A model generated the notes under the pieces. That model had not been told where the DNA came from, did not search any database, and worked only from the letters and a program-made list of their open reading frames with translations. A stretch of 33,710 bases of DNA, from NCBI GenBank assembly GCA_949298535.1, contig CASFXA010000144.1:1-33710 (forward strand), in the 5' to 3' direction. The DNA comes from an uncultured Oscillospiraceae bacterium. Its GTDB lineage: Bacteria > Bacillota > Clostridia > Oscillospirales > Ruminococcaceae. Every line of letters starts with the position of its first letter. The first letter of the stretch is position 1. A program made the translations under genes and the position numbers. This document shows positions 1 to 33,710 of this stretch, one piece after another.

Positions 1-166
1 GTTCGATTACAGCGTTCAGTCTGTCAACGATAAGTCCCGTCCCAACTGGAAGAGCAAGGTTTCCGATGAGCTGCTGAAGATCTATGGCGGCACCGTGGAC
101 ATCGACACCGGCCTTGCCAACATCAACACCATTATTAACGACGCCATTGCCGACGCTGCCGGCTGA
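1..166 (+). CDS. ABC transporter sugar-binding protein, C-terminal fragment
   Basis: An open frame enters from the left edge (first full codon at base 2) and stops with TGA at 164-166. Only the last 54 residues are present, ending in a helical stretch rich in Asn, Ile and Ala. Nothing in the fragment identifies a family by itself. The assignment rests on position: it lies directly upstream of two sugar-type ABC permeases, where group 1 carbohydrate ABC systems carry the extracellular solute-binding lipoprotein. The role would then be capture of an oligosaccharide, probably an alpha-galactoside given the GH36 enzyme downstream. Confidence 0.7.
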   Translation, partial: FDYSVQSVNDKSRPNWKSKVSDELLKIYGGTVDIDTGLANINTIINDAIADAAG

Positions 167-189
167 GCCCCCTGACAGGGGAAAGAAGG

Positions 190-218
190 TCCGGGCAGGG
201 GAGAGGCCCCCGCCCGGA
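190..218 (+). other. Intergenic hairpin between binding protein and permease
   Basis: A 7-bp stem (190-196 with 212-218) continues through a G4/C4 inner stem (198-201 with 207-210). No T-tract follows, so it is not a typical intrinsic terminator. Hairpins at this place in binding-protein-dependent operons are known to protect the upstream mRNA or lower permease expression. That role is inferred here. Confidence 0.5.
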
Positions 219-249
219 TCACGCGCTGTGAGAGGAGGAAAGAGCTTTT

Positions 250-1137
250 ATGTTCCATAAACAATCTCTGGCGGAGAAGCGGGAACAGCGCTGGGCATAC
301 ATCATGATCGCGCCCACCATCATCGGCCTGCTGATCCTCAACTATTATCCCTTGGTGGATACCATTCGCCTGAGCTTTTCCAAAACCCAGACCTTCGGAA
401 AATCCACTTTCTGCGGCCTGGAAAACTACATCGATATGTTTTCTACCCCTGAGTTCTGGAAAGCGACCTGGAACACCATTTGGTTCTGTGTGCTGACTGT
501 GCCGGTGGGGATCGCCATCGCTTTGCTGGTGGCGCTGCTGCTCAATGCGAAGGTAAAATTCAAATCCGGCTTCCGGGCCATCTATTTCCTGCCTATGGTG
601 GTGGCGCCTGCCGCTATCGCCATGGTGTGGCGCTGGATGTTCAACGGTCAATACGGCATTATCAACACCATCCTGGGGCGTCAGGTTAACTGGCTGACAG
701 ATTCCACCACCGCTCTGGTGGCCTGCGCGGTGGTGGCGATCTGGAGCTCTGTGGGCTATGACGCGGTGCTGCTGCTGTCCGGCTTGCAGAATATCTCCAA
801 GAGCTACTATGAGGCTGCCGACATCGACGGCGCCAGCAAGGTGCGGCAATTCTTTGCCATCACCCTGCCCATGATCTCCCCCACCTTGTTTGTGACTCTC
901 ATCATGCGGATGATGGCGTCCCTGAAGGTGTATGATTTGATCTATATGATGATCGATACCACCAACCCGGTGCTGCCGGAGGTTCAGAGCCTGATGTATC
1001 TGTTCTATCGGGAGGCTTTCGTGGCCGGCAATAAGGGCTATGCAGCCGCCATTTGTATGTGGACCATTCTGCTGATTGGCATTGTGACCATTGTGCAGTT
1101 TATTGGTCAGAAAAAATGGGTCAACTACGACGTGTAA
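250..1137 (+). CDS. Carbohydrate ABC transporter permease (MalF/UgpA type)
   Basis: A 295-residue integral membrane protein forming one half of the membrane channel of a sugar importer. A hydrophobic segment at about residues 15-40 is followed by further membrane spans. The cytoplasmic EAA loop, which contacts the ATPase, is visible near residues 190-210 (YYEAADIDGASKVRQFF, then ITLPMISPT). The length is normal for the MalF/UgpA-like subunits of group 1 carbohydrate systems. The start follows a GGAGG about 11 bases upstream. The second permease begins 12 bp after its stop, so the two are surely co-transcribed. The substrate cannot be read from the permease, but the GH36 enzyme downstream points to raffinose- or melibiose-type alpha-galactosides. 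No ATPase gene is seen in the visible part of the cassette. Confidence 0.93.
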   Translation: MFHKQSLAEKREQRWAYIMIAPTIIGLLILNYYPLVDTIRLSFSKTQTFGKSTFCGLENYIDMFSTPEFWKATWNTIWFCVLTVPVGIAIALLVALLLNAKVKFKSGFRAIYFLPMVVAPAAIAMVWRWMFNGQYGIINTILGRQVNWLTDSTTALVACAVVAIWSSVGYDAVLLLSGLQNISKSYYEAADIDGASKVRQFFAITLPMISPTLFVTLIMRMMASLKVYDLIYMMIDTTNPVLPEVQSLMYLFYREAFVAGNKGYAAAICMWTILLIGIVTIVQFIGQKKWVNYDV

Positions 1138-1149
1138 GGAGGCTTTCCC

Positions 1150-1992
1150 ATGCGTAAAGAACAGTCCCTGCGGCGCAGCCGGATCGCGGGGAAGTTTCTC
1201 ACCTATTTCTTTCTCATTGTGGGTTCCATTGTGATGATCTTCCCTTTCCTGTGGATGGTCCTCACCAGCCTGAAAACCCTGGCGGAGAGTATGCAGGTGC
1301 CCCCCACCATCTTCCCCGCCCAGCCGGTGTTTGAAAACTTCAGCTATGCGGTCACCAGCCTGCCCTTCGCCAACCTGTACATCAACACCATCCTGCTCAT
1401 CTTCTTCCGGGTGGTGTGCGCGGTGGCTTTCAGCTCCATGGCCGGCTATGCCTTCGCCAAGCTGAACTTCCGGTTTAAAAATCTTTTGTTTGCGCTGATT
1501 CTGGTGCAGATGATGATGCCCAGCCAGATTTTTGTGATTCCCCAGTATCAGATCCTGGCCAAATTCAGCCTCACCAACAGCATTTTCGCTCTGGTGTTCC
1601 CCGGTTTGGTGAGCGCCTTCGGCACCTTCTTTCTGCGGCAGTCCTATATGGGCATTCCAAAGGAGATCGGCGAGGCGGCCTATTTGGACGGCTGTACCCA
1701 TTGGCAGACCTTTATTAAGGTGATGGCGCCCCTCACCGGCACTTCGGTGGCGGCCCTCACCGTCTTCACTGCGGTGTTTGCTTATGCCGACCTGATGTGG
1801 CCGCTGGTGGTCAACACCGACATCAACATGATGACCCTCTCCTCCGGTCTGGCCACCTTGAAGGGTCAGTTTACCACCAACTATCCGGTGCTGATGGCCG
1901 GCAGCCTGTTGGCTATGATCCCCATGCTGGTGCTGTACCTGATCTTCCAGAAGCAGTTTGTGGAAGGTATCTCCATGACCGGCGGCAAATAA
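1150..1992 (+). CDS. Carbohydrate ABC transporter permease (MalG/UgpE type)
   Basis: A 280-residue partner of the preceding permease. It begins with a basic tail and a first membrane span at about residues 15-40, then several further spans. The EAA loop reads IPKEIGEAAYLDGCTHWQTF around residues 172-191, followed by KVMAPLTG, as in MalG-like subunits. It ends in a short hydrophilic stretch with MTGG, common in this group. The start has an AGGAGG just upstream (about 1136-1142). Together with the first permease it should form the heterodimeric channel, energised by an ATPase encoded elsewhere, probably a shared MsmK/UgpC-like subunit as is usual in Firmicutes (inference). Confidence 0.93.
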   Translation: MRKEQSLRRSRIAGKFLTYFFLIVGSIVMIFPFLWMVLTSLKTLAESMQVPPTIFPAQPVFENFSYAVTSLPFANLYINTILLIFFRVVCAVAFSSMAGYAFAKLNFRFKNLLFALILVQMMMPSQIFVIPQYQILAKFSLTNSIFALVFPGLVSAFGTFFLRQSYMGIPKEIGEAAYLDGCTHWQTFIKVMAPLTGTSVAALTVFTAVFAYADLMWPLVVNTDINMMTLSSGLATLKGQFTTNYPVLMAGSLLAMIPMLVLYLIFQKQFVEGISMTGGK

Positions 1993-2015
1993 TCGCCTGC
2001 TCTCTTTCTTCATAC

Positions 2016-2059
2016 GGCAAAGCAGTCCTGGGGCCTTCGGGCTGCGGGGCTGTTTTGCC
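2016..2059 (+). terminator. Hairpin after the permease pair
   Basis: A 13-bp stem with two wobbles (2016-2028 with 2047-2059) encloses a GC-rich loop and is followed by CTTTCTCC rather than a clean T-run. It is probably a weak or partial terminator between transporter and hydrolase genes. Confidence 0.45.
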
Positions 2060-2142
2060 CTTTCTCCTGAGAACGGCAGGGCCGCCCAATACTGTCTGCC
2101 GTCCTGTAAAATGCGTGAATGTGTTATTAAAGGTGCAATACT

Positions 2143-4329
2143 ATGATCGAATTTGTAACTTCCTCCCGTCTGTTCAATCTCCACACCAACCATACCACCT
2201 ACCAATTCCTCATTGACCCCAATGGATTTTTGCTGCATACTTATTACGGCAGAAGATGCAGCGGGGAGAGCTTCGGTCATCTGCTGCGTCAGGCGGACCG
2301 CGGTTTTTCTCCCAATCCCCGGGAGGTGGATCGGGACCGGACCTTTTCCCTGGACACCCAGCCTCAGGAATTTCCCAGCGTGGGAGTAGGGGATTTCCGC
2401 GCGCCGGTGCTGGAGGTGGAAAATGCCGACGGCAGCTGTGCGGCGGATCTGCGCTATGTCAGCCATACGATCCGTCCCGGAAAATATGGGTTGGATGGTC
2501 TGCCCGCCTTTTATGGAGACGAAAAGGAGGCGGACACCCTGGAAGTGGTTCTCCGGGATCCGTGGACCGGCCTGGAAGCTACGCTGTATTATGGCGTCTT
2601 CCCCCAGCTGGATCTGATTACCCGGGCGGTATCCTTCCGAAACGGAGGAGATCAGCCTGTGGCGCTGACCCGGGCGATGAGCGCCTGTCTGGAGCTGGGG
2701 CGAATGGAGCTGGATCTCATCACCTTTGACGGCAGCCACACCGGAGAGCGGCATCCATGCCGCCAGCGGGTCCGTCCCGGCTTGCAGCAGATCAGCTCCA
2801 TCCGGGGCATTACCAGCCATCAGCACAATAATTTTGTGGTTCTTTGCCAGCCGGACGCCGGAGAAAAACATGGCTTGTGCTACGGCATGGCTTTGGTGTA
2901 CAGCGGCAATTTTGAAGCCAATGTGGAACAGGATCAGTTTGAAAATGTCCGGTTGACCATGGGAATTTCCCCCTGGCATTTCCGCTTTCTCCTGGCTCCC
3001 GGGGAAACCTTTACCGCGCCGGAGGTGGCCATGACCTATTCCCATTATGGGCTTGAGGCCATGAGCCAGACCTTTCACCGGGCCATCCGCCACAATCTGT
3101 GCCGGGGCTGGTGGAAGACCAGGCGCCGTCCGGTGCTGCTGAACACCTGGGAAGCCGCCTATTTTGACTTTGACCAGCAGAAGCTGTTGGAGATCGCCTC
3201 CAGCGCAGCTGAAACCGGCGTGGAACTGCTGGTGTTGGACGACGGTTGGTTCGGGGAGCGCAACGATGATTACGAGGGATTGGGGGATTGGTTTGTCAAT
3301 CCCAAGAAGCTCCCTGACGGCCTCACATTCCTGGCGGAACAGGTCAACGCCTTGGGAATGGACTTTGGCATCTGGATCGAGCCGGAGATGGTCAGCGAAA
3401 AAAGCCGCCTGTATCAGGAGCATCCAGACTGGGCGCTTCAGATCCCCGGACGTCCTTCCACCCGGGGCCGCAGCCAGCTGGTGCTGGACTTCTCCCGGGA
3501 GGAGGTATGGCGGGGGGTTTACGCCCAGATCAAGAAGGTGTTGGAGAGCGCCAACATCGCCTATGTGAAGTGGGACATGAACCGCAGCCTGACCGATGTC
3601 TGGAGCGCCGCGCTGCCGCCGGAGCGTCAGGGGGAGCTGTATCACCGGTATGTGCTGGGTGTTTATGCCATGCTGGAACAGATGATTTCCGACTTCCCCA
3701 AGCTGCTCGTGGAGGGCTGCTGCGGCGGCGGCGGGCGTTTCGATTGCGGAATGCTTTATTATACGCCCCAGATCTGGGCCAGCGACAACACCGACGCCAT
3801 GGATCGGCTGCTGCTCCAGTATGGCACTTCCTTCTGCTATCCCACTTCTGCGGTGGGTTCCCATGTCTCGGCGGTGCCCAATGAGCAAACTGGCCGCAGC
3901 ACTCCTCTTCATACCCGGGCGATTGTGGCTATGTCCGGCACCTTTGGATATGAGCTGGATCCCCGGGGCCTCAGCCAGCCGGAACGGAAACAGATGCGGG
4001 CGCAAATTGAGGATTTCAAGCGCTATTATCATCTGCTTCAGGAGGGGGACTACGCCCGCCTCACCGACCCCTTCCGCAATCGGGAGTTTACTGCCTGGCA
4101 GCATACGGCCCGGGACCGCAGCGAGGCCCTTGTCAGCGTGGTCACCACCATGGCCCGCTCCAACGCTCCCTTCTGCACCGTTTATCCCCGGGGTTTGGAC
4201 CCTGACGCTTTGTATCAGGTGGAGGGAGGCGGCAGCTTCCGGGGAGATACGTTGATGTATGGAGGTATCCCCTTGCCTCAGGGCGGTGGGGATTATCAGT
4301 CCTGGCAGTTCCATCTGAAAAAGATTTGA
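2143..4329 (+). CDS. Alpha-galactosidase, glycoside hydrolase family 36
   Basis: A 728-residue enzyme that removes terminal alpha-1,6-galactose from melibiose, raffinose and related sugars by a retaining mechanism. It has the full family layout: an N-terminal beta-sandwich (about 1-320), a TIM barrel (about 330-650) and a C-terminal sheet. Visible motifs are LLVLDDGWFG, IWIEPEMVSE, YVKWDMNRSL with nucleophile Asp478, and WASDNTDAMDR with acid/base Asp548. From memory, these numbers equal those reported for Geobacillus AgaA; Trp336 and Ala355 also align. No signal peptide is seen, so the enzyme is cytoplasmic and acts on imported sugar. The start ATG follows AAAGGTG. The gene lies between the ABC permeases and an AraC-type regulator, as in alpha-galactoside utilisation loci. 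No truncation is apparent. Confidence 0.96.
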   Translation: MIEFVTSSRLFNLHTNHTTYQFLIDPNGFLLHTYYGRRCSGESFGHLLRQADRGFSPNPREVDRDRTFSLDTQPQEFPSVGVGDFRAPVLEVENADGSCAADLRYVSHTIRPGKYGLDGLPAFYGDEKEADTLEVVLRDPWTGLEATLYYGVFPQLDLITRAVSFRNGGDQPVALTRAMSACLELGRMELDLITFDGSHTGERHPCRQRVRPGLQQISSIRGITSHQHNNFVVLCQPDAGEKHGLCYGMALVYSGNFEANVEQDQFENVRLTMGISPWHFRFLLAPGETFTAPEVAMTYSHYGLEAMSQTFHRAIRHNLCRGWWKTRRRPVLLNTWEAAYFDFDQQKLLEIASSAAETGVELLVLDDGWFGERNDDYEGLGDWFVNPKKLPDGLTFLAEQVNALGMDFGIWIEPEMVSEKSRLYQEHPDWALQIPGRPSTRGRSQLVLDFSREEVWRGVYAQIKKVLESANIAYVKWDMNRSLTDVWSAALPPERQGELYHRYVLGVYAMLEQMISDFPKLLVEGCCGGGGRFDCGMLYYTPQIWASDNTDAMDRLLLQYGTSFCYPTSAVGSHVSAVPNEQTGRSTPLHTRAIVAMSGTFGYELDPRGLSQPERKQMRAQIEDFKRYYHLLQEGDYARLTDPFRNREFTAWQHTARDRSEALVSVVTTMARSNAPFCTVYPRGLDPDALYQVEGGGSFRGDTLMYGGIPLPQGGGDYQSWQFHLKKI

Positions 4330-4369
4330 CGCAATACGGCCTGGCCGCACCGACGGATAGGAGGCATCT

Positions 4370-5242
4370 ATGGACAACTTTTCCTTTTCCATTTTTCCCA
4401 ATGAAAACTTTGTGGATCTGACCATGTATCAGTATGGATGGGAGCAGTGTGAGCCTCTCCATTCCTATGGACCTGCCATTCGCAACCACTATCTGTTCCA
4501 TCTGGTCCTCTCCGGCAGCGGTACCCTCCGCTCCGCCGGGCCGGACCGGGTGGACCGGGAGTATCGCCTCACCGCCGGCAGCGGTTTTCTCATTTGTCCC
4601 GGACAGGTGAACACCTATTGGGCGGATGAGAAGGACCCCTGGAAATACGCCTGGGTGGAGTTTGACGGCATCCAGGCCAAAAAGAGACTGGAGCTGGCGG
4701 GGCTGGATGTTTCCAACCCCATCTACCGGCCTAAAAATCAGCGTCTGAATCAGCAGGTGCAGCAGGAGATCTGCTACATATCAGACCACAAGGACAGTTC
4801 CGCTCTTCATCTGATTGGCCATCTGTATCTGCTGCTGGACGGTTTGATTCAGGCTTCCTCTTCCCGCCGGGAGCTGCGCAACCAGTCTCAGAAAGGGTTT
4901 TATATTCAGGAGGCCATCAATTTCATCGCCCAGAATTATCAGCGTGACATCACCGTGGAGGAGATCGCCGGGGTTTGTAAGCTCAACCGCACCTATTTTG
5001 GCCGATTGTTCAAACAGATGATGGGCTCTACCCCTCAGGAGTATTTAACCCAGTTCCGCCTGTCCAAAGGGGTGGAGCTGATGCGCAGCACCGATTATCC
5101 CATCACCCAGATTTCACAGCTGGTGGGCTATCCCAATCCGCTCCATTTTTCCAAGGTCTTTAAAAAGGCTTACGGCGTTTCTCCCCGCACCTGGCGCAGC
5201 GAGGACAGCCAGGTGGTAGCGACAAAGGAAAAGCAAAAATAA
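4370..5242 (+). CDS. AraC-family transcriptional regulator with cupin sensor domain
   Basis: A 290-residue regulator. The N-terminal half (about 20-160) has the AraC-type cupin pattern, including LVLSGSGTL and LICPGQVNTYWAD. The C-terminal 100 residues hold two helix-turn-helix units: ITVEEIAGVCKLNRTYFGRLFK and then ITQISQLVGYPNPLHFSKVFKK, closed by GVSPRTWR. The start has AGGAGG seven bases upstream. It begins 40 bp after the alpha-galactosidase stop and probably belongs to the same transcript. By analogy with MsmR and RafR it would bind an alpha-galactoside and activate the cassette (inference). A strong shared terminator follows. Confidence 0.93.
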   Translation: MDNFSFSIFPNENFVDLTMYQYGWEQCEPLHSYGPAIRNHYLFHLVLSGSGTLRSAGPDRVDREYRLTAGSGFLICPGQVNTYWADEKDPWKYAWVEFDGIQAKKRLELAGLDVSNPIYRPKNQRLNQQVQQEICYISDHKDSSALHLIGHLYLLLDGLIQASSSRRELRNQSQKGFYIQEAINFIAQNYQRDITVEEIAGVCKLNRTYFGRLFKQMMGSTPQEYLTQFRLSKGVELMRSTDYPITQISQLVGYPNPLHFSKVFKKAYGVSPRTWRSEDSQVVATKEKQK

Positions 5243-5255
5243 AGTCAATAAAAGT

Positions 5256-5303
5256 GAAACGGTGTGTCCCTTCCTGGAAAAGGACACACCGTTTCATTTT
5301 TGT
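5256..5303. terminator. Bidirectional terminator between AraC and LysR genes
   Basis: A perfect 14-bp stem (5256-5269 with 5282-5295) is followed on + by ATTTTTG and on - by a T-rich stretch. It separates two convergent genes and probably serves both. Confidence 0.85.
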
Positions 5304-5331
5304 ATGAGCAGAGAAAATGAGTACTGCAAAA

Positions 5332-6261
5332 TTAAAAAGAGCGATCCTTTGAAAAAAGATTTTTGGTGGTGTCAATAAAATTTCGGACCACAGTGGATAG
5401 TACGTTTCCTTTGGGATAAGCGATCACGAAGGTCCAGTAGGCTTCATACCAATCTTCCAGATAGCAGAAAAAGGGTTCGCGGGGACACCGGAACAGCTGA
5501 ATATAGCTTTCTGGCAGAAGGGTCATCCCCAGTCCCACAGAGGCAAATCGCAACGCTGTCTGTACGCTGCTGGTGACCAAGGTAACGTCAGGTTCGATTC
5601 CCGCTTTCTCTAAAATGAGATTGGAAATTTGCCGCACCCGTTGGCCTGGAAAAGACAGAATGAACTTTTCTGTTCCCGCTTTTGTCAAATCCAGATAAGG
5701 ATATTTTTCATCTTGTTTGTAGTATGCCTCTTTGGCCAAGGGATGCCCTTGAGCGAAAGCAAGCACATACCGATCCTTACAGATGATTTCATATTCTGCC
5801 TGAATACTTTTCAGCGGCAGATGCATTAGGCTGATGTCCACTTCGCTGTTTTCCAGCAAAGACTCCAGCTTTTCCGAAGATCCCTCGGTGATAAGAACAT
5901 CCACGTTGGGGTATTTCCTTTGAAAAAGGGGCAGCACCTCTGGCAATACCAGAGATCCAATATGGACAGAGGTGCCGATTTTCAGTCGCCCCTTTTGCAT
6001 TTTGTTGATTTCGCAAAGTTCCTGCTCAAAGTTTTCCTGGAGATTGACCATTTTGTGGATCATCTGAATGTAGTATTCACCGGCATAGGTGGGAACCAAT
6101 CCATTTTTGTTGCGGGTGAATAATTCCACTCCCAGTTGTGCTTCCAGCCTGGATAAAAACAAGCTGAGCGCTGGCTGTGTCAGATACAGCTTTTCCGCTG
6201 CTTTTGAAATGCTTCTTTCCGATGCAAGGGCCAAAACGTAGATCCATTCTTTGTTGTTCAT
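5332..6261 (-). CDS. LysR-family transcriptional regulator
   Basis: A 309-residue regulator counted from the ATG at 6261. A GTG 13 codons upstream would lengthen it, but the LysR domain normally begins right at MNNKEWIYVLALASE and a GGTGGGG lies before the ATG. Residues 1-60 form the winged helix-turn-helix (ISKAAEKLYLTQPALSLFLSRLE). Residues of about 85-295 form the periplasmic-binding-protein-like effector domain (KIGTSVHIGSLVLPEVLPLF). It is the last gene of a four-gene minus-strand run with a transporter and two hydrolases. LysR regulators usually control an adjacent catabolic operon in response to a pathway metabolite, so this one probably controls that run. The effector is unknown. Confidence 0.92.
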   Translation of the reverse strand: MNNKEWIYVLALASERSISKAAEKLYLTQPALSLFLSRLEAQLGVELFTRNKNGLVPTYAGEYYIQMIHKMVNLQENFEQELCEINKMQKGRLKIGTSVHIGSLVLPEVLPLFQRKYPNVDVLITEGSSEKLESLLENSEVDISLMHLPLKSIQAEYEIICKDRYVLAFAQGHPLAKEAYYKQDEKYPYLDLTKAGTEKFILSFPGQRVRQISNLILEKAGIEPDVTLVTSSVQTALRFASVGLGMTLLPESYIQLFRCPREPFFCYLEDWYEAYWTFVIAYPKGNVLSTVVRNFIDTTKNLFSKDRSF

Positions 6262-6332
6262 CCTGTGTTCCCCACCATCTGCTGCAATTTGATTTTGCAC
6301 TTCAAAAGCGCTGACGAGCCGGTACTGAGGCT

Positions 6333-7196
6333 TTATGCCGTTGCCTCTCTTGTTTCCATGAGGCTGTTTGCCTTTCGCACAAATTTTGCCAGACGGTCGT
6401 TGAATTTTTCTGATTCATAAAGGAACATCAGATGACCGCTCTCGAAAAATTCGTTTACTTCGCTGTAACCGGATACCTCCCCGGCGAATTTGTGAGCCAT
6501 CTCCAACCCGTAGGCTTTGGACTGCGCGCCGAAAACCGCAAAAGGGACGGTGATTTCCTTGAGATGCTGCATATTGTTGGTGTGACAGAAATCATAGTGC
6601 AGTTCCAGAGCGTTCCACGGCATGGTTTTTTTACATTCCTCTTCCACCCAAGCCTTTGTCTGTTCGTCCATCTCTCCGTTGCAGGAGATTCTCTGGATGA
6701 AAGAACCGAAGAACTTTTCCTGGTCGTAATACAGCGGCAGATAGGTGCAAAACCAGTTGTCTACATTATATCCCTTTCCCCGGTGACGATTCCAGTCTTC
6801 GCCGGAAAAAGGATACAGAGACCCATCCATGACGACTAATCCGCTTAAGCGGTACTGATGAAATTCGCTGGCATAGGTTACGACAGTAGAGGCGGCCAAT
6901 GACCAGCCCAACAGAACGACATGATCCAGTTGCAGATATTCAATCAGTTCTTTGATGTCCTGGGCGTGACGCTTGAGGTTGTTCCCTCCGGCCGTTTTGG
7001 AAGAATACCCCTGACCTCGCGGATCCATGGTGATAACGCGAAAATTTTTGGAGAGAGCTTCTGCATTTTTTTCAAAGAATTTGGTGGTACACAGAAAACC
7101 CGGCACCATTACAATAGCGGCGCCTTCGCCTCTGTCCTCAAAATAAATATGCGCGTGATCGGAGGTGGTAAAAAAGTTTTTTTCTGTTATTTTCAT
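6333..7196 (-). CDS. Alpha/beta-fold hydrolase
   Basis: A 287-residue cytoplasmic enzyme with the alpha/beta hydrolase pattern. An oxyanion-side motif VPGFLC is at about 31-36, followed by MDPRGQGYS at 57-65. The nucleophile elbow GWSLAAS places Ser99 as the catalytic serine, and His255 lies in SGHLMFL. The acidic residue normally found after strand 7 is not obvious (FGAQSKAYG); Asp in VVMDGS after strand 6 may take that role. There is no signal peptide. It starts 2 bp downstream of the metallo-hydrolase stop, which indicates tight translational coupling. Such enzymes cleave esters, lactones or C-C bonds, and the substrate cannot be read from the sequence. The pairing with a carboxylate transporter and an MBL enzyme suggests lactone or ester catabolism (inference). 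Confidence 0.9.
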   Translation of the reverse strand: MKITEKNFFTTSDHAHIYFEDRGEGAAIVMVPGFLCTTKFFEKNAEALSKNFRVITMDPRGQGYSSKTAGGNNLKRHAQDIKELIEYLQLDHVVLLGWSLAASTVVTYASEFHQYRLSGLVVMDGSLYPFSGEDWNRHRGKGYNVDNWFCTYLPLYYDQEKFFGSFIQRISCNGEMDEQTKAWVEEECKKTMPWNALELHYDFCHTNNMQHLKEITVPFAVFGAQSKAYGLEMAHKFAGEVSGYSEVNEFFESGHLMFLYESEKFNDRLAKFVRKANSLMETREATA

Positions 7197-7198
7197 CG

Positions 7199-8122
7199 TC
7201 AGTCCCTGTTTATCTCCATCGTATTTTGGCTTGTTGCTCTCACAGTATACCAGATTGACGATTCCGGATTATAATACCGGATTCCGTTCCTTTCCTGTTG
7301 CAGGAGCTGATTGCAGTCGGAGGCGATTTTCTCCAGCAGTTCCCATTCAAAATTCTCTTGATGCATAGGCACTACCGCTTTGGGAGCGATTTGCCGGATG
7401 AAATCCGTCATGGCCTCCACCTGTGGGTGATCGCGGTCTCCGCCCACATTGGTAGCAGCCAGCTGAATGAAGAGAAGGTCTGGCTTCATACCGTAATAGC
7501 AATGTTTCCTGAAATCCATAGCGATTTCTCCGCCCCAGATGAGGACGGTTTCCCCGCCCGGAAAGGTCAGCTTGTAGTTGCGGAAGGCCATTCCCGCCTC
7601 CACATCGTAGAGCCCTTTGAGCAGGTCGAAGGCGCCCTCTTTGTCCCGATAGAGTTTTTGTTCCCTGAAGGGAATTCCCTGGGCCAGCACCTCGGGGACC
7701 TTCTGGAGGGCGGGATCGTGCAGTCCGATGATTGTATGCTTGCCCCGGAAGGCCTCCAACCGGAAATCCGGCAGCTCCAGGCGATCCCGGTCCCCCACTG
7801 GTTGAATTCTGGAACGGAGAGGGTTGTATCCCTGTTCCATCATCAAGGATGCGTAGCCGTCATCAGCCACAATTACAATGCTTTCGGGGAATTTTCGGAC
7901 CATTTCCGGCAGATCCCGGGCATGGTCGAAGTGGGTGTGGGTCAGTAGAATATAATCGCATCCCTCTACCACATCACAGGCTTGTTTTTCGCCGTCGGTG
8001 AGATAACGCCGCCCTGCGTGGTATTGGAAAGGATCGGTTACAATGATTTTCCCGTTGGGCAGCAGAAACTCATAGAATGCGCCTCCGTGCCAGCGGAAAC
8101 GGAGTTGATTTGACTTTTCCAT
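7199..8122 (-). CDS. MBL-fold metallo-hydrolase (UlaG-like superfamily)
   Basis: A 307-residue metallo-beta-lactamase-fold protein. The metal-binding signature HTHFDHARD puts His62, His64, Asp66 and His67 in the site. Further histidines that could complete a two-metal centre occur in FRGKHTIIGLHD and VPMHQENFEWE. The protein opens with a beta-strand motif WHGGAFYEFLL and TDPF, typical of UlaG-like or YycJ-like hydrolases rather than of antibiotic-degrading beta-lactamases. It has no signal peptide and should be cytoplasmic. It lies 21 bp downstream of the transporter and 2 bp upstream of the alpha/beta hydrolase, so it is part of one operon. UlaG opens a sugar-acid lactone, and a similar reaction is possible here but unproven. 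Confidence 0.88.
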   Translation of the reverse strand: MEKSNQLRFRWHGGAFYEFLLPNGKIIVTDPFQYHAGRRYLTDGEKQACDVVEGCDYILLTHTHFDHARDLPEMVRKFPESIVIVADDGYASLMMEQGYNPLRSRIQPVGDRDRLELPDFRLEAFRGKHTIIGLHDPALQKVPEVLAQGIPFREQKLYRDKEGAFDLLKGLYDVEAGMAFRNYKLTFPGGETVLIWGGEIAMDFRKHCYYGMKPDLLFIQLAATNVGGDRDHPQVEAMTDFIRQIAPKAVVPMHQENFEWELLEKIASDCNQLLQQERNGIRYYNPESSIWYTVRATSQNTMEINRD

Positions 8123-8143
8123 CCTAACGGCACCCCTCTCTTC

Positions 8144-9460
8144 TTAGGTAAAAAACAGGTTGGAGCAGATGGGGAACCAGACCATGAACAGCACAAACCA
8201 AGAGATGAGAGCGAACAGACCACTCCTGACAAATTCGCCCATTTTGAATTTGCCGGCCTCAAAAACAATAGCCTCGCAGGCGGTAGACATGGGAGTACAG
8301 AAAGCGCTGAAGGCGCCCATCTGGCTGGCCACCAGCAGGAACCGGGGATCAACGCCGATGGCCACGCCGGTGGTGACCGCCAAAGGAGAAAAGATGGCGG
8401 CGCAGGCGGTATTGCTCATAAAATGAGTCATAAAAGCGGGAGCGATGAAGAAAATAGCCGCCAGCAAATAAGTGTTGGTGGAGCCGCCGATGATGGAAAT
8501 AACGCCGTCAGCGAAGATTTGAGAAGCTCCGGTGTTGTTGAAAGCGGTTGCCAGGGGCAGGGTGCAGGCGATAATGATAATGGAGATCCAGGACATGGAA
8601 GCCAGGGCGTCGTTGACAGTGATGAGTTTGAAGGCAAAAGCCGCGAGAGCGAAAAGACCGCAGGTCAGATAAATGGGCGTGCCAAAGAGCTGATTGAAGA
8701 GAATCATAGCCACAATGCTTCCAAAGAACAGACCCATGGCCAGTTTATCCTGAGCGGGGGTCAGCTGGGTGGCAGCTTCCTGCGGTTGGTTCAGGGGAAC
8801 ACTGACCGTCAATGTCTCGCCGCTTTCTTTAGGCGCGCAGAATTTGGTGCCCACCGTAATCATCAGCACCAGCCATACCAGGAATATGGGCGCTTTCAGG
8901 ATGGTCTGATCCATGACACTGAACATATATTGGGGATCGGCGCCGCCTGCCTCCAGATAACTGTTATAGGTGAGGTAGGAAGCGAGGGTCAGTCCCAAGG
9001 GGAGTACCAGGATGCCGTTGCTGCTGACATCGCCGCATATTTTCAGCGCTTGCTTGCGGGGAATACCGGTTTCCGCGGCGATGCTGAGGATAATGGGAGT
9101 CATGACAGCGGTGGCGCTGGCAGCGTTCATAAAGGTGGTGAGCAGGAAGGTTGCCAGCACCAGAGCGGCCAGGACTTTAAAATTGCCGCTGCGTACCGAT
9201 TGCAGCTTTCTGACCCAGGCTTTTAGACGATAAGTAAAACTGGATTTTTGCAGCACCGCCGCCATAGTGAAAATGGGGATAAAACTGATAACGGTGGAGT
9301 TGGAAAATCCGCTCCATGCTTCAGAAAACGTCAGGATACCTGTCAGCTGCAACAGAAGGGGTACGGACATTGCAGCTGCGATAATGGGAATCCAGCCAGT
9401 AAAAAACATAATTGTCATCGCCAACGTAATTGCAAATACGATCAACACATCAATTGTCAT
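8144..9460 (-). CDS. SLC13/DASS-family anion permease
   Basis: A polytopic membrane protein of 438 residues counted from the ATG at 9460, which has a textbook GGAGGAGAAGG upstream. A frame extension to 9547 would run into the promoter and is rejected. It has about 11-12 hydrophobic segments and two related halves. Each half carries a helical-hairpin region with small and polar residues (SATAVMTPIIL in the first; SNTACAAIFSPLAV and STACEAIVFEAG in the second), as in the CitT/SLC13 di- and tricarboxylate transporters and the wider ion transporter superfamily. Expected role: Na+-coupled uptake or exchange of a small organic acid. It is the first gene of the minus-strand cluster and is transcribed from the promoter at 9530-9558. 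Confidence 0.88.
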   Translation of the reverse strand: MTIDVLIVFAITLAMTIMFFTGWIPIIAAAMSVPLLLQLTGILTFSEAWSGFSNSTVISFIPIFTMAAVLQKSSFTYRLKAWVRKLQSVRSGNFKVLAALVLATFLLTTFMNAASATAVMTPIILSIAAETGIPRKQALKICGDVSSNGILVLPLGLTLASYLTYNSYLEAGGADPQYMFSVMDQTILKAPIFLVWLVLMITVGTKFCAPKESGETLTVSVPLNQPQEAATQLTPAQDKLAMGLFFGSIVAMILFNQLFGTPIYLTCGLFALAAFAFKLITVNDALASMSWISIIIIACTLPLATAFNNTGASQIFADGVISIIGGSTNTYLLAAIFFIAPAFMTHFMSNTACAAIFSPLAVTTGVAIGVDPRFLLVASQMGAFSAFCTPMSTACEAIVFEAGKFKMGEFVRSGLFALISWFVLFMVWFPICSNLFFT

Positions 9461-9501
9461 ATTCCTTCTCCTCCACTTTCTCCTTTGCTTTTTTGTGGTG
9501 A

Positions 9502-9527
9502 CCGTGCGCACGGGAACCTCTTGACTA
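9502..9527. promoter_or_regulatory. Candidate operator sites: palindrome and promoter-flanking inverted repeat
   Basis: A perfect 12-bp palindrome CCGTGCGCACGG lies at 9502-9513, between the promoter and the transporter start. The 7-mer TTGACTA at 9521-9527 is repeated in inverse orientation at 9552-9558, so the two copies bracket the -10 and overlap the -35. A 10-bp palindrome TACAATTGTA is at 9526-9535. One or more could bind the cluster's LysR protein, but no T-N11-A site was proven. Confidence 0.4.
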
Positions 9528-9529
9528 CA

Positions 9530-9558
9530 ATTGTATAAACAAAACAAAATTTAGTCAA
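9530..9558 (-). promoter_or_regulatory. Sigma-70-type promoter of the SLC13/MBL/hydrolase/LysR cluster
   Basis: On the minus strand TTGACT (9558-9553) and TACAAT (9535-9530) are separated by exactly 17 bp in an AT-rich stretch. The transcript would start near 9523 and run into the transporter gene at 9460. Confidence 0.8.
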
Positions 9559-10116
9559 TTTTAATCTTTTTATATTGTATATTTCATCTATATAATATAT
9601 GGATTTTTCCGTTCCGTTCAAAACGGGAATCATAAGGAAAAGGAGTGGGCAAAAAACGGAAAACCGGCAGAAGCGCCTCTGAAATTTGGTGAGAAACCGC
9701 TTTTGCGGCGGCGTTTATGATAAAAAATTGAATAGAGCAGTCAATCCTCTTTTCATTCTGTTATCTGGAGGCGGTTTTACGTCGTTGTACCACCACTTTT
9801 GTGGGGATTAGAAAAGTTTATCCAAGGCAACACAGGACTTTTCACAGCAATGGGAAAATCGCTGTGGATGTTTTTATCCTTTTGGGGAATATGGGGGTTC
9901 TCAGCAGGCTATTTCCTGCGCACAGGGATTAAGATTTGGAAATACGTTTTCGGGTAAGGCGTTTTTTCAGATCCCCTCTTTCTGAAGGCGAAAAAATCTG
10001 TTTTCCATTTTCCCCAGCTTGTTCCGCACCTTTCTATCTATAAGCCTTTGAAGGACCGTGTTCTTTTTGCGGTGAAGACAGCCAACTGCATTTTGAGGCA
10101 TATGTGTATCATTAGT
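9559..10116. other. Long intergenic stretch, mostly without recognisable genes
   Basis: The left part (9559-9600) is very AT-rich and lies just upstream of the minus-strand promoter. A short CCGC-TTTT-GCGG hairpin lies near 9697-9708. On +, an open frame runs 9736-9957 (listed separately from its ATG). On -, an open frame of 44 codons spans about 10101-9967; it is rich in Lys and Arg, with no matching Shine-Dalgarno or known motif. I recognise no RNA gene here. Confidence 0.5.
9850..9957 (+). CDS. Possible small Trp-rich membrane protein (uncertain)
   Basis: From the ATG the frame encodes 35 residues: a basic start (MGKS), a Trp- and Phe-rich hydrophobic span (LWMFLSFWGIWGFSAGYFL) and a basic tail (RTGIKIWKYVFG). 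This is the pattern expected of a single-span small membrane protein. The frame stays open upstream to 9736 and reads plausibly there too (RRFYVVVPPLLWGLEKF), with a TTG at 9799 and a GGAGG at 9767-9771 but no good start at the right distance. It could be a real small gene with an unusual start, the remnant of a longer gene, or chance. An AGGA lies 12 bases before the ATG, which is rather far. No family is recognised. Confidence 0.25.
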   Translation: MGKSLWMFLSFWGIWGFSAGYFLRTGIKIWKYVFG

Positions 10117-10160
10117 GATGCCCCTTGATGCAGAAAAATGGAACTGCACCAAGGGGCATC
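10117..10160. terminator. Strong hairpin downstream of the flavodoxin gene
   Basis: An 11-bp perfect stem (10117-10127 with 10150-10160) continues, after one A/C mismatch, into a 5-bp stem (10129-10133 with 10144-10148). Neither side has a good T-run; + has TTGTTTG. It may act as a terminator or mRNA end for the minus-strand flavodoxin gene. Confidence 0.5.
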
Positions 10161-10258
10161 TTGTTTGAAATTTACTTTTGCTGGGATAGATTCTGGGAGG
10201 AGACTTCATTTCACGGGAAAATAAGGGCTGCCGTATCCATTCTGATGGTCTTGTGCCC

Positions 10259-10768
10259 TCATACGCCGGCGCTTTGCCGGGCGAAGGCTGCGGCGTCCGC
10301 CAGGTCCTGCTGGTCGGGATGGGTGATGGCCCGGTCAAAGTTTTCCAGGGCGAAGCGCATCCGCTGGTCGTTGGGATCTTTGGCCAGGGCGATTTCGTAT
10401 CGGTTTCTGATGGCCACAGGCATTTTTCCCTGGCAGAAAAACCAACCGGCCTTTTGATTGTCCTCGGGGAGAGTCTGGGAAGCCCGATCCACAATCCCCT
10501 GAAAATAAGACTGACTGCCTCCCATGCCGGCGGTGCCGAAAAAGGCCACCTTTTTGCCGTGCAGATTGGAAAGAAGCTGAGCCACCACTGGAGAACAGCT
10601 GCCTTTGTCGGTCCAGAAACCGATAAATACCATCTCCTCCTCCGGCACAGTGGTGTCGGATGTGATAGCTTCCAGCCGCGCTTCCCCCTGGGGCAAGGCA
10701 TCGGCGATAGCCTGGGCCAGAGCTTTGGTGTTGCCGGTATGGCTGTGGTATAAGACGGCGTATTTCAT
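10259..10768 (-). CDS. Flavodoxin-family protein
   Basis: A 169-residue protein that starts with the flavodoxin FMN phosphate loop (YHSHTGNTKALA, about residues 6-17). It continues with a Rossmann-like alternation: a strand FIGFWTDKGSC at about 50-60, KKVAFFGTAGMGG near 73-85, and GWFFCQGKMP. The second and third loops would hold the FMN ring. The start ATG at 10768 has AAAGGAGC six bases upstream; a TTG two codons earlier is less likely. The C-terminal part (NDQRMRFALENFDRAITHP) resembles a subgroup of gut-clostridial flavodoxins that I recall being annotated as BilS (bilirubin reduction accessory). No bilR-like reductase is adjacent, so that name is only a possibility. It has its own promoter, and a hairpin lies downstream. 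Confidence 0.88.
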   Translation of the reverse strand: MKYAVLYHSHTGNTKALAQAIADALPQGEARLEAITSDTTVPEEEMVFIGFWTDKGSCSPVVAQLLSNLHGKKVAFFGTAGMGGSQSYFQGIVDRASQTLPEDNQKAGWFFCQGKMPVAIRNRYEIALAKDPNDQRMRFALENFDRAITHPDQQDLADAAAFARQSAGV

Positions 10769-10809
10769 AGACAAGCTCCTTTCATCAGCAGAATAGATCC
10801 TACCTCTAA

Positions 10810-10838
10810 GATATAGCTTATTTTGATGACTGTGTCAA
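10810..10838 (-). promoter_or_regulatory. Promoter of the flavodoxin gene
   Basis: On the minus strand a perfect TTGACA (10838-10833) is separated by 17 bp from TATATC (10815-10810), about 40 bp upstream of the ATG at 10768. Confidence 0.75.
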
Positions 10839-10914
10839 GTAAATTCCGGTTTTCTTTCTGAAAAACAGGAAAAATGCTCCCTTCTGGCTTTTTTTATTTC
10901 TTCTGCAATTAAAG

Positions 10915-10943
10915 TTGCAACCAGGGAAGGGAAACGGTATAAT
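10915..10943 (+). promoter_or_regulatory. Promoter of glyA
   Basis: TTGCAA (10915-10920), a 17-bp spacer and a perfect TATAAT (10938-10943) lie about 60 bp upstream of glyA. It is divergent from the flavodoxin promoter. Confidence 0.8.
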
Positions 10944-11003
10944 AAAAACCAACGAGCCTTTCTCCGGAGGGGAGAGAGGGGACCGGTGCGGAAAGGGGTT
11001 TTG

Positions 11004-12260
11004 ATGATGTTTCAGGAAATGATGGATACCATTGGCTTTGTCAGCGGCTTTGATCCCGAGGTGGGCGAGGCGATGAAGGAGGAGCTGGCCCGGCAGAGAC
11101 GGAATCTGGAGCTGATCGCTTCGGAAAATATCGTTTCTCCTGCTGTAATGGCGGCTATGGGAACCGTTCTTACCAACAAATATGCGGAAGGCTATCCCTC
11201 CAAGCGGTACTACGGCGGCTGCGAAAAGGTGGACATCGTGGAGAATATCGCCCGGGAACGGGCCAAAAAGCTCTTTGGAGCCGAGCACGCCAACGTACAG
11301 CCTCATTCCGGAGCCCAAGCCAATCTGGCAGTTTATTTCGCCCTGCTGGAGGCGGGAGATACGGTGCTGGGCATGAGCCTGGCGGACGGCGGGCACCTCA
11401 CCCACGGTTCTCCCGTGAACCTGTCGGGCAAATATTATCACTTCGTTCCCTACGGCGTCAGCGGGGAAACCGGCACCATTGATTATGACGCGCTGCGGCA
11501 GAAGGCCCATGAGTGCAAACCCAAGCTGATCGTGGCGGGGGCCAGCGCTTACCCCCGGGAGATCGATTTCAAGACCATCGGTGAGATCGCCAAGGAAGTG
11601 GGCGCCTACTTTATGGTGGATATGGCCCACATTGCCGGTCTGGTGGCGGCAGGCCTCCACATGAGCCCAATCCCCTACGCCGACGTGGTCACCACCACTA
11701 CCCACAAGACCCTCCGCGGTCCCCGGGGCGGCATGATCCTGTGCAGGGAGGAGCTGGCCAAACAGATTGACAAGGCCATCTTCCCCGGCACCCAGGGCGG
11801 TCCTCTGGAGCATATCATCGCCGCCAAAGCAGTCTGCTTCGGGGAGGATCTCAAACCGGAGTTCAAGGACTACCAGCGGCAGATCATCCGCAACGCCAAG
11901 GCGCTGGAAAATGCGTTCCGTGAACTGGGCATCACCATGGTTTCCGGCGGCACTGACAACCACCTGATCCTGCTGGATCTGCGGAATCTGGGGGTCACCG
12001 GCAAAGAACTGGAGCATCGTCTGGATGAGGTGTATATCACCGTCAATAAAAACGCCATTCCCAATGATCCCCAGAGCCCCTTTATCACCAGCGGTATCCG
12101 GGTGGGCACTCCCGCCGTTACCACCAGAGGATTGGTGGAGGAGGATATGGCCATCATTGCCCGGTGCATCTATGACGCCGCCACCGATTTCGAGGGGAAA
12201 GCGGAGGAGATCCGGCAGCGGGTCAACGAGCTGTGCGCCCGGTATCCCCTTTATGAGTAA
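11004..12260 (+). CDS. glyA: Serine hydroxymethyltransferase
   Basis: A 418-residue PLP enzyme that interconverts serine plus tetrahydrofolate with glycine plus 5,10-methylene-tetrahydrofolate, the main source of one-carbon units. Visible landmarks are [38 protein letters not shown], and the PLP lysine in [11 protein letters not shown] (Lys235 from this start). The length is typical of bacterial GlyA. The frame could begin at a GTG at 10986, but the ATG at 11004 has AAAGGGG five bases before it and gives the usual N-terminus. A second ATG follows directly. A small membrane protein gene begins 14 bp after the stop and is probably co-transcribed. A strong promoter precedes the gene. Confidence 0.97.
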
Positions 12261-12274
12261 GGAAGTGTAAGAAA

Positions 12275-12499
12275 ATGAAACAACTCAAACAGATCCGCCT
12301 CCTTTGCACCATCGCCGTGTTCATCGGCATCTTTCTGGCGGCTGTGGGCCACATTATCGCGGGACTGGCGATGCTGGCGGGGGCTTTTATCCTGGAGCTG
12401 AACTTTTTCCGCTGCCCTTTGTGCAAGGGGCGGCTGGATACCCGGTTCCGGCTTCATGCTGGTTCCCGGTGCCCCCATTGCCATATGGAAATTCGGTGA
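12275..12499 (+). CDS. Small membrane protein with C-terminal zinc ribbon
   Basis: A 74-residue protein of unknown function. A basic N-terminus is followed by one long or two short hydrophobic helices (about 8-45, IAVFIGIFLAAVGHIIAGLA then LAGAFILEL). A cytoplasmic tail follows with CPLC near 47-50 and CPHC near 67-70, spaced as four zinc-binding cysteines of a mini zinc ribbon. AAGGAAG lies upstream of the ATG. It sits 14 bp behind glyA and before a strong terminator, so it is part of the glyA transcript. No named family is recognised. The membrane-plus-ribbon layout is common among small Firmicute proteins. Confidence 0.75.
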   Translation: MKQLKQIRLLCTIAVFIGIFLAAVGHIIAGLAMLAGAFILELNFFRCPLCKGRLDTRFRLHAGSRCPHCHMEIR

Positions 12500-12602
12500 C
12501 CCCCTCCTGAAAAGGCGGGAGAGAAGTGGCAAAGCTGCTCTTCCCGTGCCGCCGTGGGAGACCAAAAACGGAACCCCTTTCAGGGGGACTCAGGTGTTTT
12601 CC

Positions 12603-12642
12603 GGCGGCGCCGCTGGTTTGTGAGAAAATCAGCGGCGCCGCC
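12603..12642 (+). terminator. Intrinsic terminator of the glyA transcript
   Basis: A perfect 13-bp GC-rich stem (12603-12615 with 12630-12642) is followed by CTGGCTTTTCGTTTT. It lies about 100 bp after the small zinc-ribbon gene. Confidence 0.8.
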
Positions 12643-12744
12643 CTGGCTTTTCGTTTTGGGGATGGGGGATGGAAGGTTGGCTCCACAGCCGGATTTAGAC
12701 GGCATTGCCCCCAGGAGATTCTCCAAATAGTTTTTGACAGTTGG

Positions 12745-12776
12745 AGCATCACGGTTTCCGCCGTGGTGCTGTTTTT
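12745..12776 (+). terminator. Terminator-like hairpin just upstream of rarA
   Basis: A 10-bp stem with one wobble (12745-12754 with 12761-12770) and a 6-base loop is followed by GTTTTTC. The rarA Shine-Dalgarno begins about ten bases later. A TTGACA at 12735-12740 overlaps its upstream edge, but no fitting -10 follows at 17 bp. It may be a second terminator, or an attenuator for rarA. Confidence 0.5.
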
Positions 12777-12793
12777 CAGAGAGGGAGGAAAGA

Positions 12794-14056
12794 ATGACAG
12801 TTCCTTTGGCGCAACGGCTGAGACCCAAAACACTGGACGAGATGGTGGGCCAGGAGCATCTTTTGGGCCCCGACGGACTGCTGCGGCGGGTGGCCGCTTC
12901 GGGGACGCTGCCCAATATGATTTTTTACGGCCCGCCGGGAGTGGGGAAAACCACGGCGGCCCGCATTATCGCGGCGGGGGCGGGAAAAAAGATGGTTCGC
13001 CTCAACGGTACCACCGCCTCCACCGGAGACATCAAGGCGCTCATCGGGGAGCTGGACGGCTTTTCCGGCATGAACGGCATTTTGCTGTATCTGGACGAGA
13101 TCCAGTATCTCAACAAGAAGCAGCAGCAGACTCTGTTGGAATTTATGGAGGACGGCTCTATCACCCTCATCGCTTCCACCACTGAAAACCCTTATTTTAC
13201 CATTTACAGCGCGGTGCTGAGCCGCAGCACGGTTTTTGAGTTTAAAGCGGTGAGCGCCGGGGAGATCCGCCGAGCGCTGGAGCGGGCCTGGCAGGTGTTG
13301 ACGGAGGAACACGCCGTGGAGCTGGAAGAAGGGGTGTTGGACCGGATTGCCGGCAGCTGCGGCGGGGATGTCCGCAAAGCGGTGGGCGCCTTGGAAACAG
13401 CCTGGCTGGCCGCTGCCGGCAGCGCCGGGAAGGGGATCGTTACGCTGTCTGACGCCGCTCAGGTGGCCCAGCGGAGCGCTGTGCGATATGATCGGGAAGG
13501 GGATGAGCATTACGATCTCCTTTCCGCTCTGCAAAAATCTATTCGTGGCTCCGACGCGGACGCCGCCGTCTACTACCTGGCCCGTCTGCTGGAGGCAGGG
13601 GATCTCCTTTCTCCCTGCCGCAGGCTGCTGGTGATTGCGGCGGAGGATGTGGGCCTTGCCTATCCCATGGCCATGCCCATTGTAAAGGCTTGCGTGGATG
13701 CCGCCCTCCAGATCGGTCTGCCGGAGGCCCGGATTCCCCTGGCGGAAGCGGCGGTATTTTTGGCAACCCAGCCCAAATCCAATTCCGCCTACCTGGCGAT
13801 AGCCGCCGCTGCCCAGGACATCCAGGCGGGACGATGCGGTCCCTTTCCCCGCCAGCTGCAAAACAAACACTTTGACGGGGCGGACGCCAAGGAGCGGGGC
13901 CAGCACTATCTGTATCCCCACGATTATCCGGGCCATTGGGTGGCGCAGCAATATTTGCCGGATGAGCTGAAGGACCGGGTTTACTATCAGTACGGGGAAA
14001 ACAAGCTGGAACAGGCTGCCAAGGCCTATTGGGAGAAGATCAAAGGCGGAAAGTAG
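12794..14056 (+). CDS. rarA: Replication-associated recombination protein A (AAA+ ATPase)
   Basis: A 420-residue clamp-loader-like AAA+ ATPase of the RarA/MgsA/WRNIP1 family, which acts at stalled replication forks. It begins with the family signature PLAQRLRPKTLDEMVGQEHL. Walker A (GPPGVGKTT) is at residues 46-54, Walker B (LLYLDEIQ) around 97-104 with Asp101-Glu102, and sensor 1 in ASTTENP. The C-terminal tetramerisation region includes QKSIRGSDADAAVYYLARLLEAGD and the PKSNSAYLAI and YLPDELKD stretches typical of RarA. The ATG at 12794 is chosen because GGGAGGAAAG precedes it directly; an upstream ATG at 12734 would add 20 unrelated residues. It appears to be a single-gene transcript ending at a bidirectional terminator. 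Confidence 0.96.
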   Translation: MTVPLAQRLRPKTLDEMVGQEHLLGPDGLLRRVAASGTLPNMIFYGPPGVGKTTAARIIAAGAGKKMVRLNGTTASTGDIKALIGELDGFSGMNGILLYLDEIQYLNKKQQQTLLEFMEDGSITLIASTTENPYFTIYSAVLSRSTVFEFKAVSAGEIRRALERAWQVLTEEHAVELEEGVLDRIAGSCGGDVRKAVGALETAWLAAAGSAGKGIVTLSDAAQVAQRSAVRYDREGDEHYDLLSALQKSIRGSDADAAVYYLARLLEAGDLLSPCRRLLVIAAEDVGLAYPMAMPIVKACVDAALQIGLPEARIPLAEAAVFLATQPKSNSAYLAIAAAAQDIQAGRCGPFPRQLQNKHFDGADAKERGQHYLYPHDYPGHWVAQQYLPDELKDRVYYQYGENKLEQAAKAYWEKIKGGK

Positions 14057-14133
14057 GGAAAACGCCCCTTTCAGGCGGAAGGCCCCTGCTCCTCCGGGGG
14101 CGGAAATTTCCGGAGGCCGGAAAGGACAAAAAT

Positions 14134-14190
14134 AAACAGCTTCCACGACATCCGGAAGTTCCGGGCTGTGGAAGCTGTTTTTTGTTTGTT
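14134..14190. terminator. Bidirectional terminator between rarA and the M18 aminopeptidase
   Basis: A perfect 13-bp stem (14134-14146 with 14168-14180) encloses a further small CCGGAA/TTCCGG hairpin. A TTTGTTTGTT tract follows on + and a TTTATTTTTG tract on -, so it can stop both convergent genes. Confidence 0.9.
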
Positions 14191-14268
14191 CAGCGTTTTC
14201 GGGGGCGCCGCCTGATTCAGCGGTTCAGGGGGATTTTTCCCCGGAAAAACGGGCCCGCGGGGAAACTG

Positions 14269-15669
14269 TCAATCCTTGTAGAAGGCTTCAGTGGCCTTGT
14301 AGGTCATATACAGGTCGCACTTGGAGATCACTTCAAAGGGCGCGTGCATGGACAGCACCGGCACGCCCATATCAATGGTGTCCACATTGAAGTAGGAAAC
14401 AAACTTGGCCACAGTGCCGCCGCCGCCCTGATCCACCTTGCCCAGTTCGCCCATCTGCCACACCACGCCGGCATCCTCCAGCAGGCGGCGGAAGTAGCCC
14501 ACCGTTTCGGCGGAAGCGTCGTTGGTGGAGGATTTTCCACCGCTGCCGGTATATTTGGCGAGGGCGACGCCGTAATTGAGATAGGCGGTGTTATTCTTCT
14601 CGCAAACCTCGGCAAAGGCAGGATCGAAGGCCACGTTGACGTCGCAGGACAGGCACTTGGATTTTTCCAGCACATGACGCAGCTCAAATCCCTGGCTCTG
14701 GGCCAGGTCCTCAATAAAGTCCACCATAAAGTGGGAATGGAGGCCGGTGGTGGTATCGGAGCCTACCTCCTCCTTGTCGGCGAAGACGGTGAGGGTGGTG
14801 TGACGGGGATTGGTTGCCTCCACCTCAGCCATCAGGTTAGCGTAAGCGCACACCCGGTCATCGTGGCCGTAAGCGCCGATCATTCCACGATCCAGGCCCA
14901 GGTCCCGGGCCCCAAAGGCGGGAACCGCGCACAGCTCGGCGGAGATAAAGTCGCTCTCCACCACGCCGTATTTCTCAAAGAGCAGACGGGCGATGTTCAG
15001 CTTGACCCGCTCGCTGGCGGCGTCGTCCTTGAAGGGCATACAGCCGATGAGGATGTTCAGCTGTTCCCCCTTGATTCCTTCCACCATGGGCAGCTTCATC
15101 TGATCCTTGGCCAGGTGGGGCAGCAGGTCGGTGACGCAGAAGATCGGCTCGTTTTCTTCCTCACCAATGGTCACATCCACGGTGGTGCCGTCCCGCTTGA
15201 CGATCACGCCATGGAGGGAGAGGGGAATGGCGGTCCACTGGTATTTCTTCACGCCGCCGTAATAATGGGTTTTGAAATAGGCCAGCTGGCCCTCCTCAAA
15301 GAGCGGGCGGGGCTTGAAGTCCAGTCTGGGATTGTCGATGTGGCTGGCGGTGATGTGGATTCCCTCGCTGAGAGGGGCGGAGCCGATGGTGGCGATGAGG
15401 AGAGCCTTGCCCCGGTTGTTTTTGTAGATCTTATCCCCCGGCTGATACTTGGCTCCGGGCACATAAGGGGTATAGCCCCGTTCCTCCAGCAGCTGTACGG
15501 TGTAGCGAACCACTTCCCGTTCCGTTTTGCAGGCGGTGAGGAATTTCTTGTAATCCTCAGAAAAGTCATACGCTTTTCCGATGGTTTCGTCATCCAGGGT
15601 ATCTCCCATATTCTTGGGATTCATCAGCAGCTGTTCTTTCAGCTGCTCGCCTTTTGTTTTTTCCGCCAT
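14269..15669 (-). CDS. M18-family zinc aminopeptidase
   Basis: A 466-residue cytosolic aminopeptidase of the aspartyl-aminopeptidase family, which removes N-terminal (often acidic) residues from peptides. Metal-site motifs are visible: ITASHIDNPRLDFKP with the first zinc His and the following Asp, FADKEEVGSDTT with the catalytic/metal Glu pair, an Asp in YGHDDRVCAYA, and a C-terminal SMHAPFEV with the last zinc His. Length and motif order match bacterial M18 enzymes, with the usual inserted dimerisation domain after the first zinc ligand. The start ATG has AGGAGG nine bases upstream. It is the last gene of a minus-strand run; its start is 58 bp from the stop of the lytic transglycosylase gene upstream. 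Confidence 0.95.
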   Translation of the reverse strand: MAEKTKGEQLKEQLLMNPKNMGDTLDDETIGKAYDFSEDYKKFLTACKTEREVVRYTVQLLEERGYTPYVPGAKYQPGDKIYKNNRGKALLIATIGSAPLSEGIHITASHIDNPRLDFKPRPLFEEGQLAYFKTHYYGGVKKYQWTAIPLSLHGVIVKRDGTTVDVTIGEEENEPIFCVTDLLPHLAKDQMKLPMVEGIKGEQLNILIGCMPFKDDAASERVKLNIARLLFEKYGVVESDFISAELCAVPAFGARDLGLDRGMIGAYGHDDRVCAYANLMAEVEATNPRHTTLTVFADKEEVGSDTTTGLHSHFMVDFIEDLAQSQGFELRHVLEKSKCLSCDVNVAFDPAFAEVCEKNNTAYLNYGVALAKYTGSGGKSSTNDASAETVGYFRRLLEDAGVVWQMGELGKVDQGGGGTVAKFVSYFNVDTIDMGVPVLSMHAPFEVISKCDLYMTYKATEAFYKD

Positions 15670-15727
15670 AATGGATTCCTCCTGTTCAATTTAGTGGAGA
15701 GCCAGGCCAATGGGACCTGGCTGCCAT

Positions 15728-16306
15728 TTATAAAAAGTGATATAGGCGGCGATAGGTTTCCGCCGTTTCCATCACTTTGTTGACATAGGCTCTGGTATCC
15801 CCAAAGGGGATCATGGTGAGATTCTGGCCGTCGGGGGAATAGTTGCTGTCCGCCAGCCATCGGGTCACATTGCCCCAGCCGGCGTGATAAGCCGCAAGGG
15901 CGTTTTCCAGGGAACCAAATTCCTCCAGCAGCAGCGCCAGCGTCTGGGAGCCGTAGAAAATATTCTGTTCCGGATCCAGCAGCACCTCCCGGGGCTCTGC
16001 CGCTCCAGTTTCTCCCAATCGGTACCGGACCCAGCTGAGGGTGTCGGGGGTGATCTGCATCAAGCCCAACGCCCCTACGGAGGATTCTGCGTCCGGCTGA
16101 AAATTACTTTCGGTGCGGATGACGGCATACAGAACTGCTTCCTCCACACCGGAGCGAAGACTGTTTTCCTCCACAATTTCCTGATAACGCAAAGGGTAGG
16201 CCGCCTGATAAAAGCAGCGATAACCAGCCAGCAATACTCCGGCCCCCAGAATAAATACCATCAGCGCGAACAACAGATGGGAAAAGGGTTTCGTGATTTT
16301 CTTCAA
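15728..16306 (-). CDS. Membrane-anchored lytic transglycosylase (SLT domain)
   Basis: A 192-residue peptidoglycan lyase. The N-terminus is a basic tail and one membrane span (about 9-30) that anchors or exports the protein. Residues from about 43 form a goose-type lysozyme/SLT domain: AVIRTESNF with catalytic Glu66, then SSVGALGLMQITPDT, DPEQNIFYGSQTL and NALAAYHAGWGNVTRWL. It cleaves the MurNAc-GlcNAc bond to leave 1,6-anhydro ends, acting outside the membrane in wall remodelling, division or sporulation. It is small, with little besides the catalytic domain. It starts 22 bp after the coaE stop and is probably co-transcribed with coaE. Confidence 0.94.
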   Translation of the reverse strand: MKKITKPFSHLLFALMVFILGAGVLLAGYRCFYQAAYPLRYQEIVEENSLRSGVEEAVLYAVIRTESNFQPDAESSVGALGLMQITPDTLSWVRYRLGETGAAEPREVLLDPEQNIFYGSQTLALLLEEFGSLENALAAYHAGWGNVTRWLADSNYSPDGQNLTMIPFGDTRAYVNKVMETAETYRRLYHFL

Positions 16307-16328
16307 AAGCGCTTCTCCTTCTGCCGGA

Positions 16329-16922
16329 TTACAGACCCAAGTCGTTCAGCAGCTCCAGCACCGCCAGACGCAGCTCCACCGAGTCGCCGTTATTGTGAAT
16401 GAGGTAATCCGCCCGATCCGCAAAAAACTCGTCAGTATGTTGGCTGGACATCCGGCGCACCGCCAGCTCCGCCGTGATGTGATCCCGGGCGATGATCCGG
16501 CGGAGGCGAATGTCCGGATCAGCAGTGACCACCACAATCTTCTGACACAGCTTATCGGCTCCGCTCTCAAAGAGAGTGGGAGCGTCCAGAAAGATCAGTT
16601 TGGCGCCCCGCTCCCGGGCCCGCATGATGTCCAGCTCCGCCTCCTCCACAATGTAGGGAAAGATGATGCGGTTGAGCGTTTTCAGCTTTTCCTTGTCGGA
16701 AAAGACAATCTCCGCCAGGCGCCGGCGGTTCAGTTCTCCCTGGCTGTCTATAATGAGGGGAGAAAACTCCACCGCCAGGTCCACCAAGCAGCGGTTTCCC
16801 TTGGAGGCCACCCGTCTGGAAAGCTGGTCGCAATCAATGATCTCCACCCCCTGCCACTCCCGAAGCATCTGGCAGACAGTGGATTTGCCCGAGCCGGTGG
16901 GCCCGGTGAGTCCGACGATCAT
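16329..16922 (-). CDS. coaE: Dephospho-CoA kinase
   Basis: A 197-residue P-loop kinase that phosphorylates the 3'-hydroxyl of dephospho-CoA, the last step of coenzyme A synthesis. The protein starts directly with IVGLTGPTGSGKST (Walker A, residues 7-15). DCDQLSRRV follows (the Asp of the CoaE DxD-like motif), then the lid and CoA-binding part with LNRIIFPYI, FLDAPTLFESG and RRMSSQ. The ATG at 16922 is chosen over an upstream one at 16958 because GGAGGGG lies before it and the P-loop then sits at the usual distance. The Sua5-like gene ends 32 bp upstream, so the two probably share a transcript. Confidence 0.95.
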   Translation of the reverse strand: MIVGLTGPTGSGKSTVCQMLREWQGVEIIDCDQLSRRVASKGNRCLVDLAVEFSPLIIDSQGELNRRRLAEIVFSDKEKLKTLNRIIFPYIVEEAELDIMRARERGAKLIFLDAPTLFESGADKLCQKIVVVTADPDIRLRRIIARDHITAELAVRRMSSQHTDEFFADRADYLIHNNGDSVELRLAVLELLNDLGL

Positions 16923-16954
16923 GGTTATTACCCCTCCTTCAGTTCGGTGAATCA

Positions 16955-17989
16955 TCAAGTGGCTTCCACAACGTGGAAAGCGGCGGAACGGATCAGGCGG
17001 TTGTATACCGCCAGCCCCACGCCATCGGTATCAGGACAGTGGATATAGACCTGCCGGGCTCCCTTCTTATCCATTTCCCGAAGCAGATCAAAAATACGGT
17101 TGGCCTGGGTCAGGTGATCCTCCCGGGCCCCATAGCAGAGGCTGGGCGCCGTCAGTCCGGCGTCCTCCTCAAAGCAGATTGCCCACAGACCGGGACAGTT
17201 GTGGTCCCGGACATAGCGGGCAAAGGCCTCCCCGCTGCCCCGGACCAAGGTGACAGTCGCCTTTGGGGCGTAATGTTTGTATTTCATTCCGGGGGAGCTG
17301 ACCCGGGCGTCGGGAGAAAGCTGTTCCAGCACTCCCCGGTCCATCTCCACCTCTCCCAAAGTTTCCCGCAGCTGTTCCAGCGTCACCGCGCCGGGGCGCA
17401 GCAGCCGGGGGACCGCTCCGCAAAGGGTGACCACGGTGGACTCCACCCCCACTGCGCAGGGATCGCTCTGGACAATGGCGTCCACCCGTCCATCCAGATC
17501 GTCTACGCAGTGCTGCCAGGTGGTGGGGCTGGGGCTGCCGGAGCGATTGGCGGAGGGGGCTGCCAGAGGAACCCCTGCGGCCTGGATGATGGCCCGGGCC
17601 ACGGCGCTGGAAGGCATCCGGATCGCCACTGTGTCCAATCCTCCGGAGGTGGCCAGAGGAATCCGGTCCGTTTTGGGCAGAATCATGGTGAGAGGTCCGG
17701 GCCAGAACCGCTCAGCCAATCGGTGGGCGGCCGCCGGAATATCGGTAACCAGGTCTTCCATCATGGACATCTCGTGAATGTGAACGATGAGGGGATTGTC
17801 CTGTGGCCGGCCTTTGGCGGCAAAGATTCCCGCCACGGCCGTGGGATCCAGGGCGTTGGCCGCCAGGCCATATACCGTTTCGGTGGGAATGGCCACCAAT
17901 CCTCCTTCCCGCAGCAGGCGTCCGGCTTCCAGCAAAGCGGAACGATCCTGCCGGGGATCGTAAATCGGCAAAAGTTTTGTTTGTTTCAT
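16955..17989 (-). CDS. Threonylcarbamoyl-AMP synthase, Sua5 type
   Basis: A 344-residue enzyme making L-threonylcarbamoyl-AMP from threonine, bicarbonate and ATP for the t6A37 modification of ANN-decoding tRNAs. The YrdC domain (about 15-210) shows GGLVAIPTETVYGLAANA, FAAKGRPQDNPL and MPSSAVARAI. A linker with SPGMKYKHYAPKA at about 235-250 is the conserved Sua5 hinge. The C-terminal Sua5 domain (about 250-340) ends in the typical GVGLAVYNRLIRSAAFHV. This two-domain form is longer than the single-domain TsaC. It lies between prfA upstream and coaE downstream. In many Firmicutes ywlC also lies near prfA, which fits the call. Confidence 0.95.
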   Translation of the reverse strand: MKQTKLLPIYDPRQDRSALLEAGRLLREGGLVAIPTETVYGLAANALDPTAVAGIFAAKGRPQDNPLIVHIHEMSMMEDLVTDIPAAAHRLAERFWPGPLTMILPKTDRIPLATSGGLDTVAIRMPSSAVARAIIQAAGVPLAAPSANRSGSPSPTTWQHCVDDLDGRVDAIVQSDPCAVGVESTVVTLCGAVPRLLRPGAVTLEQLRETLGEVEMDRGVLEQLSPDARVSSPGMKYKHYAPKATVTLVRGSGEAFARYVRDHNCPGLWAICFEEDAGLTAPSLCYGAREDHLTQANRIFDLLREMDKKGARQVYIHCPDTDGVGLAVYNRLIRSAAFHVVEAT

Positions 17990-18084
17990 CAGTGGATTCG
18001 CTTCCTTTGGATGATGATTCAGGATGGGACGAGAAAAGATGGGCTTTCCGCAAGGGATCTTCCAACGGGGCAGAGGGGAGCGGA

Positions 18085-19161
18085 TTACTCCTCCTGCTGG
18101 CCGCTGAGGCGCTGGGCCTGATAGTGAGCGGTGAGGGCGTCGATGATCTCGTCCAGAGCGCCGTCCAGCACGGCCTGGAGCTTATAAAGGGTGAGATTGA
18201 TCCGATGATCGGTCACCCGCCCCTGGGGATAATTATAGGTACGGATCCGTTCGCTCCGGTCGCCGGTGCCCACCTGATTTTTCCGCTGGCTGGCAATGCG
18301 GTCCTCCTGCTCCTGCTGTTTTTGTTTCAGCAGCCGGGAACGAAGGACCCGCAGGGCTTTATCCTTGTTTTTATACTGGCTTCGTTCGTCCTGGCACTCC
18401 ACCACCATGCCGGTGGGCAGGTGTGTAACCCGGATGGCGGAGCTGGTTTTATTGATATGCTGGCCGCCGGCTCCGCTGGAGCGGAAGGTATCGATTTTCA
18501 GGTCCTTGGGATCGATTTCCAGCTCCACCTCCTCCGCCTCCGGCAGCACCGCCACTGTGACGGTGGAGGTGTGGATGCGTCCCTGGGTTTCCGTCTCCGG
18601 AACCCGCTGCACCCGATGGACGCCGCTTTCATATTTGAGGCGGGAATAGGCGCCGTCTCCGGCGATGGAAAAGCTGACTTCCTTGCAGCCTCCCAGCTCC
18701 GTTTCATTGAGGTTGAGGATTTCCCAGCGCCAGCCCCGGCTTTCCCCGTACATGGAGTACATCCGCAGCAGACTGTGGGCAAAGAGGGCCGCTTCCTCTC
18801 CGCCGGCCCCAGCCCGGATTTCCACAATGACGTTTTTGTCGTCGTTGGGATCCCGGGGCAGCAGCAGGATCTTCAGTTCCCCGGCGGCAGCCTCCGCTTT
18901 TTCCCGGTTTTCCCGCAGCTCATTCTCCACCATTTCCCGGAAATCCCGTTCCAGGCCGCCTTCCTCCAGCAGCTGCCGGGCCTCCTCGGCGGCCTCCCTG
19001 GCCTGGGTGTATTCCCGATATTTTTCCACAATGGGCCCCAGAGCGGCGTATTCCTTCATCAGCTCCCGATATTTTTGATTGTCGCTGACAATCTGAGGCT
19101 GCGTAAGCATCTGGCCGATTTCCTCATACCGGGTCTGTGTGGCTTGCAGTTGATCGAACAT
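18085..19161 (-). CDS. prfA: Peptide chain release factor 1
   Basis: A 358-residue class I release factor that recognises UAA and UAG and triggers hydrolysis of peptidyl-tRNA. The catalytic GGQ motif is at residues 232-234 within [14 protein letters not shown]. The codon-recognition tripeptide is PET at 188-190 in [19 protein letters not shown]; this matches the RF1 position (PAT in E. coli) and separates it from RF2 with its SPF. The N-terminal helical domain and the GAGGEEA domain are intact. The ATG at 19161 has GGAGG eight bases before it; a longer frame to 19194 lacks the family start. It follows the DUF951 gene after 39 bp, in one transcript. Confidence 0.97.
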
Positions 19162-19200
19162 TCCATGATCCTCCGTCGATAGATTCCCGGGCAAACCGGC

Positions 19201-19389
19201 TCAGGGCTGAGGTTCACGATGGATCCGCTTAATGTTGCGTTCCACCTTCAGCCGGGGAACCATCACCAAATGGCCGCATTTTTGGCAGCGGATCTTGAAG
19301 TCCATTCCCACCCGGGTCACCAAAAAAAGATTACAGCCGCAGGGATGAGGCTTTTTCATTTCCAGCACATCCCCCACCTGCACATCCAT
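19201..19389 (-). CDS. DUF951 family protein
   Basis: A 62-residue conserved Firmicute protein of unknown function. It shows the family core VGDVLEMKKPHPCG, then VTRVGMDFKIRCQKCGH and VMVPRLKVER. Cysteines in HPCGC and CQKCGH suggest one bound zinc in a small beta-barrel. GGAGGCGGG lies upstream of the ATG. It is the first gene of a transcript with prfA, preceded by a clear promoter and a hairpin-bearing leader (19417-19442). DUF951 genes are often near ribosome or cell-cycle genes, so a translation-linked role is possible but unproven. Confidence 0.93.
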   Translation of the reverse strand: MDVQVGDVLEMKKPHPCGCNLFLVTRVGMDFKIRCQKCGHLVMVPRLKVERNIKRIHREPQP

Positions 19390-19453
19390 CCTTACCCGCC
19401 TCCTTTTCCGGCAACTGCCCGTTCCCTTTCCCGGAAACGGGCTACATCAAAAT

Positions 19454-19483
19454 ATTATATCATACTCTCTCCCAAAATCGCAA
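19454..19483 (-). promoter_or_regulatory. Promoter of the DUF951-prfA transcript
   Basis: On the minus strand TTGCGA (19483-19478) and a perfect TATAAT (19459-19454) are spaced by 18 bp, about 65 bp upstream of the DUF951 start. The leader between contains a GCCCGTT/AACGGGC hairpin at 19417-19442. Confidence 0.75.
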
Positions 19484-19605
19484 CGCCTGGCGCATGGTTA
19501 CCGTCTTTTCAGCAAAAAATAAGGAATACTGACAGGGAGGGATGGCCTCCGGGGGCAAATCTGCCGCCGGGGGCTGAAAAAAGATGAAAGAAAGGAAGAA
19601 TTTCC

Positions 19606-19905
19606 ATGCAGGTGATGATTACAGCGGTTTTTGGCAGCAGACAGCAGGCGGAATGGGCCGCCTCAGCCCTGTGGGGGATGGGGGGAGAAACCCCTGTTTC
19701 CGTCTCCCTGGAGTTGGGGGAAGCGGGAAAATTTTCCGTCGTCACTGCCGCCACGGGATTTTCCAATCTGAGGGAACCCCAGAGGAGAGAGAAGGAAGGG
19801 GAGGGCAAGGCGCTGCTGCGATTGCGATGCGACAGCAGCGAACAGCAGCGGATGATGGGAGAGCTGGCGGCGCTGGGCGCGCAGCGGATTTCCTCAGAAA
19901 GCTGA
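19606..19905 (+). CDS. Small conserved-looking protein of unknown function
   Basis: A 99-residue soluble protein. AAAGGAAG lies seven bases before the ATG, and a terminator follows directly, so it is a complete single-gene unit. It opens with ITAVFGSRQQAEWAASALWGMG, which resembles the start of YflT/general-stress-17M-like domains (strand, then an Ala-rich helix pairing residues across the sheet). It ends with a second strand and helix unit ALLRLRCDSSEQQRMMGELAALGAQ. The middle is basic and variable. The resemblance is only a pattern by eye. It is transcribed away from DUF951/prfA. Confidence 0.7.
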   Translation: MQVMITAVFGSRQQAEWAASALWGMGGETPVSVSLELGEAGKFSVVTAATGFSNLREPQRREKEGEGKALLRLRCDSSEQQRMMGELAALGAQRISSES

Positions 19906-19916
19906 ACAGGACAAAA

Positions 19917-19960
19917 CCCCCACCGGATCTCTGGAGAAAAGATTCGGTGGGGGCTCTGTT
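19917..19960 (+). terminator. Terminator of the 99-residue protein gene
   Basis: A 14-bp stem (19917-19930 with 19940-19953) topped by a 9-base loop is followed by CTCTGTTT. A second GC-rich hairpin pair (19992-20038) lies beyond it and may serve the convergent minus-strand gene. Confidence 0.75.
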
Positions 19961-20055
19961 TATGGAGAAAAACGGGATTCAGGGGAATCCCGGAACCGGC
20001 GCCGGCGTACTTGCTCGGTTACCGGCGCGGATGGTTCCAGTTCAGTGAGAACCGA

Positions 20056-20613
20056 TTATTTCTTCAGGGAAACCGCGCCAGCGGCAACCAGAGAAACAAC
20101 AGCCAGAGCGGTAGCTACGCCGACAACGTCGTTAGCGCCGGTCTCGGGGTTCTCGGTGGTGGTGTCATCGGTCTCGCCGTCGCCGTCAGTATCAACAGCG
20201 GCAGAAACATCCAGCTCGATGTCGGAGATGACATAGGAAGCGGAGGAACGGATCTTGCCGGTGTAGGCATAAGCGTCCTCGTCCCACTTCAGGCCGGAAG
20301 AGGCCACTTTGCCGTCCTTGATGGCATAGACATACTCGTCCTCATCAGCATAGACTTCCAGATCCATAGCGGTGGGGAAGCCGTTGGTGTAAATGTTCAC
20401 GAAGGACATCTCAGCATCGGGATAAGCCTTGAGAATATCGGTGTCGGCATCCTCGTCGTAATCATAGAAGACCTCATCGCCGTCATAGACGCGGCCTTCC
20501 AGATAAGCGACGTCGCCCAGATCAACGCTCATGGTGCCGTAGGAAGCATCTTCGCCGCCTTCATCCTTGTCAAAGCAGATGATCTTGCCCAGATCGTTTT
20601 CATCCAGATCCAT
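20056..20613 (-). CDS. Surface protein with NPETG sorting-type C-terminus, N-terminus apparently missing
   Basis: The frame gives 185 residues from the ATG at 20613. The C-terminus has a wall-anchoring layout: a Thr/Glu-rich spacer, NPETG, a hydrophobic span (VVGVATALAVVSLVAAGAV) and the tail SLKK. This resembles the NPXTG-anchored proteins of Clostridia. The body is very acidic (runs such as VYDGDEVFYDYDEDADTD) and contains DTDGDGETDD, a possible calcium-binding loop. No signal peptide precedes it, which a sortase substrate needs. The frame keeps a similar character for 12 codons before the ATG, up to a TGA near 20649, and then the sequence becomes AT-rich. It is probably the 3' remnant of a larger secreted protein. 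An AAGGAAG before the ATG might still permit translation. Confidence 0.6.
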   Translation of the reverse strand: MDLDENDLGKIICFDKDEGGEDASYGTMSVDLGDVAYLEGRVYDGDEVFYDYDEDADTDILKAYPDAEMSFVNIYTNGFPTAMDLEVYADEDEYVYAIKDGKVASSGLKWDEDAYAYTGKIRSSASYVISDIELDVSAAVDTDGDGETDDTTTENPETGANDVVGVATALAVVSLVAAGAVSLKK

Positions 20614-20918
20614 GTCTTCCTTAGTTACATTATTGTAATCAATATTTCACAAATATCGTGCATTATTCGCACTTTTAGTCCATGAAAAAACAAAAATGCA
20701 AGCGCAATAGTGCAAATATGATGAAGATGGGAAAATATGTATTTTTAGCCATTAAAATTTCAAATATGACAAATATCATTTTGATAACAAAAGAAAAAGA
20801 GGTCTTGTTTTTCAAAACAAAAAGTTGATAATGGAATTGTTGTTTTCTAACGATTTTTAAGCCAAGCAGGGCAATGTCCCTCAAAATATAAAGGCGGAAA
20901 CCAGAAGGAGTGAAAAGG
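20614..20918. other. AT-rich island between the surface-protein remnant and the regulator gene
   Basis: About 250 bp (20630-20880) is far more AT-rich than its surroundings. The heptamer CAAATAT occurs four times in the same orientation (20650, 20713, 20761, 20770). GTGC/GCAC arms form a small hairpin near 20658-20672. No convincing gene or clear sigma-70 promoter is seen. It is either a divergent regulatory region or foreign sequence that joins at the break of the surface-protein gene. Confidence 0.5.
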
Positions 20919-21626
20919 ATGGAGAAAAAGCAGATGGAGCTGTTAAAAAAGGAGGAGCAGATTCACCGGCTGCTGGTCAGCAGTTTGCGCCGGGAGGGAT
21001 TTGAAACGCTGGAGGCAATGGATCTGGAGGAGGACGCTGCAAGTGGGGAACAGGTTATCCTGCTTTCTCTGTCCACCATTTTAATGGATGGGGAGGAATT
21101 TAAAAAACGGCGTCCCCAGGTGGAGTACTACACGAGTCCTCAAATGGTGATACGCTTATTGGGCCAACTGGATCAGGATAAAGATGGAAAGGACATTGAA
21201 CTGTGTTGCCATGCCAAACCCATCCTGATGGCAGTTCGGCTGACGCAGGGCAATACCATCAACCGGATGCCGGAAAGTATCCCTGATATGACCTTTGGTC
21301 CCCTGACCATTCAATACCGCAAACGACAATGTGTTCTGTCGGGGAAAAATCTGAATCTGACCCGGAAAGAATTGGATCTTCTTGTATATATGGCTCACTA
21401 CCGCAATCTGCCGCTGACGCGGGGACAATTACTGGATGCTGTGTGGGGAAAGGAACAAGGGAGCAGCAGGGATGTGCGCACCGTGGATACCCACATAAAA
21501 CGGCTGCGGATCAAGCTGGGCCCCTGCAGCCGGCTGGTGGAGACAGTGCGGGGAGTAGGCTATTGTTTTCGCTGGCAGGATCAGCCGCTGCTGGGGGAGG
21601 ATCATCGGCTGTTCAAAATTGTTTGA
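20919..21626 (+). CDS. OmpR/PhoB-type winged-helix regulator with degenerate receiver domain
   Basis: A 235-residue regulator counted from the ATG at 20919 (GAAGGAG eight bases upstream). A GTG three codons earlier is possible but overlaps that site. Residues of about 128-225 form a PhoB-type winged helix: FGPLTIQYRKRQCVLSGK, LTRKELDLLVYMAHYRNL, and RDVRTVDTHIKRLRIKLG closing with VRGVGYCF. The N-terminal part looks like an eroded receiver: IHRLLVSSLRREGFETLEA fits helix 1 and strand 2, and VILLSLSTILMDGEEF fits the strand with the phosphorylated Asp. There Ser50 stands where Asp is expected, and the acidic pair is absent. It therefore probably works without phosphorylation. No histidine kinase is adjacent. 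The terminator stem overlaps its stop codon. Confidence 0.85.
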   Translation: MEKKQMELLKKEEQIHRLLVSSLRREGFETLEAMDLEEDAASGEQVILLSLSTILMDGEEFKKRRPQVEYYTSPQMVIRLLGQLDQDKDGKDIELCCHAKPILMAVRLTQGNTINRMPESIPDMTFGPLTIQYRKRQCVLSGKNLNLTRKELDLLVYMAHYRNLPLTRGQLLDAVWGKEQGSSRDVRTVDTHIKRLRIKLGPCSRLVETVRGVGYCFRWQDQPLLGEDHRLFKIV

Positions 21627-21669
21627 GCCGGCAAAAGTTTCTTTGCCAGAGGAAAATTTGCCGGCTCAA
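21623..21669 (+). terminator. Hairpin overlapping the stop codon of the regulator gene
   Basis: A perfect 13-bp stem (21623-21635 with 21657-21669) includes the TGA at 21624-21626. It is followed by an A-run and then TTTTT, so the fit to an intrinsic terminator is partial. Confidence 0.6.
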
Positions 21670-21699
21670 AAAAATTTTTGAAAAAAATCGAAAAAAGTA

Positions 21700-21728
21700 T
21701 TGACTTTCCAATATGGGTAGGATATAAT
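21700..21728 (+). promoter_or_regulatory. Promoter of tRNA-Ala
   Basis: TTGACT (21700-21705), a 17-bp spacer and a perfect TATAAT (21723-21728) lie about 40 bp upstream of the tRNA. Confidence 0.85.
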
Positions 21729-21769
21729 AACAAAGCGCTCTCCGGTAAGGGGCCGCGCGAAAAGAATAT

Positions 21770-21845
<76 letters not shown>

Positions 21846-21849
21846 AATA

Positions 21850-21885
21850 AAAAATCACCGCAGCAATGGCTGCGGTGATTTTTTG
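21850..21885 (+). terminator. Terminator of tRNA-Ala
   Basis: A stem of about 14 bp with an AATG loop (stem 21851-21864 with 21869-21882) ends in a run of six T. It begins a few bases after the CCA end. Confidence 0.9.
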
Positions 21886-22352
21886 CGTCCTCTTGTTTAC
21901 AGAGCAAAAGAGATATTCTCAATGGAGAAAGCCGAAGGAAATACAATTTTATTTTTCTTCATCCTTTTCTGCCCTTACGCTCCAGAGAAAAGAGGCTGCA
22001 GCTGTTGAAAGAAAAAAGCAAATAGAGTTAACCCGTTTTAGGAGAAAGGATGGATTCTGTCGTTTTCGGACAGGCTTGGCAGAAGGGCTTCAGGTGTCAG
22101 AAGGTTTTCCTCAGTTGCTACAGCAAACAATGCCGTTGCTTTATTCAGGATAGCGGTTCCGGTGGAGTTCGGCGCAGTAGCCACTGTGGGCGACAGCTTT
22201 GTCAACTGCAACGGGGCTTCTGGAGAAGACATTTGCGCCAATTGCGATGTGATCCCTCCGGTTTCCGCTCTCCAGTCGGAGGGTTGACGTTTTTATAAAA
22301 GAAAAAATCCCTCGGTTTCTCCAGGTTTGATGAGGAGGAGGGATTAGTTTTG
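21886..22352. other. Intergenic stretch with no recognisable gene
   Basis: Short overlapping open frames exist on both strands. The best-looking is on minus: 67 codons from an ATG at 22241 to 22038, with balanced composition (for example SPTVATAPNSTGTAILNKAT). It lacks a well-placed Shine-Dalgarno, and I match it to nothing. A plus-strand frame over the same bases is also open but lacks a start. An AATCCCTC/GAGGGATT hairpin lies near 22307-22346. This may be decayed coding sequence. Confidence 0.4.
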
Positions 22353-22394
22353 GCGGAAAGTCTTGAGCGATCAGGGCTTTCCGCTTTGTTTTAA
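22353..22394 (+). terminator. Terminator-like hairpin with T-rich tail
   Basis: An 8-bp GCGGAAAG/CTTTCCGC stem (22353-22360 with 22377-22384) is followed by TTTGTTTTAATTT. No clear gene precedes it on +, which suggests an unrecognised or decayed transcript upstream. Confidence 0.6.
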
Positions 22395-22572
22395 TTTGAA
22401 ATATTTCCGCAAAAAGCTGGTTTGCTGAATACGATCAAGAAAAATCTTTCCGGAACGGCAGGAGGAAAAAGACTTGCTGCATTTTTGTCGAATCGTTCCC
22501 CGGCCTCGTCCCACCTTTGTGTTTGCAGCAATAAGGCGGCAGGAAAAACTGAACCTGGAAAAAAGACAAACT

Positions 22573-23634
22573 TTACCGAAACAGATGAATGTGTCCCGCC
22601 CGGTCCAGATGCAGCAGCAGCGTCAGCACAATCGGAGCCAGAATCAGCCCTCCAAAGCCCCCCAGGCGCAGCCCCAGGTACATGGACAGGATGGTGGCCA
22701 GGGGATGGAGGCCGATGCGGTTGCCCAGAAGCTTCGGTTCCAGAATGGTCCGCACGACGGTGACCACCCCATAAAGGATCAGGATTCCGGCGCCCAGGGG
22801 CCCCTGACCGGTGAGAAGGAGATAAAGCCCCCAGGGGATCAGGATGCTGCCGCTGCCCAGGATGGGAAGAATGTCCACCGCAGCCACCAGCAGCCCCATC
22901 ACCGCAAAATACTCCACCCGCAGCAGCCACAGCCCCACCGCCACTTCTCCGAAGGTCAGGAGCATCAGCAGAAAATAGGCTTCCACTACCCGGCGCCCGG
23001 TGTCCATCAGATAGACTTTGGATTCTAAAACGGTTTTTTGGGCGGAGCGGGGCAGCTGCCGCAGCAGGAAAGAGGAGATTTGTTGGTAGTCCATCAGAAA
23101 GAAGAAGGAGGAAAGAATGGCGAAGGAAAGGGCCAGCAAAAAAGCGGGAAGATGTCCGGCGAAATCAGCGCCCTGACGCATCGCCGCGGTGGAAAGGGTG
23201 GAAACGCCCTCTTCCGCCAGTCTGGTCAATTGGTTGGAAAGCTGATCCATCTGACGGGAAGCGGCAGGAAAAAAGCGTTGGAGCCAACCGATACACTGAT
23301 CCCCCAGGCGGGTGATGCCGGGATGGATCTCCTGGGCGAACAATTCCGGCAAACGGGTAAACAATGCGGCTCCCTGAGCGAAGAGAAGAAAACCCAGGTT
23401 CCACAGCAGCATCCCGAAAACCGCGTAAAACAGCAGACAAGCTGCCGCTGCCGAGGCCTTCCAGCTCATTCGGGTCAGGCTCCGGATCCCCCGGGCCGCG
23501 GGACGCAGCGCCACAGCCACCGCTCCTCCCGCCAGAAAGGGCCACAGACAGGGAAGAACCCAGTGGAAAAGCACCCAGGCCAGCGCCCCGGCGGCAACGG
23601 CACAGGCAAAGCCCTTGAGAAATCGTTCTTCCAT
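22573..23634 (-). CDS. ytvI: Sporulation integral membrane protein YtvI (AI-2E transporter superfamily)
   Basis: A 353-residue polytopic membrane protein. It opens with two hydrophobic segments, and a long extracytoplasmic or amphipathic region with Leu-rich helices occupies about 85-145. The superfamily core then follows: AAVDILPILGSGSILIPWGLYLLLTG at about 257-282 and EPKLLGNRIGLHPLATILSMYLG at about 305-327. These are typical of the YtvI branch, in which an inner membrane protein is made in the mother cell during spore formation. AGGAGGAAGG precedes the ATG. It is a single gene with no partner nearby and indicates that the host or its ancestors form spores. The molecule transported, if any, is unknown. 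The call to YtvI rather than a general AI-2E family exporter is from overall pattern. Confidence 0.87.
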   Translation of the reverse strand: MEERFLKGFACAVAAGALAWVLFHWVLPCLWPFLAGGAVAVALRPAARGIRSLTRMSWKASAAAACLLFYAVFGMLLWNLGFLLFAQGAALFTRLPELFAQEIHPGITRLGDQCIGWLQRFFPAASRQMDQLSNQLTRLAEEGVSTLSTAAMRQGADFAGHLPAFLLALSFAILSSFFFLMDYQQISSFLLRQLPRSAQKTVLESKVYLMDTGRRVVEAYFLLMLLTFGEVAVGLWLLRVEYFAVMGLLVAAVDILPILGSGSILIPWGLYLLLTGQGPLGAGILILYGVVTVVRTILEPKLLGNRIGLHPLATILSMYLGLRLGGFGGLILAPIVLTLLLHLDRAGHIHLFR

Positions 23635-23869
23635 GGCCTTCCTCCTGATCTGATAAAGAATCCTTTCTTCCTTTTATACTTATACGGCAAAAAAGGCGGA
23701 TCCATACCCGGAAAAATTTGTACGCCCCCTGCTGCCGCTGTAAAGGAACGGATGCTGCAAAAATAAAATCGGAGGAGGGATCAGCAGGAAAATCCACGAC
23801 CCAGCGACAGAGTGTCCGTGAAAAACAAAAAAAGCGGCAGATTGTGGATGAATTTCGTCATTTCCGCCA
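23635..23869. other. Intergenic region between ytvI and the threonine/lysine operon
   Basis: The stretch separates divergent genes. A short run TTTTATACTTATACGG lies just upstream of ytvI and may be part of its promoter. Small open frames here lack motifs or ribosome sites and are not called. No T-box or other known leader motif is seen. Confidence 0.4.
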
Positions 23870-23898
23870 TTGAGAGGGTGACGGCAACATGGTACTAT
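23870..23898 (+). promoter_or_regulatory. Promoter of the ACT-hom-thrB-lysC operon
   Basis: TTGAGA (23870-23875), a 17-bp spacer and TACTAT (23893-23898) lie about 90 bp upstream of the first gene. Confidence 0.6.
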
Positions 23899-23990
23899 TG
23901 TATTCACAGCGATGACAACTGTCTTTGTACTGTCCTTCTGCAGCTGTCAGCAGGGCGGTGCTGTCTTGTTTTTGGAAAGGTGGATCAAGA

Positions 23991-24428
23991 ATGAATCAGC
24001 CACGGATGCTGCTGGTGGACGCCAGCGTTCTGCCCAGCGTCTTTGAAAAGGTCGTGGAGGCCAAGCGCCTGCTGGCGGTGGGCAAAGTGCGCAATCTGTC
24101 GGAGGCCGCCAAGGCCGCCGGAATTTCCCGCAGCGCTTTGTATAAGTATAAGGACTATGTGTTTATGCACAATGAGAATATTGATGAGAACGTGGTGACC
24201 ATGAACACCAATCTGGTGGATCGCCCCGGCGTTCTCTCTTCCCTGATTAATGAACTCTCCCTGTTGGGGGCCAATATCCTCACCGTCAATCAAAATATCC
24301 CGGTGGACGGCGTGGCTCCGGTGTCCATTTCCGCCCGTCTGGGCAAGGAGACCCAGGTGTCCCAGCTGGTCAGCCGTCTGGAAACCCTGGACGGTGTGGT
24401 GGAGGTTCGTATTCTCACCACCCGCTGA
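23991..24428 (+). CDS. ACT domain protein of the UPF0735/PheB group
   Basis: A 145-residue regulatory-type protein. The start ATG has AAAGGTGG upstream; a longer frame from 23925 is not family-like. Residues of about 25-55 include a helix-turn-helix-like stretch (NLSEAAKAAGISRSALYKYKD). Residues of about 70-145 form an ACT domain (VTMNTNLVDRPGVLSSLINE, then ANILTVNQNIPVDGVAPVSI), which usually binds an amino acid. B. subtilis PheB has the same layout. It lies 24 bp before hom and is first in the aspartate-family operon, so it probably senses an amino acid of that pathway. It carries no catalytic domain. Confidence 0.9.
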   Translation: MNQPRMLLVDASVLPSVFEKVVEAKRLLAVGKVRNLSEAAKAAGISRSALYKYKDYVFMHNENIDENVVTMNTNLVDRPGVLSSLINELSLLGANILTVNQNIPVDGVAPVSISARLGKETQVSQLVSRLETLDGVVEVRILTTR

Positions 24429-24452
24429 CGGAGAAAAAGGAGGATTTTGTCC

Positions 24453-25679
24453 ATGAAGATTGCGATTTTGGGCCACGGCGTCGTGGGCTCCGGAGTGGTG
24501 GAGGTGCTGACCGCCAATCGCTCCGGCATTGAGAAGAAAGCCGGCTGTCCAGTGGAGATCAAATATATTCTGGACCGCAGGGATTTCCCCGGTCTGCTTT
24601 ATTCCCATATTTTCGTCAAAGATTTTGAGGTGATCGCTGCAGACCCGGAGGTGGGCGTGGTGGTAGAGGTGATGGGAGGCGTGGAGCCAGCCTTCACCTT
24701 TGTCAGCCGCAGTTTGGCCGCCGGCAAGAGCGTAGTCACCTCCAACAAGGAGCTGGTGGCTGCCAAGGGAGCCCAGCTGCTGGAGCTGGCTGCCCGGAAC
24801 AACGTGAATTTCCTCTTTGAGGCCAGCGTCGGCGGCGGAATCCCCATTATCAAGCCGCTTCATCTCTGTCTGGGAGCCAATGAGATCACCGCTATCGCCG
24901 GGATTCTCAACGGCACCACCAATTTCATCCTCACCAAGATGATTCGGGAGAAGATGGCCTTTGAGGAGGCCCTTGCACTGGCTCAGCAGCTGGGCTATGC
25001 CGAACGGGATCCCTCCGCCGACGTGGAGGGCCACGATGCCTGCCGGAAAATTTGTATCCTGTCGGCACTTGCCTTCGGCAACCATGTTTATCCCCAGTGG
25101 GTCCACACCGAGGGTATTACCGGGATCACTCCGGACGATGTGGCCTGTGCCGCCGCCTGGGGCGGGGTGATTAAGCTCATCGGCCAGTCCCGGCTTCTGG
25201 AGAATGGCAAGTTGGCTATTCTGGTTGCTCCGGCGCTGGTGTCCCGGGACAGTCAGCTGTCTACAGTGGACGATGTTTATAACGGAATTTTGGTTCGGGG
25301 CAACGCTACCGGTGATGTGATGTTCTATGGCAAGGGAGCCGGCAAGCTGCCCACCGCCTCCGCTGTGGTGTCGGATGTGATTGACGCCATCCGGGCAGAG
25401 GGCACCATCCACACCCTTCAGTGGAAGGATGGGGACGGCAGCCGTTTGGAAGCCTTTGAAAACTGTCCTGTTTCCGCGCTGGTCCGGCTGGAGAGCAGCA
25501 ACCAGGCCACGGCCAAGTTTCATGTCCTCTTTGGGGATGCTGTTTCGGTTTCTGCGCCCAAGGGGCAGGTGGCGTTTATCACTCCCCGCACCACTGAGGG
25601 GGAGCTGAGCCGGAAGCTGGATGCCCTGCGGGAGAACGATGTAAAAGTTCTGGGCATGGTTCGCGTGCTGGAGGAATGA
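24453..25679 (+). CDS. hom: Homoserine dehydrogenase
   Basis: A 408-residue NAD(P)-dependent enzyme that reduces aspartate semialdehyde to homoserine, the entry to threonine and methionine. The Rossmann glycine motif GHGVVGSG is at residues 7-14. VVVEVMGGVEPA and SVVTSNKELVA follow, then the catalytic-domain motifs EASVGGGIPIIKPL, GILNGTTNFIL and DPSADVEGHDACRKI with the conserved acid and lysine. The C-terminal 60-70 residues form an ACT domain (ALVRLESSNQATAKF) that usually gives threonine feedback control. The ATG at 24453 has AAAGGAGG nine bases upstream. It is the second gene of the operon, with thrB 143 bp downstream. Confidence 0.96.
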   Translation: MKIAILGHGVVGSGVVEVLTANRSGIEKKAGCPVEIKYILDRRDFPGLLYSHIFVKDFEVIAADPEVGVVVEVMGGVEPAFTFVSRSLAAGKSVVTSNKELVAAKGAQLLELAARNNVNFLFEASVGGGIPIIKPLHLCLGANEITAIAGILNGTTNFILTKMIREKMAFEEALALAQQLGYAERDPSADVEGHDACRKICILSALAFGNHVYPQWVHTEGITGITPDDVACAAAWGGVIKLIGQSRLLENGKLAILVAPALVSRDSQLSTVDDVYNGILVRGNATGDVMFYGKGAGKLPTASAVVSDVIDAIRAEGTIHTLQWKDGDGSRLEAFENCPVSALVRLESSNQATAKFHVLFGDAVSVSAPKGQVAFITPRTTEGELSRKLDALRENDVKVLGMVRVLEE

Positions 25680-25822
25680 GAGTAGTCCCCCGGAAGCGGC
25701 GGCTGTACCCCGTGGTGCCCATATTTTGGGGCCTGGAAACCGGAAAGGGAAGATTTCCCGGGAGCTTTTCCCCGCTTTGACAGGGGATCGCTTCAATTCC
25801 TGGAACAAGGAGAAGATTTGCG

Positions 25823-26719
25823 ATGATACAAATAAAAGTCCCCGCCACCAGCGCCAATATTGGCTCTGGTTTTGACTCATTGGGTCTGGCGGTGCAGATG
25901 TATAATACCGTGGAGATGGAGCTGTGGGACGGGGTGTTGGTAGAGGCGCTGGACAGCGCACCCATCCCCACCGATGAGCATAATCTGATATATAAGACCG
26001 CCAAGTATCTGTTTGATCTGTGTGGGAAGCCTTTGCCGGGCTTGCATATCCGCCAGGAAAACGTCATCCCAATGGCCAGAGGTCTGGGTTCCAGTTCCGC
26101 CTGTATTGTGGCGGGGCTGACGGGGGCCAATCTTCTCATGGGGGAGCCCCTGAGCCGGGAGGACATCATCAATATGGCTGCCACCATGGAGGGGCATCCG
26201 GACAATTCCACTCCTGCTATTTTGGGAGGGCAGGTCACCGCTGCCATTGAAAACGGCAAGGTGTTCTATTGCCGCCAGGAACTGAAGGATGACCTGCGCT
26301 TTGCCGCCATCATTCCGGACAGTGAGCTGAAAACCAGCCTGGCGCGGGCGGCGCTGCCCAAGGAGGTCACCCACAAAGAAGCGGTCTTTAACCTTTCCCG
26401 CTCCGCTTTGATGGCGGTGAGCCTGGCCACCGGCAAGTATGAAAATCTGCGGGTGGCCTCTCAGGATCGCCTCCATCAGCCCTACCGCCTTTCCCTGATC
26501 CCGGGGGCGTCCCAGGTGATGGATTGCGCGCTGGAGTTTGGAGCGTTATGCGTGTACATCAGCGGAGCCGGTTCCACCTTGATGGCTCTGGTACCTGCCG
26601 AAAAGGATAGCTTTTTCCGTCATCTGCGGTGCTATCTGGATACGGCGGGGCTGGCAGCCTGGCGGTTGGAACTGCTGGAGCCGGATAACACCGGCACCGT
26701 CGTGGAGGTCCGGCCCTGA
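25823..26719 (+). CDS. thrB: Homoserine kinase
   Basis: A 298-residue GHMP-family kinase that phosphorylates homoserine for threonine synthase. The N-terminal VPATSANIGSGFDSLGLAV and the ATP-binding PMARGLGSSSACIVAG (about 83-98) are classic for ThrB. The third GHMP motif is YISGAGSTLMAL near the C-terminus, and EGHPDNSTPAILGG marks the substrate loop. AAGGAGAAG lies upstream of the ATG. The 143-bp gap after hom carries a small GGGAAGATTTCCC hairpin but no clear terminator, so it should be in the same transcript. thrC is not in the window. Confidence 0.96.
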   Translation: MIQIKVPATSANIGSGFDSLGLAVQMYNTVEMELWDGVLVEALDSAPIPTDEHNLIYKTAKYLFDLCGKPLPGLHIRQENVIPMARGLGSSSACIVAGLTGANLLMGEPLSREDIINMAATMEGHPDNSTPAILGGQVTAAIENGKVFYCRQELKDDLRFAAIIPDSELKTSLARAALPKEVTHKEAVFNLSRSALMAVSLATGKYENLRVASQDRLHQPYRLSLIPGASQVMDCALEFGALCVYISGAGSTLMALVPAEKDSFFRHLRCYLDTAGLAAWRLELLEPDNTGTVVEVRP

Positions 26720-26796
26720 CCGCCTCTTCCGCTTTACCTGCAGCCGCCGCGGCCCCGGCGGTTTGACATTCTCAACAGAACATTGGAGGGAACAAG

Positions 26797-28002
26797 ATGA
26801 GCCTGATCGTGCAGAAGTTCGGCGGCACTTCGGTGGCCAATGCCGAACGGATCATGAATGTTGCAAACATCGTCACCGAAACCTACGCCAAGGGCAACAA
26901 TGTGGTGGTGGTGGTCTCCGCCCAGGGAGACACCACCGACGACCTCATTGAAAAAGCCAAGGAAATCAACGAAAAGCCGTCCAAGCGGGAGATGGACGTC
27001 CTTCTGTCCACTGGAGAACAGATCTCCATCGCCCTGCTGGCTATGGCCATTGAGAAGCTGGGGTACCCTGTCAAATCCCTTACCGGCTGGCAGGCAGGCT
27101 TTGTCACCGATTCCACCCACGGCAGCAGCCGTATCCGCCGCATCGACAAGGAGCGGCTGCGCAATGAGCTGGACAAAGGGAACATCATCATTGTGGCAGG
27201 CTTCCAGGGCATCAACCGCTATGACGACATCACCACTCTGGGCCGGGGCGGCTCGGATACCAGCGCGGTGGCCCTGGCGGCGGTACTTCACGCCGATCTC
27301 TGTCAGATTTATACCGATGTGGACGGGGTCTATACATCGGATCCCCGGATCGTCCCCAACGCCCGGAAGCTGGACGTTATCTCCTTTGATGAGATGCTGG
27401 AGCTGTCCAGTCTGGGAGCCCAGGTACTCCACACCCGCAGCGTGGAGATGGCGAAAAAGTATAATGTGAATCTTGAGGTGCTTTCCAGCCTGACACGGAA
27501 GCCCGGAACGGTAATCAAGGAGGTCGTTGACGTGGAAAAGATGCTCATCAAAGGAGTTGCCAAAGATAATAATGTGGCGCGCCTGTCCATTATCGGCGTG
27601 CAGGATGTTCCCGGTATCGCTTTTAAGATTTTCTCCTCCCTGGCGGCGAAAAAGATCAATGTGGATATTATTCTTCAGTCGATAGGCCGCAACAACACCA
27701 AGGACATCGCCTTCACCGTGGCGGCAGATCAGATGGAGGAAGCGCTGGAGGTGCTGGACGATCTGAAAAAGGTGATGAACGCCAAGGAGATCGTCTATGA
27801 CGACAACATTTCCAAGGTGTCCATTGTAGGCGCCGGTATGGCAACCAACCCAGGCGTGGCCGCCAAGATGTTTGAGGCTCTGGCGGATGCGGGCATCAAC
27901 ATTCAGATGATCTCCACCAGCGAGATCAAGATTTCGGTGCTCATCAACAAGGACGACTGCAAACGTGCTGTCAACGCCATCCACGACGCTTTTATTGTGT
28001 GA
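26797..28002 (+). CDS. lysC: Aspartate kinase (aspartokinase)
   Basis: A 401-residue enzyme for the first step of the aspartate pathway: phosphorylation of aspartate to beta-aspartyl phosphate, feeding lysine, threonine and methionine. KFGGTSV begins at residue 7. The kinase core continues with VVVVSAQGDTTDDL, LLSTGEQIS, TTLGRGGSDTSAVALAA and the YTDVDGVYTSDPR motif. Two tandem ACT domains follow (about 265-335 and 345-401), seen from LSIIGVQDVPGIAFKIF and VSIVGAGMATNPGVAAKMF, as in lysine- or threonine-inhibited monofunctional aspartokinases. GGAGGG precedes the ATG. It closes the ACT-hom-thrB operon; the hairpin array begins 33 bp later. Confidence 0.97.
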   Translation: MSLIVQKFGGTSVANAERIMNVANIVTETYAKGNNVVVVVSAQGDTTDDLIEKAKEINEKPSKREMDVLLSTGEQISIALLAMAIEKLGYPVKSLTGWQAGFVTDSTHGSSRIRRIDKERLRNELDKGNIIIVAGFQGINRYDDITTLGRGGSDTSAVALAAVLHADLCQIYTDVDGVYTSDPRIVPNARKLDVISFDEMLELSSLGAQVLHTRSVEMAKKYNVNLEVLSSLTRKPGTVIKEVVDVEKMLIKGVAKDNNVARLSIIGVQDVPGIAFKIFSSLAAKKINVDIILQSIGRNNTKDIAFTVAADQMEEALEVLDDLKKVMNAKEIVYDDNISKVSIVGAGMATNPGVAAKMFEALADAGINIQMISTSEIKISVLINKDDCKRAVNAIHDAFIV

Positions 28003-28034
28003 GAGAAAAGCGCGTCAAAGGGTTCCAGATCAAG

Positions 28035-28217
28035 TCAGCCCCCATCCCAAAAGATGGGGGCTGAGCGTGTCGAAAAAATTCGACACGCTTCCAGGGGGTA
28101 TCCCATACCCCCTGGATACGCCGCAGGTTCCTGACGAAACCAGCGGCGATACCCCCGGTTTCGCGCCCCTGTGGGCGCGGGTCGTGGGATAAAAATCAGG
28201 CGCATGTCCTGATTTTT
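28035..28217. repeat. Array of six consecutive perfect or near-perfect hairpins
   Basis: Six stem-loops follow with little spacing: 28035-28046/28053-28064 (12 bp); 28065-28074/28079-28088 (10 bp); 28091-28101/28105-28115 (11 bp); 28119-28129/28138-28148 (11 positions, A/A mismatch); 28162-28168/28173-28179 (7 bp); 28191-28200/28208-28217 (10 bp, T-run). No coding frame fits. The first hairpin recurs exactly at 28267-28292. This looks like a mobile or dispersed intergenic repeat (MITE- or REP-like) or a complex RNA; which one cannot be told from one copy. Confidence 0.75.
28191..28217 (+). terminator. Intrinsic terminator at the end of the hairpin array
   Basis: A 10-bp stem (AAAAATCAGG with CCTGATTTTT) around a 7-base loop ends in five T. 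It would end transcripts coming from lysC, and by symmetry those from the other side. Confidence 0.7.
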
Positions 28218-28266
28218 ATGATTGTGAATGTTGTTTTCCTTTTGAAAGCGGTTTTTTGACAGCCTG

Positions 28267-28292
28267 AGCCCCCATCCCAAAAGATGGGGGCT
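28267..28292. repeat. Second copy of the 26-nt palindromic repeat
   Basis: This 26-nt sequence, a 10-bp stem around a CCAAAA loop, is identical to 28037-28062. The two copies are 230 bp apart and bracket the array. A perfect 14-bp palindrome (28296-28309) follows at once. Confidence 0.85.
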
Positions 28293-28586
28293 TTGTCCTG
28301 CCGGCAGGAGGTCTGGAAGAAAGGAAATTTCTCTCCTTGCAGCAAGGGAAGAACGGTGCAATCCACAGCGGAAGGGAAAATGGCCGTTCCCATTGCCTCG
28401 GAAAGGTATCCGTCCAAGACAGCCGCTGGAAGTTTTTCAGTCCGGTCCCTCTGCCGGAACCTGCCAAAAGGATGGCCCCCCTTGGCCGCTTTTTCACAGG
28501 GAAAAAACTGTGTCCCGGGAAAGGCCGCAGGGGCCCTTTCGCCGCAAGCTCTGCAAGGCTTTCCCTCGGGGAAGCGAGGCGGCCAA
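28293..28586. other. Intergenic stretch, small hairpins but no recognised gene
   Basis: Several short stems occur (CCTTG/CAAGG near 28337, CACAG/CTGTG near 28495-28512, CCTCG/CGAGG near 28563-28578). Open frames on both strands here have repetitive, Pro/Arg-rich composition and no ribosome sites, and are not called. It may be part of the same repeat element. Confidence 0.4.
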
Positions 28587-28615
28587 TTGACACCGCTTCC
28601 GCTTTTTGCTAAAAT
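28587..28615 (+). promoter_or_regulatory. Promoter of the methyltransferase-FmdE-ABC-larE operon
   Basis: A perfect TTGACA (28587-28592), a 17-bp spacer and TAAAAT (28610-28615) lie about 200 bp upstream of the first gene, leaving a long leader. Confidence 0.85.
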
Positions 28616-28617
28616 AG

Positions 28618-28712
28618 AACCAGAACCGCTGGCACAAGTCAGCGATGCCGGCAGGAAGCTGGTTTTCCCCCGCGCTACCGCCCCGGAGGCGGCATAGGAG
28701 AAAGAATAACAG
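28618..28712 (+). ncRNA. Structured 5' leader, candidate riboswitch of unassigned class
   Basis: This lies between a strong promoter and an intrinsic terminator, 100 bases before the first start codon. Stems seen are 28618-28623 with 28659-28664, enclosing 28627-28631 with 28640-28644; then 28663-28668 with 28697-28702, enclosing 28678-28682 with 28688-28692 across an asymmetric internal loop; and 28708-28712 with 28722-28726. The ~95-nt size and attached terminator fit a riboswitch that attenuates transcription. Conserved cores I know by heart (TPP, FMN, SAM-I, fluoride, guanidine-I, the cobalamin B12 box) are not visible. Moco-type, NiCo-type, other metal-cofactor classes or a new class remain possible given the genes controlled. 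Confidence 0.5.
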
Positions 28713-28725
28713 TGCAGAAGGCTGT

Positions 28726-28770
28726 TTTGCCTGTCCTCAAGGGACGGGTAAACCGGTCTTTTCTTTTTTG
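28726..28770 (+). terminator. Leader terminator (attenuator) ahead of the metal-uptake operon
   Basis: An 11-bp stem with two wobbles (28726-28736 with 28742-28752) is followed at 28757-28770 by TCTTTTCTTTTTTG. A competing AGGC/GCCT pairing (28719-28722 with 28729-28732) would break its 5' arm and could act as antiterminator. The operon starts at 28813. Confidence 0.75.
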
Positions 28771-28812
28771 CTTTGTTTTATGGCAGGGGAAAGAAATGAA
28801 GGAGGAAAGCCT

Positions 28813-29631
28813 GTGCTTTTGGAACAGATTGAGGCGGCCTGGACCGGCAGCCAAACCAATGATACAGCCATGACCGCCTGGTGGGACGGAAGGGCGGCCA
28901 GCTTTGCGGAAAGTTCCCGTCAGCTGCCCCGGCGGGAAAACAGCTTCACCCTGCGGCTGATGGAGGATCATGGAATGATCCAGACCGGAGGAACCGCCCT
29001 GGATGTAGGCTGCGGAGCGGGAAAATACACCTTTTTGCTGGCAAAGCGGGGAATGAAGGCCCATGGTACCGATATTTCCCCGGAGATGATCCGGTATGCC
29101 CGGCGGCGGGAAGAGGAGGAAGGAAGTACCGCCACCTTTTCCGCCGACAACTGGCGGCAGGTGGATCTGGCCGGCAAAGACTGGGAGGGAGCCTTTGACC
29201 TGGTGCTGGCCAACACCACGCCGGCCATCTGCTCTGCTGAAACCTTCCGCAAGCTGTCCAGCGCCAGCCGGAACTGGTGCCTTCTGACCAAGCCCACCCG
29301 CCGGACCAATTCGGTGCTGGACCCTCTGCGGCAGCTGATCGGGGTGGATACCGACCTTGCCCGCCCTGATGAGGAGCTGGCCTATGGTTTGAGCCTGCTG
29401 TGGCTGGAGGGATATTGCCCCCGACTGGATTATGAGGTGCAGCATTGGGACCATGTGCTGCCTCTGGAAGAAGCGATTTCCTTTTACACCTGCCGCATGG
29501 CTACCTTTGGGCAGCTGGACAGGGAGAAGGAGCGGCAGATTGCCGGATATCTGGGGAGTATTGCCAGGGATGGCATGGTGGAGGAAGAAACCGACACGAC
29601 CGTTACCGCCTTGTACTGGCAAGTGAAATGA
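28813..29631 (+). CDS. Class I SAM-dependent methyltransferase
   Basis: A 272-residue methyltransferase. Motif I is ALDVGCGAGKYTFLLA (about 62-77), followed by GTDISPEMIRYARRR, which binds the SAM ribose. FDLVLANTTPAI matches motif IV. The C-terminal 120 residues hold the substrate-specific part, including WLEGYCPRLDYEVQHWDHVLPLEEAI. The start is a GTG at 28813 with AAGGAGG seven bases upstream; the upstream frame runs through the leader RNA and is rejected. It is the first gene of the operon and lies 20 bp from the FmdE-family gene. Methyltransferases of this kind recur beside FmdE and FecCD-type transporters in clostridia, to my recollection; the substrate is unknown. Confidence 0.9.
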   Translation: MLLEQIEAAWTGSQTNDTAMTAWWDGRAASFAESSRQLPRRENSFTLRLMEDHGMIQTGGTALDVGCGAGKYTFLLAKRGMKAHGTDISPEMIRYARRREEEEGSTATFSADNWRQVDLAGKDWEGAFDLVLANTTPAICSAETFRKLSSASRNWCLLTKPTRRTNSVLDPLRQLIGVDTDLARPDEELAYGLSLLWLEGYCPRLDYEVQHWDHVLPLEEAISFYTCRMATFGQLDREKERQIAGYLGSIARDGMVEEETDTTVTALYWQVK

Positions 29632-29651
29632 CAAAATGGGAGAGTTGACAG

Positions 29652-30176
29652 ATGAACAGAGAACTTTGGGATAAAGCGGTGGCCTTCCATGGCCATCAGT
29701 GCCCGGGACTGGCCATCGGCGTTCGGGCAGCCATGATTGTGCTGGAGGAGTTTGCTGCCGGACGGGCGGAGGATGAGGAGCTGGTTTGTGTCACCGAAAA
29801 CGACGCCTGCGGTGTGGATGGCATCCAGGCCCTTCTCAGCTGTACCATGGGGAAAGGAAATCTGATTCTGCGCCCCACCGGCAAGCAGGCCTTCAGCTTT
29901 TTTGAGCGAAAAAGCGGGCGCAGCCTTCGCCTTTACCTCAAGCCTCTGCCGGAAGAGATGACCCGGGAGGAAAAGATCCGCTATATTCTGGAGGCTCCGG
30001 CGGAGGAGGTGTTCGCCTTTGGAAAACCTTCCTTCCCCCTGCCCCAGCGGGCCAGAATGTTTTCCACTGTGGTGTGTGAAAAATGCGGCGAGGGGGCGCC
30101 GGAGCACAAGATCCGCCTCCAGGATGGGAAAAAGGTCTGCCTGGATTGCTTTAAAGATTACAGCCGGGGCTGGTAA
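29652..30176 (+). CDS. FmdE family protein with C-terminal zinc finger
   Basis: A 174-residue protein of the family named after subunit E of molybdenum formylmethanofuran dehydrogenase. The hallmark FHGHQCPG is at residues 12-19, followed by LAIGVRAA and VTENDACGVDGIQ. These His and Cys residues probably bind a metal. The C-terminus is a zinc-ribbon-like unit with CEKC (142-145) and CLDC (163-166). This organism-type is not methanogenic, so the protein is not an Fmd subunit. FmdE homologues in bacteria accompany metal transporters and molybdenum or tungsten enzymes, which suggests a metal-delivery or sensing role (inference). Its stop is 11 bp from the next gene. Confidence 0.93.
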   Translation: MNRELWDKAVAFHGHQCPGLAIGVRAAMIVLEEFAAGRAEDEELVCVTENDACGVDGIQALLSCTMGKGNLILRPTGKQAFSFFERKSGRSLRLYLKPLPEEMTREEKIRYILEAPAEEVFAFGKPSFPLPQRARMFSTVVCEKCGEGAPEHKIRLQDGKKVCLDCFKDYSRGW

Positions 30177-30187
30177 GGAGAGAAAGC

Positions 30188-31330
30188 GTGAAAAAATTTT
30201 CCAGAACCATTTCGCTCATTGCAGCGGTCATGCTGACCCTCTCCGGCTGCGGACAGACTTCGGCTCCGGCCACATCTTCCGCTGTCTCTGCCCCCAGTGG
30301 GGAAGTCGCCACGGCAGGGCAGCAAGCCACCCGCACTGTCACCGACCTGATGGGCCGCCAGGTGGAGCTTCCCCAGGAGATCAACTCGGTTATCTGCACC
30401 GGCTCCGGTGCTTTGCGGCTGGTCTGCTACGCCCAGGGAGCCGATCTGGTCACCGGCGTGGAGGACACTGACAAGAAGCGGCAGATTGCCCGACCGTATA
30501 ACTATGTCTATTCCCCTCAGTTTCAGGACCTGCCCAGCATCGGCAAGGGGGGCGGAAGAGGCTATACCGCCTATGAGGAGGAGATCATTTCCCTTCAACC
30601 GGATGTGATCCTCACCGCCTACACCAGCGACGCGCTGGAAGAGCTGGCGGCAAAAACAGGGATTCCGGTGGTATCCATCGGCTACCAAAGCAATCTCTTT
30701 GACCCCTCCGTATCCCAGGCCCTCACCCTGGTGGGCCAGGTGCTGGGACGGGAGGAGCGGTGCGCCCAGCTGGTGGAGGCTATGGAGGAGATCAGGCAGG
30801 ACCTGGCGGAACGGACCAAGGACATTCCCCAGGAGGAAAAGCCTTCCGCCTATGCCGGAGCTGTCACCTATTCCGGCGGCCATGGCTTCGGAGGAACCTA
30901 CAGCAATTTTGGCCCCTTTACCGCCATCGGAGCGGTGAACGTGGCGGACGGAATCCGTCAGGAGGGGGGCTTTGAGGTGGACCTGGAGCAGGTCCTGGCG
31001 TGGGACCCGGACGTAATCTTTCTGGACCCGGCCAATATGTCTTTGGTCAGTGATGAATACGCCAAAAATCCCGTCTATTTTCAGTCTCTCCGGGCGGTGC
31101 GGGAGGGGAAAGTTTACGCTCTGCCCTGCTTCAACCAGTACGCCACCAATATTGAAATCGCCATTGCCGACGCTTATTATGCCGGAAAGGTGCTGTTCCC
31201 GGAGCAGTTTGCCGATGTGGATATGGACCAGAAGGCGGATGAACTGCTGGAACTGTTTTTAGGCACAGCTTTTTACAGCGAGATGAAGGAGGCGGGTCTG
31301 TCCTTTGAACCCATCACCATTGGCCCATAA
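30188..31330 (+). CDS. ABC transporter substrate-binding lipoprotein (iron-complex/cobalamin type)
   Basis: A 380-residue lipoprotein. The signal peptide ends in the lipobox LTLSGC with Cys21, followed by a Ser/Thr/Ala-rich linker. The helical-backbone binding fold (FecB/BtuF class) begins with TVTDLMGRQVELP and has the conserved ISLQPDVILTA and VLAWDPDVIFLDP. A glycine-rich loop KGGGRGYTAY and GGHGFGGTYSNFGPF near the inter-lobe cleft may bind the ligand. The start is GTG with AAGGAGAG before it. It captures a metal, metal complex or corrinoid outside the membrane and passes it to the FecCD-type permease that follows. Neighbours FmdE and LarE argue for a metal ion or its complex. Confidence 0.93.
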   Translation: MKKFSRTISLIAAVMLTLSGCGQTSAPATSSAVSAPSGEVATAGQQATRTVTDLMGRQVELPQEINSVICTGSGALRLVCYAQGADLVTGVEDTDKKRQIARPYNYVYSPQFQDLPSIGKGGGRGYTAYEEEIISLQPDVILTAYTSDALEELAAKTGIPVVSIGYQSNLFDPSVSQALTLVGQVLGREERCAQLVEAMEEIRQDLAERTKDIPQEEKPSAYAGAVTYSGGHGFGGTYSNFGPFTAIGAVNVADGIRQEGGFEVDLEQVLAWDPDVIFLDPANMSLVSDEYAKNPVYFQSLRAVREGKVYALPCFNQYATNIEIAIADAYYAGKVLFPEQFADVDMDQKADELLELFLGTAFYSEMKEAGLSFEPITIGP

Positions 31331-31340
31331 TCCTTCCCCC

Positions 31341-32384
31341 ATGGGGGAGTACCGGCGCTACCTGGGCCGGAAGATATTGCTGCTGGCAGCTTTGGCGCTG
31401 GTACTGGTGGGGGCGGTGCTGGCCTCCATCCTGGCCGGTTCCTCAGGATTGACCCTGGGGCAGGTGCTGGCGGCTCTGGTTGGCCGGGGTACAACGCAAA
31501 CCTCCACCATCGTTTGGAATGTGCGGATGCCCCGGATCGCCGCCGCTGTGGTGGTGGGCTGTGGTCTGGCTGTGGCGGGCTGTGTGATGCAAAGCGTTCT
31601 CCACAATCCTTTGGCCTCCGCTTCCACTCTGGGGGTCTCTCAGGGGGCTTCCTTCGGGGCCACGGTGGCGATCGTCTGTCTGGGGGCGGGAGCCCAGCAG
31701 GGCAGCTCCACCAGCGGTACCATCACCATTTATAATCCCACGCTGGTGACCTTCTGTGCTTTCCTTGGGGGGATGGTGACGGTCTGCGTCATTCTGGCCC
31801 TCTCCCGAGTGCGGATGTCCACCCCCGCCACCATGATACTGGCCGGTGTGGCTCTTTCCTCCCTGTTTACCGGCGGCGCTACTCTGGTGCAGTACTTTGC
31901 CGATGATGTGGTGCTGGCTTCGGTGGTCTACTGGACCTTCGGAGACCTGGGGCGGGCCGGCTGGAACGAAACCGGACTGATTTTTCTGGTACTGCTGGTG
32001 GCTTTCGCTTACTTTTTGCTCCACAGCTGGAGCTATAATGCTCTCCAGAGCGGCCCTCAGACAGCCAAGAGCCTGGGGGTGCCGGTGGAACGGCTGACCC
32101 TGGTGACCATGACCCTGGCGGCGCTCTTATCGGCGGCGGCGGTATCCTTTGTGGGGATCATCAACTTTGTGGGCCTCATCGCGCCTCACATGGTCCGGCG
32201 GCTGGTGGGCAGCGACCACCGTTTCCTCCTTCCTGCCTCAGCGCTGGCGGGGGCCAGTGTGCTGCTCCTCAGCGATCTGCTGGCCCGGGTGGCAGCCTCC
32301 CCCATGGTGCTGCCCATCGGCGCGGTCACTTCTTTTCTGGGAGCGCCGCTGTTTCTCTATCTCATCTACAAGGGGGCGAAATAA
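31341..32384 (+). CDS. FecCD-type ABC transporter permease
   Basis: A permease of 347 residues from the ATG at 31341, with about ten membrane helices. Family motifs are VRMPRIAAAVVVGCGLAVAG, NPLASASTLGVSQGASFG, GVALSSLFTGG, AKSLGVPVERLT and VGIINFVGLIAPHMVRRLVG, the last being the ATPase-contact region of the BtuC/FecD family. The ATG at 31341 lacks a good Shine-Dalgarno. A TTG at 31305, overlapping the lipoprotein gene, has AAGGAGG twelve bases before it, so the start is uncertain by 12 codons. Coupled translation is likely either way. It should work as a homodimer. Confidence 0.93.
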   Translation: MGEYRRYLGRKILLLAALALVLVGAVLASILAGSSGLTLGQVLAALVGRGTTQTSTIVWNVRMPRIAAAVVVGCGLAVAGCVMQSVLHNPLASASTLGVSQGASFGATVAIVCLGAGAQQGSSTSGTITIYNPTLVTFCAFLGGMVTVCVILALSRVRMSTPATMILAGVALSSLFTGGATLVQYFADDVVLASVVYWTFGDLGRAGWNETGLIFLVLLVAFAYFLLHSWSYNALQSGPQTAKSLGVPVERLTLVTMTLAALLSAAAVSFVGIINFVGLIAPHMVRRLVGSDHRFLLPASALAGASVLLLSDLLARVAASPMVLPIGAVTSFLGAPLFLYLIYKGAK

Positions 32385-33161
32385 ATGCTTTCGGTGGAAA
32401 ATCTCACCTTCGGTTATACCGTCTCCCGTCCTGTGCTGGAGGGAGTGTCATTTGAAGCTGCGAAGGGACATTGCACCGCCATTCTGGGCAATAACGGCGC
32501 GGGCAAAAGCACCCTCATTCAGTGCCTGTGTAAAATCCTCACCCCAAAGTCCGGCAGAGTGCTGCTGGATGGACAGGATCTGCTGGCCTGCTCCCCCCGA
32601 CAGATTGCCCGGCAGGTGGCCTATGTGGCACAGTATGGAGAAGCCGCCCGTTTCACGGTCTTTGATACGGTGCTCCTGGGGCGCAAGCCCTTTATCCGCT
32701 TTGGTCCCACGGCGGAGGATTACAGGGTAGTGGAGGAAATTCTGGAGCGGATGGAGCTGATAGACCTTTCCATGGCCTATCTGGATGAGCTTTCCGGCGG
32801 GCAGAGGCAGAAGGTGCTGCTGGCCCGGGCTCTGGCTCAGAAGCCCCAGGTGCTGCTGCTGGACGAACCTACCAGCAGCCTGGACCTGAAAAACCAGCAT
32901 GGGATGTTGGCTCTGGTTTCACGACTGACCCGGGAAGAAGGATTGACGGTACTGCTGGTGATCCACGATCTGAATCTGGCCCTGCGGTACTGTGACCGCT
33001 TTGTCCTGATGGAACATCATGGAGTTCGGGCACAGGGAGGCGTGGAGATCATGACCGGAGAGCTACTCAGCCAGGTGTACGGGATGCCGGTGACAGTGGA
33101 ACAAAGCCACGGTTTTCCAGTGGTGGTGCCGTTGTCACCCGTTCAATCATTGGCCTCCTGA
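32385..33161 (+). CDS. ABC transporter ATP-binding protein (FepC/BtuD type)
   Basis: A 258-residue ATPase that drives the FecCD-type importer. Walker A is GNNGAGKST (residues 35-43), the Q-loop is around VAYVAQYGEAA, the signature motif is LSGGQRQKVLLARALAQ, Walker B is VLLLDEPTSSLD and the H-loop is LLVIHDLN. All catalytic residues are present. The ATG directly follows the permease stop codon with no gap, so translation is coupled. The C-terminal extension after the H-loop has the MTGELLSQVYGMPV stretch usual for this subfamily. Confidence 0.96.
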   Translation: MLSVENLTFGYTVSRPVLEGVSFEAAKGHCTAILGNNGAGKSTLIQCLCKILTPKSGRVLLDGQDLLACSPRQIARQVAYVAQYGEAARFTVFDTVLLGRKPFIRFGPTAEDYRVVEEILERMELIDLSMAYLDELSGGQRQKVLLARALAQKPQVLLLDEPTSSLDLKNQHGMLALVSRLTREEGLTVLLVIHDLNLALRYCDRFVLMEHHGVRAQGGVEIMTGELLSQVYGMPVTVEQSHGFPVVVPLSPVQSLAS

Positions 33162-33192
33162 GAACCTCAATCTCTGAAAGGAGACGCAACAG

Positions 33193-33710
33193 ATGGAACT
33201 TTCTGAATTTTTCGCTGAAAATCCCGCTGTCGCCCTGGGTTTTTCCGGGGGTGTGGATTCTGCCTTTCTCCTGTGGGCAGCCCTCCATTACGGCGCCCAG
33301 GTAGAGGCTTATTATGTCAAAACCCCCTTTCAGCCCCGGTTTGAACTGGAGGATGCCCGGAAGCTGGCCGGTCAGCTGGGGGCGAAGATGACGGTGCTGG
33401 AAACCGATGTCCTGGATCTGCCCCAGGTGGCCTGTAATCCCGGGGACCGGTGCTATCACTGCAAAAACGCCATTTTCAGCCTCATCCGGCGGCAGGCGGC
33501 AGCGGACGGATGGCCGGTGCTCATAGACGGCACCAATGCCTCCGATGATGCCGGTGACCGCCCGGGAATGAAAGCCCTGCGGGAGCTGGAGGTCCGTTCC
33601 CCGCTAAGGGAATGCGGCATCACCAAAAAGGAAGTGCGCCGGCGCAGCAGGGAAGCGGGGCTGTTTACCTGGGACAAGCCCGCCTACGCCTGTCTCGCCA
33701 CCCGGATTCC
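33193..33710 (+). CDS. larE: ATP-dependent sacrificial sulfur transferase LarE, N-terminal part
   Basis: An open frame from an ATG with AAAGGAG upstream runs off the right edge, so the first 172 residues are seen. The PP-loop SGGVDSAF is at residues 19-26. CYHCK, DGTNASDD and RSPLRECGITKKEVR follow. WDKPAYACLATRI contains Cys167, at the position of the cysteine that L. plantarum LarE gives up as sulfur donor (Cys176 there, from memory). LarE installs the sulfurs of the nickel-pincer nucleotide cofactor first found in lactate racemase. It is the sixth gene of the operon. Its presence suggests that the importer upstream serves nickel, or that LarE here works for another sulfur-containing metal cofactor. 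larB, larC and larA are not in the window. Confidence 0.93.
   Translation, partial: MELSEFFAENPAVALGFSGGVDSAFLLWAALHYGAQVEAYYVKTPFQPRFELEDARKLAGQLGAKMTVLETDVLDLPQVACNPGDRCYHCKNAIFSLIRRQAAADGWPVLIDGTNASDDAGDRPGMKALRELEVRSPLRECGITKKEVRRRSREAGLFTWDKPAYACLATRI

Follow-up and report, generated by a model that had tools for sequence, protein, structure and literature searches.

What controls the operon for a methyltransferase, an FmdE protein, a Fec-type importer and LarE at the end of this window (the whole stretch of 33,710 nucleotides analysed here)? The earlier note, made from the letters alone, had taken the leader of this operon for a transcription-attenuating riboswitch of no recognised class and had looked to a metal or a metal cofactor for its ligand. 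Several questions are raised. Does the leader carry the parts of a transcriptional switch? Is it shared with other bacteria? To which metal do the accompanying genes point? Is the signal read by the RNA itself or by a protein? The analysis shows that a real transcription-stop switch precedes a set of genes for a nickel cofactor and for metal uptake.

Architecture of the leader

The promoter in front of the leader agrees with the consensus at 11 of 12 positions around a 17-nt spacer and is the sole one within 28000-28900, the pattern occurring on average 0.1 times per shuffle in a shuffled control; the perfect spacing claimed for it is borne out. The RNA from 28618 to 28776 has a folding energy of -64.1 kcal/mol, compared with -51.5 (sd 3.95) in shuffled sequences (z -3.2), none of 200 shuffles being as good. 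What had been described as nested stems is a row of separate hairpins, although the asymmetric internal loop does exist, within the third of them (Table 1). Similarly, the terminator and its T tract (TTTTCTTTTTT) are present as described, but the 11-bp stem is only the upper part of a stem of 21 pairs in total, the 5′ arm of which opens with AGAAGGCUG.

The 3′ half of the hairpin P2 is part of the terminator 5′ arm, and because of this overlap P2 and the terminator are mutually exclusive. P2 is modest in strength (-4.4 kcal/mol), and its loop would become AGAA given an inner C28715-G28720 pair, which needs a bulge; a linker of 44 nt separates it from P1. When prefixes of the leader were folded, P2 was present at 28726. 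At 28735 and 28745 a different pairing had displaced it; at 28755 it was back, together with the upper terminator stem, and at 28760, with the lower stem closed, it was gone. The antiterminator pairing suspected earlier can thus be refined to this local hairpin, which alternates with the terminator in the prefix folds. The reading of the leader as transcription-attenuating is supported.

Table 1. Leader features and genes, with positions in the window.
Feature	Position	Strand	Basis
Promoter, TTGACA - 17 nt - TAAAAT	28587..28615	+	promoter scan
Hairpin 1, loop ACAA	28627..28644	+	folding and comparison with A. massiliensis
P1, GCCGGC-AGGAA-GCUGGU, ANGAA-class loop, C-G closed	28647..28663	+	hairpin counts, two-feature scan
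Hairpin 3, whole, with asymmetric internal loop inside	28664..28703	+	folding
Hairpin 3, inner stem CCGCC/GGCGG	28678..28692	+	stem identical in A. massiliensis, loop different
P2, antiterminator hairpin, AACAGU-GCAGAAG-GCUGUU	28708..28726	+	prefix folds, terminator-arm sequence
Intrinsic terminator, 21 pairs	28716..28762	+	lower stem 28716-28724/28754-28762, upper stem 28726-28737/28741-28752
Terminator T tract	28759..28769	+	read from the sequence
SAM-dependent methyltransferase	28813..29631	+	profile search; start by eye
FmdE domain with zf-dskA_traR zinc finger	29652..30176	+	PF02663, PF01258
FecB-like periplasmic metal/siderophore-type binding protein	30188..31330	+	PF01497
FecCD-type permease, start uncertain	31305..32384	+	PF01032
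FecE-like ABC ATPase	32385..33161	+	PF00005
LarE, truncated by the window end	33193..33710	+	TIGR00268, 177.7 bits, cut-off 150

The operon and its counterpart in a sister species

The gene order after the leader is methyltransferase-FmdE-FecB-FecD-FecE-LarE. By eye, the probable start of the first gene is a GTG at 28813, with AGGAGG at 28800-28805 ahead of it. The genome is Angelakisella-like, its FmdE protein being 92% identical to that of Angelakisella massiliensis (L039). The operon of A. massiliensis extends past LarE with LarB and LarC; LarE, LarB and LarC are the makers of the nickel-pincer cofactor.

The leader of A. massiliensis can be aligned along its whole length, whereas the DNA farther upstream cannot. 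No difference is seen in the ACAA and AGGAA loops or in the stretch AACAGUGCAGAAGGCUGUUUUGCCUGUCC, and 38 of the 39 modelled pairs can form. In hairpin 1 a single pair differs on both sides, two differ on one side and another is lost; P1 has two pairs changed on one side and none on both; the terminator has four changed on one side. A shuffle control on this alignment (244/500) is uninformative with only two leaders, and a comparison of two sequences lends weak support to any single stem.

Could the leader then be a plain strong terminator, or a constitutive attenuator that merely lowers expression and answers to no signal? The terminator is indeed strong on its own (-27.5 kcal/mol), but its arm retains an alternative hairpin, and the P1 loop is kept despite lying outside the terminator and having no part in it, so that something should read this loop. 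We regard a signal-free leader as very improbable.

A motif recurring in FmdE leaders

For a comparison of leaders, 80 FmdE loci were collected, and more were added from the order and the class. A pattern recurs among them: a hairpin (P1) closed by C-G, with the loop AUGAA, AAGAA or ACGAA, and then a segment ACCAYGAAGG..., which doubles as a small second hairpin (P2) and as the 5′ arm of an intrinsic terminator. It is called the xGAA element below. Hairpins of at least five pairs, closed by C-G and with a loop of 4 to 6 nt not chosen beforehand, were counted in 103 distinct leaders of at most 300 nt, from which leaders shorter than 150 nt and duplicates had been excluded. The loops found most often were AUGAA (13), AAGAA (9) and ACGAA (7). 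There were 31 ANGAA hairpins against 0.34 expected from a background of 1.37 Mb of the same loci, compared with 131 observed and 88.9 expected for all hairpins of the counted kind. They occur in 28 of the 103 leaders, the other 75 having none, and 29 cases in 101 leaders remain when Angelakisella is removed. When AGAA and UGAA loops are counted too, 33 leaders are positive and 70 have none of the three classes, partly because FmdE is frequently not the first gene. As for the terminators, 35/72 of those in leaders have xGAAG[GA] among the 14 nt that open the 5′ arm; outside the leaders, 14/666 terminators of the loci have it, and some of these 14 resemble additional members. The spacing between the two xGAA hairpins varies from 7 to 106 nt, and the second position of the P1 loop is variable among members.

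In an alignment of 16 members, which make up the main subtype, all P1 cells pair and four of the six P1 pairs are changed on both sides; this pairing is partly a selection effect, because only sequences with a stem of four or more pairs had been taken as members. The terminator stem is paired in 97.9% of cells, and sliding the partners by 1 to 3 columns lowers the pairing from 93.7% to 39-47%. The structure expected in the leaders of homologous operons was found in part: the motif is enriched and P1 covaries over the 16 members, but the majority of the 103 leaders have no P1 hairpin.

Some variants were also seen. The tops of main-subtype terminators (alignment A2, columns 97-112) form a hairpin, often with the loop AAGAA, AUGAA or AAGGA, in which three of five pairs are changed on both sides. 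In Desulfosporosinus leaders upstream of FmdE (L061, L066, L089, L093), the loop within the terminator arm is AUGGA (AGACC-AUGGA-GGUCU); this loop was seen 5 times in the count of 103 leaders. Upstream of the methyltransferase in L042 and L070, the motif is replaced, by eye, by a long A+T-rich inverted repeat (GCCTAATTTTTCTC...GAGAAAAATTAGGC), perhaps an operator.

Membership of the window leader

A covariance model, R1, was built from the 16 main-subtype members. Run against the window with filters off, it did not find the leader, its best score (15.2 bits) lying elsewhere in the window. Because R1 failed as a test of membership, a scan for two features, P1 and the terminator-arm sequence, was used instead. 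Over both strands of the window it gives one match, at the leader. Markov copies of the + strand, 2.02 Mb in all, give none, although they contain 16 P1-like hairpins. The leader has a P1 of at least five pairs with a C-G closing pair and an ANGAA loop upstream of the terminator, xGAAG[GA] in a terminator 5′ arm capable of forming P2, though a weak one, and nickel-type genes downstream. P1 has the loop AGGAA in L280 (before CbiM), L249 (methyltransferase-NikB) and L295 (ECF-S) as well, and in other FmdE leaders (L118, L127; L107, L111, L123) the terminator arm belongs to the AGAAGG or the AAGAAGG type. By two features rather than by the model, the window leader looks like a divergent member of the xGAA element.

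The failure of R1 would also be explained if the leader were an attenuator peculiar to Angelakisella and unrelated to the xGAA element, with hairpins 1 and 3 as its functional parts and the AGGAA loop and AGAAGG arm as coincidences. A. massiliensis has retained hairpin 1 as well as hairpin 3, the latter only in its inner stem 28678-28692, and no counterpart of either hairpin was recognised in leaders outside Angelakisella. Coincidence, however, would have to supply a joint feature that is absent from 2.02 Mb of randomised window sequence and whose parts have separate rates of about 0.0033 per leader (loop, 0.34/103) and 14/666 (terminator); the AGGAA loops and similar arms of the other leaders listed above also argue against it. 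Such an explanation is quite unlikely.

Genes that follow the element

Matches to R1 at E<=0.01 are present in 42 of the 391 genomes of the class. The genes downstream were read for 33 hits at E<=1e-3, eight of which are training sequences, with HMM checks on examples only. The next gene is CbiM/NikM in 10 (in G747, just a CbiQ-like frame was called), FmdE in 7, all of them also in the collection of FmdE loci, NikA- or NikB-type in 5, DUF4198 in 1, LarE in 1 (L245, TIGR00268 above cut-off), an ECF S-component in 5 and its usual partner gene in 1. The other three have no gene (L279), a radical SAM protein (L254) or a chelatase-like ATPase (L284). With the training sequences removed, 16/25 are of nickel/cobalt type, 6/25 are ECF-S or partner genes and 3/25 are others. 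The NikA and NikB examples score below the NCBIfam cut-offs, and the CbiM of L242 bears a PDGLE domain. At E 0.003, the motif of L290 stands ahead of an operon in which CbiQ-like, ATPase and LarE-like frames were seen by eye.

A larE gene follows the element immediately in L245 and, from the window's own order, in L271. In the latter leader (G315), P1 is AAAGCCC-CGAA-GGGCTTT, and P2, GTTGCC-ACGAA-GGTAAC, lies in the terminator arm. Inspection of four larE leaders (L266, L268, L270, L271) found the motif in L271 and in none of the others. The R1 search of this order gave 11 hits in 8/285 genomes; nine were read, and they precede CbiM (2), ECF-S (2) or no called gene (1, L297) or are unconvincing (4). 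An earlier pattern search had matched 98/391 genomes, many by chance, and 20 chosen places were inspected.

In L212, L213, L214, L251, L253, L257 and L300, the motif stands before an ECF S-component and a subsequent gene of ~300-360 aa, which in L212 has a weak match to PRK06547, a P-loop protein; L278 and L301 have a methyltransferase as the next gene. At a guess, the ECF-S pair may salvage a precursor of the nickel cofactor. The hits before the radical SAM protein (L254, G642:C5) and, by eye, before a chelatase-like ATPase pair (L284, G780:C20) may be unexpected members of the regulon or may be due to chance. One cluster (L248, G564:C23) has two hits, of which one precedes DUF3842 and the other an SBP gene.

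Nickel or cobalt

The metal or metal-cofactor theme proposed earlier is supported and can be narrowed to nickel by LarE, LarB and LarC here and by CbiM/NikM, NikA/B-type and larE genes elsewhere; the gene neighbours of the element would thus point to nickel as the signal. CbiM may serve cobalt or nickel. Cobalamin riboswitches stand before the CbiM genes that were found in G000, G002 and G132, Angelakisella included, so that cobalt is apparently under B12 control there, whereas the LarE operon carries the xGAA element. One CbiM tested (L215) scores above the cut-off of an NCBIfam model whose name is cobalt transporter, which keeps cobalt as a candidate.

NikR is a DNA-binding repressor of nickel uptake genes, according to an excerpt of its description (PMC2667541). 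Its targets are of the same kind as those of the xGAA element, which, in contrast, is an RNA. Among 27 motif genomes, NikR_C has weak matches in 6 (E 6e-6 to 8e-4, frames of 84-115 aa) and none in G000 or G002.

Relation to known RNA elements

In line with the earlier note, which could match the leader to no class, no Rfam riboswitch fits it: a search with the Rfam covariance models, NiCo, Moco, cobalamin and guanidine-II included, was negative at the leader. Rfam 15 gave no match there at the gathering score, and the eight sub-threshold matches in 28200-28830, up to E 10, include no riboswitch. In 34 whole loci (15 + 19), Rfam matched only cobalamin, T-box and tRNA families, none at xGAA elements. 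A cobalamin-like look of 28300-28420, noticed by eye, found no support in the sub-threshold search. In the open-licence PMC literature, no paper combining FmdE with a riboswitch was found, and the parts seen of the matches listed, including PMC2667541, PMC11477304 and PMC2965389, contain no report of this element.

Guanidine-II riboswitches have four-nucleotide ACGR loops that form pockets and pair loop to loop; the loops ACAA, AGGAA and AGAA of the window do not have this form. The likeness lies in the core, since excerpts describe the whole conserved core of guanidine-II (mini-ykkC) as two similar tandem stem-loops (PMC7266159, PMC9481103), whereas guanidine-II controls other genes and has no Rfam match to the xGAA element. 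The same excerpts describe the NiCo (czcD) riboswitch as switching on exporters at high metal (PMC7266159, PMC9481103); it shares the nickel/cobalt theme, but its structure differs and it has no Rfam match at the window leader. A parallel in layout is also given by the target RNA of ANTAR proteins (eut, nasF and amiE leaders), in which, as far as the available text goes, a pair of short hairpins has conserved loops, and hairpin two overlaps an intrinsic terminator and thereby excludes it (PMC3369931, PMC8934654). The window leader likewise has a second hairpin overlapping its terminator. The ANTAR target loops, however, are given as 6 nt with A1 and G4, and the E. faecalis eut linkers as 5-12 nt (PMC3369931, PMC8934654, in part), whereas the window has AGGAA and AGAA and the xGAA element in general has 5-nt ANGAA or 4-nt xGAA loops and a wider range of spacing.

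A possible mechanism

We give about an even chance to the reading that the leader is an antitermination element of a nickel regulon, acting in nickel shortage through a putative RNA-binding protein in an ANTAR-like manner. RNA polymerase would make P1 first and P2 next. If P2 were held, the lower terminator stem would be blocked and the upper hairpin would end at 28752, 6 nt short of the T tract; readthrough would then allow the uptake and LarE(-LarB-LarC) operon to be transcribed. If P2 were released, the 21-pair terminator would capture its 3′ half and transcription would stop. The putative protein would grip both xGAA loops when nickel is scarce and let go when it is plentiful, making use of the hairpin pair as ANTAR proteins do of theirs. 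A protein reader is favoured because the stems are free in sequence, the spacing of 7-106 nt is so variable and expression would be needed at low metal. The computations establish the element, its incompatibility with the terminator, its enrichment and the genes beside it; we infer the direction of control, nickel as the signal and the protein itself.

What could this protein be? An ANTAR protein is present in 19 of the 27 motif genomes, G000 and G002 among them, and its absence from the other eight speaks against ANTAR as the general factor, though it is a conceivable one in Angelakisella itself. CsrA sites, which feature GGA, were rejected since the common loops AUGAA, AAGAA and ACGAA are without it. 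A start codon in the loop (CAUGAAG) was rejected too, as the AAGAA and ACGAA members have none. Beside the motif, the ORF clusters present in at least 4 of 38 loci comprise just FmdE, ABC-transporter parts and the methyltransferase, and include no regulator.

The lack of a common neighbouring regulator gene, and of ANTAR proteins in eight motif genomes, would also suit a true riboswitch, in which nickel ions, the nickel-pincer cofactor or a precursor of it would bind directly to the pair of xGAA hairpins without any protein. Two-hairpin riboswitches exist, so direct sensing by the RNA is conceivable; the element is common to nickel-pincer and uptake genes, and tandem hairpins with conserved loops ahead of a terminator are the layout of guanidine-II as excerpted (PMC7266159, PMC9481103). 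On the other hand, such variable spacing and a core extending barely beyond the loops would be unusual for an aptamer, the variable second loop position means that loop-loop pairing like that of guanidine-II is not evident, and a metal holding P1 and P2 would, by reasoning, switch uptake on at high metal, the wrong direction for homeostasis. A protein-free riboswitch is accordingly possible but rather unlikely.

Many of these clostridia have nickel-type importers without a clear NikR. It is a slightly more doubtful proposition that the RNA element, widespread in clostridia, is a general nickel-shortage switch in place of NikR, the xGAA hairpins themselves sensing nickel or the cofactor. If true, the switch would cover CbiM/NikM-, NikABCDE- and FmdE-Fec-type uptake as well as nickel-pincer cofactor genes, and the xGAA element would be a riboswitch for nickel acquisition. 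With the antitermination reading, too, a shared RNA element would delineate a clostridial nickel regulon and suggest substrates for orphan transporters, namely the FmdE-linked Fec-type importer and the ECF S-component whose partner is kinase-like or a methyltransferase; it offers a lead toward either a nickel-sensing riboswitch or a new family of RNA-binding antiterminators.

Two further observations concern the genome of the window. A second FecB-FecD-FecE-methyltransferase-FmdE set lies at 1097-5531 on the minus strand of another contig (L120, G000:C170), where no leader motif was seen by eye. A dispersed repeat of ~210 nt occupies 28057-28274 of the window, and ~40 more copies with 72-96% identity are found in the genome, many of them at contig ends.
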